Below, piece by piece: positions 1 to 64,000 of a stretch of DNA of 64,000 nt (positions are counted from its first letter, which is position 1; every line of letters starts with the position of its first letter). This stretch comes from Chloracidobacterium sp. (GTDB lineage Bacteria; Acidobacteriota; Blastocatellia; Chloracidobacteriales; Chloracidobacteriaceae), in NCBI GenBank assembly GCA_025057975.1, contig JANWUV010000003.1, positions 62,001 to 126,000 of the forward strand, given 5' to 3'. The notes beneath the pieces were generated by a model. The model did no database searches. It saw only the letters and a list, made by a program, of their open reading frames with translations, and was not told where the DNA came from. Both the position numbers and the translations under genes were made by a program.

Positions 1-1044
1 GCTCCGACGGTCAACTCCGACCCGCGCCCAGACGCCGAGCCGCCGTCCCAGCCGCTCGACGCAGACGAGCGCAACAACATCGCGGTGTACGAGCGCGTTA
101 GTCCCGGCGTCGTCAACATCAACACGACTTCCTTTGTTGAGGATTTCTTCTTTGGCGCTTATCCGCAGCAGGGCAGCGGATCGGGTTCAATTATTGATAC
201 AAAGGGACATATCCTGACGAACTACCATGTCATTGAGGGCGCAAGTCGGCTGGATGTCACGCTGTCGGATAATACGTCATACCCGGCGACCGTAGTTGGG
301 GCCGACCCTGACAATGATTTGGCGATTATTCGCATCCAAGCGCCCCCGGAAAGGTTGCGCGTCGTTCCGCTGGGGTCGTCGCGCAACCTGAAGGTCGGCC
401 AAAAGGTGCTGGCGATTGGAAACCCATTTGGGCTGAGCCAGACCCTGACTTCGGGCATCATCAGCGCGTTGGGGCGACCGCTGCGCAGCGAAAACGGTCG
501 CACGATTGAAAACGTCATTCAAACCGACGCCTCAATTAACCCCGGCAATTCGGGCGGGCCGCTGTTGAATTCAGCCGGTGAAATGATTGGTATTAACACG
601 GCGATTTACTCGCCGCGCGGCGGCAGCGTCGGTATTGGTTTCGCCGTGCCGGTGGACATCGCCAAGCAAATCATTCCCGACCTCATTGAGTATGGTCGCG
701 TCCGCCGACCGTGGCTGGGGATTACCGAAACCTACCAGCTCAATGCGCGACTGGCGCAACGTTTGAACTTACCGGTCAGCGAAGGGTTGATTCTGACCGG
801 TATTGCGCCGCGCGGCCCGGCCGCACAAGCGGGCTTGTACGCCAGCGATCGCGTCATTCAGCGCGGCGGGCAAATCGTGATCGGCGATGTGATCATCAGG
901 GTTGGGGACACACCGATCAAGTCGAACGAGGATTTGTACCGGTCGCTGCGGGACAAAAAAATTGGCGACACCGTACCGGTGACGGTGATTCGCGCTGGTC
1001 GGCCGCTCACCATTAGCGTCACGCTTCAGGAACGCCCAAGCTAA
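1..1044 (+). CDS. HtrA/DegP-like periplasmic serine protease, 5' end outside the window
   Basis: The reading frame is open from base 1, so the gene begins upstream; the GTG at 85 lies inside a conserved stretch and is not a real start. The visible part is a trypsin-like S1C protease domain followed by a PDZ domain. The triad can be seen as His in NYHVIEGA, Asp in DPDNDLAIIRI and Ser in NPGNSGGPL. The PDZ domain begins about residue 225 of the visible protein (RRPWLGI) and runs almost to the C-terminus, so this is the single-PDZ DegS/HtrA type. Family members degrade or chaperone misfolded envelope proteins. A proline-rich linker just before the protease domain fits an exported or membrane-anchored N-terminus that is not in view. 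Confidence 0.9.
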   Translation, partial: APTVNSDPRPDAEPPSQPLDADERNNIAVYERVSPGVVNINTTSFVEDFFFGAYPQQGSGSGSIIDTKGHILTNYHVIEGASRLDVTLSDNTSYPATVVGADPDNDLAIIRIQAPPERLRVVPLGSSRNLKVGQKVLAIGNPFGLSQTLTSGIISALGRPLRSENGRTIENVIQTDASINPGNSGGPLLNSAGEMIGINTAIYSPRGGSVGIGFAVPVDIAKQIIPDLIEYGRVRRPWLGITETYQLNARLAQRLNLPVSEGLILTGIAPRGPAAQAGLYASDRVIQRGGQIVIGDVIIRVGDTPIKSNEDLYRSLRDKKIGDTVPVTVIRAGRPLTISVTLQERPS

Positions 1045-1211
1045 AACGCCCATGCCTCAGCTGAAGAACTCAGGTGGACTCGCCCGCACAGGAAAGGGAA
1101 GCTTGAGTCGGTGAGCAGGGTTTTTTTCGTCCTCGACTCGTCAGGGAGGTCGTCTATGTCGTCTATGGTGAGAACGCAGCCGCTTGGCCGGTATGAGGCG
1201 GATGTCGTCAT
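1041..1211 (-). CDS. Possible small protein, 56 aa, unknown
   Basis: A short minus-strand frame lies downstream of murJ. Its ATG at 1211 is preceded by a perfect AAGGAGG (1224-1218) with a 6-base gap, the strongest ribosome-binding site seen in the window. The protein starts MTTSASYRPSGCVL, has an acidic middle (TIDDIDDLPDE) and a Ser-rich tail ending AEAWAF; two Cys, no membrane segment. It ends 4 bases inside the 3' end of the htrA-like gene on the other strand. I do not recognise it. The murJ stop at 1263 lies 51 bases upstream, so it could be the last gene of the ABC transporter-murJ operon. It could also be a chance frame; the case rests mainly on the ribosome-binding site. Confidence 0.4.
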   Translation of the reverse strand: MTTSASYRPSGCVLTIDDIDDLPDESRTKKTLLTDSSFPFLCGRVHLSSSAEAWAF

Positions 1212-1262
1212 TGGATTCCTCCTTATGAACAAAGCGGCGTTCGGTAATGAGGCGTACGGAAC

Positions 1263-2867
1263 TCAATCTTCTGTCGGGCGACCGCTGAGACGACGCAGCC
1301 CGGCGCGCAAGTCCATCGGGGCAATCCCTAAGACGACCGTCGCCGCAAGGTACAGCGTGCCGTAAAGCGCCAAGCCGCCCAAATCCACCAACCACCGGGC
1401 CGTACTCGCTTGAGTCAAGCTCTGCCCCACCAGCGCTGTCGCCGCCCACGCGCCGGCGGCGGCGAGCAAGGCGCAGAGCCAGAGACCGGTCAGTTCAAAG
1501 CCGTCGGTCGCCATCGGCCCTAGAACGCGCTGAAGCGCCCGGCGCAACAGAAAAAACTCGACCCACGCTGCTGCGCCGGACGCCGCCGCCAGTCCGGCCA
1601 CGCCCCACAGACGCGGCAGCCCCAGCCAGCCGGGCGCGTACAGCGCCGCCGCCGCCCCACCCGCCGCCCCCAACGTCACCCGCGCAAGCGCGTACCGCAG
1701 CGGCGTCCGCGTGTCGCCCAGCGCGTAGAAGCCGGAAGCGTAAAGCCGCGCCTGCGTCGCCGCCCGCAAGCCCACCGCCGCCGCCGCCAGCGTCAGCCAG
1801 ACCGCCGCCGCCGCCCGGTCGTCAAAGCGTCCGCCGCGATACAGCACGCCGATAATGCTTCCGCCCAACGCCAAAAACGCGACGCCGGAGGGAATCACGA
1901 AAAACGACATCCGCCGGGCGGCGTGGGTCAGCCGCTCGCGCATCTGTGCGGCGACCGCTTCGCGCTCCCCTGTGGCGCTCGCCAGCGCCGGAAGCTCCGC
2001 CGCTGAAATCGCCATGCCGAACAGACTGACCGGCAGCATGTACACATCCTGCGCATAGCCCAAGACGCCGACCGCTCCCGGCGAAACAAGACTAGCCACG
2101 ATGTTGTCCAAATAGCCGCTGATTTGCGCGACGCCGCGACTCATCAGCGCCGGAAGGAAGTTGCGAACGACCTCGCGCGTCGGGGCGAAATCCAGCCGCA
2201 GTGAGACAACCAACGGCGAGGCTGCACGCCAAACCGCCGGAAGCTGTACGGCGAACATCACGACGCTCCCGACTACCGCGCCCCACGTTGTCCAAACGAC
2301 AAGCTGTTCAAGCGGTCGGCCGCCGAACAGCAGCAGCGTAGCGATGACGACAAGATTGAGCGCCGCCGGCGCGGCGTAGGGCAGCAGAAACCGCCGGTGG
2401 CTGTTGAGTACGCCCAAGCACCACGCCGACAGCACCAAAACGCCGACGCCCGGAAAGAAAATCCTCACCAGCCGCGTCGTCAGCGTGTAGGTTTCGCCCG
2501 TAAAGCCCGGTGCAATGAACTGCGTCAGCCACGGTGCCAGCGCCACGCCCAGTGCCACCAACACTGACACCGCGACGCAGAGCAAGCCGAAAATCGCGCC
2601 GGCCAACCGTCCGGCGTCTTCCGCGCGACCTTCGGCCAACAGGCGCGAGTAGGCCGGAATAAACGACGCCGACAACGCGCCCTCGCCAAGCAGGTTCTGC
2701 AAAACGTTCGGGATGCGCTGCGCCGCGCGATAAACGCCGGCCAAGTCGGAGTCGCCAAAGTAGTAGGCAAACACCTTGTTGCGGACGAGTCCTGACAGCC
2801 GACTGACGAGAATCCCCAGCCCGACCAGCAACGACGCCGAAACCTTCGGTAGCGTCGGGATGCGCAT
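1263..2867 (-). CDS. murJ: Lipid II flippase MurJ (MviN family)
   Basis: MurJ moves lipid II across the inner membrane for peptidoglycan synthesis. The 534-residue protein opens with LVSRLSGLVRNKVFAYYFG, the conserved MviN N-terminus containing the family's essential Arg-rich loop, and continues as a long series of hydrophobic segments (about 14 helices by eye), with AAQRIPNVLQNLLGEGALS in the first third, also typical. Length matches the family. It follows an MsbA-like ABC transporter gene on the same strand with a 29-base gap, so the two probably share a transcript. A short candidate gene lies downstream. No truncation or frameshift seen. Confidence 0.95.
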   Translation of the reverse strand: MRIPTLPKVSASLLVGLGILVSRLSGLVRNKVFAYYFGDSDLAGVYRAAQRIPNVLQNLLGEGALSASFIPAYSRLLAEGRAEDAGRLAGAIFGLLCVAVSVLVALGVALAPWLTQFIAPGFTGETYTLTTRLVRIFFPGVGVLVLSAWCLGVLNSHRRFLLPYAAPAALNLVVIATLLLFGGRPLEQLVVWTTWGAVVGSVVMFAVQLPAVWRAASPLVVSLRLDFAPTREVVRNFLPALMSRGVAQISGYLDNIVASLVSPGAVGVLGYAQDVYMLPVSLFGMAISAAELPALASATGEREAVAAQMRERLTHAARRMSFFVIPSGVAFLALGGSIIGVLYRGGRFDDRAAAAVWLTLAAAAVGLRAATQARLYASGFYALGDTRTPLRYALARVTLGAAGGAAAALYAPGWLGLPRLWGVAGLAAASGAAAWVEFFLLRRALQRVLGPMATDGFELTGLWLCALLAAAGAWAATALVGQSLTQASTARWLVDLGGLALYGTLYLAATVVLGIAPMDLRAGLRRLSGRPTED

Positions 2868-2896
2868 CTTTCCCGGCCTCGTCAGTCGCCGTCCCG

Positions 2897-4741
2897 TCAG
2901 AGCGCGGCAAGTTCGGCTTCCAGCTTCTGCCGCTCGTAGAGCGCCGCGTACCGCCCGCCCAGCGCGAGCAGCTGCGCGTGCGTTCCCTGCTCGACAATCC
3001 GTCCGTCTTCGAGAAACACAATGTGGTCGGCGTCCTTGACGGTCGAAATCCGATGGGCGATGAGGATGGTTGTCCTTCCGCGCATGACTTCCCGCAAATG
3101 CCCCAGAATGCGCGCCTCCGTATCGGCATCCACCGCCGACAGCGCATCGTCGAGAATCAGGATTTTCGGATTGCGCAGCAGCGCGCGGGCCAGCGCCGTC
3201 CGCTGCTTTTGTCCGCCGGAAAGCGTAATGCCGCGCTCGCCAACGACGGTTTCAAAGCCTTTCGGAAATCGCTCCACATCCTCGCGCAGTCCGGCCTGCT
3301 CAGCCGCCTGCACGATGGCTTCCGGCGACGCTTGTTCGACGCCGAAAGCGATGTTGGCGGCGATGGTGTCGCTGAAGAGAAAACTTTCCTGCTGCGCATA
3401 GCCGATGGCGGCCCGGAGTTGATGCAGCGGGTAGTCGTGAATGGGACGACCGTCAATGAAAAGCGTCCCCGGCGGCGCGTCAAGCAAACGCGGGATGAGA
3501 TTCGCCAGCGTACTCTTACCCGCGCCCGTCGGGCCAATCACGGCCAGCGTCGTCCCGCGTGGAATCCTAAGCGAAACATCGCGCAACGCCGGTGGACGCG
3601 GCGCTGCGTCCGGGCTGGGGTAAGTGAAGGTTAAGCCCCGAAACTCAATGTCGCCTTCGATGGGCGGCAACTGCGAGACGGCCGTCGCGTCGTGGATGGC
3701 CGGCGCTTCGTCAAGGATTTTGGAAAGCCGTCCCATGCTCGCCAGTCCGCGCTGCGTCAGGTTGACGACCCACCCCAGCGCAATCATCGGCCAGACCAGC
3801 ATCGTCAGATAGAGGTTGAACTCCACGAATTGCCCCAGCGTCAGTTCGCCGCGCAGGACAAGCCGCCCGCCGTACCACAGGACAATCGCCGGCCCAAGTC
3901 CGAACAAGATGTCCAGCACGGGACGAAAAAGCGCCGATAATCTGACCAGTTGCAGGTTACGCCGGACAAACTCGCGGTTCATGGCGTCAAAGGCGGCTTC
4001 TTCGGCGGCTTCCTGCGCGAAGGCGCGCACCACGCGCACGCCCGAAAAGTTTTCCTGCGCCTTGGCCGTGACTAAACCAAAGTATTCCTGAATCTGCTCC
4101 GAACGCTCGTGGATGCGCGCGCCGAAGTACTTGGTCGCCGCCGCCGCCAGCGGCAGAGTCATCAGGGCGAAGGCCGTGAGCGTAACGTTGACGGCGAGCA
4201 TTGCCGGTAAAATCAACGCCACAGTAAACAGCGTGTTGAGGCCGTAGAGTACCGCCGGCCCAATCAGCATGCGTACTGCGCCGATGTCGTTCGTCGCGCG
4301 CGACATCAGATCGCCAATCCGCTGGCGATGAAAGAACGCCGGCGGCTGCTGTTGCAGGTGCGCGTAAAAGGCGTTGCGCAGGTCGTACTCAATATCCCGC
4401 GAACGATTAATGAGAATGCGCCGCTGCCAGAACAAAAACAGCCCCCGTACCGCCGCAATCCCGATGACCAGCAGCGCGTAACGCGCCACTTTTTCCCGCG
4501 TGACGCCGGCGCGAAGGTCGTCTACGGCCGTCCGAATGACCTGCGGCGACCAAAGATTGACGTAGGCGCTCGCCAAAATGAACGCGCCGCCCAGCGCGAA
4601 GCTCCACCGGTAGGGCGCGCAAAACCCCATCAGTCGGCGCCATGGCGTCGGCGGTGGCGTCAGTGGGTGCGTGGTTGCTTGGGTTGTTTGTGAGACGGCG
4701 CGCGTTGAGGCGAGCGAAGCGGTCGGTGTGGAAAGCGTCAT
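2897..4741 (-). CDS. ABC exporter half-transporter, MsbA/BmrA type
   Basis: A 614-residue fusion of a six-helix membrane domain (about residues 35-330) and an ATP-binding domain (about 370-610). Visible nucleotide-binding motifs are Walker A GPTGAGKST, Q-loop YAQQESFLF, signature LSGGQKQR, Walker B ILILDDALSAVD and the switch His in IAHRIS. Type IV exporters of this form act as dimers and export lipids or drugs; lipid A-core is one possible substrate because lpxK is present elsewhere in the window, but the substrate cannot be read from sequence. The frame stays open to 4939, but the upstream part is basic, low in hydrophobic residues and overlaps the divergent peptidase start, so I chose the ATG at 4741. 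It lies upstream of murJ with a 29-base gap. Confidence 0.92.
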   Translation of the reverse strand: MTLSTPTASLASTRAVSQTTQATTHPLTPPPTPWRRLMGFCAPYRWSFALGGAFILASAYVNLWSPQVIRTAVDDLRAGVTREKVARYALLVIGIAAVRGLFLFWQRRILINRSRDIEYDLRNAFYAHLQQQPPAFFHRQRIGDLMSRATNDIGAVRMLIGPAVLYGLNTLFTVALILPAMLAVNVTLTAFALMTLPLAAAATKYFGARIHERSEQIQEYFGLVTAKAQENFSGVRVVRAFAQEAAEEAAFDAMNREFVRRNLQLVRLSALFRPVLDILFGLGPAIVLWYGGRLVLRGELTLGQFVEFNLYLTMLVWPMIALGWVVNLTQRGLASMGRLSKILDEAPAIHDATAVSQLPPIEGDIEFRGLTFTYPSPDAAPRPPALRDVSLRIPRGTTLAVIGPTGAGKSTLANLIPRLLDAPPGTLFIDGRPIHDYPLHQLRAAIGYAQQESFLFSDTIAANIAFGVEQASPEAIVQAAEQAGLREDVERFPKGFETVVGERGITLSGGQKQRTALARALLRNPKILILDDALSAVDADTEARILGHLREVMRGRTTILIAHRISTVKDADHIVFLEDGRIVEQGTHAQLLALGGRYAALYERQKLEAELAAL

Positions 4742-4937
4742 ACGGGCGAATGCCGCGAGCGAACGCGAAGGTGACAGCCGGGGGAACCCCGGCGCGAAAG
4801 CGTGTTTATAGCCGAGTCGGGTGCGGTTGACACGTCGCGCCGGCTGACGATTGACGCGCCCTGAAGCGCTCGCCCAACATAACCGCTGACGCCGCCGACA
4901 AAGCGTCGGCCATCCCAGCTTGTTACTGACCGCCGCC

Positions 4938-6398
4938 ATGCGTTTCTGCTTGGTCGTCCTGTTGCTCCTGTGTTGGCTGTCCGCGCCGGGATTGGCGTTG
5001 CCGCCGGGTGCGACCTACCGGGCTGTTCAGAAGCCCAAGCCTGCGCGCCTTCCGCCGTCCGACGACCGCGCGCCGACCGAATACGCCCAGCTTTTCAACC
5101 GCCGCCTCGCCAACGGGCTGGAGGTCATCGTCTATGAAGACCACGCTGTACCGCTGGTGACGATTGAGCTGGCCTGTCGCAACGGCTCTTACACCGAACC
5201 GCCTGAACTCAACGGTCTGTCGCACCTTTATGAGCACATGTTCTTCAAGGCTAATCGCGCCGTGAAGAACCAAGAGGAGTACCTGCGCGCCATCGGCGAA
5301 CTGGGCATCATTTACAACGGTACGACGCAGACGGAATTGGTCAACTACTACTTCACAACGTTGAGCCGCCACCTGCCGACAGCGCTGCGCTTTATGCGCG
5401 ACGCCGCCCTGTATCCCGCCTTTGATGAAGAAGAGTTCGCCCGTGAAAAAGAAGTCGTCCTTGGCGAGATTGACCGCAACGAATCCAACCCATACCACTA
5501 CCTCTCAACCGAAATGACCCGCCGGCTGTTCGCTGTGTACACCAGCCGCAAAAATCCACTTGGCACACGCGAAACCGTCGCTAAGGCGACGACCGACCAG
5601 ATGCGGCTCATTCAACAGCGCTACTACATCCCAAACAACGCGGCGGTGTTGGTGGCGGGCGACGTACAGCCCGAAGAAGCTTTTCGTCTTGTCGCGCAGT
5701 ATTTCGGCGACTGGCCGCGCGGCGACGACCCCTTCGAGAAGTACCCGCTCGTTGAGCATCCGCCGCTGAACAAAAGCGAAGGCGTCGTCGTGACCCAGCC
5801 GGTGCAGACGGTGACGTTTCAGATCGGCTGGCATGGCCCCTCAATTGGCAAGGACAACGCGGCGACCTACGCAGCGGATGTGTTTTCGTTCATTCTGCGG
5901 CAGCCGAACTCGCGTTTTCAGCGCGCGCTCGTGGACAGCGGGCTGACGACGAGCGTGGATTTGATCTATCTCACGCAGCGCAACGTCGGGCCGATTACAC
6001 TGACCTTCCAGACGACGCCGGACAAAGCGCGCGCCGCGCTCAAGGCCGTCTATGCCGAAATCGCGCACTTCGCCGACCCAGACTATTTCACCGATGAAGA
6101 ACTCGCCGTCGCCAAGACCCTGCTCGAAGCCGACGACTTATTTTCCCGTGAGAAGGTCAGCGAACACATTCACTCGCTGAGTTTCTGGTGGGCTTCGACG
6201 GGGCTGGATTACTTCCGTGGGTATCTCCCGACGCTGCGTAAGACCTCGCGGGCGGACATTCAGCGTTATCTGCGCAAGTACATCCTCGGACAGCCGCACG
6301 TGACCGTGGCGTTGATGTCGCCGGAGGCGCAGGCAAGCCTGAAACTGACGGAAGCTGAACTGATTGGTGAACCGGGTTGGGCGGCGGCCGGTCAGTAG
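4938..6398 (+). CDS. Secreted M16 (insulinase/processing-peptidase family) zinc peptidase
   Basis: The 486-residue protein starts with a clear signal peptide (MRFCLVVLLLLCWLSAPGLA), so it should work in the periplasm or outside. The inverted zinc-binding motif HxxEH is intact as HLYEH (H96, E99, H100), with the downstream glutamate region EEFAREKEVVLGEIDRNE. Two M16 halves can be followed: the catalytic N-terminal domain and an inactive C-terminal domain with the usual RYYIPNNAAVLVAGDV strand. M16 peptidases often act as pairs, but no second M16 gene is adjacent. The TTG at 4920 is in frame, but ATG 4938 puts the signal peptide at the N-terminus. Its last 7 bases overlap the 3' end of ribE on the opposite strand. 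Confidence 0.92.
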   Translation: MRFCLVVLLLLCWLSAPGLALPPGATYRAVQKPKPARLPPSDDRAPTEYAQLFNRRLANGLEVIVYEDHAVPLVTIELACRNGSYTEPPELNGLSHLYEHMFFKANRAVKNQEEYLRAIGELGIIYNGTTQTELVNYYFTTLSRHLPTALRFMRDAALYPAFDEEEFAREKEVVLGEIDRNESNPYHYLSTEMTRRLFAVYTSRKNPLGTRETVAKATTDQMRLIQQRYYIPNNAAVLVAGDVQPEEAFRLVAQYFGDWPRGDDPFEKYPLVEHPPLNKSEGVVVTQPVQTVTFQIGWHGPSIGKDNAATYAADVFSFILRQPNSRFQRALVDSGLTTSVDLIYLTQRNVGPITLTFQTTPDKARAALKAVYAEIAHFADPDYFTDEELAVAKTLLEADDLFSREKVSEHIHSLSFWWASTGLDYFRGYLPTLRKTSRADIQRYLRKYILGQPHVTVALMSPEAQASLKLTEAELIGEPGWAAAGQ

Positions 6399-7042
6399 CC
6401 CAACGCGCGCAGGCGCTCCACCGTCAAGGGCGACGGCGCAGGGGCTGCGGGCGACAAGTGACTCACCAGCCGCTCGACGTACTTAGCCAGCACATCAGCT
6501 TCAAGGTTGACGGCCGCGCCCGGCTTGAGTCGGGACAGCGTTGTCCAGTCGAGCGTCGTCGGGATGACGGCGATTTCAAACCAATCCTCGCCCAGCGCCG
6601 CCACCGTGAGGCTCACGCCGTCCACGGCGATGCTGCCTTTGTGAACCAAGTAGCGTCCGATTTCCGGTGGAAAACCGAAGCGCATCGTGACCGAGTTGCC
6701 GCTGGGTCGGCGTGAGAGGAAGCGCCCGACGGCGTCCACGTGACCCTGGACGATGTGACCGCCCAAGCGCGCGCCGACAGCCACCGCACGCTCCAAATTG
6801 ACGCCGTCGCCCGTCCGCAACGCGCCCAAGTTGGACACTCGCAGGGTTTCTTCCGAGGCGTCGGCCGTGAAGCCAGTCGCCGTCAGCGACGTGACGGTGA
6901 GGCAGACGCCGTTGACGGCGATACTGTCGCCGCGCTTCGTCCCTTCAAGCACGGTCTGTGCGGCGACGGCCAAGACGCCGCCGCTTGCGCGCCGGTCAAG
7001 CCGCTCGACGCGGCCGACTTCCTCGATGATACCGGTAAACAT
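6392..7042 (-). CDS. ribE: Riboflavin synthase, alpha subunit
   Basis: It converts two 6,7-dimethyl-8-ribityllumazine molecules into riboflavin plus a pyrimidine. The 216-residue protein has the family's duplicated structure: MFTGIIEEVG opens the first barrel, with SIAVNGVCLTV inside it, and the second barrel repeats the pattern with SIAVDGVSLTV. A GHIVQGHVD segment sits between them as in other RibE proteins. Length is typical. The start lies 9 bases after the stop of a thioredoxin-fold gene, so the two are co-transcribed. No other riboflavin genes and no FMN riboswitch were seen near it. The 3' end overlaps the M16 peptidase gene by 7 bases. Confidence 0.96.
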   Translation of the reverse strand: MFTGIIEEVGRVERLDRRASGGVLAVAAQTVLEGTKRGDSIAVNGVCLTVTSLTATGFTADASEETLRVSNLGALRTGDGVNLERAVAVGARLGGHIVQGHVDAVGRFLSRRPSGNSVTMRFGFPPEIGRYLVHKGSIAVDGVSLTVAALGEDWFEIAVIPTTLDWTTLSRLKPGAAVNLEADVLAKYVERLVSHLSPAAPAPSPLTVERLRALGY

Positions 7043-7051
7043 AGGTCGGCG

Positions 7052-7630
7052 TTAGGCGTAGGCGGGCGCGTTGCCAGGACGCCACTTGATGTTGCACCCG
7101 ACGCTCGGCTTCTGGTCGGGTAGAGGCGGCTCGCCAGCTAGCGCAGCGTCAAGCGCGCGACGGAGGTCAGCGCCAGTGACAGGGAGACCATTTCCAGGAC
7201 GGCTGTCGTCCATCTGCCCGCGATAAACGAGTTTCCGCGCGCGGTCATAGACGAAGAAATCCGGCGTGCAGGCGGCTTGGAAAGCTTTGGCGACTTCCTG
7301 TGTGGCGTCGAACACGTAGGGAAAATGAAAATCCAGCTCGCGCGCCATCGCCCGCAACATGTCCGGGCTGTCCTCCGGATAGGCCGATATGTCATTGGAA
7401 CTGATGGCGACGACGCCGACGCCCTTGGGGATGTACTCATTCGCCAACGCCGCCAGTTCAACTTGGACATGTTTGACGTAAGGGCAGTGGCGACAGATGA
7501 ACATGACCAGCAGCACGGGAAACTCGGCGAAGGTCGCCAGTGAAACATCCTGTCCGGTCGTGACATCCGGCAGCGTGAAATCCGGGGCCGGCGTTCCCAA
7601 CGCCGGCATCGTGGATGGCGTCAGAGCCAT
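7052..7630 (-). CDS. Thioredoxin-fold peroxiredoxin/TlpA-like protein
   Basis: A 192-residue redoxin of the AhpC/TSA-ResA superfamily. It begins with the conserved PAPDFTLPDV strand and carries a CRHC active site (C46, C49) in the segment MFICRHCPYVKH; a cis-proline region is seen as ACTPDFFVYD. The CxxC with HCPYVKH is typical of a cytoplasmic family often annotated as thioredoxin-like or alkyl hydroperoxide reductase-like, whose substrate is not settled. No signal peptide or membrane anchor is visible. AAAGGAG lies 10 bases before the ATG. It is the first gene of a two-gene unit with ribE. Confidence 0.85.
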   Translation of the reverse strand: MALTPSTMPALGTPAPDFTLPDVTTGQDVSLATFAEFPVLLVMFICRHCPYVKHVQVELAALANEYIPKGVGVVAISSNDISAYPEDSPDMLRAMARELDFHFPYVFDATQEVAKAFQAACTPDFFVYDRARKLVYRGQMDDSRPGNGLPVTGADLRRALDAALAGEPPLPDQKPSVGCNIKWRPGNAPAYA

Positions 7631-7917
7631 GACAGAGCTTCTCCTTTGGAACTATAGTGGCGAAATTTCTACGCTGAAGGCGGCGCGTTTGCAAATGCGG
7701 CTGGCTTAAAACCCCTACAACTGCGTTTCCACCCCTAGAGGCAGCTTCTTCCGGTCGAGCGATGGGTTTGTAACACGCCGTTAAGGCTTTTCCGGTTTCA
7801 TAAGAGCCTGCATCAACAATAACTCCACTTGCCCCGGCCGCTTTCACCCCGAAGCGGCGGCAATCTTGGTAAAGCTCTGCGCCACCGTTTGGCGTCGCTA
7901 AAAGGAGACAAGAAGGA

Positions 7918-8775
7918 ATGTTAAGGCGATTGGTGGTGATGAAACCTCAGAGACCGGTTTTGATTGGCTGGTGTGTCCTGTTGACCTGCTGGTTCGCAGG
8001 TGCGGCGTGCGACCGCGACGCGACTAATCCGGGCGGCGCTGTGAGTGTCGTTCCACGTGCTAAAAGCGCTGCGCCGACCCTTGACCCCAACAACCTGCCC
8101 AAAACAATGGCCGGTGTGGCCGGCATTGAACTCGTCCTAATTCCAGCCGGCGAGTTCACTATGGGTGACCCTAGCGGCGAGCCGGACGAACAGCCTACCC
8201 ACCGCGTCGTCATTAGCCAACCGTTTTACCTCGGCAAGTACGAGGTCACACAAGCTCAGTGGAAACAAATCATGGGCAGCAACCCCAGCAAGTTTGTCGG
8301 CGACGACCTGCCGGTGGACAGTGTTTCTTGGAAGGATGTCCAGGCATTTATTCAGCGTTTGAATGACGCTGGCGACCCGTTTTTTTACCGTCTCCCAACG
8401 GAAGCCGAGTGGGAATACGCCTGTCGCGCTGGAACAACCGGTAAGTATGCGGGTGAGCTGGGGGCTTCCGCTTGGTACTTTGACAACGCCGGCGGAAAAA
8501 CACACCCAGTAGGCAAAAAAGCCCCGAATGCGTTTGGCCTGCATGACATGCACGGCAACGTCCGCGAGTGGTGCCAGGACTGGTACGACGATCTTTACTA
8601 CAAGAAGACACCGGTGGACGACCCAACAGGGCCGACCAACGGCTTGTGGCGCGTAATTCGGGGCGGCTCGTACCTTGCCAACAGCGCCGCCTGCCGGTCG
8701 GCGGTACGATATAAGCTTGACCCGGAACTGAGACTCGACTCCGTTGGGTTTCGGATTGCGGCGAGTGTTCGTTAG
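7918..8775 (+). CDS. Formylglycine-generating-enzyme (SUMF1) domain protein, exported, probable lipoprotein
   Basis: The 285-residue protein has a hydrophobic N-terminus ending AGAACD, a weak lipobox. A full FGE-sulfatase fold follows: LIPAGEFTMGDPSGEPDEQP, KYEVTQAQWKQIMG, RLPTEAEWEYACRAG, NAFGLHDMHGNVREWCQDW and RGGSYLANSAACR, ending VGFRIA. Authentic FGE oxidises a sulfatase Cys, but most bacterial members of this domain have other or unknown roles, and no sulfatase is nearby. The start has AAAGGAG at 7901-7907 and a second purine run directly before ATG. The 287-base region upstream is shared with the divergent thioredoxin-fold gene and holds the leaders of both genes; I saw no convincing promoter pair there. 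Confidence 0.88.
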   Translation: MLRRLVVMKPQRPVLIGWCVLLTCWFAGAACDRDATNPGGAVSVVPRAKSAAPTLDPNNLPKTMAGVAGIELVLIPAGEFTMGDPSGEPDEQPTHRVVISQPFYLGKYEVTQAQWKQIMGSNPSKFVGDDLPVDSVSWKDVQAFIQRLNDAGDPFFYRLPTEAEWEYACRAGTTGKYAGELGASAWYFDNAGGKTHPVGKKAPNAFGLHDMHGNVREWCQDWYDDLYYKKTPVDDPTGPTNGLWRVIRGGSYLANSAACRSAVRYKLDPELRLDSVGFRIAASVR

Positions 8776-8892
8776 AGCAGTTTCTAAGGGAGTATAACGC
8801 CATCACCCCAGCGTGACGGTCGGCGAGCGTCGTCGGCCAGCGGCGCTTCTCTCAGCCCACAAGACGGGCGACACAAGCGCAGTCGTGAAAGC

Positions 8893-9612
8893 TTACTGGT
8901 AACGCTCAAGGAAAGCGATGCGGTCACGGGCGGCGGCACCCCACGCCGACTGCGGATCGCGCCGGGCATAGTCGCGCCAAGCGTCCAGCGCCTCGGCGCG
9001 CCGTCCCGCCATTTCCAGCGCCCGCGCACGGTTGTAGCGGGCTTCCAGCAAATCGGGCTGAAGGCGCAGCGCCTCATCAAACGCTTCCAGCGCTTCCTGC
9101 ACCGCTTCAGGCGTCCGGCGGGCGACTTCAAGCAACGCCAACCCGCAGTCGCTGTGCAGGCGGGCGTCGCCGGGGGACTGCTGGAGCGCCAGTTGCAGGT
9201 GCGCAAACGCTGCGAGAGGGCGTCCCTCGGCTAAGTAAACGCGGCCAAGGGCACGGTGTCCGTCCGGCGTCGGCCGGCGCACGAGGTGTTGTTCGAGGTT
9301 TTGGCGAGTCGCTTTGAGTTGAAATTGCGCATCATCGTTCGCCCGGCTGCTCCGGTGTACCACCGCCTGCTTGGAATCGGGTAAGTCGGCCAGCCGCCCG
9401 TCAAGCGCCAGACCGTTTGTGGCGGCAATGCGTCGAAGCGTCGTCTCGGCCTGCGACGTAACGCCGCCGGAATGCCGAAGCCACAGGTAGCCGCTGGTTG
9501 CACCGATGACGACCAGCAGCCCCAGCGCTAACCCGACCGCCCGGCGGCGCGGACGCCGTACCGGCGACGATGCAACCGGCGCCGGTTCATCGTGCAGACT
9601 GCGCTCGTTCAT
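8893..9612 (-). CDS. Membrane-anchored TPR protein, unknown role
   Basis: A 239-residue protein with a basic cytoplasmic N-terminus (SPVRRPRRRAVG), one membrane helix (about residues 26-45, LALGLLVVIGATSGYLWL) and three to four TPR-like helix pairs in the C-terminal half, for example RALGRVYLAEGRPLAAFAHL and ARYNRARALEMAGRRAEALD. TPRs bind proteins, so it is probably a scaffold at the membrane. It is the last gene of a five-gene operon, 3 bases after the previous stop. I do not recognise it as a named family. Confidence 0.75.
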   Translation of the reverse strand: MNERSLHDEPAPVASSPVRRPRRRAVGLALGLLVVIGATSGYLWLRHSGGVTSQAETTLRRIAATNGLALDGRLADLPDSKQAVVHRSSRANDDAQFQLKATRQNLEQHLVRRPTPDGHRALGRVYLAEGRPLAAFAHLQLALQQSPGDARLHSDCGLALLEVARRTPEAVQEALEAFDEALRLQPDLLEARYNRARALEMAGRRAEALDAWRDYARRDPQSAWGAAARDRIAFLERYQ

Positions 9613-9615
9613 CGC

Positions 9616-9930
9616 TTACCCCAAGTCGGCGATCAGTTCGCCGATTTCAGCGGCCATTGTCGGATGGCCGTGCCGCTCGGCGGCTTGCTGTCCCTGCCGC
9701 CACGCCGCCCGCGCCGCCTCTACGTCACCCAAACGTTGGTACGCCTGCCCAAGCAGACGATAGCCCGCACCCTGATCATCGCTGGCTGCGAGGTAAGCTG
9801 TGAGGTGTCTGACGACGGCTGGGTAGTCGGCCAGCTTCCAGTACTCATTGGCCAACCCGTAGTGGGCCATGGCGTTGTTGGGATTGGCGGCGAGCATCTT
9901 GTGCAGCGCCTCAAGGCGCGACGTGGTCAT
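9616..9930 (-). CDS. Small soluble TPR protein
   Basis: This 104-residue protein consists almost wholly of TPR units: AMAHYGLANEYWKLADYPAV, then GYRLLGQAYQRLGDVEAARA followed by a capping helix. It resembles small TPR adaptor proteins and has no signal peptide. Its ATG overlaps the stop of the upstream gene as ATGA (9927-9930), so translation is coupled. The next gene encodes a membrane-anchored TPR protein, suggesting the two work on the same partner. Confidence 0.78.
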   Translation of the reverse strand: MTTSRLEALHKMLAANPNNAMAHYGLANEYWKLADYPAVVRHLTAYLAASDDQGAGYRLLGQAYQRLGDVEAARAAWRQGQQAAERHGHPTMAAEIGELIADLG

Positions 9931-10175
9931 ACCGAACCTTCCTCTTCCATATCGCTTGCCGTCGCCGTTGCAGTGGACGGCGGCGAAGGCACTTCATACT
10001 TGCGAAACGTCAACTCCGGGTGTTCCCGCTCAAGCCGTTCAAACAGGCTGCGCGTCATTCGCAGCCCGCGCGTCACCCAGAACGCGCCCCGGCCCTCGTA
10101 CTCCGCTTCCAGCGCGCGCGGCAACCCGCGCAACTCGACTTCCTTCGCCCACAGAATAACATCCACCACCCTCAT
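9927..10175 (-). CDS. Small conserved-context protein, unknown
   Basis: An 82-residue protein starting MRVVDVILWAKEVEL, with a mixed alpha/beta middle and a low-complexity Ser/Thr/Pro/Ala tail that ends in acidic residues. I do not recognise it. A GTG at 10202 would add nine residues, but AAGGAT sits about 9 bases before the ATG at 10175, which I prefer. It is translationally coupled to the downstream TPR gene (ATGA) and follows the receiver-domain gene by about 40 bases, so it belongs to the same signalling operon. Confidence 0.65.
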   Translation of the reverse strand: MRVVDVILWAKEVELRGLPRALEAEYEGRGAFWVTRGLRMTRSLFERLEREHPELTFRKYEVPSPPSTATATASDMEEEGSV

Positions 10176-10215
10176 GCCGTTGTCATCCTTAGCTGTTTTC
10201 ACTGAGCAGTCACGG

Positions 10216-10941
10216 TCATCGTCGCTGCGTCACCGCTGAAACATCAGCCGTATCCGGCGCAAACTCACCGATCACTGGGACAATCCATCCGACGCGGACA
10301 AGATAGGTCGCCAGCAACAAAATTTTCGCCTCAAGGTGCGGCAGATTAGCGAGAATGTCGGCCAGCGTATGCTGTCCGTCAAAGAGGTCAAAGAGCGCCA
10401 TGTTGGTCGGCGCAAGCTCCGCCTTCGCCAGCGCCGCTTCCAAGTCTGAAGTCTTGCGATAAACGACATTGAGCGGGGGCGCTAAGCGTGGGTCGCCTAG
10501 AAAAAGCACCAAATCGTCGCTCATGGCGAGCGTTTCCAGCGGCGACGTGACGCGCGTGTGTGTTCCTTGATTTTGCGCCCATTCAATTTCGTCGGTGACC
10601 GTCGCCAACAGCAGCGACGGCGTTACCGGCTTGACAAGCGACGAAAGCCGCAATCGCTCCATGGCGCGTGAGAGAATCTCATCTGGGAGGCGTGTCAACA
10701 CGATGATCGGCGTTGTCGCCAGCCGCTCACGCATGATGCGCGCTGGAGCAAGTTCGCCGACGCCCGGCGTGGTGTCCACAATCGCCAATGTGGGCGGCGG
10801 TTCGCAGAGCGGGCGGGCCGCATCCGGGTCGGCGGCGACCAACACTCGGTAGCCGGACATAGTCAGGGTTTTCTCTACAAGGTGTGCCGTTTCATCATCT
10901 TGCCCGACGAAAAGAATGGTCTGGTGACGAAGCAACCTCAT
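10216..10941 (-). CDS. Receiver-domain protein with C-terminal DUF4388/PATAN-like helical domain
   Basis: Residues 1-125 form a response-regulator receiver fold: acidic pocket GQDDE (D15, D16), phospho-acceptor D56 in LAIVDTTPG, the Thr in IIVLTRL and K104 in SSLVKPVTP, all intact, so it can be phosphorylated. Residues 130-241 contain MALFDLFDGQHTLADILANL followed by a helical hairpin, as in the DUF4388/PATAN-type output domains of gliding and motility regulators. There is no DNA-binding domain and no histidine kinase next to it. Its ATG overlaps the upstream gene's stop (ATGA, 10938-10941), tying it to the large helical protein encoded there. Confidence 0.75.
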   Translation of the reverse strand: MRLLRHQTILFVGQDDETAHLVEKTLTMSGYRVLVAADPDAARPLCEPPPTLAIVDTTPGVGELAPARIMRERLATTPIIVLTRLPDEILSRAMERLRLSSLVKPVTPSLLLATVTDEIEWAQNQGTHTRVTSPLETLAMSDDLVLFLGDPRLAPPLNVVYRKTSDLEAALAKAELAPTNMALFDLFDGQHTLADILANLPHLEAKILLLATYLVRVGWIVPVIGEFAPDTADVSAVTQRR

Positions 10942-12422
10942 GACGGCCTCGGCAGCGCCGCCGCCAGCTCTTCAAGCCGACGAATGCGTTTGTCAAAGAC
11001 GGCGTTCCGAATTTCGTGCAACACGTCGAGCTGTTCAAGTTCAACCAGCGCGATGTTAATCTGCCACATCACCTGCTGCCGGGCTTTCCGGCAGCGTTTT
11101 TTCTCCGTCGAGTCGGTACGGCGGTACCATTCTTCCAACGTCGCTCGCTTGAACTCAAACTGGCGTTGTTTGAGTTCCTCCACCAGCGCCAGAAACCGCG
11201 CCTGAAGGTCGGCGTTGGTCGCCTTGCGGGCGCGTAGGTAGGTGTGAAAGCGCTCGTAAATGCGTTCAGCCAACGCGCGCTTGATGCCGGCCGCCAAGGC
11301 GATGTCGCTTGGTAGTCCCGTCGTGTAGCTTTCCAGCCGTGACATGCCAGCGGCAAAGAGTTTCTGAATCGTGCGCTGCCCGACGCCTTCCACCTGTTTG
11401 AGCAGGGTCGTGACAATAATGCTTTCCGACGAAGCCGCCGCCGGTGGAATGAAGAACGTGGCTGGGAGGTAAGCCTCCAAGTCCGCATAGGCGCTAAGGA
11501 CACGAAGCTTCCAGTGCCGCCCGTAACGTCGCCGGTCGCCTTCGGTGTGGTCTTGCAGCAGGGCTGATTCAAGCCGCTCCAGCCGTCCGCTCAGGTCAGT
11601 GAACTCAATCGTTTCCGATGCGCGCCGTAGGTTCACCACCGCCGGACGACAGGCTTCCAGCCAGTCGCGCGTAAAACTACCCTTCCGCAGTTCAGCGATA
11701 AAATCTTTGATTGGCTGAATGTAGCCAGCGGCAATCTCGGTGAAGAGCTGCTTGACCTCCGGTGGGGTGTCGGCTTCAGGCTGCTCCTCTGACCATAGCC
11801 TGTCGCCAAGTTGCGCTGGCTCCTCATGGATGACGGCGTCGAACGCGCCTTCGAGACTCCCAATCACGTCGTCGAGGAAATCGTCGTCTGTATCTACAGC
11901 AAGGTCGTCGAAGGGGTCTTCGTGCCCATCAAAAGTCACCTCCGTTGTGATGCGACGGATGTTTTGGGTTGTTGAAGGGCTGGTTGAAGACGGCTGTTCC
12001 GCTGACAGCAACGCTTGGAGTCGCCGGGTGATGTGCCAGGCAAGTGAGAGGTCTGGGGCGGCGGTTTCGCCGCTGAATGAACGCACCATATCCACAAAGC
12101 ACGCCGTCGCCTGCGCCAAACCGTCCAGCCCCGTCGTCAAGCGTTCCGGGGTGAGGACAGCGAGGCGTAGCGCCAGCGCGGCCGCCGCTTCCGCCAGCGC
12201 TAGCAGGGCGTCAACGCCTTCCACGAGCGCTGGCGAAAGCTCGCCGGACGCACGCCGCAACTCGCGGACCGCTGTCAGCAGCTCGTCTGTATGTTCGCAG
12301 ACCGCTAAGTGGTACGCTGGATGATGCGGCGCACGGCGAATCCGCTCCAAGTAGAGCTTCAACAGCGTGGTGCTGTCTTCCACACCCACGACGAAGGCTT
12401 CAAGCGTGGTGAACCGACTCAT
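10938..12422 (-). CDS. Large helical protein with a helix-hairpin-helix segment; first gene of a signalling operon
   Basis: A 494-residue, almost entirely helical protein. Residues 1-125 are a four-helix-like region; about 160-220 is an acidic, poorly ordered linker (DDLAVDTDDDFLDDV); about 220-300 is a second helical bundle (FTEIAAGYIQPIKDFIAEL) that looks superficially like CheA P1/Hpt-type bundles but lacks a convincing phospho-His motif. Near residue 350 comes a helix-hairpin-helix-like stretch (LLKQVEGVGQRTIQKLFAAG), then a charged coiled-coil-like tail. HhH motifs usually bind DNA, but could also be protein interaction here. No enzyme motif was found. It heads the operon and is translationally coupled to the receiver protein, so it may be the receiver's partner. 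Function unknown. Confidence 0.7.
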   Translation of the reverse strand: MSRFTTLEAFVVGVEDSTTLLKLYLERIRRAPHHPAYHLAVCEHTDELLTAVRELRRASGELSPALVEGVDALLALAEAAAALALRLAVLTPERLTTGLDGLAQATACFVDMVRSFSGETAAPDLSLAWHITRRLQALLSAEQPSSTSPSTTQNIRRITTEVTFDGHEDPFDDLAVDTDDDFLDDVIGSLEGAFDAVIHEEPAQLGDRLWSEEQPEADTPPEVKQLFTEIAAGYIQPIKDFIAELRKGSFTRDWLEACRPAVVNLRRASETIEFTDLSGRLERLESALLQDHTEGDRRRYGRHWKLRVLSAYADLEAYLPATFFIPPAAASSESIIVTTLLKQVEGVGQRTIQKLFAAGMSRLESYTTGLPSDIALAAGIKRALAERIYERFHTYLRARKATNADLQARFLALVEELKQRQFEFKRATLEEWYRRTDSTEKKRCRKARQQVMWQINIALVELEQLDVLHEIRNAVFDKRIRRLEELAAALPRPS

Positions 12423-12524
12423 GGACGCTGGTGGAACATTGTGAAGTGTGACGCAAGCATAACATGAGCATCATAGGGTTGTGACTTAGGTGGGCGCGAC
12501 CGTTACGGCGCGCCGTCGCCAGGC

Positions 12525-12878
12525 TCACCCCCGCCGAACCAAATCGGCTAACGCATCAGGTATCTCGATTTCCATCCGTAGCAGGGCCGTACTGTAGGTT
12601 TTGCCTTGGGCGTCGCTGCGCAGCGAAACCGTGCCGCCGCCGCCAAGCGCCTTGTGGAGCAAGAAGTTGAGGGCTTCCAAGTTGGGCAGCTCGTATCGTT
12701 CGACCTCGCCGTAGCACAGGTCGGCGAAATGCGCTTTAACACGCTCCGCTGTCACTTGTTCGCACAGGATGGGATAAAACTCAGGCCGGCGGGCGATAAG
12801 ACCGATGTTGGATGTGTCGCCCTTGTCGCCCGACCGAGCGTGGGCGATTTCAAACAACTTGACTTGCATTGCGGACAC
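12525..12878 (-). CDS. AtuA-like small domain protein
   Basis: A 117-residue protein matching the small C-terminal domain of AtuA-type proteins (acyclic terpene utilisation, DUF1446 companion). Diagnostic are FEIAHARSGDKGDTSNIGLI near the start and LNFLLHKALGGGGTVSLRSD in the second half. In many genomes the large AtuA domain is fused to it or next door; here the upstream neighbour is a thiolase instead, 33 bases away. The role of the stand-alone domain is not established. Context suggests acyl-CoA or branched-chain catabolism. Start could also be the Met three codons later. Confidence 0.8.
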   Translation of the reverse strand: MSAMQVKLFEIAHARSGDKGDTSNIGLIARRPEFYPILCEQVTAERVKAHFADLCYGEVERYELPNLEALNFLLHKALGGGGTVSLRSDAQGKTYSTALLRMEIEIPDALADLVRRG

Positions 12879-12911
12879 TCACGGGGTTGAGAAAATAACG
12901 GTTGGCATTTT

Positions 12912-14093
12912 TCAATCGCGTTCGACGGCTAGCGCGACAGCGTTGCCGCCGCCCAAACAGAGGGCTGCGACGCCGCGCTTCACCTGCCGCGCCTGCATGG
13001 CATATAGCAACGTGACAAGGATACGCGCGCCGCTGGCGCCAATCGGGTGGCCGAGGGCAATCGCGCCGCCGTTAACGTTGACTTTGGCTGGGTCGGCTCC
13101 AACTTCCCGCGTGACGGCGATGGCCTGCGCGGCAAAGGCTTCATTGAACTCGAACAAATCCACGTCGTCCACCTTCCAGCCGGCTTTAGCAAGGACGCGC
13201 CGAGTCGCTTCAACTGGAGCCATCATAATGAGCTTCGGCTCAATGCCGCTCATTGCCTGCGCGACGATGCGCGCTAACGGCTGACGCCCCATTCGTTTAG
13301 CGCAGGCCTCAGAAGTGACGACCACCGCCGCCGCGCCGTCATTGATGGTTGAGGCGTTGCCGGCCGTCACTGTGCCGTTGGGCTGAAAAGCCGGCTTAAG
13401 TTTGGCCAGCGCCGCAACGGTGGTGTCGGCGCGCGGCCCTTCATCTTCGGCAAAGACAACCGGATCGCCTTGCCGCTGCGGAATCGTCACCGGTTCAATC
13501 TCCGCCCGAAACGCTCCAGCCTGCTGAGCGGCAATGGCTTTGGCCTGCGAGCCGGCGGCGAAAGCGTCCTGCGCCTCGCGTGAGATGTGGTATCGCTCAG
13601 CGACGACCTCCGCCGTACAGCCCATGTGCCAGTTTTCGAAAGCGCACCACAGACCGTCATGGATCATGGCGTCGAGCAGTTCGCCGTGCCCCATCCGGTA
13701 GCCTCCGCGGGCTTTGGGAAGGATGTATGGGGCGTTGGTCATGGACTCCATGCCGCCTGCGACGACATACTCGGCGTCGCCACTCTGAACAGCCTGCGCC
13801 GCTAACATGACGGCGCGCAGCCCGGACCCGCAAACCTGATTGATCGTCAGCGCCGCCACGGCCGGCGGCAGACCCGCACCTAGCGCCGCTTGCCGCGCCG
13901 GGTTTTGTCCCAGCCCAGCTTGTAAAACGCAGCCCATAACGACTTCGTCGACTTGAACGGCGTCAATGCCAGCGCGCTCGATGGCAGCGCGGACAGCTTT
14001 TGCGCCCAGCGCCGGCGCAGTAAAGGATTTGAGCGCTCCTTGAAATTTTCCAATCGGGAGCCGAACGGCGGAAAGAATGACGGAAGTAGGCAT
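12912..14093 (-). CDS. Acetyl-CoA acetyltransferase (thiolase)
   Basis: A degradative/biosynthetic type II thiolase of 393 residues that condenses or cleaves acetoacetyl-CoA. The nucleophilic Cys is C88 in [11 protein letters not shown], the His is in [12 protein letters not shown], and the second Cys is in the terminal [12 protein letters not shown] motif. Length is standard. The frame opens at 14129, but [19 protein letters not shown] is the normal family N-terminus, so ATG 14093 is used. It is followed by an AtuA-like small gene, so ketone-body, terpene or branched-chain acyl-CoA catabolism is a reasonable guess; PHB synthesis is less likely because phaB/phaC are absent here. Confidence 0.93.
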
Positions 14094-14187
14094 TGTGGAT
14101 GATTTCTCGCACAGGGAATAATGACGCAACCCTAGTATATGTCAGCTTCAGGTTTCGCACACTACGGTCGTTATTTCGGAGTACGGC

Positions 14188-14595
14188 ATGGCTGGTGAAA
14201 TCACCTATACGTCAGTCGCTCGGCTGGCCGCCGAGGGCATCGTTGAGTTGACGGCGCGCACGCAACGCGGCGACCTCCACTGGCGGCCGACGGCGACAGC
14301 GCCGGTGGCGCGGTTTGTCGTTGAGGACAACGGCGTACGTTACACGCTAACCGCCGGCCGCGACGGCCTGCCGACCATCCTCACGGCGTTTGATACGGCG
14401 CGGCGGCTGGTGTTGTGGAAAGTGTCCGCGGCAGCTGCCACGCACTCTGCCCTAAGCGCACTTGAACAATTAGTGACAACGCAGTTTGCGCCGGTGCGGT
14501 CGGCGCATGAGCCGGATTGGTCGCGGGTGGTATTGTTTCCACTGCGTCCTGTTAGCGCTGGTTCCACTGCTTTAGTTGTTGAACGCAGCGCCTGA
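14188..14595 (+). CDS. Hypothetical protein, 135 aa
   Basis: No family recognised. The protein starts MAGEITYTSVARLAAEGIVE and appears beta-rich with a helix around ATHSALSALEQLVTTQF; no signal peptide, membrane helix or metal motif. CGGAG lies about 6 bases before the ATG, supporting translation. It is divergent from the thiolase gene and precedes a SpoIIE-like gene by 150 bases in which I see no feature. Confidence 0.6.
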   Translation: MAGEITYTSVARLAAEGIVELTARTQRGDLHWRPTATAPVARFVVEDNGVRYTLTAGRDGLPTILTAFDTARRLVLWKVSAAAATHSALSALEQLVTTQFAPVRSAHEPDWSRVVLFPLRPVSAGSTALVVERSA

Positions 14596-14745
14596 GTCGT
14601 CTGTCGCTGCGCCTCGGCGTGAGCCAGCCGGATTTGGCCCTCTGGTTTGAAAGCCGCGATCGGCTTGTGTAAAGTGCTGAGCATAAATGCGCCCCTGTAG
14701 CCTAAGGGTGCGTTTCCCAAAAAGCGCTTCCTGAATATCTCTTGA

Positions 14746-17214
14746 ATGACGGCTCTGCTGCTGACACCGCTCGGCGTCTCGAAGCTGGCGGCTTGGAACT
14801 GGAGAGCAGCGTGGAAGTCTCCACAGGTGTGGACGGCTTGGATGACGTTGCTTGCCTTCGGCGTCCTCGCGCTGTGCAGCAGCAAAGTGTACTCGCCGCC
14901 TATACTGCGCTTACCCAAAGCGGAAGCGCGGGCGCGGGCTGAACGTCTCTTGGAACGTCTGCGTCCGCCGGACTTGGCTGACCAACCGCTGGCGGCTTAC
15001 CAAGTGAGCCTGCGCTGTCAGCCTCACCCAATTGACCAAGCCCACTGGGAGTCGGCTTTTCTTGCGCCGGACAACAGTCATCTCTATCGGCTGACGCTGA
15101 CTGGCCGAGGAGAGTTTCGATTCTTCGCGGTGTATCGGCGCATGCCAGCGGCGGAAACGGCGGCTCGTTCTGGTGAGCTCGAACGCTCTACGGCACTTGC
15201 GGTATGGCGGGCGTTTCTTCTAGCCGAAGCCGGGATCGCCCCGCCACCGACCACGGAAGTCCCTCCTGTGGTTCGCGAAAGCCCGTTTCCGGGACGTGGT
15301 CGCGACTACATTCGCCGTTGGAAAACTGGCCATGCGCAGTGGCCCTTCGTCGAGGTGGTTTTTGAAGGGCAAACCTTACAATCATTGGGGCTGACTCAGG
15401 CTGAAGCGCCGCGTCCGGTTGAACCCAACGCCGTCGGTAGGCGGTTTCTTGTCGGATTGTTGGCTCTAGCTCTGTGGCTGCCATGGCTCATTGTGTTTGG
15501 GCGCGGCGTTTTGCAAGGGGCGATGGGATCACGCACCGTTTTCGTCACTGCCGTCGTGATCGCCGCGTCATTTCTACTTTTGCCAAGCGCCTCCATGCTA
15601 ACCGTCGCCGCGCCTTTCGCTTGGCAGGAGCCCGTGATTACAGAGGAAGAGTTTATAGGGTCATTAGACACGACTGACCGAGTGCTGCTGCTCCTGTTGG
15701 GTTTGGTGATGTTTGGCGCGGCGGCGCTGGGCGTCTGGGCGATGAGCTTTGTTTCTCTAGCGGTGACGGAGTCGTATGACTGGAAGCGGCAGCGTCAACT
15801 ACTAGGGGATGTGTATCGGTTGGCGCGACGTGGATGGCTGCCGCCAGAGCAGGTCGTGCGGTTGTGGGTTGGTGGATTGGCCTTAGCACTGTGGGTGTTG
15901 GCAGTTGAAGCCGTTGTTGAGTGGCAGTGTGGCCGTCCAGTCCTGCCTTGGCACGATTTTTCAGCTTGGTCGCAGGAGTTTGCCCTCGGATACTGGCCGG
16001 GTCGGGAAATCATGGTGAAGTGTTTCACTGACGTCTGGATCATCACCGTTTGGCTTCTACCACTGGCGGCGTTTGCCCGTGACCGACTTCGGGATGCTTC
16101 CGCTGCACTGGCGGTTGGGCTAGGTGTCGGACTGATTGGATTGCCCATTTTCGCCAATACTGGGGTGACAGTGATTGGTTATCTGCTCTTGCTTGGCGGG
16201 CTACTCTGGACATTATTCATGTATGGTTGGCCGACGGTGGTTTTCGGCTGTGCACTGATCGGTGGTCTGTCACCGATCCTGTGGTCGCTCCGCTTTCCCT
16301 ATGGCTTCGAGCCGGTGTTCCTCATTGGCGGCGCAGCGGCGGCGGCGCCAGCAGCGCTTGCTTGGCGGCGACCACCGTCACGTCGCACACGCAACGAAGC
16401 GTTCGATCTGGCACCGCGTTACGTACGGGATCGGCTCCGGCTCGAACGGTGGCGCGAAGACTTAGACGTGCGCTGGCTTATTCACTGCAATCTGCTTCCG
16501 CCGTCTGGTTTTCGGGATGCGCAGCGGCGCGTGGCGGCGGAATACGCGCATCTGCCGGAGCAAGGGCGGGAGTGGTTTCTCATCTTGCCGTTGACAGAGC
16601 ACCGTGTCGGCCTAGCTATCGGGGAAGTCAGTGGAGAAGGACTAGAGGCGTCGTTGCTGATGGCGGCTGCGCTGGCGGCCATCAAATCCAAGGCTGCGCG
16701 CCATTCGACCTGTCCAGCGCGGGTTGTTGAGCGCCTCAACGAGTTTCTGTCGCCGCGTCTGCAACGCCTAAATGCGCAGGTGCGGTTACTGTACGGCATC
16801 GCCGACGTGCAGGCTGGGACGTTTACGTACTGCAATGCCGGTTATGTTCCACCGGTAGCGCTCAAGCCGGAACATGACGGCGGCGTTCGCCGACCGGCCG
16901 ACCTGCCATATGTGCTTAATCCACCGCTGCAAAGTCTCACCGGCGGCTGCTGGCGCAGCGACACCGCCTACCTTGAACGGGGCAGTTACCTAGTCCTCAC
17001 CAGCGATTGGGTTGGGGAGTTGTGTGGTTTAGCTCCCGACGCTGAGGCGACGGCTCGGCGAACGGCGGCGTTGTTGGCGACCTTCGGCGAGCTTCCGGCG
17101 CAGGAATTCCCGGCCGCCGTTGTTGGCCAGGGACGCGAGCGCTTACAGCAGCTTCTCGGTGCGCCGCTCAAAGCGCCGAATGCTGAAATTACAGTTGTGT
17201 GCGTTGAGTTTTGA
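14746..17214 (+). CDS. Multi-spanning membrane protein with C-terminal SpoIIE/RsbU-like PP2C phosphatase domain, metal ligands altered
   Basis: 822 residues. One helix near residues 30-45 (TLLAFGVLALC), an extracytoplasmic region to about 225, then roughly eight membrane helices to about 550, then a cytosolic PP2C/SpoIIE-type domain (about 570-822). The fold is recognisable from AIGEVSGEGLEASLLMAAAL, YCNAGYVPPVAL and LVLTSDWVGEL. The acidic metal ligands are changed: the usual Asp of GDVSGKG is Glu (E627), and the usual Asp-Asp near the end is Ala-Glu (A813, E814); only D754 remains. It may be an inactive, binding-only phosphatase or have altered metal use. rlmN and a diguanylate cyclase gene follow on the same strand. 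Confidence 0.78.
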   Translation: MTALLLTPLGVSKLAAWNWRAAWKSPQVWTAWMTLLAFGVLALCSSKVYSPPILRLPKAEARARAERLLERLRPPDLADQPLAAYQVSLRCQPHPIDQAHWESAFLAPDNSHLYRLTLTGRGEFRFFAVYRRMPAAETAARSGELERSTALAVWRAFLLAEAGIAPPPTTEVPPVVRESPFPGRGRDYIRRWKTGHAQWPFVEVVFEGQTLQSLGLTQAEAPRPVEPNAVGRRFLVGLLALALWLPWLIVFGRGVLQGAMGSRTVFVTAVVIAASFLLLPSASMLTVAAPFAWQEPVITEEEFIGSLDTTDRVLLLLLGLVMFGAAALGVWAMSFVSLAVTESYDWKRQRQLLGDVYRLARRGWLPPEQVVRLWVGGLALALWVLAVEAVVEWQCGRPVLPWHDFSAWSQEFALGYWPGREIMVKCFTDVWIITVWLLPLAAFARDRLRDASAALAVGLGVGLIGLPIFANTGVTVIGYLLLLGGLLWTLFMYGWPTVVFGCALIGGLSPILWSLRFPYGFEPVFLIGGAAAAAPAALAWRRPPSRRTRNEAFDLAPRYVRDRLRLERWREDLDVRWLIHCNLLPPSGFRDAQRRVAAEYAHLPEQGREWFLILPLTEHRVGLAIGEVSGEGLEASLLMAAALAAIKSKAARHSTCPARVVERLNEFLSPRLQRLNAQVRLLYGIADVQAGTFTYCNAGYVPPVALKPEHDGGVRRPADLPYVLNPPLQSLTGGCWRSDTAYLERGSYLVLTSDWVGELCGLAPDAEATARRTAALLATFGELPAQEFPAAVVGQGRERLQQLLGAPLKAPNAEITVVCVEF

Positions 17215-17377
17215 CGGCCGCCGCAAACCTCAAAACCCTTGTGAGCGGATCGCCGGCCCGGGAGCGTCACTCCACTAGCACACTCGCCCTCACAACTTTG
17301 TAGTCGGCGGAGCGCCGTGCTTTCATGCTGACGCAACAGGTGCGTCGTCTCGTTCACTAGCCAGAGGAGCGTCAAGG

Positions 17378-18466
17378 ATGCGATCTACGCGGGAAACATT
17401 ATCCGGGATCGATTGGTTGGGGCTGACCAGCCGGGAATTCGCCGCGTATGTCGCGGAACGCGGGCTGCCAGCTTACCGCGGGCGACAAATCTTTCACGCG
17501 CTACACCGGCGACTTGTCACGTCGGTTGAGGACATCCACGAGCTGCCGCAAAGCCTGCGTTTGGCGTTGGCTGCGGAGTTGAACCTTGCGCCCCTGCGTC
17601 TGGTACAGGTTTTTGATGCGACCGACGGGACGCGGCGCTACTTGTTCACCGTTCGCGACGGCCACGCCATTGAGACCGTCTGGATTCCCGACGGGCGGCG
17701 AGTCACGCTCTGTCTTTCGTCTCAGGCCGGCTGTCCGATGATGTGCGCGTTTTGTGCGACAGGGACATTGGGGCTGCAACGCAACCTCACGGCCGGCGAA
17801 ATCGTCGCCCAGGTTCTTTATGTACTCCGCGAGGCTGGTCGGCGACCCGAGCCAGCACAGGCGGCGAATGTCAACCTCGTGCTCATGGGGATGGGTGAAC
17901 CGCTGCTCAACTACGAGCAAGTCATGCAGGCGCTCCGCGTGCTGGCTGATCCGCAAGGTCTGCATATCGTTCCTCGCCGGGTGACGCTCTCAACGGTGGG
18001 GATTGTTCCTAAGATCGCTGCCCTGGGCTGTGAGCCAGATCGTCCCCGTTTGGCGGTTTCTCTGACGGCTCCGACTGACGAACTGCGTGCTCGATTGATG
18101 CCGGTCAACCTCACCTACCCGTTGGAGGCCCTGCGTCAGGTCTGCTTAGAGTTTCCCCTGCGCGCGGGAGAACGCATTACGTTTGAATATGTTTTGCTGG
18201 ACGGTGTCAATGACAGTGAGGCCGAAGCGCGCGCCTTGCTGCGCTGGCTATCGCCGTTGCGCGCCCGCGAAGCGGCGAAGGTCAACTTGATTCCGCATAA
18301 TCCAGCGCCGGGTATACCGTTTCGTCCGTCCCCGCCGGAGCGCATCGCACAGTTTCAGGCGGTGTTGCGCGCTAAGGGACTTCCAACCTACATTCGTCGG
18401 CCGCGCGGACGTGATATCTTCGCCGCCTGCGGCATGCTGGCCGCCGCTGGGCTGTCGGCGTCATGA
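17378..18466 (+). CDS. rlmN: Dual-specificity 23S rRNA A2503 / tRNA A37 C2-methyltransferase RlmN
   Basis: A radical-SAM enzyme of 362 residues that methylates C2 of A2503 in 23S rRNA and A37 in some tRNAs. The 4Fe-4S motif CxxxCxxC is present in CPMMCAFCATGTLG, followed by LVLMGMGEPLLNYEQV, the family hallmark. The methyl-carrying Cys near the C-terminus is in RGRDIFAACGML. An AGAGGAG site lies about 10 bases before the ATG. The 163 bases before it contain nothing I can name. Confidence 0.96.
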   Translation: MRSTRETLSGIDWLGLTSREFAAYVAERGLPAYRGRQIFHALHRRLVTSVEDIHELPQSLRLALAAELNLAPLRLVQVFDATDGTRRYLFTVRDGHAIETVWIPDGRRVTLCLSSQAGCPMMCAFCATGTLGLQRNLTAGEIVAQVLYVLREAGRRPEPAQAANVNLVLMGMGEPLLNYEQVMQALRVLADPQGLHIVPRRVTLSTVGIVPKIAALGCEPDRPRLAVSLTAPTDELRARLMPVNLTYPLEALRQVCLEFPLRAGERITFEYVLLDGVNDSEAEARALLRWLSPLRAREAAKVNLIPHNPAPGIPFRPSPPERIAQFQAVLRAKGLPTYIRRPRGRDIFAACGMLAAAGLSAS

Positions 18467-18529
18467 GCGTCCAGCGCGGTTATTCAGCGTCGGCGTGGAG
18501 ATTTTTCCACTTGGGAGAGGTCGTCCGTT

Positions 18530-20803
18530 GTGTCTCTACGGGTGTGGGTTTCCAAATTGCTCACGCCGGAGTTGATGTATCGACTTCAGGAGTCAGCTTT
18601 GAGCTTATCGCGTCGGTTGGGGGACGCGCCGCTGGCGGTCGCCTTCTTTGACGACGAGCGCTTTCGGCTGCTGACCTCGGTCGGTTATGAGGAGTATGCG
18701 CGCGAAACCCTCGAAGCAACGCTGACCGAACGGTTGGCGACAATTCAGGCGGATCGGCTAACGCCGGTTTCGCGCAGCGCCTTACCCAGTTTTCCGTTTG
18801 CGACGCAAGATGTTCCCACACTGCTGATCCGGCGGTTCACGCTTGATTATCTGCTGTGCGGGGCGTTGTTGGTTGAGTATGCGCAGGCGGTCAATCTCGA
18901 GCAGGCGCTGGACGGCCGCGAACTGGGCTGGGCCTTTTTGCTTCGTGAGAGCGGTTGGCGCGCTCGCTTGACGGAAGCTGAAACCCAGCTTGCCGAACTA
19001 GGCCGCCAGCTGGAGGCGACTCGCCATGCGGTGGAGCGCCTGACGGAACTGGGTGAACAAGCAATCCGCGACCGTGAAAAGTTTATCGCCAACGTTGATT
19101 ATGAACTGCGTGCCCCGCTGACGACGGTTCTCGGCTACTGCGAAATGCTGCAGGACGCTTCGTATGGAGCGCTGACCGATGCGCAGCGCGAGTTTGTGCG
19201 TCATATTGAAGCTGGCGGGCAAGCGTTGCTGCACATCGTGGATGATCTGATGCGCCTGGTGCGGCTTGAACGCGGCGGCGACGTATTAGACATTCGGGAG
19301 TTTTCGGTGGCGCGAATGTTCCAATCGCTCCAAGCGTCCTTTGCGCCAATCGCGCAACGGCGGCAAGTGACGTTGGAAGTGACGCTGGACCCGGCCTGTG
19401 AGATGCTTGTCGGCGACGAGTTGCGCTTGTACGAAGCGTTTTCTCAGTTGCTTGATGACGCGCTGCGCTTCATCCCGCGCGGCGGGATCATTCGGCTGAC
19501 CGGTGAACTACGCCGCATTTCCAACAATATCCAGAATCTCGTGGTGACGCTTCAGGATAACACGACTGGCATCGTCGCTGAGCAACGTCTGGCGACCTAT
19601 CGCAGCCTGACCCACAACGGTGCCGCCGGGCTGCCTCTGCGGGGCGTCGCGTTGGGCTTGAGCGTCACACACCGGATTCTCCAACTCCACGGCGCGACCC
19701 TCACAGTGGAAGGCGATACAACGCGCGGTTGTCGGTTGACCTTTCAGCTACCGCATCGCGTCGCTCCATTACCGGCCGAAGCTCCGCAAGTGGTGATTGT
19801 TGACACCGAGGTTGAAAGCAGCCATCTGTTGCGTAACATCTTGGAAGGCGAAGGCTTCAAGGCGCAGCTTGTTGCGGCGTCCAGCCACGACACCCCTGCA
19901 ACGCTGCACGCTAGCTACTTCGAGCAACTCACTCGCTTACCGGATGTTGTCTTGATTAACGCCGCCCTCGGGCCGGTGGATGGCTACGAGTTGTGCCGTC
20001 TCATCAAGCAAACCGAAGCGACCCGGTATTTGCCGGTGTTGATGTTGACGGCTTCGCCAGAAACGACCGAGAAACTACGTGGTCTTGAAGTAGGAGCAAC
20101 CGAGGTTTTGACCAAGCCGGTCAACCGCAAGGAACTCATCATGCGCGTCAAGGCGCTGATTGCCCAGAAACGCGAATTTGAGGCGATGCTGCGCGCCTAC
20201 CACAGCGCCAAGCACCGCGCCATCACTGACGGCCTAACGGGACTCTTCAACCACGCCTACTTTATGGAAAAGCTGGCCCGGAAAGCGGAGTTGGCGCAAC
20301 GTACAGGGCAGGCGCTTTCCATCATCATGCTTGATGTGGATCGCTTCAAGCACTTCAATGACACCAACGGTCACGAAGCGGGTAATGAGTTGCTCAAGGA
20401 CTTGGCGCGCTTGATGGAGCGTTGTTTCCGGCGCAGCGACCTGCTGGCGCGTTACGGCGGCGAGGAATTCGTAGTGCTGCTGCCGAACACTCCGAAAAGC
20501 CAAGCAGCAATTTTGGCCGAGCGTCTGCGCCGGCGTGTAGCCGAATATCCTTTCGTTGGACGTGAATCGCAACCGGGCGGACAACTCACCATCAGTCTGG
20601 GCGTAGCAGCGATGCCGTCCGATACCGACGACCACAAGCAACTTCTTGAACTCGCCGACCGTGCGCTTTACCGCGCCAAGCAGCATGGCCGCAACCGCGT
20701 CTGCATTGTCGAGGCCGAAGCGACCGGACGCCCGCGCCCCAGCGGTTTCTGGCAAGTCCCCAACCCGCCGGAAGCCGGGCCGCCGCCCCTGCCGTCGGCC
20801 TAA
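18530..20803 (+). CDS. Diguanylate cyclase with degenerate histidine-kinase and receiver modules
   Basis: 757 residues in the order: GAF-like N-terminus (about 20-140), coiled coil (145-185), HisKA-like and HATPase-like regions (185-410), receiver-like domain (420-545), GGDEF domain (565-725). The GGDEF part looks active: GGEEF at 643-647, metal ligand D602 and an intact inhibitory RxxD (634-637) exactly five residues upstream. The kinase parts do not: the phospho-His position is Tyr191 (VDYELRAPL), the N-box Asn is Asp310, and the G1 glycine is Thr (DNTTGI). The receiver's phospho-acceptor Asp is Asn477 (VVLINAALG) while K529 remains. Start is GTG with GGGAGAGG nine bases upstream. c-di-GMP output is likely; phosphorelay is not. 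Confidence 0.88.
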   Translation: MSLRVWVSKLLTPELMYRLQESALSLSRRLGDAPLAVAFFDDERFRLLTSVGYEEYARETLEATLTERLATIQADRLTPVSRSALPSFPFATQDVPTLLIRRFTLDYLLCGALLVEYAQAVNLEQALDGRELGWAFLLRESGWRARLTEAETQLAELGRQLEATRHAVERLTELGEQAIRDREKFIANVDYELRAPLTTVLGYCEMLQDASYGALTDAQREFVRHIEAGGQALLHIVDDLMRLVRLERGGDVLDIREFSVARMFQSLQASFAPIAQRRQVTLEVTLDPACEMLVGDELRLYEAFSQLLDDALRFIPRGGIIRLTGELRRISNNIQNLVVTLQDNTTGIVAEQRLATYRSLTHNGAAGLPLRGVALGLSVTHRILQLHGATLTVEGDTTRGCRLTFQLPHRVAPLPAEAPQVVIVDTEVESSHLLRNILEGEGFKAQLVAASSHDTPATLHASYFEQLTRLPDVVLINAALGPVDGYELCRLIKQTEATRYLPVLMLTASPETTEKLRGLEVGATEVLTKPVNRKELIMRVKALIAQKREFEAMLRAYHSAKHRAITDGLTGLFNHAYFMEKLARKAELAQRTGQALSIIMLDVDRFKHFNDTNGHEAGNELLKDLARLMERCFRRSDLLARYGGEEFVVLLPNTPKSQAAILAERLRRRVAEYPFVGRESQPGGQLTISLGVAAMPSDTDDHKQLLELADRALYRAKQHGRNRVCIVEAEATGRPRPSGFWQVPNPPEAGPPPLPSA

Positions 20804-20804
20804 C

Positions 20805-21248
20805 TCAATCAAACTGCGGACGTAACCCGTCAGGATGCGCCGCCCACTGACGCAGTCGCGCAACGACCGGGCGATTTGGCGGCAAAATCGCCAAGTCATC
20901 CATTTCAGCCGGCTGTAGCCAGCGCGCGTCCTGAACGGCGCGCAAGGAGATGGTGCCGCCGATAATTCGCGCCCAGTAAAACACCACGGCGAAGGCTTGG
21001 TGCGCATCCAGCGCATAGTGGATGACGTGCAGCGGGCGACCTACGGTAATCTCAACGCCTAGTTCTTCCTCTAGTTCGCGGCGCAGCCCGGCTTCCGGCT
21101 CTTCGCCCCAGTGAAGCTTCCCGCCCGGAAATTCCCACTGGTCGGCGAATCGCCCTCCAGCCGGCCGCTGCGTCAGCAGGACGCGCGGGCCGTCCACGCA
21201 TACGGCCGCCGCTACCAGTGTCGTTGTCGGTTGTAAACCTTCCGCCAT
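20805..21248 (-). CDS. mutT: MutT-type Nudix hydrolase (8-oxo-dGTP sanitising type)
   Basis: 147 residues. The Nudix box is complete: GGKLHWGEEPEAG followed by LRRELEEELGVE (Gx5Ex7REUxEExGU). The region FADQWEFPGG before it is typical of MutT, which hydrolyses 8-oxo-dGTP; other Nudix substrates cannot be excluded. The frame opens earlier (21344) but inside prfA; MAEGLQP at 21248, 19 bases after the prfA stop, is preferred and has a G-rich upstream stretch. Its stop is one base from the stop of the diguanylate cyclase gene on the other strand. Confidence 0.88.
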   Translation of the reverse strand: MAEGLQPTTTLVAAAVCVDGPRVLLTQRPAGGRFADQWEFPGGKLHWGEEPEAGLRRELEEELGVEITVGRPLHVIHYALDAHQAFAVVFYWARIIGGTISLRAVQDARWLQPAEMDDLAILPPNRPVVARLRQWAAHPDGLRPQFD

Positions 21249-21267
21249 ACCCGCCCCCGAAAAATGG

Positions 21268-22341
21268 TTAGGCGGCGACTTCAGATTGCATTTTGAGCGC
21301 CTGAAAGTGAGCGACCAGCGGATCAAGCAGGTCGTCCAGCTCACCCTCCAGCACGGAGTCCAGTTGATGCAGCGTCAGCCCGATGCGGTGATCCGTAACG
21401 CGATTTTCCTTAAAGTTGTAGGTGCGAATTTTCTCGCTGCGTTCACCTGTTCCCACTTGCGCCCGCCGTTCCCCGGCGATGGCTTCGTGCTGCTTTTGGC
21501 GCTCCAAGTCAAGCAGACGGGCGCGCAGAATCCGAAACGCCTTCTCGCGGTTTTTGATCTGCGACTTCTCATCCTGTATCGAAACCACAATGCCGGTCGG
21601 CAAGTGCGTCAGCCGGACGGCTGAATACGTTGTGTTGACCGACTGGCCGCCGGGACCGGATGAACAAAAGGTGTCAATCCGTACGTCCTTCGGGTCAATC
21701 TCGATGTCCACCTCTTCCGCCTCGGGCAAAACCGCCACCGTCACCGTCGAGGTGTGGATGCGGCCGGCGGACTCCGTCGCCGGTACGCGCTGGACGCGGT
21801 GGACGCCCGACTCATGCTTGAGGCGGGAGTACACCCCCGTTCCCTCAATCAACACAATGCCTTCCTTCAAGCCGCCAACTTCCGACAGCGATTCATCGAG
21901 CATCTGCACCCGCCAGCCCTGTTGTTCGGCATAGCGCAAGTACATTCGCATCAGCTCAGCGGCAAACAGCGACGCTTCATTGCCGCCCGTTCCAGCGCGA
22001 ATCTCTAGGATGACATTTTTCCCGTCATTGGGATCCTTGGGCGTCAGCAGCCGTTCTAGGTCAAGGTGGCACGCTTCCCGCTGTTTTTCGAGCGACGCGA
22101 TTTCTTCGCGCGCCAACGCCGCCAGGTCGGGGTCGTCCGTTTCATTCAAAAGTTCGCGCGCCCCCACGAGATTGGCTTCGACAGCCTTATATTCACGAAA
22201 CTTTTCAACGACTTCCGCCAACTCGCTGTGCTGCTTGGCCAGTTTGGCGTAACGCGCAGCGTCTGAAACAACTTCGGGATCGCTCAGTTGCGCCGTCAGC
22301 GCGTCGTATTTTTCTTCCAGAGCGGCTAGTTTGTCGAACAT
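21268..22341 (-). CDS. prfA: Peptide chain release factor 1
   Basis: RF1 recognises UAA/UAG and releases the peptide. The 357-residue protein carries GGQ in [12 protein letters not shown] and the RF1-specific PxT tripeptide as PAT in [12 protein letters not shown], which separates it from RF2 (SPF). [19 protein letters not shown] is the typical N-terminus, so ATG 22341 is chosen over the upstream in-frame ATG at 22371. No prmC is adjacent. It lies between a glycosyltransferase gene (53-base gap) and mutT in a six-gene minus-strand array. Confidence 0.96.
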
Positions 22342-22394
22342 AACCAACGGAGGTGAACTATGTGTCGTCACCGCGTCGTCGGAACGCGAGGCGG

Positions 22395-23423
22395 TTAATC
22401 GCGTAAAGCCGTCGCAGAGGCCGGCGGACGCGCGGACGGATAGTGAACCACCTTTTCCACGGTGTAAATCGGCTGCCCCTGCGACTCAAAGTAGGTGCGC
22501 GCCAGCAACTCCGCCACCAGACCGGTCGAGAAGAGCTGAATCCCCGCCAGAATCAACAGCATGCCCATCATCATCCACGGCGCATGCACCGTAAAAACAT
22601 CCCCGCCGACTAAGAGCTTCTTGGCCGTCAGGACAACCCAAATGCCGAGGCCAATAAACAGCGCCAGCAGGCCTGGCATGCCGAAAAAGTGCAGTGGACG
22701 GGTGACATACTTGAGCAAAAAACGCACGGTGACGAGATCAAACAGTACGCGAAAGGTCCGCGACAGACCGTAGTGTGATCGCCCGTCCTCGCGGTTGACG
22801 TTTTTGATGGGGACCTCAATGATCCGCGCTCCGTTCCAACTGGCAAGCGCTGGGATGAAGCGGTGCAACTCACCATACAACCGAATGCGTTTGATGGTAT
22901 CGCGCCGGTAGGCCTTGAAAGTCGTTCCGAAATCGTGGAGTTTGACGCCCGACAGCTTGGCCATCAACCAGTTGGCGACGCGCGACGGAATGCGCCGCAG
23001 CACGAGATTGTCCACCCGCTTGCGCCGCCAGCCGCTCGCAAGATCGTAGCCGGCGTAGATCGGCTCCACCAAGGCGGGTAAGTCAGCTGGATCGTGCTGC
23101 AAATCGCCGTCCATTGAGACAATGATCTCGCCACGGGCGTAATCGAATCCGGCGGCCAAGGCCGGCGTCTGGCCGAAGTTACGCTTGAGTTTGATGACCG
23201 TCACCCGTGAGTCACTGGCGGCGATGTCGGTCAACCGCTGGTAGGTCTGGTCACAGCTGGCGTCATCCACGAAGATGATTTCAAAGGATGGGTAATGAGC
23301 CTCAAGGACGGCGCACAACCGCTCGTACAGCTTTTCAACGCTGCTTTCTTCGTTGTGCATCGGGATGACCACAGAGAGTTCCGGCGTCGAGTCTGGGCGC
23401 TCTGCAGCGTCAAACATAGTCAT
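22395..23423 (-). CDS. GT2 glycosyltransferase, DPM1/polyprenyl-phosphate sugar transferase type with two C-terminal membrane helices
   Basis: 342 residues. A GT-A domain covers residues 17-235: [32 protein letters not shown], and the metal-binding DGDLQHDP. Two membrane helices follow ([16 protein letters not shown] and [19 protein letters not shown]). Such enzymes load a sugar onto undecaprenyl phosphate (ArnC, GtrB, DpmA) or glycosylate lipids. It begins 14 bases inside the preceding HpnK-type deacetylase gene, so the two are coupled and may act on the same product, as HpnI/HpnK do in hopanoid glucosamine synthesis; that link is inference. Confidence 0.88.
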
Positions 23424-24309
23424 TCGTGGTGATTTGTAAGTCGCTGAAGTTGACGAGTTGAATGTTTCGCCGTTTGATTTCCGCCCGCACGCGGGCGTCC
23501 GTCAGGGCGGCCAGCTCTCGTACCCGCGCTTCCTTCAAGCGCGTCGGGTAGCGTCGGAGGGTGTCGTCCCAATCAGACGGGTGACACATTAGTTCGCTCA
23601 CGCCGACAGGTAAAAGGCGAAGTACGTAGCAGAGAAGCGCCGGGTTAAGCAATCCTGTGTGGGCAAACCCGAAAAAGGCGTCCGGCGCACGCAGGCCCGT
23701 TGTACGCAATCGCGCGTGGAAAACCGTTTCGTAACGAACCAACGCCAGCGCGCTAACTTTTTGTTTGATGAAGGTTACGACTTCACCCAGCCGCAAACCG
23801 GTCGTTGAGACGAAGGTAAGACGTTCGTAGGGACGCCGTATGTACCGGACGCCGTAGGCTTCGGCTACACGCAGCATCACATCGAGCACCAAGGGATGGG
23901 CATGTGTGTGTTTGTGGCTGTCGAAGTGTGTCGGTTGCAATCCCGCCGCCAAAACCTTCTCCACTTGGGCGCGGAACTCCACTTCGATCTCCGTCGGCTT
24001 GAGTTCACGCCGCACGAGCCGCCGCAGAAAAACACCGAAGTCGTTCGGCATGGTTTCGTCCGGCCCCAGCAGGCTGCGCACGGCGGCCGGCGGCGCAACC
24101 GGCGGCCCGCCTAAGAGGACAAGATGGACGCCGACGCCAAGTGTTGGACAGTCGCGGGCGCGCGCCACAGCGTCGTCAAAGGCTGCGCCGTTCGCCATCA
24201 GCGTCGTACTGGTGACGACGCCGGACTGGTGCGCACGGATGACGCCAGTATTGACGCCGACGCACATACCAAAGTCATCCGCATTGACAATGAGCCGCCG
24301 GCGCGTCAT
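23410..24309 (-). CDS. ChbG/HpnK-family carbohydrate deacetylase
   Basis: 299 residues of the YdjC/ChbG/HpnK fold. The metal-binding and catalytic motifs are visible as IVNADDFGMC at the N-terminus and THFDSHKHTHAHP at about residue 127-139. Members remove acetyl groups from chito-oligosaccharides (ChbG) or from N-acetylglucosaminyl hopanoids (HpnK). The coupled glycosyltransferase favours the lipid-linked option, but no hopanoid cyclase genes are in the window. Its first bases overlap the upstream TrmH gene as ATGA (24306-24309). Confidence 0.85.
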   Translation of the reverse strand: MTRRRLIVNADDFGMCVGVNTGVIRAHQSGVVTSTTLMANGAAFDDAVARARDCPTLGVGVHLVLLGGPPVAPPAAVRSLLGPDETMPNDFGVFLRRLVRRELKPTEIEVEFRAQVEKVLAAGLQPTHFDSHKHTHAHPLVLDVMLRVAEAYGVRYIRRPYERLTFVSTTGLRLGEVVTFIKQKVSALALVRYETVFHARLRTTGLRAPDAFFGFAHTGLLNPALLCYVLRLLPVGVSELMCHPSDWDDTLRRYPTRLKEARVRELAALTDARVRAEIKRRNIQLVNFSDLQITTNDYV

Positions 24310-25127
24310 CCAGCTCCCGCTCCCACCGCCCGCCGCCGTCGCGCTTCATAGAGCAAAATCGCGGCGGCGACGGCGACATTCAGGGATTCCACGCGGCCGG
24401 CCATTGGAATGGCGAGACGCGCGTCAAACTGTTGTTGAACGCTGTCGGTTGCAGTGCGCAGGCCGTGGGCTTCCGAACCAAACCAAATGATGACCGGACG
24501 CCGCCAGTCAAAAGCGTCATACGGCGTATCGCCGTGCGGGTCGGCGGCGACCAAGCAAACGCCCTGCTGACGCAGCCGGCGTACTTGCGCCATTGTTTCC
24601 GGGCCAGCAAGGATTGGTAGGCGAAAGATCGCTCCGGCGGATGCCCGTAGCGCCTTTGGCTGAAAGGGGTCGGCCGTTCCGACAGTCGCCATCACCGCCG
24701 TCGCGCCGGCGGCCTCCGCCGTCCGAATCAGGGCACCAAGGTTACCGGGCGACTGCAGACCATCGGCGAGGACGAACAACGGCGACTCGTCACCCCAAGC
24801 GTCGGGGAACGCAGCGATGGGGCGGCGTCCAAGAGCGACGACGCCGGGTGCGGTTTCAACATCGCTAATGTGCGCCATGAGCGTTTCCGGCAGCAGGGCT
24901 CCGCGACAGGGTTGCTGTCGCAGCGCGCTGAGTAGTGCTGCGCCGCGCGATGTTTCCGACAAACGCGGACTGTAGGCGACAGCTTCCAAGGGAAGCGCAC
25001 TGCGTAGGGCTTCCTCCACCAGCCGAATCCCTTCAATGAAAACCACCCGCCGTTCACGCCCGTCACGCGCGGCGAGAAAGCGTTTGACAAGCGGGTTATT
25101 TCGACTTGTGATGGTTTCAATCAGCAT
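24306..25127 (-). CDS. SpoU/TrmH-family RNA 2'-O-methyltransferase
   Basis: A 273-residue SPOUT-fold enzyme. The N-terminal substrate-binding domain starts ITSRNNPLVKRFLAARDGRE; the catalytic knot is seen as LQSPGNLGALIRTAEAAGA, IIWFGSEAHGL and IPMAGRVESLNVAVAAAILL. This subfamily usually methylates 23S rRNA or tRNA; which position cannot be told from sequence. It is translationally coupled to the deacetylase gene downstream (ATGA) and follows the LmeA-like gene by 9 bases. Confidence 0.92.
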   Translation of the reverse strand: MLIETITSRNNPLVKRFLAARDGRERRVVFIEGIRLVEEALRSALPLEAVAYSPRLSETSRGAALLSALRQQPCRGALLPETLMAHISDVETAPGVVALGRRPIAAFPDAWGDESPLFVLADGLQSPGNLGALIRTAEAAGATAVMATVGTADPFQPKALRASAGAIFRLPILAGPETMAQVRRLRQQGVCLVAADPHGDTPYDAFDWRRPVIIWFGSEAHGLRTATDSVQQQFDARLAIPMAGRVESLNVAVAAAILLYEARRRRAVGAGAG

Positions 25128-25136
25128 GGGGACAGT

Positions 25137-25787
25137 TTAGTCGGTCCGGCGCAAGGCGTCGGCCACTTCATCCCAGTTGATGGAGGAGCGAACCAAGAAG
25201 TACCCGGTGACGGGGGTAATGGCGTCTATTGTGACAAAGTGCAACGGCCGCAGTCGGCGACCAGCGATGACATATTCCAAATTGAGCGCCGCGCGCACTT
25301 CTGGAATCCGGTTCAAGTTGACTTCAAGGCCGCGCCCGTCAAAGTGGATGCCGGCGGAAGGATCGCCCGCTTCGCGCAGCGCCTGGGCGTCGCCGAGGAG
25401 GCGGCGGAACAACAAACTTAGTAAGTAGGCGGCGGCGCGCTGCCACAGGGTTGTCCCCTGAACTGTGACGCGACCGGCCGGGATAAGGTAAACTCGTCGT
25501 CGGTAGCGGGTAAACGTTACGCTTTCAATCTGCAATGGTACGCTGACGCGCGCGAGGAAAAATCGCTCGCTCCGCGCCGTGATGGTAAAACCGCCGTCGT
25601 ACGTAATGAGTGACACGTCGCGCACGCCGCGCATGGGCGTCGTCGCCAGCGCCGTGTTGAGATGCGCTTCCGACACGCGGATTTCCCCAGCCGCTAGGCG
25701 CGCCAACGTGTTGTCTTGGTGTAGTTTAGCTAATATATCGAGTACGCTTTCACTGCGCTCCCAAGCGTTCCGCAACCATTGCCACAT
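25137..25787 (-). CDS. LmeA/DUF2993-like lipid-binding protein (tentative)
   Basis: A 216-residue, beta-rich protein with the alternating pattern of DUF2993/LmeA proteins: GEIRVSEAHLNTALA near the N-terminus, paired strands around RVSVPLQIESVTFTRYRRRV, and a closing INWDEVADALRR. Family members are thought to bind phospholipids at the envelope, but there is no clear signal peptide here. The frame is open to 25850, but that part overlaps a good plus-strand promoter for the divergent kinase, so I start at ATG 25787; no strong ribosome-binding site precedes it. It is the first gene of the minus-strand array running down to mutT. Confidence 0.55.
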   Translation of the reverse strand: MWQWLRNAWERSESVLDILAKLHQDNTLARLAAGEIRVSEAHLNTALATTPMRGVRDVSLITYDGGFTITARSERFFLARVSVPLQIESVTFTRYRRRVYLIPAGRVTVQGTTLWQRAAAYLLSLLFRRLLGDAQALREAGDPSAGIHFDGRGLEVNLNRIPEVRAALNLEYVIAGRRLRPLHFVTIDAITPVTGYFLVRSSINWDEVADALRRTD

Positions 25788-25839
25788 GATTGACGCCAAC
25801 GACGTCTGGCGACCGCGCCGGGAAAGGTCAAGAGTCTGT

Positions 25840-25869
25840 TTGACAATCAAAAGACGGCTTCTGTACAGT
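25840..25869 (+). promoter_or_regulatory. Sigma-70-type promoter for the Ser/Thr kinase gene
   Basis: TTGACA (25840-25845), an 18-base spacer and TACAGT (25864-25869). Transcription would start near 25877, about 78 bases before the kinase ATG. Confidence 0.55.
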
Positions 25870-25954
25870 CTGGCGCGTTCCGCCCACAGTTGCCCAGCAT
25901 TGTCGCGCGACGTCCGTCCTCTCCTTCCGTTGTGTTTCTGATTTGGCTAAAGCT

Positions 25955-27220
25955 ATGAAGCGCTGCGTTCTCTGCGGCAAGGAATTCGACGACAACATGC
26001 GGTTTTGTCCGTTTGACGGCGGCGCTTTGGATGCGGTGGAAAGCGACGCCCTAATCGGCCGTACGCTCGATGGGAAATACCACATCGAGGCTAAAATTGG
26101 CGAAGGCGGGATGGGGTCTGTGTATCGCGCGCGCCACGTCTTGATGGATATTCCGCTTGCGATCAAAGTACTACATCCGTCATTGGTTTCCGACGCCACT
26201 TCCGTCGCGCGCTTTCAACGCGAGGCACAAGCGATGGCGCGAATTCGGCACGCGAACGCCATCGCCGTCAGCGACTTCGGCATCACGGACGATCAAATCA
26301 ACTACATCGTCATGGAACTGTTTGAAGGGGAGTCGCTGCGGAAGGTTCTCGAGCGAGAGAAAAAGCTGCCATACACCACCGCCATTGCTGTTGCGCGTCA
26401 GGTGTGCGGGGCGTTGGAAGCGGCCCACCGTAGTGGAGTTATCCACCGCGACATCAAGCCGGAAAACATTTTCGTCTCTCCTCAACCTGATGGGTCGTAC
26501 TTTGTCAAAGTCATTGACTTCGGCATCGCCAAGATTGTGACGGACACCTCGAAGGGCGGCCCGCCGCTGACCCGCCAAGGCATGATCATCGGCTCGCCGC
26601 ACTATTTGTCGCCGGAGCAATGCACCGGGCAGGAACTGGACGCCCGCTCGGATATCTACTCGCTGGGCATCGTCCTCTTTGAAATGCTGACCGGACGAGT
26701 GCCGTTCACAGCGGTGACGCCGGTGGCGGTCGCCCTGCTGCATGCAAACGAGCCGCCGCCAAGCCTACGAAGCCTGAACCCCGAAATCCCGGAGGCGCTT
26801 GACCGACTGGTGATGCGCGCGTTGGCGAAGTCCAAGGCTGACCGGCCGGCCAGCGCACAGGAGTTTGCCGAGGAACTGGAACGAGTCGCACGACTCGTCA
26901 GTCCATCGTTTGACCCGGTGACGCCGCTGGTGGAGAAAATCCTAACCGCCTCCGTCACGCCGCGTAACGGACCGCCGCCCGCCTCCGAGTCGGCCCGGCG
27001 TCCAGCCGCCACCGAGCCTACTCCGACCGAGGGTCAATCTCGGGTCGTCGGCGCAGCAGCAGAGGGCACCTCGTCGGCGGGTTACACTTGGACAGGGGGC
27101 AGCTTGGCGACATACGGTCAAACTTCTACCGACACCGAGACGCGGCTGCGCTGGGTGGTGGCGGCGGTTGTCGTCGCAGTTGCCGTTATCCTTGGCTTCC
27201 TGTTGTACATCTTTTCGTAA
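25955..27220 (+). CDS. Ser/Thr protein kinase with N-terminal cysteine motif and C-terminal membrane anchor
   Basis: 421 residues. An N-terminal zinc-ribbon-like motif (C4, C7, C18 in CVLC...FCPFDG) precedes a complete Hanks-type kinase domain (about 43-305): P-loop GEGGMGSVY (49-57), Lys71 in AIKVL, HRDIKPEN (catalytic D166), DFG (188-190) and a GSPHYLSPEQ activation/P+1 segment. All catalytic residues are present. A Pro/Ser/Thr-rich linker leads to one membrane helix (about 398-420) with almost nothing after it, so the kinase is cytosolic and tail-anchored, with no periplasmic sensor. ATG 25955 is preferred to the TTG at 25943. Confidence 0.93.
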   Translation: MKRCVLCGKEFDDNMRFCPFDGGALDAVESDALIGRTLDGKYHIEAKIGEGGMGSVYRARHVLMDIPLAIKVLHPSLVSDATSVARFQREAQAMARIRHANAIAVSDFGITDDQINYIVMELFEGESLRKVLEREKKLPYTTAIAVARQVCGALEAAHRSGVIHRDIKPENIFVSPQPDGSYFVKVIDFGIAKIVTDTSKGGPPLTRQGMIIGSPHYLSPEQCTGQELDARSDIYSLGIVLFEMLTGRVPFTAVTPVAVALLHANEPPPSLRSLNPEIPEALDRLVMRALAKSKADRPASAQEFAEELERVARLVSPSFDPVTPLVEKILTASVTPRNGPPPASESARRPAATEPTPTEGQSRVVGAAAEGTSSAGYTWTGGSLATYGQTSTDTETRLRWVVAAVVVAVAVILGFLLYIFS

Positions 27221-27260
27221 CCATGGGGCGTTTCCAAACGCCGGACAAGGCAAAGCAAAC

Positions 27261-28646
27261 ATGCGTTCACCCGTGGTCTTTTCCGCCCTCCTCTGGTTGT
27301 GTTGTGTGACGACGCTTGCCGCGGCGCAGGCCGTCCCCGGCCCAAAGCCAAAACTGCGTTACGGCGATCCCGGCTTTGTGGGCGCACGCATTCGTTTTGA
27401 ATGTCGGAGTTGCTCACTCCCGGACGTGATCCAAGGGATTCTGGTAAAGGCTGGTGTCCGCTTTGACTTTCCTGACGCCCAGCAGTGGCAACGGGTCGCC
27501 GATACGGTGGTCGCCCAAGATGAGCCGTGGAACGTCGTCTTAGACGCCGTGCTAGCGCGCCATCAATTGCAGGCAAACTGGTCGGAGTTAGGGCGGTTGG
27601 TCATTACGCGCCGCGTAGCGCCGGTGGCGACCGGGCCGGGCAAGTTTGGACAGCTCCTTGTGGGCCTGCCGCCTGTGCCGACGAGTGTCGCCGTCCTAAA
27701 CACAGCTTCGCGCGCCATTGAAGCGGAGCGTTTTTTCAAAGAAGGCCTCGGATACTATTTCCTTGCTAACCCGGATGACTCACGTATTGCGCTGACGCGC
27801 TTTGCATGGGCGACGCGCATCTTCGATGAGGTGGAGTATGCCGGACGGGAAGCGTCGGCGCTTTACCTGCTCGGTGCCGCTTTTCTGGACCTTGGACAAG
27901 CGGCCAAGGCGCGCGAGGCTTTCAAGCGCGCCCGCGATCTGGGCCAGAACGCCGGTAACCAACGCGCCCTTCTGCTGTCAGAGGTACACGCCGCCTACTT
28001 GGATGTCCTTGAAGGGAAAGCGTTGGACACAGCGCGGCGCGCGGCGACCGCCGGATTTGATTTTGTTCAAAACGTCACCGCCCGTACGAACTTGAGCGGT
28101 CGCCCGCTCGTGGACCGTGAGCTAGACGCCATGCTGGCGACGGCCGCCGGACGTATTTTCTTCCGGCTCGGCGACCTAGAAACGGCCTACGCCGCGTTTG
28201 AGATGGGGCTTGAAGCCTACACGGCGTTGGATGACGGCGCACGGGGCGTCATTGAAAACGCTGTTTGGCTGGAGCAAACCGCACTGCGACTTGGCCGGCG
28301 CGAGGAGGCTCAGCGAGCGATTGAAATCGGGCGCGGCGTGCAACGCACGGCTCGTTCGTCTCGTCTGCAAACTGCTTTCCTCGCTTGGATGGGTGTCGTG
28401 TACGGCGAGACGGGTGACTTGAAGAAAGCGGTGGAACTGCAGCGGGCGGCGTTGGCTGAACTGCGCCAGTCTCCGGATCGAACGCTGGAAACGGGCGTGC
28501 AGTGGAATCTGGCGCGGGCGCAGGCGGCTTTGCAAAATTTCACCGACGCCCGCCGCAGCTATGAGGCTGTCCTTCAACTCAATGAGAAGGACACTGACCC
28601 CTTCTGGCGGAATCAAGTTCAGGAAGCGCTTTCACGGTTGCCGTAG
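27261..28646 (+). CDS. Exported protein with STN-like domain and TPR repeats
   Basis: 461 residues beginning with a signal peptide (MRSPVVFSALLWLCCVTTLA...AQA). Residues about 45-110 resemble a secretin/TonB short N-terminal (STN) domain: IRFECRSCSLPDVIQGILVK, then LVITRR. From about 150 onwards come TPR-like helices (ALYLLGAAFLDLGQAAKARE, GRIFFRLGDLETAYAAFEMG, NLARAQAALQNFTDARRSYE). It probably sits in the periplasm as a scaffold. It starts 40 bases after the kinase gene and may share its transcript, making it a candidate partner of the kinase. Confidence 0.8.
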   Translation: MRSPVVFSALLWLCCVTTLAAAQAVPGPKPKLRYGDPGFVGARIRFECRSCSLPDVIQGILVKAGVRFDFPDAQQWQRVADTVVAQDEPWNVVLDAVLARHQLQANWSELGRLVITRRVAPVATGPGKFGQLLVGLPPVPTSVAVLNTASRAIEAERFFKEGLGYYFLANPDDSRIALTRFAWATRIFDEVEYAGREASALYLLGAAFLDLGQAAKAREAFKRARDLGQNAGNQRALLLSEVHAAYLDVLEGKALDTARRAATAGFDFVQNVTARTNLSGRPLVDRELDAMLATAAGRIFFRLGDLETAYAAFEMGLEAYTALDDGARGVIENAVWLEQTALRLGRREEAQRAIEIGRGVQRTARSSRLQTAFLAWMGVVYGETGDLKKAVELQRAALAELRQSPDRTLETGVQWNLARAQAALQNFTDARRSYEAVLQLNEKDTDPFWRNQVQEALSRLP

Positions 28647-28830
28647 CCAGGCGGCCGCGGCTGTTGTTCTCTGCCTACGCTGGGCGGCAGAGCCATGCGC
28701 CGGTGCTGCTTCCCAGCAGATGGCGCTGCGATGGCGCTTAGGTGTGCTTTCCCGAGGCAGTGTGGCGCATTAGCCTGCCAACCATCTGACGCAGCTCACG
28801 CCGAGGCGTCGCTTTACTAACGCCGCTTCC

Positions 28831-29808
28831 TCAGCCCGCCGTTGTGGTCGCTGTCGTCGTTGCGGCAGGGCGGAGTTCTTCCTCCGGGCGCAGATAGCGA
28901 ATCGTCCGCCCAGTAGTTTCAATGCGGGGATGGTACACCTCCGACTGATGGCCATGGCGGGCAAAACAGGCCTGCATGGCCGCAGCGATACCGTCTAAGT
29001 TGTGTGACGCTAGCGCCAGCGCCGACGGGCCAGCGCCGCTCAGCGCCGTTGCCCATAGGCCGTCGCAATCAAGTTCCAAAATCTCGGTCAAACCCGGCAC
29101 ATACGGTGCTCGGTAAGGCTGGTGCAGGTGGTCGCGCATCGCCTCGCGCAACAGATCGTAGCGCCGGTGTTCCAGTGCGCCGATAAACATCATCACATGC
29201 TGCATCTGGAAAATCGCTTCGGCGCGCGGGATGGCGTCAGGCAGAATCGCCCGCATCTGTTCGGTCGGCAACGCAAAGTCCGGCGTGACGATGATTAGGT
29301 GGATGTCCGACGGGAAAGTGCGGTGAAACAGAATCGGTGTTCCGTTGGCGCGTCCACAAGACGTAATCCAACCGCCGTAGCGCGCCGGAGCAAGGTTGTC
29401 CGTGTAGTTTTCAAACACCATGGCATGGCGTAACAACTCGCTCTGGGCGAACTCCATGCCAGTGACGGCTTCCACGAGGGCTACTCCGGCGATAATAGCG
29501 GCAGCGCTGCTGCCCAGTCCGCTGCCAAGTGGAATGTCGTTGATGATGTGCAGGTCAAGCGGCGGTAAATTGACGTAGGCGCGCGCCGCCGTGTGGCGGG
29601 CGACACGGCAGATGAGGTTTTCTTCAGGGTCAAGCGGGATGCCGGCCGCATGCCGGCCGGCCGCCGATAGTCGCCAGTCGGCGGCCTCCAGTCGGACTCG
29701 TCCCCGCACCCGAAGGTACAGGCTAAGGGCCAGTCCCATCGTGTCGAAGCCAGGGCCTAGGTTGGCGGTTGACGCCGGAACACAAATCTCAAAACTTCGC
29801 GCCGCCAT
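28831..29808 (-). CDS. thrB: Homoserine kinase
   Basis: A GHMP-family kinase of 325 residues that phosphorylates homoserine on the way to threonine. The N-terminal substrate motif CVPASTANLGPGFDTMGLAL and the ATP-binding PLGSGLGSSAAAIIAGVA are complete; GAGPSALALAS is the third GHMP motif. The frame opens at 29853 but MAARSFEICVPAS at 29808 fits the family. It is alone: no thrC or hom gene is adjacent. The 184 bases between its stop and the STN-TPR gene hold nothing I can identify. Confidence 0.93.
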   Translation of the reverse strand: MAARSFEICVPASTANLGPGFDTMGLALSLYLRVRGRVRLEAADWRLSAAGRHAAGIPLDPEENLICRVARHTAARAYVNLPPLDLHIINDIPLGSGLGSSAAAIIAGVALVEAVTGMEFAQSELLRHAMVFENYTDNLAPARYGGWITSCGRANGTPILFHRTFPSDIHLIIVTPDFALPTEQMRAILPDAIPRAEAIFQMQHVMMFIGALEHRRYDLLREAMRDHLHQPYRAPYVPGLTEILELDCDGLWATALSGAGPSALALASHNLDGIAAAMQACFARHGHQSEVYHPRIETTGRTIRYLRPEEELRPAATTTATTTAG

Positions 29809-29914
29809 GCTTTCTCTTAGTTGATGGCTTCCGGTCGGACGCTTCTCAACCAAGCCACGGATTACACCATGGCGACTTTGGCGGCAAGGGAACGAATCGA
29901 GACGGCAAACAGCG

Positions 29915-30751
29915 ATGCCCTTTCTGGATACAGACGGTGTTCGGCTCTACGTGCAGGTCGTCGGCGACAAGGGACTCCCGATCATTTTTGTCAACGGCTG
30001 GGCGGCGACCTGCCGGATGTGGTCGCCACTGGTCGAGCGGTTGTCCAAGCTGCACCGGTGCGTGCTGTATGACCCGCGCGGTACGGGACGGTCACTGGCT
30101 ACGACGCTGGGTGTGAGCTTTGAGGTTGAGGATGCCGTCGCCGACTTACACGCCGTTCTCCGGTATGTTAGCGGTTGGGACGCCCATGTGGTCGGACAGG
30201 GCATTGGCGCTGTTGTGGGGCTGCTGGCCGCTCGTGAGCGCCCCCAGAACTTTTCTTCGCTGACCTTGATCGGGACGGAATGCCCGCCGCCGCCGTCCGG
30301 ATCGGATCGCGAGGTGGAAACCGATCTATTGCTGATGCAGGCGCGAATCCTCTTGCAGGAAGCGGCGACCATCCCCTACGTCCGCCAACTGTTGCTGTGG
30401 CGCTACCGACGTGTACCGGAACCATATCGAACCGACCTTTACGAAGACTTTGCTGCGACCGACCCGCGCGCTGCCTATGGGTTAGCCCGATCCGTCCGGG
30501 ACGTGGTGATCCGGACTCGTTTTTGGGACGCCCTGCGCCACGTTCCGCTGCCTATTTTGCTCGTGCGCGGCGCTTTCGACGACGTACTGCCTTCCACAGT
30601 CCACCGCGCCATGTTCGATCGTATCCAACGCGGACAAACGGCGACGGTGCGCGACGCCGGACACCTGCCAACGCTGGAATACCCGGACGAGTGCGCCGCA
30701 TTGCTGGTGAACTTTTTCCGTACGGAGTCGTTGCCCGCCTACCGCCCCTAA
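29915..30751 (+). CDS. Alpha/beta-hydrolase fold protein with the nucleophile replaced by Gly
   Basis: 278 residues with a full alpha/beta-hydrolase layout: oxyanion strand IIFVNGWAATCRMW, then LYDPRGTGRS, nucleophile elbow VVGQGIGAVVG, acid LVRGAFDDVLP (D222/D223) and His250 in VRDAGHLPTLEYP. At the elbow the normal GxSxG reads G-Q-G-I-G, so the Ser position (96) is Gly. Asp and His are kept. Ordinary esterase chemistry is therefore not expected; a non-hydrolytic or binding role, or a sequencing difference at this codon, should be considered. No related pathway gene lies next to it. Confidence 0.82.
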   Translation: MPFLDTDGVRLYVQVVGDKGLPIIFVNGWAATCRMWSPLVERLSKLHRCVLYDPRGTGRSLATTLGVSFEVEDAVADLHAVLRYVSGWDAHVVGQGIGAVVGLLAARERPQNFSSLTLIGTECPPPPSGSDREVETDLLLMQARILLQEAATIPYVRQLLLWRYRRVPEPYRTDLYEDFAATDPRAAYGLARSVRDVVIRTRFWDALRHVPLPILLVRGAFDDVLPSTVHRAMFDRIQRGQTATVRDAGHLPTLEYPDECAALLVNFFRTESLPAYRP

Positions 30752-30832
30752 GCCGTCCGACGCCGCTGACGCCAAGCCGCAGCGAAGACTGCTTGGCGCA
30801 CGGACGCTTCGCGCCATACGGTTCGTAGCCGG

Positions 30833-30860
30833 TTGAAGCGCACCGACGCAGCGTTATAAA
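30833..30860 (+). promoter_or_regulatory. Promoter candidate for hppA
   Basis: TTGAAG (30833-30838), 16-base spacer, TATAAA (30855-30860), about 90 bases upstream of the hppA start. Confidence 0.45.
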
Positions 30861-30952
30861 GTTTACCTTTTGTTTCACCGCCTCTTATCTGATTTGAAAG
30901 GAACCGGCGCTGCGCCGATCTGCGACGCGCTGTGCCTTGGAACTGGTTGGTT

Positions 30953-33139
30953 ATGCAGTATGCCGTCATTTTTGGACTCACCGTGATCGCGCTCGGCTTT
31001 GCCGCTTTTCTCGCCAAAAACGTGCTAGCGCTCGAAACGGGAACGGAAGCAATGCGAAAAATTTCCGACGCCATCAAGGAAGGTGCGGAAGCCTTCCTGC
31101 GGCGTCAAAATGTAACGATTGCTTATTTGGCTGTGGCGTTGGCAGCCTTGATTTTTATCCTCTACGCCTTCGTCCGCACGCCCAGCATGAACGATCCCGT
31201 CAAGGACCCGCGCGTACTGGCGCTTGTTACGGTGGTTTCGTTTTTGCTTGGAGCGACCTGTTCAGTGGCGTCGGGCTACATTGGCATGTGGATTTCAATT
31301 CGCGCCAACATCCGCACGGCGGCGGCAGCGCTGACAAGTCTCAACGGCGCGCTTCAGGCAGCGCTGCGGGGCGGAGCGGTGGCAGGCCTGCTCGTGGTGG
31401 CGCTCTCGCTGCTTGGCGTCGCCGGGCTTTTCGCCGTGGTGAACCTGCTCAACCTCACCGACACGAGCAAGATACCATTGCTTATTGCAGGCTATGGCTT
31501 TGGGGCGTCGTTTGTGGCGCTGTTTGCGCAGTTAGGCGGCGGCATCTACACCAAGGCGGCGGACGTGGGCGCGGATTTGGTCGGCAAGGTTGAGGCCGGC
31601 ATCCCAGAAGACGACCCACGCAATCCGGCCGTCATCGCCGATTTGGTCGGTGACAATGTTGGAGACTGCGCTGGACGCGGCGCGGACCTGTTTGAATCCA
31701 TGGCGGCGGAAAACATCGGCGCGCTGATTTTGGCGTCATCGCTGTTTACGGCGAATGTGACCGCATTTGAAAAGTCTCAGCAGTTAGGCGTTTTGCTGTA
31801 TCCGCTGGTAGTCGGCGCCTTCGGGCTGCTAGCTTCGATGGTGGGCGTGATGGTGGTGCGGACGGATGAAAAGGCCGACCCGATGAAGGCGCTCAACCGA
31901 GGCTTCTACCTAACCTGCGTGCTTGCGACGGCCGGGTTTTTCGTGGCGTCGAAGTGGCTGCTGGCGAGCGCGGCCGCGCCAAACGCCTACCTGAGCTTTT
32001 TCGGCTGTGGCGTCGTCGGGATTTTGACCTCGCTGGCGTTTGTCTTCATCACACAGTACTACACCGAATATCGCTACCGGCCGGTGAAATCCATCGCTGA
32101 CGCTTCCAAGACCGGCCCCGCCACGAACGTCATCGTAGGCATCGCGGTCGGTTTAGAGTCCACGGCTATCCCGGTCATTGTGATTTCCATCGCCGTCCTA
32201 ACTTCGTACTACCTTGGGATGAATTCCGGTTTCGCTAAGGCGGGTCTTTTTGGGACGGCGGTGGCGACGATGGGGATGCTGGGGACAGCCGGCTATATTC
32301 TTGCTATGGACACCTTCGGACCCATCACGGACAACGCCGGCGGCATTGTAGAAATGTCGGAGCAACCGGATGAGGTGCGCGAGAAAACCGACCGCCTCGA
32401 CGCCGTTGGCAATACGACCAAGGCGCTGACCAAGGGCTACGCAGTCGGCTCAGCGGCACTGGCGGCATTCCTGTTGTTTTCCGCTTATCTGGACGAAGTG
32501 CGCAGTTACTGGCCCTTCACCTACGGCCCGACGCTGGAACGGATTGATTTGGCCAAGCCGGAGGTGTTCATCGGCGCGATGATTGGCGCAATGCTCGTGA
32601 TGCTCTTTGCCTCATTGGCCATCAAGGCGGTGGGTGCGGTGGCGCAGGAAGTCATTACGGAAGTGCGGCGGCAGTTCAAGAGCAACCCCGGCATCATGAA
32701 GGGGACAAGCAAGCCGGACTACGGCCACTGTGTGGACATTGTGACGCGCGGCGCGCTCAAGCAAATGGTTCTGCCGGGCGCATTGGTTGTCCTGACGCCG
32801 GTTGTTGTCGGGGTTGTCTTTCGTCAGATTTACATCTCACAGGGCATGTCCTCGGTCAGTGCCACGGGTGCGGAAGTCGTCGGTGGGTTGCTTCTGATCG
32901 GGACGATTGTTGGCATTCTGATGGCGTTGTTTTTGAACAACGGCGGCGGCGCGTGGGACAACGCCAAGAAGTACATTGAAACCGGCGCTTACGGCGGCAA
33001 GCGGAGCGACGCCCACAAAGCGGCCGTTGTGGGCGATACGGTGGGCGACCCGTTCAAGGATACGGCCGGGCCGTCACTGCACGTGCTCATCAAACTGCTG
33101 GCGACGATTACGCTGGTGATGGCGCCGCTGTTTATCTGA
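30953..33139 (+). CDS. hppA: Membrane-bound H+-translocating pyrophosphatase, K+-independent type
   Basis: 728 residues, about 16 membrane helices. It couples pyrophosphate hydrolysis to ion pumping across the inner membrane. The catalytic segment DVGADLVGKVEAGIPEDDPR and DNVGDCAGRGADLFES is intact, as is the C-terminal GDTVGDPFKDTAGPS. At the K+-dependence site the sequence is GNTTKALT, with Lys490 and Thr493; in this family Lys at that site marks the K+-independent, H+-pumping class, whereas Ala marks K+-dependent ones. ATG 30953 gives the usual hydrophobic N-terminus; a GTG at 30932 is in frame. Confidence 0.95.
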   Translation: MQYAVIFGLTVIALGFAAFLAKNVLALETGTEAMRKISDAIKEGAEAFLRRQNVTIAYLAVALAALIFILYAFVRTPSMNDPVKDPRVLALVTVVSFLLGATCSVASGYIGMWISIRANIRTAAAALTSLNGALQAALRGGAVAGLLVVALSLLGVAGLFAVVNLLNLTDTSKIPLLIAGYGFGASFVALFAQLGGGIYTKAADVGADLVGKVEAGIPEDDPRNPAVIADLVGDNVGDCAGRGADLFESMAAENIGALILASSLFTANVTAFEKSQQLGVLLYPLVVGAFGLLASMVGVMVVRTDEKADPMKALNRGFYLTCVLATAGFFVASKWLLASAAAPNAYLSFFGCGVVGILTSLAFVFITQYYTEYRYRPVKSIADASKTGPATNVIVGIAVGLESTAIPVIVISIAVLTSYYLGMNSGFAKAGLFGTAVATMGMLGTAGYILAMDTFGPITDNAGGIVEMSEQPDEVREKTDRLDAVGNTTKALTKGYAVGSAALAAFLLFSAYLDEVRSYWPFTYGPTLERIDLAKPEVFIGAMIGAMLVMLFASLAIKAVGAVAQEVITEVRRQFKSNPGIMKGTSKPDYGHCVDIVTRGALKQMVLPGALVVLTPVVVGVVFRQIYISQGMSSVSATGAEVVGGLLLIGTIVGILMALFLNNGGGAWDNAKKYIETGAYGGKRSDAHKAAVVGDTVGDPFKDTAGPSLHVLIKLLATITLVMAPLFI

Positions 33140-33178
33140 ACGACGCTCAAAGGGACGGCTTCCCAGTCGTCTCTCGCT

Positions 33179-34951
33179 ATGCCCTGCGTGACCTTGCCGG
33201 TGCTTTACCCGAAAACCATCGTCGCCGGTTTGGCGCTGACCGGCGTCACGTTGGGGTTGTTTGCCTACACGGTATTTCTGCGCCGTCCTTGGTTTGGGCA
33301 ATTGAGCTATGAACATCACCAGTGGCTGACGGCCAATACGCTCCGCTTCGCACGCAACTGGCACACCGAGGGACATTGGGCGCTCGGTTTGGCGCTTTTA
33401 GACGAGCCTAAGTCTATCGAGTTCCCAACGCTAGTCAGCCGCGATCCGTATGTGTCTTATCCGCCGGGGTTTGTCCTGACGGCTTACGCCTACGGCGTCT
33501 TGCGCGACGGTGAGCCGACCATTCGCGCCATTATGGAGTGGAACCTCATCAACCATGCGCTCATCGCCCTGATGTTGGGCGCAACGGCGTTTCTCGTACT
33601 GCGCCGGCTGCGGTTGGATCGTGCGCCGGCGGCCTTTCTGGCGACGGCGCCACCGGCGCTGGCGCTGCTATCGCCGGGTCCGCTCTACTGGTACCAGAAC
33701 GTCTATTTCGCCGACCAAGCGGTCTTGCTGCCGTTTACGCTGTTCGTTTTTTTAGAGGCGCTGCGTGACGCCTTTCCTGCCGCTCGTCCGGCCTGTGACC
33801 GATGGCTGGTTTTGATAACGGCGTGGGGCGTCGCCTGCGATTGGCTGTTTGTTTGTCTGTTGGCGGTCGCCTACGTAAAGCGTTTGGTTGACGGCGACAT
33901 TCCGCTCCCGTGGCGGTCACTGAAGCGCTGGCTGCTGCGCAGCGTCCGGTTTGGCTTGGGCGGGCTGGTTACGCTGTTGCTGTTCTTTGCCCAACTGTAT
34001 GTTCTGGGCATGCTGCCGCGCCTGAAGGAGCGATTCTTAGAGCGCATCGGCGCAACGGAAGTCAACGCCAACCTAACGGAGCGGTTCAACGCCGTCTTCT
34101 AGGGCGAGTATGTCCCGGCGCAGTTTGGAACGCTCGGCCCGGTCCTCGCTTTTCTCGCTTTAGCTGGATGCTTTGTCCTTGGCGGTTGGTTGTGGCGGCA
34201 GGCGGCGGGCGGGCGCGAGTTGCAGCCCGGCGTTTCACTTGCCGTCTGGACGATGACGCTTTTTACCGTCCCCTGCTTCTTGCAGGTGTACGCCCTCCGC
34301 AACCATTCGGCGATTCATGACTTCAGTGCACTGAAGTTTGTGTTGCCGATGGCGACGACGCCTTTTGTTCTGCTTCCGACCGCCGTTTTGACGGACGTTG
34401 CGCCGGCGTGGTCGGTGCATCGCGCCGGACGCTGGAGCGTCGTCGCCGCCTTACTCGTCGCCGCGTCGGCTTATGTTGCGCCGGCGCACGCCAAGTTTCA
34501 GACGCTTTTCCCCGAACCGTCTCCGGTCATTGAACCGTTGGGGCGGTTTGTCCGCGCAGCCGTTACCGAATCCGACATTGTCTTTTCACCCGATTTTGAG
34601 ATTCCCACCCACCCGCCGCACCTACTGGCGATTTCCGGCAAGCGGGTTTATTACGCGCCTTCGCTGGCGGCGATTGCAGCGGATGTCGCCCGTTACGCCG
34701 GGCGGGATTACAACGTGGTGTTGCTGTTCCTCCGTCCGCTCGACGCCGACTGGGAGCGCGAGCTGGCCGGGACGCGGGGCGTTATGGCGTCCGGCGTCCT
34801 TCTGTATCGCTTCGACGCCAAGAGCTTTGCAGCATTGGCGCAGCGTGCCGCGCCGCGACCGAATGAACCGCCGATGCCGGCGTTGTCGGGTGAATATCGG
34901 TGGGATGTGGAAGGTTTCTTTCGCCTGCTGCCGCGTACCGCCACGCCCTAG
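33179..34951 (+). pseudogene. GT-C-like multi-spanning membrane protein gene interrupted by an in-frame TAG
   Basis: One continuous frame of 591 codons is broken only by TAG at 34100-34102 (codon 308). Before it: a membrane protein with an extracytoplasmic loop containing DPYVSYPPGFVLTAYAYG, resembling GT-C glycosyltransferases of the PMT/ArnT kind. After it, the same frame continues without gap as GEYVPAQFGTLGPVLAFLA, more membrane helices and a soluble C-terminal domain. TGG to TAG at one base would restore a Trp (VFWGEYVPAQFG). It may be a recent nonsense mutation, a sequencing error or, less likely, a read-through codon. The start lies 40 bases after hppA. The region 34952-35158 after it shows nothing recognisable. 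Confidence 0.8.
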
Positions 34952-35158
34952 CGGGCTGGTGGGACAACGCCACCGTGGTGACGGCGGCCGCCGGCGGAGC
35001 AACCGCCGTCGTCAACCGGTGTTGTTGGCTGTCCCGCTCGCTCCGCTGCCGCGCCCGTGAAACGGCTCTAGAGCAACTTCCGCCTAAGCGGATAATGGCC
35101 GGTGTGAATCGCCCAAAAGGTAGCGGCTCAATCGCTACGTTGTCTTGGAAAGCGCGCC

Positions 35159-36622
35159 CTAGTCTTCTCCTTGCGCCTTCGTATAACCCGCCTCGCCGTT
35201 AAACTCTTGCAGTTTCTCGATGTGCATCCAGCGGTATTGCGCGCCGATGCGTTGTACCAACTCAAGAATCTGCGCGTCCGTTACATCGCTCGCCGCGTCG
35301 CGCCCAATGAAGCGGCAACGGTAATGATCCACGCAGTCCGTCATCGCGCCAACCGACGGATAGACCTTTGTCCCCCGATTAGAGATCATCTTGAGCTTGA
35401 GCGCTGTTCCTTCCGCCAATGCCTCCAACGCCGGACCCAGTTGCTCCGGCAACTGCCCGGTCTCGACAAAAAGATCCGCGCCGACGGTACGCCGAACTTC
35501 CACCTTTACTACATCCGGCGTAGACGGAAATACCGGCATCTGAAGCGGTTTGTAATCACGCACACGCCAGTTCTCCGACTTTTTGCCGAGGTTGGCGATG
35601 ATGGCGTCGGTGAAGGCGCGCGTCCCGACGGCTTTTTCATCCCCGACGACATCACGGGTCAGGATGCCCTGCTCAAGCGTGACAAGCAGCGCGTGTTCGA
35701 TTTTAGCGGCGGCTTCAAACTCACCCAGATGCCGCAGCATCATCACGCCCGACAGCAGCACCGCCGTCGGATTGATGACATCCTTGCCGGCGTACTTCGG
35801 CGCTGAGCCGTGGACGGCCTCGAAAATCGCCACTTCACTGCCGATGTTCGCCGACGGCGCAAAGCCCAAGCCGCCGATGAGTCCTGACGTGAGATCGCTG
35901 ATGATGTCCCCGTTCATGTTCGTGGTGACGATGACATCAAACTGCTCGGGCCGTTTCACAAGCTGATGCGCGCAGTTGTCAATGATGATATGGTTGGCTT
36001 CAATGTCGGGGTATTCCGGCGCAATGGCCTCGAAGGTGCGTTTGAGCATGCCTTCGGTCTGCTTCATGATGTTGGACTTTGTGGCGCAGTGTACTCTCGT
36101 TCGCCCTTCTGAACGGGCCAATTCAAACGCCAACCGAACAACCTTCTCACAGCCCTTGCGCGAAATCAGCTTCAAACACTGCGCCACGCCCGGCGTCTGC
36201 ATGTGCTCGATGCCAGCGTAGAGGTCCTCAACGTTTTCACGCACAACGACCAGATCAAGCCGCCGACCGGTGAAGGGCGTAACGACGCCCGGCATTTCAC
36301 GCACCGGGCGAATATTCCCGTAAGTCTCAAACAACTTCCGCAAGGTGACGTTAGCGCTCTTCTCACCGAAGCCGACCGGCGTTTCCAGCGGCCCTTTGAG
36401 CACGACGCGCGTTTTCGTAATGGATTCAATCGTTTCAGGCAGAACACCCGACGGCACGCCCTGCTGAAAAACACTCGCTCCGGCGGCGCGTTCTTCCCAG
36501 GCCACCGCCGCGCCGGCCGCCTCAATAATGCGCCGTGTCGCCGCAATGCACTCCGGTCCGATGCCGTCCCCCGGAATGAGCGTCACCAGTTTTTTGCCGT
36601 CCTCCGTGATATGAAACTTCAT
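35159..36622 (-). CDS. icd: NADP-dependent isocitrate dehydrogenase, long (Thermus/Rickettsia-type) form
   Basis: 487 residues. It oxidatively decarboxylates isocitrate to 2-oxoglutarate in the TCA cycle. Visible are LIPGDGIGPE, the substrate Ser/Asn region GEKSANVTLRK, RENVEDLYAGIEH, and the metal/NADP region NMNGDIISDLTSGLIGGLG and EAVHGSAPKYAGKDVINPT. Lys-Tyr after GSAP is the NADP signature; NAD-type enzymes have Asp-Ile there. About 140 residues beyond the catalytic domain form the C-terminal extension of the long form. A good promoter and a GTACG inverted repeat lie upstream. Confidence 0.94.
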   Translation of the reverse strand: MKFHITEDGKKLVTLIPGDGIGPECIAATRRIIEAAGAAVAWEERAAGASVFQQGVPSGVLPETIESITKTRVVLKGPLETPVGFGEKSANVTLRKLFETYGNIRPVREMPGVVTPFTGRRLDLVVVRENVEDLYAGIEHMQTPGVAQCLKLISRKGCEKVVRLAFELARSEGRTRVHCATKSNIMKQTEGMLKRTFEAIAPEYPDIEANHIIIDNCAHQLVKRPEQFDVIVTTNMNGDIISDLTSGLIGGLGFAPSANIGSEVAIFEAVHGSAPKYAGKDVINPTAVLLSGVMMLRHLGEFEAAAKIEHALLVTLEQGILTRDVVGDEKAVGTRAFTDAIIANLGKKSENWRVRDYKPLQMPVFPSTPDVVKVEVRRTVGADLFVETGQLPEQLGPALEALAEGTALKLKMISNRGTKVYPSVGAMTDCVDHYRCRFIGRDAASDVTDAQILELVQRIGAQYRWMHIEKLQEFNGEAGYTKAQGED

Positions 36623-36647
36623 GGCGTTGATGACCTCAAAGGAAAAT

Positions 36648-36661
36648 GTACGAAAGCGTAC
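36648..36661. repeat. Inverted repeat GTACG-N4-CGTAC in the icd leader
   Basis: A perfect 5-base inverted repeat with a 4-base spacer, lying about 12-25 bases downstream of the predicted icd -10 element, a possible operator position. Confidence 0.4.
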
Positions 36662-36673
36662 GAATATGGCGCG

Positions 36674-36702
36674 AGTCTAGTGTGCTTCATGAGAACGGTC
36701 AA
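36674..36702 (-). promoter_or_regulatory. Sigma-70-type promoter for icd
   Basis: On the minus strand TTGACC (36702-36697), exact 17-base spacer, TAGACT (36679-36674). The icd ATG is 52 bases further on. Confidence 0.6.
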
Positions 36703-36882
36703 GGAAGTGCGACGGCGCGCCGACCTGTAGGCAGCCTGTCGCTGGTCTGATGCCAAGGGACATACTGCCGCTTGTGTGGAGAGCGTAGGAGTTTGGCGCG
36801 CTTACTGAAATGAAACAGAAGCCGCCGAACAACTCTTTTGATATGCTCGTTCGCTGAATCGAGGAGGTTGTCCGAGGTCGCT

Positions 36883-37335
36883 GTGGAAAGTATCGCGCGG
36901 TTGATTCCCGATGTGATCAAGTTCGCCGATGGGCAGGCGGATGTTGTTTCCGCCGCCTGCTGCGCCGCGTGGGGATTGGCTGTTGGTGACGCAACGCTCA
37001 AGGTCAGTCGAGCGATAACGCTGACCGACCGAACCCTCACCGTGGCAGTGCAGGACGCCCGCTGGAAACGCCAACTGGAGGCGCTTGCCCCCCAGATCCT
37101 CTTCCGCCTCAACAGCATCTTGCGGCAGCCGCTGGTGACGCGAATTCACCTTGTCGTGGATCGGCGGTTTGTCGCCCGTACGCCGTCGCGTGCGGCGTCA
37201 CCACTGCCGGCGGCGATGCGCCCTGAACTGCTCCCTGAAGAGATTGTCGCCGGCGCACAAGCCATTGCCGACGAAGACCTGCGTACACAGTTCCTCCGCT
37301 TGGCGGCCGTGTGTCTGGGCCGCGGTTGCGGGTAG
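36883..37335 (+). CDS. DUF721/DciA-like protein
   Basis: 150 residues. The core LKVSRAITLTDRTLTVAVQD followed by ARWKRQLEALAPQILFRLNS and RIHLVVD matches the DUF721 domain of DciA, which loads the replicative helicase DnaB in many bacteria. Assignment as the true DciA is likely but rests on the domain only. GTG 36883 is chosen because GAGG lies 7 bases upstream and GAGGAGG at 36861; a TTG at 36838 would add 15 unlikely residues. The 260 bases between it and icd hold the icd promoter and repeat. A subtilase gene follows. Confidence 0.75.
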   Translation: MESIARLIPDVIKFADGQADVVSAACCAAWGLAVGDATLKVSRAITLTDRTLTVAVQDARWKRQLEALAPQILFRLNSILRQPLVTRIHLVVDRRFVARTPSRAASPLPAAMRPELLPEEIVAGAQAIADEDLRTQFLRLAAVCLGRGCG

Positions 37336-37472
37336 GCGTCACTCCCGCTGCGCGCTGCGGCGGTGATAGATGCACGACCCTGAGGCCAACGGTAAAATCC
37401 TACCTGCTTGGCCACATCTTGCGCGGTAGCTTCACCTCCACCCGTCTGGGGCGGGCAAAGTCATACGCTTTC

Positions 37473-38840
37473 ATGTTTCTTTGCGCTGTTTGCCACTACG
37501 CGCTGGATGACGAGCTGCGGGTTGACCCCTCCACGATGTCGCGCTTGTCGCGCGACTTGCTCCATCTCAATCTACCGTACTGGGATGAGCAGGAGGGCAT
37601 CTGCCGGGACTGTTTTGACCGCTTCGCGCATGCGCGCGCACGAGTCAGTCTGTATCTGCCCTCAGCCGACGGGGCGGCGCTCCCTCGCTTCAAAATCCTT
37701 CCGACGCCATTACGGTTGGGCGCGAGTCCGCGCTATACGGGACGCGGCGTCACCATCGCATTTCTCGATTCCGGCTTTTATGCTCACCCAGACATTACCC
37801 AGCCAGTCAACCGCATTCTGCACTACCACAACATCCTGACGCGCCGCGCCAACCCAGCCGAGTTATCCACGCCGGATGAATCCAGTTGGCACGGTTTGAT
37901 GACTTCGGTTGTGGCGGCGGGGAATGGCTTTCTCTCTAAGGGGCTGTACCGTGGGATCGCCTCTAGCGCCAAACTGGTACTGGTCAAGGTCGGCACAACG
38001 CGCCGGATTTACCACGACGACATTCGGCGCGGCCTGGATTGGGTGTATCGCAACCGTGAACGCTTTGGCATCCGTATCGTCAACCTGTCGTGCGGCGGCG
38101 ACTATGAGGCGTCCTACCTTGAAGATGCCCTCTCCCAGTCAGCCGAACGACTGGTCAAAGCCGGTGTCGTCGTGGTGGCGGCCAGCGGCAATGCCGGACA
38201 CCAAGCGGAACATCCGGTGCTGCCGCCCGCTAGCGCTCCGTCAGTCATCGCCGTCGGCGGCTTCGACGACAAGAATACGCTTGACCCCAACGAACACGAT
38301 GTCTACCACTCCAGCTACGGCGTCACGCCCGACGGTCTTCAGAAGCCGGAAGTCATTGCGCCCAGCATTTGGATTGCTGCACCGATTTTGCCAGGCACGC
38401 CGACGGCCCAGCAGGCCGCACTCTACGAAAAGCTCACGCACGCGCCGGACAGCGAACTCAAGTCGCTTCTAGCGCAGCACGCCGGCATTGATCCTGAATT
38501 GGACGCGGCCGCCCACCTTGAGCCGTACCAACTCCGTCTTCTTGTGGAAGGCAAAATGCGCAATGAGAAGGTCATCTCCGGCCACTACAAACACGTGGAC
38601 GGCACCTCCTTCGCCGCGCCGATTGTCTCCTCGATTGTGGCGCAGATGCTGGAAGTCAACCCGCGCCTCACGCCACAGCAAGTCAAGCGAATTCTCATCC
38701 GTACAGCGCGGCGACTCCCAAACGTTGATCCCGACCGCCAAGGATGGGGCGTGGTCAACGCCCGGCTGGCGGTCGCCGCTGCCCTCAACGGGGGCGACAC
38801 ACCAAGGTTAGGGAACTACCTCCACCTCAACGGAGTTTGA
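37473..38840 (+). CDS. Cytoplasmic subtilisin-like (S8) protease with N-terminal zinc-finger-like motif
   Basis: 455 residues, no signal peptide. Residues 1-50 carry two CxxC pairs (C4/C7 and C44/C47) that probably bind zinc. The S8 domain has all catalytic residues: D99 in AFLDSGFYAHPD, H140 in SSWHGLMTSVVAAG, N240 in AASGNAGHQ and S379 in GTSFAAPIVSSI. An insert of about 75 residues between the oxyanion Asn strand and the catalytic Ser is mostly helical. Without a secretion signal it should act in the cytosol. The frame is open upstream to 37311, but ATG 37473 puts the Cys motif at the N-terminus. The 3' end overlaps the FN3 lipoprotein gene by 33 bases, tail to tail. Confidence 0.87.
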   Translation: MFLCAVCHYALDDELRVDPSTMSRLSRDLLHLNLPYWDEQEGICRDCFDRFAHARARVSLYLPSADGAALPRFKILPTPLRLGASPRYTGRGVTIAFLDSGFYAHPDITQPVNRILHYHNILTRRANPAELSTPDESSWHGLMTSVVAAGNGFLSKGLYRGIASSAKLVLVKVGTTRRIYHDDIRRGLDWVYRNRERFGIRIVNLSCGGDYEASYLEDALSQSAERLVKAGVVVVAASGNAGHQAEHPVLPPASAPSVIAVGGFDDKNTLDPNEHDVYHSSYGVTPDGLQKPEVIAPSIWIAAPILPGTPTAQQAALYEKLTHAPDSELKSLLAQHAGIDPELDAAAHLEPYQLRLLVEGKMRNEKVISGHYKHVDGTSFAAPIVSSIVAQMLEVNPRLTPQQVKRILIRTARRLPNVDPDRQGWGVVNARLAVAAALNGGDTPRLGNYLHLNGV

Positions 38841-39863
38841 GGGCGCGCTTTCATTGCCGAAAATATCTACCGCTGTCACGAAATACCGATAGAGCTTGCC
38901 GCCGATGCCGGTGCGATCCTGAAACGTCGTGCGCTGAATGGGCGTCGGCGTCAGCTTGATCGGCGGAGACGCCTTCCCTGGCTCGCTCTCAACCTCGCTC
39001 CGATAAATGAGATAGCCGCGCAGGTCGGTTTCCGTATTCGCCGGAAAAAACAAATTCACCAACCCGGCAGCCGAAGCGCCGGTTACATTGGTTGGCGCGG
39101 CCGGTGGGAAGGTGTCTACTGGGCGCACCTGCAACGGCGGTGTGTCCTGACTTTCAATCAGTTCGCCGCGAACAAGGCTGACCGCCCGCACAACGTACTC
39201 GTACGTTTCCCCAAACACAAAGTCAGTATCGGCGAAGGTTGGAGCGGTCAACGGCACGTCATTGCGCCGCGAGAGCACTCCACCGTCCGTTCGCCGCCGA
39301 TAGACATTGAACTGCACATCGGCGGCTGGCGAGCCGTCGAGGTTGCTGGTGGGCGGGCGCCACGTTAGGCGCACGGCGTCCTGCGTGACTTCGGCGCGCA
39401 GTTCGTCGGGTGGTTGCGCAACAGCCGCCGCCGGATAAACGACGGCATAACTCGACAACGGAGACGGCCGCCCCTGGGCGTCCACCAAGCGCACGGCGTA
39501 CCGAATCCGTCGGCCGGACCAACCGGCGTCTTGCGGGTCAAATCGGTCAGTGTAGGTTACCGACACAGCCGCCGCCAACGCCGCCTCATCAAGGAAGCCG
39601 ATCAGCCGCGCCTCGCGCAGGAAAACGTCTTCCGGCAGCGCCGGCGGCGCATCGCGCGGTTCAACACGGCGCAGAACCTCGGCACGCACCGCCCGCGCCG
39701 GTCTGGTAAAGCGCAAAACGATCTGCTCACCGTACTGCGTGACGGTTAGGTCGCCAGCCGCCGCCAATGTAAAGCGCGGCGGCGGAACCGGCGGGCCGAC
39801 CTTGGCGCAGCCAAACCCGCCGACGACGGCGGCCAATCCACTCCACACCAGCCCCAACTGCAT
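38808..39863 (-). CDS. Lipoprotein with fibronectin type III repeats
   Basis: 351 residues. The N-terminus (MQLGLVWSGLAAVVGGFGC) is a lipoprotein signal peptide with Cys19, followed by a Pro-rich spacer. About three FN3-like beta-sandwich units follow, for example VTQDAVRLTWRPPTSNLDGS and PPAAPTNVTGASAAGLVNLF, each with the Trp/Tyr core pattern; the last ends GKLYRYFVTAVDIFGNESAP. Such proteins are surface-binding or structural. The frame extends upstream through hslU; only the part from ATG 39863 is real. It follows hslU by 19 bases, so it is co-transcribed. Confidence 0.82.
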   Translation of the reverse strand: MQLGLVWSGLAAVVGGFGCAKVGPPVPPPRFTLAAAGDLTVTQYGEQIVLRFTRPARAVRAEVLRRVEPRDAPPALPEDVFLREARLIGFLDEAALAAAVSVTYTDRFDPQDAGWSGRRIRYAVRLVDAQGRPSPLSSYAVVYPAAAVAQPPDELRAEVTQDAVRLTWRPPTSNLDGSPAADVQFNVYRRRTDGGVLSRRNDVPLTAPTFADTDFVFGETYEYVVRAVSLVRGELIESQDTPPLQVRPVDTFPPAAPTNVTGASAAGLVNLFFPANTETDLRGYLIYRSEVESEPGKASPPIKLTPTPIQRTTFQDRTGIGGKLYRYFVTAVDIFGNESAPSNSVEVEVVP

Positions 39864-39882
39864 CCAGCGCCGGACTGCCCGG

Positions 39883-41268
39883 CTACAGGATGTACTTGCT
39901 GAGGTCTTCATTCTGGACGATGTCGGCCAACACCTTGCGGACGTATTCGGCGTCCACCCTAAAGTGTTTGTTTTCCAAATCCGGCGCAGCGAAGGAAACC
40001 TCGTCCAGCACCTTTTCCATGACCGTATGCAGCCGGCGCGCGCCGATATTTTCAGTGTTTTGGTTGACCGTGTAAGCGAAGTCGGCCACTGCTTCAATGG
40101 CGTCTTCAGTGATTTCCAAGGTGACGCCTTCGGTTTCAAGCAGGGCGACGTACTGCCGAATCAGCGAGTTGCGCGGTTCTGTCAAAATCCGTTTGAAGTC
40201 TTCCTTGGTCAGCGGGTCCAGATTGACACGAATCGGAAACCGCCCTTGGAGTTCCGGAATCAGATCGGAAGGTTTGGAAACATGAAACGCTCCAGCGGCG
40301 ATAAACAGGATATGGTCAGTGCGCACCATGCCGTAGCGCGTGTTGACCGTTGTGCCTTCAATGATCGGCAGGATATCGCGCTGGACGCCCTCGCGGGAGA
40401 CATCTGGGCCGCTGCCGTTTTCGCGTCCGGCGATTTTGTCAATTTCGTCAAGAAAGACAATACCGGACTCTTCGACGCGCTCAACCGCCAGCCGCGCCAC
40501 CTGATCCATGTCCACCAGCTTTTGTTCCTCTTCTTGCACGAGGTACTCAATGGCTTCACTGACGGACATCTTACGCAGCTTAGTGCGTGTGCCTGGAAAG
40601 AGGCCAGACAGCATGTCGCGGAGGTTGATGTCCATCTCCTCGACGCCCTGCGGCGTGATGATTTCGATGCCGGACGGGAAGCTACGCTCCTTGACCTCAA
40701 TTTCGACAATCCGATTGTCGAGCTTCCCTTCCCGCAACTGCTGGCGGAGTTTTTCGCGCGTCCGCTGAAAGGCGGCTTCGTCTTCCGGTAGGACTGATTC
40801 GCCGTCCCGGCGTGCCGGTAACAAGATGTCCAGCAGACGTTCCTCGGCGTTTTGGCGTGCCTTTTCTTCGACTTCGGCGATTTTTTCCTCGCGCACCAAG
40901 TCAACCGCAATGTCCACCAGATCGCGGATGATGGATTCCACATCCCGCCCGACATAGCCAACTTCGGTGAACTTGGAGGCTTCCACCTTGAGAAACGGTG
41001 AGTTGGCTAGACGAGCCAGACGACGGGCGATTTCCGTCTTCCCGACGCCGGTAGAGCCAATCATGATGATGTTTTTTGGGATAACATCCTGAGCGAGGTC
41101 GGGCGGCAGCTTCTGGCGGCGTACCCGGTTGCGGAGCGCAATGGCAACGGCGCGCTTTGCCGCCGCTTGGCCAACCACATGCTTATCGAGTTCTTGAACA
41201 ATCTGACGGGGTGTAAGGTCGTCAAGTCGCGGCGTTTCTTCAACAGTACCGGGTAAGTAGATGACCAT
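39883..41268 (-). CDS. hslU: ATP-dependent protease ATPase subunit HslU
   Basis: 461 residues, the unfoldase of the HslUV protease. It starts with [17 protein letters not shown], has Walker [10 protein letters not shown], the pore-loop [16 protein letters not shown], Walker [12 protein letters not shown], the long I-domain (about 150-250), sensor GRFPIRV and the C-terminal tail ending DLSKYIL, the segment that activates HslV. HslV, normally just upstream, is not in the window; the flanking genes are polA and an FN3 lipoprotein. A promoter and a hairpin lie in the 200 bases upstream. Confidence 0.95.
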
Positions 41269-41331
41269 GGAGGTAACGACGCAGAGGCTTCACTTGAGAA
41301 TGAACGTTCCCGCCGAGCAGCCGGCGGCAGC

Positions 41332-41357
41332 GTAGGCGGAACCTTGGCCGCCTACGT
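41332..41357. repeat. Perfect 9-bp inverted repeat at the predicted hslU transcription start
   Basis: CGTAGGCGG (41332-41340), 8-base loop, CCGCCTACG (41349-41357). It starts about 4 bases after the predicted -10 on the minus strand, so it may be an operator or a 5'-end mRNA hairpin. Confidence 0.5.
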
Positions 41358-41360
41358 GCA

Positions 41361-41388
41361 CATAATCTGATTGGCCCGGCTTGTCAAC
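41361..41388 (-). promoter_or_regulatory. Promoter candidate for hslU
   Basis: Minus strand TTGACA (41388-41383), 16-base spacer, TTATGT (41366-41361). The -35 is perfect, the -10 weak. Confidence 0.45.
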
Positions 41389-41470
41389 GGACGAACGGCA
41401 ATGCCGCGCCTCTCCCATTACAGGCTTCCACTGCATTCACATCTAAAGTCGGATGGAAAGCCTTGCAACT

Positions 41471-44143
41471 CTACTTGGCGTCAAGCCAGTTCGCGCCGAT
41501 ACGGGTTTCCACAACCAGCGGGACGGTCAACGTCGCCACGCCTTCCATTGCCGTCTTGACCAGCGCCGCCACGCCCGGCGCATCCTCCGCCGGCGCTTCC
41601 AGCAGTAGTTCGTCGTGCACCTGCAACACCAACCGCGCTCGTGGAAAGACGCGCGGTAGTTGATCAGCGACCGCGATCATGGCCAGCTTCATCAAGTCCG
41701 CCGCCGTCCCCTGAATCGGCGCGTTGATGGCCTCCCGCTCGGCGCGCGCGCGCAGCGTGAAGTTCCGGCTCTGCAAGTCCGGCATGCGGCGTAAGCGCCC
41801 GTAAAGCGTCCGCACAACGCCCGTCCGCCGCGCTTGTTCCGGCGTCTCGTCCATATACCGCTTGATCCCCGGATAGGCGGCGAAATAGGCATCAATCGCC
41901 TTTTTGGCCTCCTTGCGCCCGATGCCGACGTTGCGCGCCAAACCGTACGCCCCAACGCCGTACGCAATCCCGAAGTTAGTCGCCTTGGCCAAGCGGCGGG
42001 TGGCGCGCAGCTCCTCCGGCGTCTGCGCGCCGAACACGTCGCGCGCCGTCCGCTCGTGAATATCTTCCCCAGCTTGAAAGGCGGCCGTCATGCGCGCATC
42101 GCCGGTGATGTGCGCTAGCAGACGCAGCTCAATCTGCGAGTAGTCAGCCGAAATAAGCAAGTTGCCCTCCTCGGCGACGAACGCCCGGCGCGTCCGACGG
42201 CCCAGCTCCGTCCGTACAGGAATGTTTTGCAGATTGGGTCGCACCGACGACAGGCGGCCGGTCGCCGTCACCGTCTGGGTGAACGTTGTGTGCAGACGGC
42301 CGGTCTTGGGATGAACCAAGCGGGGCAAGACAGTGACGTAGGTGTTGAGCAGCTTTTCGTACTCCCGGTACTCCAGAATCAACTTCGGCAAATCATACTT
42401 TTCCGCTAGCTCTTCAAGCACATCGGCGCTGGTCGAAATCCTGCCGGTCGCCGTCTTCTTTGAGGTTTCATAGTTGAGCCGTTCAAAGACTTCGGCCACC
42501 TGCTGCGGCGAGTTGATGTTGAATGGTCCGCCCGCCAGTTCGTGAATTTCGGTCGTCAGTCGTTCCAGTTCAGCCCGCAGTTCGGTCTCAAGCTCCGCGA
42601 GCGGCGTCGGCTCGATGCGGACGCCGGCGCACTCCATCTCGTACAACACCGGAATCAGCGGCAGTTCCATTGTTTCATAGACATTCAGCAAGCCCTCGTC
42701 GGTCAACTTTCTCCGCAGCGCTGACTGCAGGCGCGACACGACATCCGCCGGATCGAGCTGTGCGTATGCGGCGGCGTCCAACGCAAGGTGTGTTTCAGCC
42801 AACGCAGCCAACGTCAGACGTTCGGCCTTGACGCCCGGATCAAGCAGGTAGCCCGCGAGCAACACATCGTCGGTCAAACTTTCAAAGCGGAAGGTTCGCG
42901 TCGGATCGAGGGCGTACTCCGGCGAGGCTGCACCGTGGGGGGGACAGTTGATAAGGTACAGCGCCTGCTTAGCGTCGTAACCGGCTTTCTCGATCAAGCC
43001 GTTGGCGAGAACTTCCAGAAGGGCCGCCGTCGTTTCCGTGTCAAGCAGCGTCCGTTCAAAATGCAGTGCGTGACCGACGCCGAACGATAGACTGCCGCGC
43101 GTTACCACGCCGGCCTCATCTTCAAAATGAAAGGCGCAGCGGTCGCGCGCATACACGTTATCCAGAGCACGGCGGAGTTCCGCCGGGTTTGCGAGCGTTT
43201 GGTAGTTCGTCAGGATTTCAACTGTCGGCGTTGAGGATGGCACCGCCGCCGGAGCAACGAGCAGTTTGGCGAACTCGGCAGTGAGCGCCTTGAACTCTAA
43301 CCGAGAAAACAGCGCATGACAGGCGGCCGCATCCGGCGGACGGCTGCGAAAGGTTTCAAGATCGAGGACGACAGGCGCTTCGCGGCAAATCGTCACCAAC
43401 CGCTTAGCCAGTCGAATGGCCGCTTGGTGGTCGCGGAGCGCCTCGCGGTAGGTCTTGCGCGACACTTCGGCGTAACGCTCCAGCGCTGCGTCCAGCGAGC
43501 CGAACTGGCGAATAATCTGCACCGCCCCCTTTTCGCCAATTCCGGGAGCGCCGGGGATGTTGTCCGAACTGTCACCCCACAGGGCCAGCACGTCAACAAC
43601 CTGCTCCGGCGGAACCCCTATCCACGCCTCAACCCCGGCACGGTCGCACAGAACAAACTCGCCTGACTTGGTATCCACGCGCAGCAGACTGACGCCGTCG
43701 CCGACAAGCTGCGCCATGTCCTTGTCGTTGCTGACGATGACGGCCTCCAGCCCCTGCTCGACGGCGAGCCGCGCTAGCGTGCCGATCAAGTCGTCCGCCT
43801 CATAACCGTCCACTTTGACGCGCGCAATCCGCAGCGCGTCGCAGACTTCCTCAATGACCGGAATCTGTTCTTGGAGGTCTTCCGGCATCTCGGCGCGGTG
43901 GGCTTTGTAAGCGTCGTACCAAGCCTTGCGAAAGGACGGCGCGGCCGAGTCCATGGCCACGACGAGGTACTCCGGCGTGTAGGTCTTTTGCAGCTTGCGG
44001 AGAATTGAAGTAAACCCAAACACCGCGTTGGTGGGTTGCCCCGCTTGAGTCGCCAGCCCCCGCACGGCGTAGTAGGCGCGGTAAATGTGCGCCATGGCGT
44101 CCACTAGAAAGATTCGATGACGCGGCGCAGGCGCGGTGGTCAT
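41471..44143 (-). CDS. polA: DNA polymerase I
   Basis: 890 residues: 5'-nuclease domain (1-290; GYEADDLIGTLA, SNDKDMAQLV, GDSSDNIPG), a 3'-5' exonuclease-like region (about 305-490) and the family A polymerase domain. Polymerase motifs are intact: motif A DYSQIELRLLAHI, motif B RRLAKATNFGIAYG and motif C QVHDELLLEAP. In the exonuclease region the DxE of motif I reads H339-F-E341 and motif III is blurred, so proofreading is probably lost, as in Taq polymerase. It functions in Okazaki fragment processing and repair. A small ORF and the aminotransferase gene lie upstream on the same strand. Confidence 0.95.
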   Translation of the reverse strand: MTTAPAPRHRIFLVDAMAHIYRAYYAVRGLATQAGQPTNAVFGFTSILRKLQKTYTPEYLVVAMDSAAPSFRKAWYDAYKAHRAEMPEDLQEQIPVIEEVCDALRIARVKVDGYEADDLIGTLARLAVEQGLEAVIVSNDKDMAQLVGDGVSLLRVDTKSGEFVLCDRAGVEAWIGVPPEQVVDVLALWGDSSDNIPGAPGIGEKGAVQIIRQFGSLDAALERYAEVSRKTYREALRDHQAAIRLAKRLVTICREAPVVLDLETFRSRPPDAAACHALFSRLEFKALTAEFAKLLVAPAAVPSSTPTVEILTNYQTLANPAELRRALDNVYARDRCAFHFEDEAGVVTRGSLSFGVGHALHFERTLLDTETTAALLEVLANGLIEKAGYDAKQALYLINCPPHGAASPEYALDPTRTFRFESLTDDVLLAGYLLDPGVKAERLTLAALAETHLALDAAAYAQLDPADVVSRLQSALRRKLTDEGLLNVYETMELPLIPVLYEMECAGVRIEPTPLAELETELRAELERLTTEIHELAGGPFNINSPQQVAEVFERLNYETSKKTATGRISTSADVLEELAEKYDLPKLILEYREYEKLLNTYVTVLPRLVHPKTGRLHTTFTQTVTATGRLSSVRPNLQNIPVRTELGRRTRRAFVAEEGNLLISADYSQIELRLLAHITGDARMTAAFQAGEDIHERTARDVFGAQTPEELRATRRLAKATNFGIAYGVGAYGLARNVGIGRKEAKKAIDAYFAAYPGIKRYMDETPEQARRTGVVRTLYGRLRRMPDLQSRNFTLRARAEREAINAPIQGTAADLMKLAMIAVADQLPRVFPRARLVLQVHDELLLEAPAEDAPGVAALVKTAMEGVATLTVPLVVETRIGANWLDAK

Positions 44144-44534
44144 AAACAGTCGTCCCGTCCCAGTGTATTATCGTCCGGCGCGGGTTGTCTCGCTTCGCGT
44201 CGGATGCCTCATCGGTTGTTGACGGTAGAGCCGTGAGCCGTTCCCACCGGCTTCAAAGCGGCTTCTTCTCATTCCACGCCCGTCGGAATCAAACACCCTC
44301 GTTTGTCGTAAGACCCCAACCACTGCCCCTCAAGCAGGGTACGTCCGTGCTATGCTTCAAAGATTCCAAGGATACGGAGCCGCCTCCGCTATCCACAACC
44401 GCTCGTCCGCCGACCACTCCGCCACATACTGCTCGCAATTGCGCCGAAACCACAGCGCCTTCTCCGTCATGGCGCATAGCCTCTTTGGGACAGCGCGACG
44501 CCAGCCAGCCAACATAACGGGCGGACGACAGGGG
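44144..44534. other. Intergenic region between the aminotransferase gene and polA
   Basis: 391 bases with no tRNA, repeat or terminator that I can find. It contains one small coding candidate on the minus strand (44357-44470), described separately. A TAATAC is seen about 20 bases before polA on the minus strand but has no matching -35. Confidence 0.5.
44357..44470 (-). CDS. Possible 37-aa Trp-rich small protein
   Basis: A short frame between the aminotransferase gene and polA, in their direction. AAGAGG lies 9 bases before the ATG. The protein begins MTEKALWFRRNCEQYVAEWS and ends EAAPYPWNL; it has four Trp and two Tyr and a strong bias to G/C at third codon positions, more like a real peptide than chance. 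No family recognised. It could instead be the remnant of a longer gene. Confidence 0.35.
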   Translation of the reverse strand: MTEKALWFRRNCEQYVAEWSADERLWIAEAAPYPWNL

Positions 44535-45752
44535 TCACTGCCGGGCGAGATATTGCTGCAGAGCCTCTAACCCACGTTCAATGGCTTCCAGCGACAACGA
44601 ATAACTCAGGCGTAAGTGACCTTCGCCGGCGCAACCGAACGCCGTGCCTGGCACGGTCGCCACACGCGCTTCATTGAGCAGACGGAGGGCAATCTCGGCG
44701 CTCGTCCCGCCAAGGGAGGTGACATCCGGGAAGACGTAAAATGCGCCGTCCGGCACAGGACTGACAGGCAAGCCCAGTTCGTTGAGTCCGGCAATGAGCC
44801 GGTCGCGCCGCCGCCGATACGCCGCCCGCTGCTCCGCAAAGAAGCTTTCCGGTATGTCGCGCAACGCCGCCAACGCCGCCCACTGCGTCGGCGTACTCAC
44901 GCCATTTGTCGAGTAGAGAACGGAGGTTTTGATGCCCGTGATAAACGGCTCCGGCGCAACGGCGTAGCCGATGCGCCAGCCGGTCATCCCGTACGACTTC
45001 GACAGCGTATAAACTGAAATTGTCCGGGCGTACATCTCCGGCAGGGCGGCGATGGAAACATGCTCGCCGTCATAGACCAAATCTTCATAGGCTTCGTCTG
45101 ACACCACCACCAAATCGCGCCGCCGGGCGAACTCGGCGACGGCCTCCAAGTTGGCGCGAGTGAGCACTTGGCCCGTCGGATTGTTGGGGGTGTTGACGAG
45201 AATCGCGCGCGTGCGGGCTGTCAGCCGCGCCGCCAGCGCAGCCTCGACCCCCTCCGCAAGCATCCGCGCCGTCTCAACGCAAACCGCTCGCCCGCCCGTC
45301 ATGTGAATGAGGTCACGGGTAGGCGTCCAGTAGGGTGACAGCAACAAAACCTCATCCCCCGGATCAAGCAGCGCGTTGAACGCGCCGTACAAACCCTGCA
45401 TGCCGCCGACGGTGACAACCACATGCGACGGCTCGGCCGGGATGCCGTTTTTTCGGCGCAGCTTATCAACGATGGCCTCAATCAGCGGCGGGATGCCGCT
45501 TGACGGCGCATAGCGCGTTTTGTTCTCCGCTAGTGCGCGGCGCATCGCCGCTTTGATGGTTTCTGGAGTCTCGAAAAAAGGCTCACCTCCTTCAAACTGG
45601 TGTACCGTCTCGCCAGCTGCTTTGAGTTCCAAGACACGGTTGCGAATACGGACGATTTCTGAAAAGCCGACATCCGCAAAGCGCGCCGACAAGCGCAGAT
45701 TCGTTATCGCCGGGGAAGGCATGGGAGCTGACATCGTTTCTTGCCTCGACAC
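44535..45752 (-). CDS. Class I/II pyridoxal-phosphate aminotransferase (aspartate aminotransferase-like)
   Basis: 405 residues of fold type I. The PLP lysine is in YTLSKSYGMTGWRIGYA; NTPNNPTGQV and SDEAYEDLVYDG carry the cofactor-binding Asn, Asp and Tyr; the substrate Arg is in HLRLSYSLS. It resembles the AspC-gamma subfamily, but the amino acid specificity cannot be read from sequence. The start may be any of Met 1, 7 or 11; Met 1 is given. It is followed by a small ORF and polA. Confidence 0.9.
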   Translation of the reverse strand: MSRQETMSAPMPSPAITNLRLSARFADVGFSEIVRIRNRVLELKAAGETVHQFEGGEPFFETPETIKAAMRRALAENKTRYAPSSGIPPLIEAIVDKLRRKNGIPAEPSHVVVTVGGMQGLYGAFNALLDPGDEVLLLSPYWTPTRDLIHMTGGRAVCVETARMLAEGVEAALAARLTARTRAILVNTPNNPTGQVLTRANLEAVAEFARRRDLVVVSDEAYEDLVYDGEHVSIAALPEMYARTISVYTLSKSYGMTGWRIGYAVAPEPFITGIKTSVLYSTNGVSTPTQWAALAALRDIPESFFAEQRAAYRRRRDRLIAGLNELGLPVSPVPDGAFYVFPDVTSLGGTSAEIALRLLNEARVATVPGTAFGCAGEGHLRLSYSLSLEAIERGLEALQQYLARQ

Positions 45753-45840
45753 AGGGTGAGCTGTGTGTATGTTGCATCACGCTGGACGTGTGGCCAACCT
45801 TACGCTATCCCTACTGGTGACGCCAGCGAAAGGCTTCGGT

Positions 45841-45870
45841 GAAGCGCCGTCCAAGATATCTTGGCGCTTC
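45841..45870. repeat. 30-bp interrupted palindrome between divergent genes
   Basis: Core CCAAGATATCTTGG (45851-45864) is a perfect 14-base palindrome; it is flanked by GAAGCG (45841-45846, then CCGT) and CGCTTC (45865-45870). It lies between the aminotransferase gene and the zinc-ribbon/RDD gene in a 322-base divergent region that otherwise holds only one promoter. Confidence 0.55.
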
Positions 45871-45926
45871 GGAACCTGTGATCCTTCATTCCTTTCTGCT
45901 TTGAGAGCTAAGTTTTTACTTTCACT

Positions 45927-45955
45927 TTGACGCCCGGCGGGTGCTTTGTTAAAGT
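45927..45955 (+). promoter_or_regulatory. Sigma-70-type promoter for the zinc-ribbon/RDD gene
   Basis: TTGACG (45927-45932), exact 17-base spacer, TAAAGT (45950-45955). The ATG at 46075 is about 115 bases from the expected start point. Confidence 0.55.
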
Positions 45956-46074
45956 CGCGCGCTCAGAACCAGGGCACGTCGTTACCAAGGCATCGTTCGA
46001 CCAGGGAGTCACCGGCTGCCCGCACCGATGAGTCGTCGCAACGGTGCATGGGCGCGTTTTCCAACTGGAAAACC

Positions 46075-47277
46075 ATGATTTGCTCTGTTTGCGGGTATAT
46101 TCAGGCCGACAGTGAACGGGTTTGTCGGCGCTGCGGACATATCATTGCCGTTCGTCACGTTCCGGCGCGCATGGAAAGTAAACTGCCACCCACAAGTACG
46201 GAAGCGATAGGCGCAGGTGGGCCGTTTCCCCGTGAGGTGCAGTCGGTTGGCAATGTACCGGCTTGGCGGGCCGAGTTGAGCGCGCGCGTCCGGCAAGTCA
46301 AGGCCCGCCGGATGATGGAATCCGAGCTTGAAGCCGCCCGCCGTGACCAGCGCAGCGAGGGACAACACCGGCGGCGGGATGAACACCTGGCTTCAATCCC
46401 ACCGCTGGTTGACGACCTTGCGGCTGAGCCTTTGTCGGAAGCGGTTCACGCGAGCAAAGAGACGCCCCTTGACAATCTTGAAGCTGTTGAAAACCCACTG
46501 GTACGCGGCGCGCTGCAGCGTGTCCGCCGGGCGGCGGAGTCGCCCCGCCCGGTGACCTTTCCACCACGTCGCGTCAGCGCCGCCGCCCACGACACCCTGA
46601 CGTTGAACAGTTCGGCGGTGGTTGCGCCGCCGCCTGCTGCACCGCCAGTGGACATCGGTGAAATCGCCGGCGAACTAGACGCTGCGCTGGGGGACTTTGA
46701 TCTCCTGTTGAATCAACCACCAACACCAGCGACAACGCCAGCACCCGCTGCGCCGCCGTCTGCATCGCCGGTTGCTCAAGCAACGCCGGCCCCGTTAGCT
46801 TCCCCGGCGCCGACCCGCGTACTACGGCGAATTCGTCCGCTTGTTCGTGAGCGGGCGCTGGCTGGACTGATAGACGCAGCTGTTGTGGCGCTTTCGTGCC
46901 TACCACTGCTCTGCGTTGTGGTGGTGACGGGCGTGACGCTTGTGCATCCAGGTGTGGCGGCGATTTTGGCGTCGTCCGCCGCGCTTATTGCCGGCATGTA
47001 CCTGTTTGGGACGGTGACGGTCGCCGGACAGACGTTCGGGATGATGTACATGGGGCTGCGGGTAGTCAGCATCTACGAAGATCACGAACTGACAGCTGTC
47101 CAAGCGTTACTGCGCACAATCGGATGTGGCGTGTCTCTTCTGCCGCTGGGCGCAGGTTTTCTGTGGGTTCTCATTGACCGCAACCAGCGCGGTTGGCATG
47201 AATACGTTTCGGCGACGCAACTCGTCCGTGAGTGGTACGTCGAGCTACCGTCCGACGATAAACGGACGAGCGGGTAA
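46075..47277 (+). CDS. Zinc-ribbon and RDD-domain membrane protein
   Basis: 400 residues. A four-Cys zinc ribbon (C3, C6, C17, C20: CSVCGY and CRRCGH) opens the protein. A long charged, then Pro/Ala-rich low-complexity middle follows (about 30-290), then a C-terminal RDD domain with three membrane helices (RPLVRERALAGLIDAAVVAL, GQTFGMMYMGLRVV). The RDD domain's role is unclear; some members are thought to transport ions or small molecules. ATG 46075 is chosen because it starts just before the ribbon. The tRNA-Leu gene begins 4 bases after its stop. Confidence 0.8.
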   Translation: MICSVCGYIQADSERVCRRCGHIIAVRHVPARMESKLPPTSTEAIGAGGPFPREVQSVGNVPAWRAELSARVRQVKARRMMESELEAARRDQRSEGQHRRRDEHLASIPPLVDDLAAEPLSEAVHASKETPLDNLEAVENPLVRGALQRVRRAAESPRPVTFPPRRVSAAAHDTLTLNSSAVVAPPPAAPPVDIGEIAGELDAALGDFDLLLNQPPTPATTPAPAAPPSASPVAQATPAPLASPAPTRVLRRIRPLVRERALAGLIDAAVVALSCLPLLCVVVVTGVTLVHPGVAAILASSAALIAGMYLFGTVTVAGQTFGMMYMGLRVVSIYEDHELTAVQALLRTIGCGVSLLPLGAGFLWVLIDRNQRGWHEYVSATQLVREWYVELPSDDKRTSG

Positions 47278-47281
47278 GCGA

Positions 47282-47366
47282 GCCGGGGTGGCGGAATGGT
47301 AGACGCAACGGACTTAAAATCCGTTGCTCCGCAAGGGGCGTGCGGGTTCGAGTCCCGCCCTCGGCA
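47282..47366 (+). tRNA. tRNA-Leu (anticodon UAA)
   Basis: An 85-base class II tRNA. Acceptor GCCGGGG pairs with CCTCGGC (one G-U), discriminator A. The anticodon arm ACGGA-CTTAAAA-TCCGT gives UAA. A long variable arm (GCTCCGCAAGGGGC) and a T-arm GCGGG-TTCGAGT-CCCGC are present. CCA is not encoded (CTCC follows). It lies 4 bases after the RDD gene and 26 bases before lpxK, with no promoter of its own visible. Confidence 0.95.
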
Positions 47367-47392
47367 CTCCAAGCAAGGAGCGGACGCGATTC

Positions 47393-48538
47393 ATGCCGTG
47401 GCCGCTGTCGGCCGTCAATCCTGATACCCTGTCGCCCACGTTGCGGGCGGCGCTTTATGCACCGGCCAAACTCTACGAATTTGGCGTCCGCCTACGAATA
47501 GCGCTGTACGAAACGGCCTATCTCAAACCGAAGTCGTTGACGAAACCGGTCATCTCGGTCGGGAACATCACCGTTGGGGGAACGGGCAAAACCCCGCTGG
47601 TGGAATACATTGCGCGCTACCTGACGGACGAAGGTCACGAGACAGTTATTCTGACGCGCGGTTATGGGCGGCGTTCCACTGCACGCCTCGTCCTCAATGA
47701 CGGACAGCCGCCGCCGGACTGGGCGACGGCCGGCGATGAACCCCTGATGCTGGCGCGGCGGTTGCCTGATGTGAAGATTATCGTCGGCGCAGATCGCTAC
47801 GCCAACGGGCGATTCGCCGAAGCGACCTACGGCTGCGACGTGTTGGTGTTGGACGACGGCTTCCAACATCTTCAGCTCCAGCGCGATCTCAACATTCTAG
47901 TTCTGGACGCCACCGACCCGTTCGGTGACGGCGAACTGCTCCCCTTCGGTCGCCTGCGCGAACCGCTCTACGCCCTCAAGCGCGCGGACGCCGTCGTGGT
48001 GACGCGCTCGGACCGTACCTTCGACCAAGAGCACCTGCTGGGCGTCCTTGCCGCCTGCGACGTGACAGCGCCAGTGTTTTTCGCCTACCACGATATCGTC
48101 GGCGTCCACGAACTCGGAACCCGTCGCCCACAGGCGCAACGAACACTGGTTGGACAGCCAATCGGGGTGTTTTCTGCGCTGGGCAAGCCGGTTGTGTTCG
48201 AGGATGATCTGGCGAATCTGGGTGCGAATGTCGTCTTCACCAAACGCTTTCCCGACCATCATCCCTACACCGCGGCCGACATCGCCGCTTTGACGGCGGA
48301 AGCTAAAGCGGCCGGGGCAGAACGATTGGTGACGACCGAAAAAGATGCCGTCAAGGTCGAAGGTTTTGACTTCGGTGGTCTGCCGGTTTCCGTTGTGGAA
48401 ATCAAAACCCGATTTGAAGATGAAGTAGGCTTGAAAAGTCTACTGCTGCGAACGATTGTGAGGAAGAAGGGCAAGTACTACCGCAAGCCGTCGTCTGCGC
48501 CGCCAAGCGGCGCCGCGTCAACCCACGACAGGCGTTGA
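47393..48538 (+). CDS. lpxK: Tetraacyldisaccharide 4'-kinase (lipid A kinase)
   Basis: 381 residues. LpxK phosphorylates the 4' position of the lipid A precursor at the inner membrane. Diagnostic are KPVISVGNITVGGTGKTPLV (P-loop), ILTRGYGR, DVLVLDDGFQHLQLQRD and LLPFGRLREP. Length is slightly above the E. coli enzyme. ATG 47393 has AGGAG 12 bases upstream and begins MPWPLSAV; the frame upstream runs through the tRNA and is not coding. Its presence is good evidence for an LPS outer membrane. Confidence 0.94.
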   Translation: MPWPLSAVNPDTLSPTLRAALYAPAKLYEFGVRLRIALYETAYLKPKSLTKPVISVGNITVGGTGKTPLVEYIARYLTDEGHETVILTRGYGRRSTARLVLNDGQPPPDWATAGDEPLMLARRLPDVKIIVGADRYANGRFAEATYGCDVLVLDDGFQHLQLQRDLNILVLDATDPFGDGELLPFGRLREPLYALKRADAVVVTRSDRTFDQEHLLGVLAACDVTAPVFFAYHDIVGVHELGTRRPQAQRTLVGQPIGVFSALGKPVVFEDDLANLGANVVFTKRFPDHHPYTAADIAALTAEAKAAGAERLVTTEKDAVKVEGFDFGGLPVSVVEIKTRFEDEVGLKSLLLRTIVRKKGKYYRKPSSAPPSGAASTHDRR

Positions 48539-48548
48539 AGCACATCAG

Positions 48549-49355
48549 ATGTTCATTGTTCGTGCTCACCTACGGCGGATTTTTGAGGTGCCGGCCACTA
48601 TTGAGCAGTTGTGTGAGTTCTTCGCTGACCCACGCAGTTTTGCGCGGCACATGCCGATTATTGAACAGATTACGCCGGTCGCCGACAGCGACGACGTGAC
48701 GCGCTGGCGGTTCTGCGTCCGCGTACCGATTGTCGCGCCCATTACGTGGGAGTTTGTCATGTACCGGCGAGTCAATCCAGCGACTGGCGAGATCGCCTAC
48801 TCGGCCGCCGAAGGTTCACCGGACTTTTTTCAGTGCGACGTCCAGGTGCGCCCCAATCCGAACGGCGCGACGGACGCTGACGTACGGCTGTTTATGTGCG
48901 TTTGGCGGCCGCGCGCGCACGACATCCACCCGCTGGCTGGACTGTTTGGTGAACAGTGGATTGCGCGTGTCGTCACCGACCGGATGGACAAAATGGCCAC
49001 GGCCTTTGTCGCCAGCGGGCTGCGTGAAATTCAGGCCAAAGCCGAGGCACAGCGCGCCGCCGCGCTGCGCTTCGAAGCTGCGCCACCCTTGGAAGCTGCG
49101 CCGCCGACCACCCCCGTGGGCGTTACCGCTTCCGTCAGCGGCTGCAACGGCTTCCATCCGGCGCTCGGTTCGTCGCTGGTGTGTACCTGTGACGCCCAGC
49201 GTCAGCCGACGACGCCCAGTGCGTTGGCGTCGATGTCGGTTGTGGAATCTGAGCCGTCGGCGGCATCCGTCGCGGCGGGCGCAACGGAAGGTTTGTCGTC
49301 AAATCGCACGGAAAGCAGTTTTGAGACGCCCGGCTCTGGCATCGTGACGCCGTAA
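48549..49355 (+). CDS. SRPBCC/START-like protein with low-complexity tail
   Basis: 268 residues. The N-terminal 155 look like an SRPBCC (polyketide cyclase/START-like) ligand-binding fold: ATIEQLCEFFADPRSFARHM, then alternating strands and a long C-terminal helix (QWIARVVTDRMDKMATAF). The remaining 110 are Ala/Pro/Ser/Thr-rich with no fold I recognise. It starts 10 bases after lpxK. Its last 154 bases overlap the 3' end of smc on the opposite strand, so the tail may be constrained by, or an accident of, the smc sequence. Confidence 0.7.
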   Translation: MFIVRAHLRRIFEVPATIEQLCEFFADPRSFARHMPIIEQITPVADSDDVTRWRFCVRVPIVAPITWEFVMYRRVNPATGEIAYSAAEGSPDFFQCDVQVRPNPNGATDADVRLFMCVWRPRAHDIHPLAGLFGEQWIARVVTDRMDKMATAFVASGLREIQAKAEAQRAAALRFEAAPPLEAAPPTTPVGVTASVSGCNGFHPALGSSLVCTCDAQRQPTTPSALASMSVVESEPSAASVAAGATEGLSSNRTESSFETPGSGIVTP

Positions 49356-52300
49356 ATCGAGTCGGCGGCTTCCATGGTTCGTTTGTTGTGCGTCACGATG
49401 AGAAACTGCGTGTGCTGGCCCATGGCGCGGACCTTTTCCGTAAAGCGATCAATGTTGGCTTCGTCAAGCGGGGCGTCCACTTCATCGAGGACGCAAAACG
49501 GGCTCGGCCGATAGCGAAAGATAGCCAGAATAAGCGCTATCGCTGCCATCGCCTTCTCGCCGCCGGACAACAGTAGAACGGATTGCAACCGCTTGCCCGG
49601 CGGTTGAGCCACAATATCAATACCTGACTCTAGTGGGTCGTCCGGCTCAATCAGCAGCATTTCTCCGCGTCCGCCCCCGAACAACTCCTGAAAGGTTTCT
49701 GCAAAGTAGGCGTTGATGCGCTCAAAGGCCTCACGGAAGCGATGTTTTGTCCGGCGGCGAATTTCCTTCAGGGTTTCCTCCGTTGCGGCCAGTGATTCAA
49801 GAACGTCAGTCCGTTGCGCCGTTAGAAACTCGTAGCGTTGTTCAGCTTCAGCGAGTTCCTCCACGGCGAGCATGTTGATAGAGCCGAGCGCGGCAATCGC
49901 CTCTTTGAGCGCCGTGATAGTTTCTGCGAGCGTCGCTTCCGACGGTCCTTCGGCGGCGGGCGGTGGGAGGGTTTCAAGCGTGCAGCCCAGTTCGGCGTGG
50001 CAGTGACGAGCAAGGTAATCGAGTTCGGCGACGATTTTGGCAGCCTCCAGTTCGGCGACGGACAGCCGGTCGCGCACATCGCGTTCCGCCGCCTGTGCGC
50101 CCCGCAGTTCGGCTTCTAGACCGTCTAATGCATTGCGGCAGTTTGTGAGATTGGACTCAGCTGCGGCAACGGCGCAACGCGCCCGACCCAACGCCGTCTC
50201 CGCCGCCGCTTCTTGCGCCTGCACATCAGCGCGTGCCCGCCGAACGTCGGTGCGCCGCGTCTGGAGCGCGGTTTGTTCGAGTGTGAGCTGGGCGGAGGTC
50301 TGATCGAGTTCGCGCCATTCGCGCTCCAGACGACGTAGTTCGCTCTCCGCCGCCCGGCGGCGTTCCAGCAGGCTTGCAGCCTGCGCACGATGCTCCGCCA
50401 GCGTTTGCGCGGCGGCTTCGACCGCCGGGCGAAGCGTTGCTGCGCGCTGTTGTTCGGTCAGAACCGCTTGTTCTGCGGCTTCACGCTGGGCGACGGCTTC
50501 TGCGAGTTCTGCTTCTAGTTTCGTCCGACGGGCCGCAAGCTGTTCGGCTTCGGCGGCGAGTTGCCGCTGCTCGACGGCAATGACGGCGAGGTGCTGGTGG
50601 GCGCGCTCCACCTCGCGGCGGCGCTGGCCGAGTTCTACCGTTTGGGCGGCGCGTTCAGTTTCCAAACGGCGCAGTTCGGCGTCTAGCGCGGCATAGTTGG
50701 CCGCGACTGCTGTTCGCCGAACCTCCATCTGTTGCTGTTCCTGCATCAGGAGGGCGATGTCTTTCGCCAGCGCCACAGCCTCAGCTTTCAGGGCGCGGAT
50801 GTCGCGTTTGACGCGCAAGATGCTCTTCGCCGCACCGCCGCCGGCCGTCAGTCGGACGCCGCCGCTGACTTGCTCACCCGCCGGTGTAATCAGGCACGGT
50901 ACCGGCGCATCGGCGGCGGCCTCCAATGCAGCGTCAAGCGACGGCGCAAGGACGGCGTCGGCCAATTCCGGAAAGGCCTGCCGGAAAGCTGGCGCCAAAT
51001 GCTCCGGGACGCCCAGCACGTCCCATAGGCGCGTCGGAGGCGAAGTCGGTTTGGCGGCGGCCACACCGGATGTGCCGTCGGCCCCACCCTGCACGCCGGC
51101 GACAAGCAGCGTCACCCGTCCAACCTGAGCCTTCGTCAGCCACTCGGCCGCCGCGCGGGCAGACGCCGGTGTAGGGACAACGACCGCTTGCAGGGTGTCG
51201 CCCAAGACGTTTTCCACAAGCGACTCGTAGCCCTCCACAACCGTTAGGAAATCGGCCAGTGTGCCGAGCGGATGAAAACCGGCGATGTCATTTGCCCGCT
51301 CCAGCAGGGCGCGAACGGTCTCCGCATAGTAGGCGTGGCGGCGATCAAGCTCTTCAAGCGCTTGACGACGGTCTTCGGCGCGTTGCTGCGCCCGTCGCAT
51401 CTCGCTCAAGCGCTCCTGTAACCGTTTCTGGGTGGCGTCCATGGCGTCGAGTTCGGCCTGCGCAGCGTCGGCGTCGGCTTTGACGGCAGCCCAGCGTTGT
51501 TCAAGTTCAGTAAGACGCTGTTCCGCTGCCGCACATTCGGACTGTGCCTGTGCTTGGCGTTCCGTTGCGCGTTGCCGTTCCTGTTTGAGCGATTGCGACT
51601 GACGGGACAGGCGGGTGTCTGTTTCGGCAAGTTGCTCCGATTGATGCCGCAGGCGTTCGGCGCGCGTCAGATGGAGGAGGTGCCGGCGGCGGGCTTCCTC
51701 ATACGCACTTTCGGCCTCCCGCAGCGCCGTTCCCAGCTCGCGATGACGCGCTTCAGCGGACGCTAACTCACGCTCCTGCCGCGCCAGTTCATTCACCAGT
51801 TGGTCGTTGCCGGCTCTAGAGGCGTCCAGCGCCTTCTCGATGAGCCGTCGCCGCCGCTGCGTTTGCTCAAGTGCAGTGGCGAGTTCGGCGTCGCGCTCGT
51901 CAATGCGAACTAGTTCGGCTTCTAGGTTCGCTCCGGTGTGCCGTAAGCGGTCACGCTCAATTTCAGCGGCGGCGGCGGTCTGTCGCGCGGCGTTGAGGGT
52001 CTCTTCGGCCTGGCGGGCTGTTTCACGGGCGGCGGCGACGGCTTCCGTCAGACGGGCAAGTTCGGCTGCGAGCCGATCACGCTCGGCATAGAGCGCAGCG
52101 CAGGTCTCTGCCGCCGCGGACCGGCTTGCCTGCAATCGCGTCCACAGCAGCGCAAAGTATCGGCGCTGGGCGGCGCGGAGTTCCTCACGTAGGGCGACGA
52201 ACTTGCGCGACTTTTGCGCTTGGCGCTTGAGGTTGGCGATGGAACGCTCAATTTCGCCAATGAGGTCGTCCAGCCGTGCGAGATTTTGGCGGGTGGCTTC

Positions 52301-52987
52301 AAGCTTGAGTTCAGCTTGGTGACGCTTAGCCTTAAAGCGTCCGATGCCGGCGGCTTCTTCAATCAGCGCACGCCGATCCTGCGGCTTTAAGGAGAGCACT
52401 TGCCCAATGCGCCCCTGCTCAATGATGGCGTAGTGGGCGCGGCTCAAACCCGTCCCGCTGAAGAAGTCTTGAATGTCGCGCAGACGGCAGAGGCGACCAT
52501 TCATCAGATAATCGCTGTCGCCACTGCGGTAAAGCCGCCGGCTGATGGTGATTGTTTCACCCGCCAGCAAACGCGGTAGATGGAGCGGACGGCGACGGCG
52601 TGTTGCATCCGGCGCACGGTCGTCCTGTACGGCTTCGTCATGTGCGGCCTCGTTGGCGGCGGCCAGCGCGGCCGTTGGATCGTCGTCCGGGTCGGCGACG
52701 GGTCGCCCTTCGACCAAATCCTGCACCGCCGTCAACGTCAGCGAGACTTCGGCCATACCGAGCGGTTTCCGATTGCGTGTACCGTTGAAGATGACATCTT
52801 CCATCTTTCCGCCGCGCAGATTTTTGGCCGACTGTTCACCTAGCACCCAAGCAATGGCGTCCACGATGTTGCTTTTGCCGCAGCCGTTTGGGCCAACAAT
52901 AGCCGTGACGCCTTCGTGGAAGACAATCTGCGTAGCGTCGCAGAAACTTTTGAAGCCACGTAGTTCGAGCTTATTGAGGCGAAGCAT
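49202..52987 (-). CDS. smc: Chromosome segregation protein SMC
   Basis: 1261 residues. Condensin ATPase that organises the chromosome. N-terminal head: MLRLNKLELRGFKSFCD and Walker A GPNGCGKSN (33-41); two long coiled coils flank a hinge (about 525-690, GFHPLGTLADFL); C-terminal head has signature LLLSGGEKAMAAIALI and Walker B FCVLDEVDAPLD. An acidic/Ala-rich insert of about 50 residues sits in the N-terminal head (about 90-138). An extra 40-residue tail follows the C-terminal head and is encoded in the overlap with the SRPBCC gene. ATG 52987 is used, as the family N-terminus begins there. Confidence 0.95.
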   Translation of the reverse strand: MLRLNKLELRGFKSFCDATQIVFHEGVTAIVGPNGCGKSNIVDAIAWVLGEQSAKNLRGGKMEDVIFNGTRNRKPLGMAEVSLTLTAVQDLVEGRPVADPDDDPTAALAAANEAAHDEAVQDDRAPDATRRRRPLHLPRLLAGETITISRRLYRSGDSDYLMNGRLCRLRDIQDFFSGTGLSRAHYAIIEQGRIGQVLSLKPQDRRALIEEAAGIGRFKAKRHQAELKLEATRQNLARLDDLIGEIERSIANLKRQAQKSRKFVALREELRAAQRRYFALLWTRLQASRSAAAETCAALYAERDRLAAELARLTEAVAAARETARQAEETLNAARQTAAAAEIERDRLRHTGANLEAELVRIDERDAELATALEQTQRRRRLIEKALDASRAGNDQLVNELARQERELASAEARHRELGTALREAESAYEEARRRHLLHLTRAERLRHQSEQLAETDTRLSRQSQSLKQERQRATERQAQAQSECAAAEQRLTELEQRWAAVKADADAAQAELDAMDATQKRLQERLSEMRRAQQRAEDRRQALEELDRRHAYYAETVRALLERANDIAGFHPLGTLADFLTVVEGYESLVENVLGDTLQAVVVPTPASARAAAEWLTKAQVGRVTLLVAGVQGGADGTSGVAAAKPTSPPTRLWDVLGVPEHLAPAFRQAFPELADAVLAPSLDAALEAAADAPVPCLITPAGEQVSGGVRLTAGGGAAKSILRVKRDIRALKAEAVALAKDIALLMQEQQQMEVRRTAVAANYAALDAELRRLETERAAQTVELGQRRREVERAHQHLAVIAVEQRQLAAEAEQLAARRTKLEAELAEAVAQREAAEQAVLTEQQRAATLRPAVEAAAQTLAEHRAQAASLLERRRAAESELRRLEREWRELDQTSAQLTLEQTALQTRRTDVRRARADVQAQEAAAETALGRARCAVAAAESNLTNCRNALDGLEAELRGAQAAERDVRDRLSVAELEAAKIVAELDYLARHCHAELGCTLETLPPPAAEGPSEATLAETITALKEAIAALGSINMLAVEELAEAEQRYEFLTAQRTDVLESLAATEETLKEIRRRTKHRFREAFERINAYFAETFQELFGGGRGEMLLIEPDDPLESGIDIVAQPPGKRLQSVLLLSGGEKAMAAIALILAIFRYRPSPFCVLDEVDAPLDEANIDRFTEKVRAMGQHTQFLIVTHNKRTMEAADSIYGVTMPEPGVSKLLSVRFDDKPSVAPAATDAADGSDSTTDIDANALGVVG

Positions 52988-53130
52988 GGCGAAACGGTAT
53001 GCATGTAAGCGGGGAACTTGCGCCACCAAACGCAAGATATGCGCTCTTAAGCGACGACGGACACTAAAGGTTGCGGCGGCGGGCTGTCAATCACAGCCCA
53101 CTCGCCCACCGGGCCGCCTTCGCGACCGGC

Positions 53131-53159
53131 TTGGCGAAAACCAGCGCTCGGCGTATAGT
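53131..53159 (+). promoter_or_regulatory. Sigma-70-type promoter for tRNA-Glu
   Basis: TTGGCG (53131-53136), exact 17-base spacer, TATAGT (53154-53159); the tRNA begins 12 bases later. Confidence 0.7.
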
Positions 53160-53171
53160 TGCTACCTGTGG

Positions 53172-53248
<77 letters not shown>

Positions 53249-53287
53249 TCCATCCTCGCCGCCGCTCGCCTTCCCACAAAAGTTGGC

Positions 53288-54244
53288 ATGCCATTGCTGG
53301 TCGTTGAAGGGTTGCGGACTTACTTCCCAACGCCGGCGGGCGTCGTTCGTGCTGTGGATGATGTGTCGTTCGTCATTGAGCGCGGCGAAACGCTGGCGCT
53401 GGTCGGCGAATCCGGTTCGGGCAAGTCCGTAACGGCGCTGTCGATCATGGGGTTGGTGTCGCCGCCGGGGCGCATTGTCGCTGGGTGCATGCAGTTCAAC
53501 GGTCGTGACCTGCGAACAGCGGCGGACTGGATGGCGCTGCGCGGCTCGCAAATGGCGATGATTTTTCAGGACCCGATGACCTCGCTCAACCCAGTCTTCA
53601 CCGTCGGCGAGCAGATTGCCGAAGCCCTGCGGCGACACAAGGGGTTGTCGGCGCGGCAGGCGTGGCGGCAGGCCGTGGACGCGCTGGCGTCGGTCGCTAT
53701 TCCCGATCCGGCGCGGCGGGCGAAACAATATCCGCATGAGCTATCCGGCGGCATGCGGCAGCGCGTCATGATTGCGATGGCGCTCAGCTGCAACCCTCAG
53801 TTGCTCATCGCTGATGAACCAACGACGGCGCTGGATGTCACCATTCAGGCGCAGATTCTGGAGCTAATTGCCGTCCAGCAACGCGAACGCAATCTTGGCG
53901 TCCTGCTCATCACGCACGACTTGGGCGTTGTAGCGCAGGTCGCCGACCGCGCGGCGGTAATGTACGCCGGGCGGATTGTTGAAGCGGCTTCGGTGGAGAC
54001 GCTGTTCACACGACCGCAGCACCCCTATACTCAGGGGCTGTTAGCCAGCGTCCCACGGCTTGGTCGGCGGGAGAGCCGTCTGCCGACCATTGAGGGCAGC
54101 GTCCCGAAACTGACCGAACTCCCGCCGGGCTGCGCCTTTGCGCCGCGTTGCCCGGAAGTTGAGCCGGACTGCCGCCAAGGAGACATCGCTTTGAGGACGC
54201 TCGACGCCGTACAAGGCCATGCTGTGCGTTGTCGCCGGCGCTAA
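53288..54244 (+). CDS. Oligopeptide/dipeptide ABC transporter ATP-binding protein (OppD/DppD type)
   Basis: 318 residues. Walker [10 protein letters not shown]-loop [12 protein letters not shown], signature [10 protein letters not shown], Walker [13 protein letters not shown] and switch His in [10 protein letters not shown] are complete. The C-terminal oligopeptide-transporter extension has the usual Cys cluster ([14 protein letters not shown] and a final C). It powers peptide uptake, but no permease, binding protein or OppF is adjacent, so the partners are elsewhere. It begins 39 bases after tRNA-Glu with no terminator seen between them. Confidence 0.92.
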
Positions 54245-54420
54245 GGGCTTTCTAGGGATGGCGATGAGGGTTGCAGGCATCGGAATTGCGCCCCAACAAT
54301 ATGACGTTCGTGGTTGGCGCAAGACAAAAGGCGTGTGGTAGTAATCGGCCAGCCAGGTTTTCTCGATAGGCATGCACAGACGTCACGGAACAATGAACTC
54401 ATTCTTTTGGAGGAACTCTC

Positions 54421-54747
54421 ATGGGCGGCAACGTCATTGAAATCACGGACAGCAACTTCGAGCGTGAAGTTTTGCAGTCCGAACATCCAGTGCTGGTGGA
54501 TTTTTGGGCGGCGTGGTGCGCCCCCTGCCGGATGCTGGCCCCAACCATTGAGGCTTTGGCGAAGGACTACGCCGGGCGTGTTCGAGTAGGAAAGCTTAAT
54601 GTAGACGAAAACAACCAGACATCGGTTCGCTTCGGTATTCGCGGCATTCCGACCTTGATTCTGTTCAAAAATGGTAGGGAGACAAGCCGTTTGACGGGCG
54701 CATACCCAAAGGACAGGATTGCTCGAATGATTGATGAGCACATATAA
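54421..54747 (+). CDS. trxA: Thioredoxin
   Basis: 108 residues, the standard length. Active site WCAPC in [14 protein letters not shown], the cis-Pro in [11 protein letters not shown], and the conserved Asp in VLVDFWA are all there. It reduces protein disulfides in the cytoplasm with thioredoxin reductase. GGAGGA lies about 7 bases before the ATG. The 176 bases upstream show no clear promoter. Confidence 0.95.
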
Positions 54748-54833
54748 ATCCCCCCTTTGGTTGGCTGGTCGCTGCTGGCGAAACGTCGTCTGGCTTTGAG
54801 CATGCCAAATGCGTGATCTTTGAGGTTCCTGCC

Positions 54834-54850
54834 AGGCGACGTTGTCGCCT
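54834..54850 (+). terminator. Hairpin between trxA and alaS, weak terminator or attenuator
   Basis: AGGCGAC-GTT-GTCGCCT, a perfect 7-base stem. The nearest T run (54863-54867) is 12 bases away, so it is not a typical rho-independent terminator. Confidence 0.3.
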
Positions 54851-54912
54851 CCGCCTCTCAATGTTTTTCGAGGAGGATTCAACCCCCGGCTTGCCTGCCT
54901 GAAGCCGCTTGT

Positions 54913-57543
54913 ATGCTGACTGGACACGACATCCGCCATCGGTTTCTTGATTACTTCGCCCGGCGTGGCCACCGCATCGTGAAAAGTTCGCCGGTGCTGC
55001 CGCCGGATGACACATTGCTGTTTGCCAACGCCGGCATGAACCAGTTCAAGGATGTGTTCACGGGGCTGGAAACCCGTGATTACACCCGCGCTGCTTCCTC
55101 CCAAAAGTGCATCCGCGCCGGCGGCAAACACAATGATTTGGACGAAGTTGGTAAAACAGCCCGGCATCACACATTTTTTGAAATGCTGGGCAATTTTTCC
55201 TTTGGCGACTACTTCAAAGAAGAAGCCATCGCCTTCGCGTGGGAATTACTGCTGCACGAGTTCGAGCTGCCGTTGGAACGGTTGTGGTTCACCGTCTATG
55301 AGGACGACGATGAGGCTTTCGCGCTGTGGCGGAAAATCGGAGCGCCCGCCGACCGCATCCTGCGCTTTGGTAAGAAGGAAAACTTCTGGCAAATGGGCGA
55401 CACTGGCCCCTGCGGCCCCTGTTCGGAAATCCACTACTTTTTAGGCGATGATCTGGCCGACAACCGCCCTGAATACGTCAACGGCCCCGGCGACACCACG
55501 ATTGAAATCTGGAACTTGGTCTTCATGCAGTTTGAGCGTAGCGCTGACGGGACGCTCAAGCCGCTGCCGAAGCCGTCTGTGGACACCGGCGCCGGACTGG
55601 AACGCCTTGCCTCGGTCTTGCAGGGTAAGAAGAGCAACTACGATACTGACCTCATCCTGCCCATCATTGAGCACATTGCCGCCCGCGCCGGAAAAGACTA
55701 CCGCTACGACAGCGCCGACGGCGTTTCCATGCGCATTATCGCTGACCATGCCCGAGCAACGGCCTTCGCCGTCGCCGACGGCATCTATCCGGGCAACACC
55801 GGACGCAACTACGTCCTGCGCAAAATCATGCGCCGCGCCATCTGGCATGGCCGCCGCCTTGGCATTGAAGGTGCTTTTCTGCACGACATCACAGCCTTTG
55901 TCGTCAAACACATGGCTGTTGCGTTTCCTGAGCTTGAAACTCAGTCGTCGGTTATCGCCCGCGTCGTCGCCACCGAGGAAAAGTTGTTTTCCTCCACGCT
56001 GGCGGCTGGACGCAAGCGACTGGATGAAGCCTTTCAGCGCGCCGTACAGGGTGTGGTGTCCGGGGCGGACGCCTTTGACCTCTACCAAACCTATGGATTG
56101 CCGCTGGATTTGGTCGCTTACATTGCCGAACAGCGTGGCTTGCGCGTAGATGAAGCCGGTTTTGAGGCGGCGCTGGCGGAAGAGCGCGCCCGTGCGCGTG
56201 AAAGTTGGAAAGGCGGCGCCGCCAAGGCTGTCGCACCGGCCTATCAAGCCGCACTGGACGGCAACCCAACGGTCTTTCGCGGCTACGACCACCTAACGCT
56301 CCCCGATGTCCGCATCCGCGCCCTTATCCGTCAGGGTGAGCAGGTGGACGCCCTGCGCGAAGGTGAAACCGGCGAAGTCGTACTGGATGAGACCCCGTTT
56401 TATGCAGAGTCCGGCGGTCAAGTTGGTGATACGGGTCTGCTGGAAAACGAGGGGGCGACGTTGCGCGTGACAGATACGGTCGCGCCCGTGACCGGCCTGA
56501 TCGTCCACCGCGTTGAAGTGCTACGCGGCGAAGTCCGTCCCAACGACCGCGTCACGGCAACGGTGGACGCCGACCGCCGGCGGCGGACGATGCTCAATCA
56601 CTCGGCGACCCACCTGTTGCACGCCGCGCTACGCGAGGTTCTCGGCGCACATGTCAAACAGGCCGGCAGCGAAGTCGCGCCGGACAAGTTGCGTTTTGAC
56701 TTTACCCACTACGCGGCGCTGTCGGCCGATGAAATCGCCGAGATTGAACGCCTTGTCAACGCCCAGATTCGGCGCAATGCTGTGCTCACCAAACGCGAAA
56801 TGCCGCTCGACGCGGCCGTAGCGGCCGGCGCAATAGCCCTATTCGGTGAAAAGTACGGCGATGTGGTGCGCGTTGTTGAAGTACCTGGTTTTTCCATGGA
56901 ACTCTGCGGTGGGACGCATGTCACCGCGACAGGCGACATTGGGCTGTTCAAAATCATCAGCGAAAGCTCTATCGCCGCCGGCGTCCGGCGCATTGTCGCC
57001 GTCACCGGCGAGGCTGCGTTTGAGCGATTTCAAACCGACGAACGCCTTCTGGGCGAGTTGGCGGTGGCGTTTAGACTGGGCGATGTCGGCGACCTGCCGG
57101 CTCAAGTGGAAAAACTCCAGACGACGCTACGGCAGGCGGAACGTGAAATCGAAAATCTCAAACTCAAGCTGGCGCAGCAGCGCGCCGAAGAGGCCTTGGC
57201 AAAGGCGCGAACCGTGGGTGACGTACGGGTGCTGGCGCTTGAGACGACTGACCTCGACAAGACGGGTGTCCGACAGTTGGCGGAGCATCTGTTAGGCAAG
57301 CTGGGGCGCGGCGTGGTGGTGATCGGCGTGCGGAACGCTGGTAAGGTTTCCCTTGCCGTACGGGTCGCTGATGCGCTCACCGACCGACTCCAAGCCGGCC
57401 GCCTTGTCCGCGAACTAGCGGCGCTGGTCGGCGGCGGCGGCGGCGGCCGCGCCGACTTTGCGGAAGCGGGCGGCAAGGACCCGGCGAAATTGCCCGCTGC
57501 CTTGGAAGCGACGCCGGGGATCGTTGAGCGTCTCCTTGGCTGA
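54913..57543 (+). CDS. alaS: Alanyl-tRNA synthetase
   Basis: 876 residues. Class II catalytic core (FANAGMNQFKDVFTG, HHTFFEMLGNFSFGDYFK), tRNA-binding helices, the editing domain with zinc ligands in MLNHSATHLLHA and ELCGGTHVTATGDIG, then a coiled coil and the C-Ala domain ending with a Gly-rich DHHA1 motif (GGGGGGRADFAEAGG). The editing site removes misacylated Ser and Gly. The frame is open from 54820, but MLTGHDIRHRFLDYFARRGH at 54913 is the family start. GAGGAGG at 54869 is too far upstream to serve it well. Confidence 0.97.
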   Translation: MLTGHDIRHRFLDYFARRGHRIVKSSPVLPPDDTLLFANAGMNQFKDVFTGLETRDYTRAASSQKCIRAGGKHNDLDEVGKTARHHTFFEMLGNFSFGDYFKEEAIAFAWELLLHEFELPLERLWFTVYEDDDEAFALWRKIGAPADRILRFGKKENFWQMGDTGPCGPCSEIHYFLGDDLADNRPEYVNGPGDTTIEIWNLVFMQFERSADGTLKPLPKPSVDTGAGLERLASVLQGKKSNYDTDLILPIIEHIAARAGKDYRYDSADGVSMRIIADHARATAFAVADGIYPGNTGRNYVLRKIMRRAIWHGRRLGIEGAFLHDITAFVVKHMAVAFPELETQSSVIARVVATEEKLFSSTLAAGRKRLDEAFQRAVQGVVSGADAFDLYQTYGLPLDLVAYIAEQRGLRVDEAGFEAALAEERARARESWKGGAAKAVAPAYQAALDGNPTVFRGYDHLTLPDVRIRALIRQGEQVDALREGETGEVVLDETPFYAESGGQVGDTGLLENEGATLRVTDTVAPVTGLIVHRVEVLRGEVRPNDRVTATVDADRRRRTMLNHSATHLLHAALREVLGAHVKQAGSEVAPDKLRFDFTHYAALSADEIAEIERLVNAQIRRNAVLTKREMPLDAAVAAGAIALFGEKYGDVVRVVEVPGFSMELCGGTHVTATGDIGLFKIISESSIAAGVRRIVAVTGEAAFERFQTDERLLGELAVAFRLGDVGDLPAQVEKLQTTLRQAEREIENLKLKLAQQRAEEALAKARTVGDVRVLALETTDLDKTGVRQLAEHLLGKLGRGVVVIGVRNAGKVSLAVRVADALTDRLQAGRLVRELAALVGGGGGGRADFAEAGGKDPAKLPAALEATPGIVERLLG

Positions 57544-57570
57544 TTCCTTACCACCGGAGCAGTGCACCGC

Positions 57571-59013
<1,443 letters not shown>

Positions 59014-59095
59014 TACTTGGTTTCTTCTGTCCGGCGGCTACGCGCCGGGTTCCAGTCGGGCACAATCCAAACGCATCGTGAGAAAGGCTTCGACC

Positions 59096-60517
59096 ATGAA
59101 GAGTCCGGTCTTGAAGTACCCATTCCGAGTAATGCTTGTCCTGTGGGGTGTTTGCGGCTTCCTAACTGCCCCGCTGTGGGCGCAGCAGCGTCCTCGCGTC
59201 CTGACCAATGACGACCTGCGACAATCGCCGAGGGTGTGGGCAGTGCGCAGCGAAGCCCGTGGCAATGCCGGCGGCCCGGCGGCACCGGCGGAGGAGGTTC
59301 AGCCGCCGCCAACCCCGCTGACCCTGCCGGAGTTGGTCACGGCGCGGCTGTTGAGCTTTTCGCGGTCGGTGCAGACGCACGGCATTTACTTTGAGGCGTT
59401 GGACGGCACGCCGGTGCTTAACATCAATGAGAACGTGCTGTACAACCCAGCGTCGGTGACCAAGGTAATGACCTCGATGGCGGCGCTGGAGGCGTTGGGT
59501 GTGGACTACCGCTACGTGACGCGGATTGGCTACACCGGTGCGATAGACTGGGCGACGGGGACGTTGATGGGCGATTTGGTCATCAGCGGGGAAAATGACC
59601 CGTCGTTTGCGACGGAAAGTCTCTTTCTGATCGGCGAAAAGCTGCGTGAAATTGGCGTGCGTCACGTTCAGGGCAACATTCGGATTGGGTCGGGCGTGTT
59701 ACTCAACATGCGGTCGCAGCCGGCCGTGATTGGTCATGAAATTCTTGTCGCCTTGGATCGGAGCCGCTGGACGCCAAGAACAGAGGCCCTCTGGAACGCC
59801 GTGCGAAGTCTCAAAGCGTTCAGCCAGATAACGGACTATCAGGGCATTTCGATTAAACCTGGCAATGCGCTCGCCGACGACTACACAACGCCCCGCCGAC
59901 CATTGCTGGAGTATCGTTCCTCGCCGCTGCTGAAGATTCTCAAGACCATCAACGCCTACAGCCACAATGAGATGACGCATGTGGTCGGCGCACGGGTGGG
60001 CGGCGCGGCGGGCGTCCGGCGATACTTGATTGAGAAGGTTGGCATTCCGCCGCAGGAAGTGTACTTACAGACGACTTCCGGGCTTGGCCACAACGCCATT
60101 ACGCCGCGCGCGACGGTCAAGCTGATGCGGTACGCCGTCAACTGGCTCGGAAAACGCAAAATCTCGCTAGGCGAGCTGTTGCCGATTGCCGGGATTGACA
60201 GTGGAACATTACAGCGCCGCTTCACCAGTCCTGACTTGGTGGGGACGGTCATTGGTAAGACGGGCACGTTGTCTTCGACAAGCGCGTTGGCGGGCATTGT
60301 GTACACGCAAAAGCGTGGGCTGTTGTTTTTCGCCATTTTGGAGCGCGGCTCGCCGCACAACTTGCGTCCATTGCAGGAGGAGATCATCTCGATGGTAGCA
60401 GCCGATAGCGGCGGAGCGTTGCCGTTGGCGTTAGGTTCGGAAATGTCGCCGTCGTTGTGTGAGGACGCTGTTGTCGCAGAAAGCGCTGCCGTACGAACGG
60501 CTGCGTTGGTTCGCTAA
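59096..60517 (+). CDS. dacB: D-alanyl-D-alanine carboxypeptidase/endopeptidase, PBP4 (S13) family
   Basis: 473 residues with a signal peptide (about 1-30, ending PLWAQ). The three penicillin-binding motifs are SVTK (S120-K123), SHN in NAYSHNEMTH and KTG in IGKTGTLSSTS. The order and spacing, with a large insert between SxxK and SxN, are those of class C low-mass PBPs. It trims peptidoglycan cross-links in the periplasm. AGAAAGG lies 8 bases before ATG 59096; the GTG at 59078 is less likely. Confidence 0.92.
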   Translation: MKSPVLKYPFRVMLVLWGVCGFLTAPLWAQQRPRVLTNDDLRQSPRVWAVRSEARGNAGGPAAPAEEVQPPPTPLTLPELVTARLLSFSRSVQTHGIYFEALDGTPVLNINENVLYNPASVTKVMTSMAALEALGVDYRYVTRIGYTGAIDWATGTLMGDLVISGENDPSFATESLFLIGEKLREIGVRHVQGNIRIGSGVLLNMRSQPAVIGHEILVALDRSRWTPRTEALWNAVRSLKAFSQITDYQGISIKPGNALADDYTTPRRPLLEYRSSPLLKILKTINAYSHNEMTHVVGARVGGAAGVRRYLIEKVGIPPQEVYLQTTSGLGHNAITPRATVKLMRYAVNWLGKRKISLGELLPIAGIDSGTLQRRFTSPDLVGTVIGKTGTLSSTSALAGIVYTQKRGLLFFAILERGSPHNLRPLQEEIISMVAADSGGALPLALGSEMSPSLCEDAVVAESAAVRTAALVR

Positions 60518-60567
60518 TAGCAAGAACGCTGGCGCAGTGCGCTCCGCGCAAACTTGCCGATACACAG

Positions 60568-60588
60568 TTGACAAGATTGTGGTATAGT
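60568..60588 (+). promoter_or_regulatory. Extended -10 promoter candidate for ssrA
   Basis: TATAGT (60583-60588) preceded directly by TGG, an extended -10. A TTGACA at 60568 is only 9 bases away, too close to act as its -35. Start would be about 35 bases before mature tmRNA. Confidence 0.4.
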
Positions 60589-60630
60589 TAAACGCATTCG
60601 CCCGCTAGGGGCGCAGCTCTTTGAGTCTTT

Positions 60631-60994
60631 GGGGATGTTATGGTTTCGACGTGGACAGTATGAGGCGCGTGTGAGGCGTGCCGGGCGACCATGCCGCTCG
60701 TCAAAAAGCGTGGAAAACAATACCTGCCGAAACGCAGGAACTTGCTCTCGCCGCTTAATCACGGCTGAGCCGTCCGCCCATTTGGTCGCCTGTGCCAAAT
60801 GACGCGGGCGTGACGTTCACAGGCTGGCGGTTGTCCTGTGTCCGGGGGATAACCGTGAGAGCGCACCGGGCTGGTGCTTGCGCCGCTTCAGGTCGCTGTT
60901 CCGGCGGCCAAGTACGAGACTAACGGAAGCGACTACGCACGTAGGCTCCACCGCCGAAGGTTCGCGGACGAGGGTTCGACTCCCTCCATCTCCA
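60631..60994 (+). ncRNA. ssrA: Transfer-messenger RNA (tmRNA)
   Basis: 364 bases. The 5' end GGGGATGTTATGGTTTCGACG pairs (GGGGATG) with 3' CATCTCC plus discriminator A to form the tRNA-like acceptor; the T-arm is GAGGG-TTCGACT-CCCTC. CCA is not encoded. The tag frame ends ETQELALAA followed by TAA at 60756-60758. A resume codon at GCG 60708 would give a 16-residue tag (A-W-K-T-I-P-A then ETQELALAA); the resume point itself is uncertain. It rescues stalled ribosomes with SmpB. Confidence 0.95.
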
Positions 60995-61004
60995 TCACAC
61001 GCCG

Positions 61005-61039
61005 CCCCGACGCGCTCCGCGTCGGGGTTTTATTTTTTT
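61005..61039 (+). terminator. Rho-independent terminator of ssrA
   Basis: CCCCGACGCG-CTC-CGCGTCGGGG, a perfect 10-base stem, followed by TTTTATTTTTTT. Confidence 0.93.
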
Positions 61040-61091
61040 ACCGGCACCCCAAAACGAAGGTGGCTTTCCGTTGGGTTTTGCCGCCGCCAGC

Positions 61092-61125
61092 AAAAAAATG
61101 AGGCGACGCCGGTTGGCGTCGCCTC
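61092..61125 (-). terminator. Rho-independent terminator of groESL
   Basis: On the minus strand GAGGCGACGCC, 4-base loop, GGCGTCGCCTC, then A and seven T. It begins 22 bases after the groEL stop. Confidence 0.9.
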
Positions 61126-61146
61126 GGAAACCAGAGACGCTGCAGA

Positions 61147-62781
<1,635 letters not shown>

Positions 62782-62851
62782 TTACTCCTCGATACGTATT
62801 CCTAGAAGATCAAAATCCCTTTGGGTTAGGGCAACTGCATCCAAACACTCA

Positions 62852-62884
62852 AACGGGCAAGTTCAACGTGTGAACTTGCCCGTT
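62852..62884 (-). repeat. 14-bp perfect hairpin in the groES-groEL intergenic region
   Basis: AACGGGCAAGTTCA (62852-62865), loop ACGTG, TGAACTTGCCCGTT (62871-62884), starting 12 bases after the groES stop. No T run follows in the direction of transcription, so it is not a normal terminator; an mRNA stability or processing element is more likely. Confidence 0.85.
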
Positions 62885-62896
62885 GCGTCGAACCAA

Positions 62897-63220
62897 TCAC
62901 TTGGCTGCAGCTTTCCCTTTACCCGCGCTCTCAATAATGCCCAGAATCTCATCCTCCCGCATGATGAGGAACTCTTCACCGTCAATCTTGACTTCCGAAC
63001 CAGAGTACTTACCGAACAGAACGCGGTCACCAACCTGCACGTCTAGCGGTGTCCGGCTGCCATCGTCGCGCAACTTCCCGTTGCCGACGGCAATGACTTC
63101 ACCCTCCTGTGGCTTCTCCTTGGCTGTATCAGGAATGATGATACCTCCGCGCACCTGCTCTGTTTCGGCGACACGTTTGACGATTACGCGGTCATAAAGC
63201 GGACGAATCGTCACAGCCAT
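62897..63220 (-). CDS. groS: Co-chaperonin GroES
   Basis: 107 residues. [20 protein letters not shown], the mobile-loop [16 protein letters not shown] and [20 protein letters not shown] are the family pattern; the short Lys/Ala-rich C-terminus is a small extension. ATG 63220 has AAGGAG 9 bases upstream; the frame reaches 63265 but without a better start. Transcribed with groEL from a CIRCE-controlled promoter. Confidence 0.97.
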
Positions 63221-63271
63221 ATTCTGCTCTCCTTGCCTAAATGTTGATTCGACGTATGATAGCAACGCGGA

Positions 63272-63298
63272 TTAGCACCCGCGCTCGGTGAGTGCTAA
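63272..63298. promoter_or_regulatory. CIRCE operator (HrcA-binding site)
   Basis: TTAGCACCC, 9-base spacer, GAGTGCTAA. It matches the CIRCE consensus with one base change (CCC for CTC) and lies about 50 bases before groES. Confidence 0.93.
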
Positions 63299-63324
63299 TA
63301 ACACGCTCGTTGTCGGGCTGTCAA
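63295..63324 (-). promoter_or_regulatory. groESL promoter overlapping CIRCE
   Basis: Minus strand TTGACA (63324-63319), 18-base spacer, TATTAG (63300-63295); the -10 overlaps the first arm of CIRCE, fitting repression by HrcA. Confidence 0.75.
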
Positions 63325-63348
63325 GAGGGCGGGCGCAAGGCCCGCGCG

Positions 63349-64000
63349 TCACCGGCGCGCCGCCGCGTCGGATGGCACCGAGCACGACCCGCCATGCGCC
63401 CGCCAAACAACATACGTTACGAGTAGGAAACCGGCGAAACCGAGCGTTATGCCTCCGGCGCGCGCCGCCGCCGGCGTCGTCACCAGCGTCGCCACGTCGG
63501 CCAACAACGCCGCTGGGCGCCAAAGCGCATCCCAACTGTTCCACCGCCCATAGCGGCCCAGATAGACGCCGAACCCGGCAAGCGGACAAGCCGCAATCGC
63601 TGCGAACCAACCGGCCGCAACCGAGAAGCGCGCCGCGACCCACTCGTGAACAAGATGCAGTGAAACGAGTCCCAGCCACAGCGCGACAACGGCAAACGAG
63701 GCGAGCAGTAGCACGTCGAACCAGAGCAGCGTGTGTCTGGACGGCGACAAGTGGATGAAGTCCGTTATGACGTACGGGGCGTTGGGGAAAAACAGCAGCC
63801 ATCCGGCCAGCACCGCCAGCCCAACACTTCTTCGGCGAATGCGCGACAACCACAGGGCGAACCCCAGCGGAATCGCCGCAAGCAGGAGGTTCCATGCTAG
63901 AAACAGATACTGTGGGCTGTCAGTCAGCCGCCACCGCAGGTATACCAGCCCGATGCACCAAGCCGCAGCTAAGCCTAGTGCGCCCAAGGTGAGCGACAGG
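63349..64000 (-). CDS. DUF1361 membrane protein, 5' end outside the window
   Basis: About 217 visible residues. Six or so membrane helices with the DUF1361 hallmark LFFPNAPYVITDFIHLSPSR and an early FLAWNLLLAAIPLGFALWL. The function of the family is unknown. The frame is open to the window edge and stays hydrophobic up to it, so the start lies beyond 64000; a TTG at 63987 is possible but unlikely. It is divergent to nothing here and is transcribed towards groES. Confidence 0.8.
   Translation of the reverse strand, partial: LSLTLGALGLAAAWCIGLVYLRWRLTDSPQYLFLAWNLLLAAIPLGFALWLSRIRRRSVGLAVLAGWLLFFPNAPYVITDFIHLSPSRHTLLWFDVLLLASFAVVALWLGLVSLHLVHEWVAARFSVAAGWFAAIAACPLAGFGVYLGRYGRWNSWDALWRPAALLADVATLVTTPAAARAGGITLGFAGFLLVTYVVWRAHGGSCSVPSDAAARR

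Follow-up and report, generated by a model that had tools for sequence, protein, structure and literature searches.

Two-component modules that lack their phosphorylated residues are found at low frequency, with base rates of 0.9% for HisKA domains without the histidine and 2.0% for receivers without the aspartate (PMC12632262). A receiver is counted as a pseudo-receiver (PsR/ALR) when at least one of DD1, DD2, D, T and K is missing; the acidic DD2 is gone in about 80% of these domains, and the proline at D+4 is less conserved among them (PMC12632262). Receivers without Asp are enriched beside GGDEF domains (PMC4395418). How pseudo-receivers and pseudo-histidine kinases switch has been stated to be an open question (PMC12632262).

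Several described proteins are useful for comparison. DivL is a pseudo-histidine kinase of Caulobacter and further alphaproteobacteria. The Caulobacter protein has Tyr550 in place of His and neither kinase nor phosphatase activity, and it senses DivK~P; its ATP binding is weak and its sensor role has been shown (PMC4211667). PleD joins a phosphorylatable first receiver and a second receiver that acts as an adaptor (PMC12632262) to a GGDEF cyclase, where the contacts to guanine come from N335 and D344 (PMC12943098). Degenerate two-component modules also have regulatory roles in RetS and ShkA, and the pseudo-receiver of ShkA binds c-di-GMP (PMC7010744). In the Hypr GGDEF enzymes (GacA, Geobacter) a serine at the base-reading position, together with GGDEF, gives promiscuous enzymes that make cGAMP (PMC6456294). 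Pseudo-kinases and pseudo-receivers are each already known; in a literature search that reached few subscription journals, no report was found of the two together in one cyclase.

The 64,000-nucleotide stretch of Chloracidobacterium sp. DNA analysed here (the window) encodes a 757-residue protein in which a pseudo-histidine kinase, a pseudo-receiver and a GGDEF domain follow one another. By analogy, the best reading is that it would work like DivL plus PleD.

The gene, its product and its orthologues

The gene (18530..20803) starts with GTG and, like all features of the protein described below, lies on the plus strand. Its reading frame is intact in all eight genomes where it occurs. Pfam matches for the four C-terminal domains all exceed the curated cut-offs: a pseudo-HisKA (DHp) domain at residues 182-249 (19073..19276; PF00512, E 4e-14), a pseudo-HATPase_c (CA) domain at 295-409 (19412..19756; PF02518, E 1e-11), a pseudo-receiver at 421-540 (19790..20149; PF00072, E 4e-16) and the GGDEF domain at 564-723 (20219..20698; PF00990, E 3e-49). 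The N-terminal domain matches no Pfam family at a convincing E-value in any of the eight members. When residues 3-185 were modelled alone with AlphaFold2 (pLDDT 83, pTM 0.71), those leading Foldseek matches in the PDB that carry a domain name were almost all to GAF domains (best E 6e-5, TM roughly 0.4-0.5), and on this model residues ~5-130 (18542..18919) are predicted to form a GAF-like sensor domain. A long signalling helix, predicted as a coiled coil, connects it to HisKA (residues ~131-185, 18920..19084; helix 131-184 in the model), with 71-94% identity among the orthologues. The full-length AlphaFold model was too poor for use (pTM 0.30). No signal peptide or membrane segment was evident on inspection of the sequence by eye, and the protein is predicted to be cytoplasmic and soluble.

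Seven full-length orthologues were identified; the six from other Chloracidobacterium genomes are 75-78% identical to the window protein, and the seventh, from a sister genus, 54%. A scan of genome contigs and a search of 396 genomes of the phylum gave no further orthologue beyond these two genera; the genomes of other members of the family encode only REC-GGDEF proteins, of about 345 residues. Two loci considered as relatives with the full kinase-receiver-cyclase layout were rejected: one (L040) consists of two adjacent REC-GGDEF genes, and the other (L047) is an ordinary hybrid kinase with its His. The window genome assembly is 3.52 Mb; the genomes of congeners are divided over two replicons, of which the larger has about 2.7 Mb.

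In all eight genomes the gene is adjacent to rlmN, for a radical-SAM 23S rRNA methyltransferase (17378..18466, plus strand), which ends 63 bp upstream in the window, and the two are likely co-transcribed. The conserved neighbourhood includes no kinase or regulator. Upstream of rlmN the window has a frame (14746-17214) for an 822-residue protein with a hydrophobic N-terminal half and a C-terminal SpoIIE-type phosphatase domain. In one congener (G004) an additional frame of about 1000 residues lies between the SpoIIE-type protein and rlmN, and the SpoIIE-type protein has no match in the fetched rlmN flanks of the other five. Elsewhere in the window are a tmRNA gene (60631-60994; tag peptide AETQELALAA) and genes for tRNA-Leu(taa) at 47282 and tRNA-Glu(ctc) at 53172.

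Conservation within the genus varies with the domain. The GGDEF domain is 88-92% identical and HisKA, the second most conserved, 84-94%, followed by HATPase (71-81%), the receiver (70-76%) and the N-terminal domain (59-69%). For pairs with unsaturated dS, dN/dS is at most about 0.26 in every domain, with the minimum in GGDEF, REC or HisKA according to the pair; HisKA does not exceed about 0.2 where dS can be estimated. For the receiver, the window protein against two relatives gives 0.06-0.11, with dS saturated. Since the identity of HisKA is near that of the cyclase and dN/dS is low, the kinase core appears to be maintained rather than rotting, and the constraint on it is best explained by a role in structure and signalling.

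Lost residues in the kinase and receiver modules

A preliminary description of this gene, made from the window sequence, listed Tyr for the phospho-His, Asp for the N-box Asn, Thr for a G1 Gly and Asn for the receiver Asp, beside an intact diguanylate cyclase. All of the named substitutions are present, but the list was incomplete, with Ala195, Thr426, Val526, Gly481, a weak G2 and Asn619 to be added. They differ in how widely they are shared.

Tyr191 (TAT, 19100..19102) occupies the phospho-His position in 8/8 orthologues, while all 29 other HisKA domains of the window genome have the His. Both His and the N-box Asn are also found in 29/29 kinase domains of the nearest acidobacterial kinases (26 best loci), so that the two sets together give His in all 58 controls. 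Against this and the published base rates, the substitutions go beyond chance. Four residues on, Ala195 (19112..19114) stands in all eight proteins at H+4, which is Thr in 28 of the 29 nearest kinases and which is part of the ExxT/N phosphatase motif. In the HATPase domain, Asp310 (GAC, 19457..19459) replaces the N-box Asn in all seven proteins of the genus; the sister genus has Asn. Thr345 (19562..19564), in D343-N-T-T-G347, is at the first G1 Gly. This Gly is replaced throughout the genus (T, L, A, A, M, M, M), whereas the sister genus keeps it and has Ser at the second G1 Gly. G2 is weakened. Among comparison proteins in the fetched loci, His is present in 40/40, the N-box Asn in 42/42 and the first G1 Gly in 40/43. 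The DHp surface residues E192, R194 and P196 are invariant in the orthologues.

The HisKA/HATPase fold is present with Tyr191 throughout, with the G1 motif DxGxG altered and, in the genus, with the N-box Asn replaced, the pattern of a pseudo-histidine kinase and not of an active hybrid kinase. A DHp core without the His cannot autophosphorylate, and without the H+4 Thr it probably cannot dephosphorylate either. The best PDB profile matches of the kinase module include DivL (E 1.2e-26), and RetS matches about equally. Tyr at the phospho-His position and the DHp and CA folds are kept in both DivL and the Chloracidobacterium protein, as is the local sequence F-x-x-N-V-x-Y-E-L-R-x-P-L-T-T; DivL differs in having PAS domains and the N-box Asn, and in having no receiver or cyclase. 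In trees where DivL alone represented the alphaproteobacterial kinases (with no PleC or DivJ), it joins this kinase module with support of 95/86 under thin sampling and of only 86/65 under denser sampling, on long branches both times.

In the receiver, Thr426 (19805..19807) is at the second metal-binding Asp (DD2), a position that is non-acidic in 8/8 (T, A, G or S), and Val526 (20105..20107), also in 8/8, replaces the aromatic residue that serves Y-T coupling at K-3, which is Tyr or Phe in 66 of 71 other receivers. By the published definition all eight receivers are pseudo-receivers, because DD2 is gone in every one, and with the K-3 aromatic gone as well canonical phospho-switching is unlikely. 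The phospho-Asp itself was lost only in the window species, where Asn477 (AAC, 19958..19960) is accompanied by Gly481 (GGG, 19970..19972) at the D+4 Pro; Asp and Pro are found at these positions in 7/7 orthologues, and at position 477 the comparison proteins of the fetched loci carry Asp in 69 cases and Glu in 4. A loss of the receiver Asp across the clade is rejected on this count. Asp477, Thr507 and Lys529 are kept in all seven orthologues, and in those species the receiver may still be weakly phosphorylated, to judge from these residues.

The alignment of orthologues at positions 191, 310 and 477, proposed in the preliminary description as a check that would refute it if close relatives had the normal residues, thus gives a mixed result: the normal residue is found at 477 in 7/7, at 310 only in the sister genus, and at 191 in none. 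The order of losses runs from Tyr191, Ala195 and DD2 to the N-box and G1 within the genus, and then to Asp477 and Pro481 in the window species. The suggestion that both modules were repurposed with their folds kept holds for the kinase, in which the chemistry is lost clade-wide and HisKA is conserved, but not in the same way for the receiver, where loss of the Asp is not shared. Sensing of a ligand or a protein by the converted modules, as was suggested, is plausible.

The cyclase and its possible product

The receiver and GGDEF domain together have PleD as their best PDB profile match (E 1.1e-72), and the cyclase domain aligns with that of PleD ungapped, at a constant offset of 275 residues. 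With residue roles assigned from PMC12943098, D602, F606, K607, N610, L622, E645, R665, K717 and R721 are kept, as is the I-site. The GGEEF signature (643-647, 20456..20470), the metal Asp D602 and the RxxD inhibitory site R634-R-S-D637 (20429..20440) had all been described as retained, and so they are. Every PleD catalytic residue checked is kept except D344, which corresponds to Asn619 (20384..20386), Asn in 8/8. The residues for the metal, NTP and transition state of a GGDEF diguanylate cyclase are accordingly present with GG[DE]EF, and the guanine-contact Asp is absent. "Intact" therefore needs qualifying at the nucleotide-selectivity residue.

The substitution falls at the same nucleotide-reading position as in Hypr enzymes, which have Ser or Thr with GGDE[FY]; here it is Asn with GGEEF. 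Of 149 Acidobacteriota genomes, 33 contain the Asn pattern (NDxxGHxxGN) and 141 its counterpart with Asp. In the phylum GG[DE]EF is otherwise intact in no fewer than two dozen Asn forms. Because the Asn form is a minority yet recurrent, and GG[DE]EF is otherwise intact, the product is probably still c-di-GMP. Asn619 may nevertheless alter it. A fuller version of this idea, in which the GAF, kinase and receiver parts act as a phosphorylation-free sensor for the cis GGDEF domain and the Asn leads to a product beyond pure c-di-GMP (e.g., 3',3'-cGAMP), seems to us improbable.

A c-di-GMP network is present in the window genome, with five GGDEF domains, four HD_5 (HD-GYP-type) domains and one PilZ match; no EAL match was found. 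Two of the five GGDEF domains are Asn forms and one is a Ser form. The second Asn form (L003, G000:C2:180527-181003, in a 628-residue frame) also has GGEEF, with orthologues in G001, G006, G007 and G009. Ser at the base-reading position with GGEEY or GGEEF occurs at seven distinct loci (L001, L027, L028, L029, L030, L033 and L034), of which L001 (G000:C6:182348-182827) is in the window genome and the other six are in the same order or class. Mutants with Ser and GGEEF have been found inactive, and the combination with GGEEY/GGEEF, likewise inactive in mutants, is reported not to occur naturally (PMC6456294). No c-di-GMP-I riboswitch match was obtained in the genus, and control genomes gave none either. 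The PilB of C. thermophilum binds c-di-GMP (PMC8546689).

Modes of control

The reading we favour, with moderate confidence, is that a DivL-like pseudo-histidine kinase serves as a phosphorylation-independent dimeric sensor and acts through the pseudo-receiver on the cyclase in cis. The GAF-like domain would bind a small ligand or sense redox state, and the signalling helix and dimeric DHp core would pass on the change as a rotation or bend of helices, with no phosphoryl transfer. The change could also be set when a separate response regulator docks at the DHp, whose surface is intact; DivL receives DivK~P in this way. The receiver would link DHp/CA to GGDEF as a conformational adaptor, setting the dimer geometry in the manner of the second receiver of PleD; PleD differs in having a phosphorylatable first receiver, where the sole receiver here is degenerate, and in having no kinase part. 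The GGEEF dimer, subject to feedback from the I-site, would then make a cyclic dinucleotide, c-di-GMP being the most likely, with the direction of control presumed. RetS and ShkA share the regulatory use of degenerate modules, with kinase output there and cyclase output here.

Control in trans, as in PleD or WspR, is the alternative that we take most seriously, unlikely as it is: another kinase would phosphorylate Asp477 in the seven species, the cis core would be a scaffold, and the input would have been lost in the window species. Retention of Asp477, Thr507 and Lys529 in 7/7 orthologues is consistent with this, as is the match of the NCBIfam PleD model to residues 421-726 (E 4e-75, below the equivalog cut-off). 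Against it, DD2 is a direct ligand of the metal and is non-acidic in 8/8, the same loss that marks most pseudo-receivers (about 80%; PMC12632262), and K-3 is Val in 8/8. Regulatory decay, with kinase and receiver as drifting relics and a constitutive cyclase limited only by I-site feedback, would explain the stepwise losses from Tyr191, Ala195 and DD2 to Asp477 and Pro481. It would also fit the receiver of the window species, which has 8 of that species' 15 lineage-specific changes, compared with 11 of 81 for the other species together (Fisher p 0.0016, for a domain chosen after looking). HisKA is nonetheless the second most conserved domain, the frames are intact in eight genomes and the receiver dN/dS is still low (the two comparisons with saturated dS), so that decay is doubtful at best.

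A RetS-like decoy, in which the pseudo-kinase heterodimerises with another kinase or sequesters its regulator, chiefly to control the pathway of that kinase, with the cyclase as a second output, draws on the RetS match, about as good as that to DivL, and on the invariant E192, R194 and P196 of the DHp surface. No partner was found and the conserved neighbourhood is free of kinases and regulators; we consider such a role very unlikely. Hardly to be expected is a sequencing or assembly error at Asn477, which would make the window receiver like those of its orthologues. A single base in one genome separates AAC from GAC, but Gly481 (GGG, two bases away from Pro) and six other lineage-specific changes lie in the same receiver, and these eight together favour real divergence over a one-base error.

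The combination of a pseudo-kinase and a pseudo-receiver in one soluble protein places a measurable enzyme at the end of the chain. Among the orthologues the losses are graded by nature, with Tyr191 in all, the N-box and G1 changes in the genus only, and the loss of Asp477 in the window species only. With this series it can be tested directly whether an output is still governed by relay modules that are dead, with no need for a partner to be found first. The protein also bears on the control of c-di-GMP in a phototroph, one whose PilB serves as a model for the binding of c-di-GMP in vitro.
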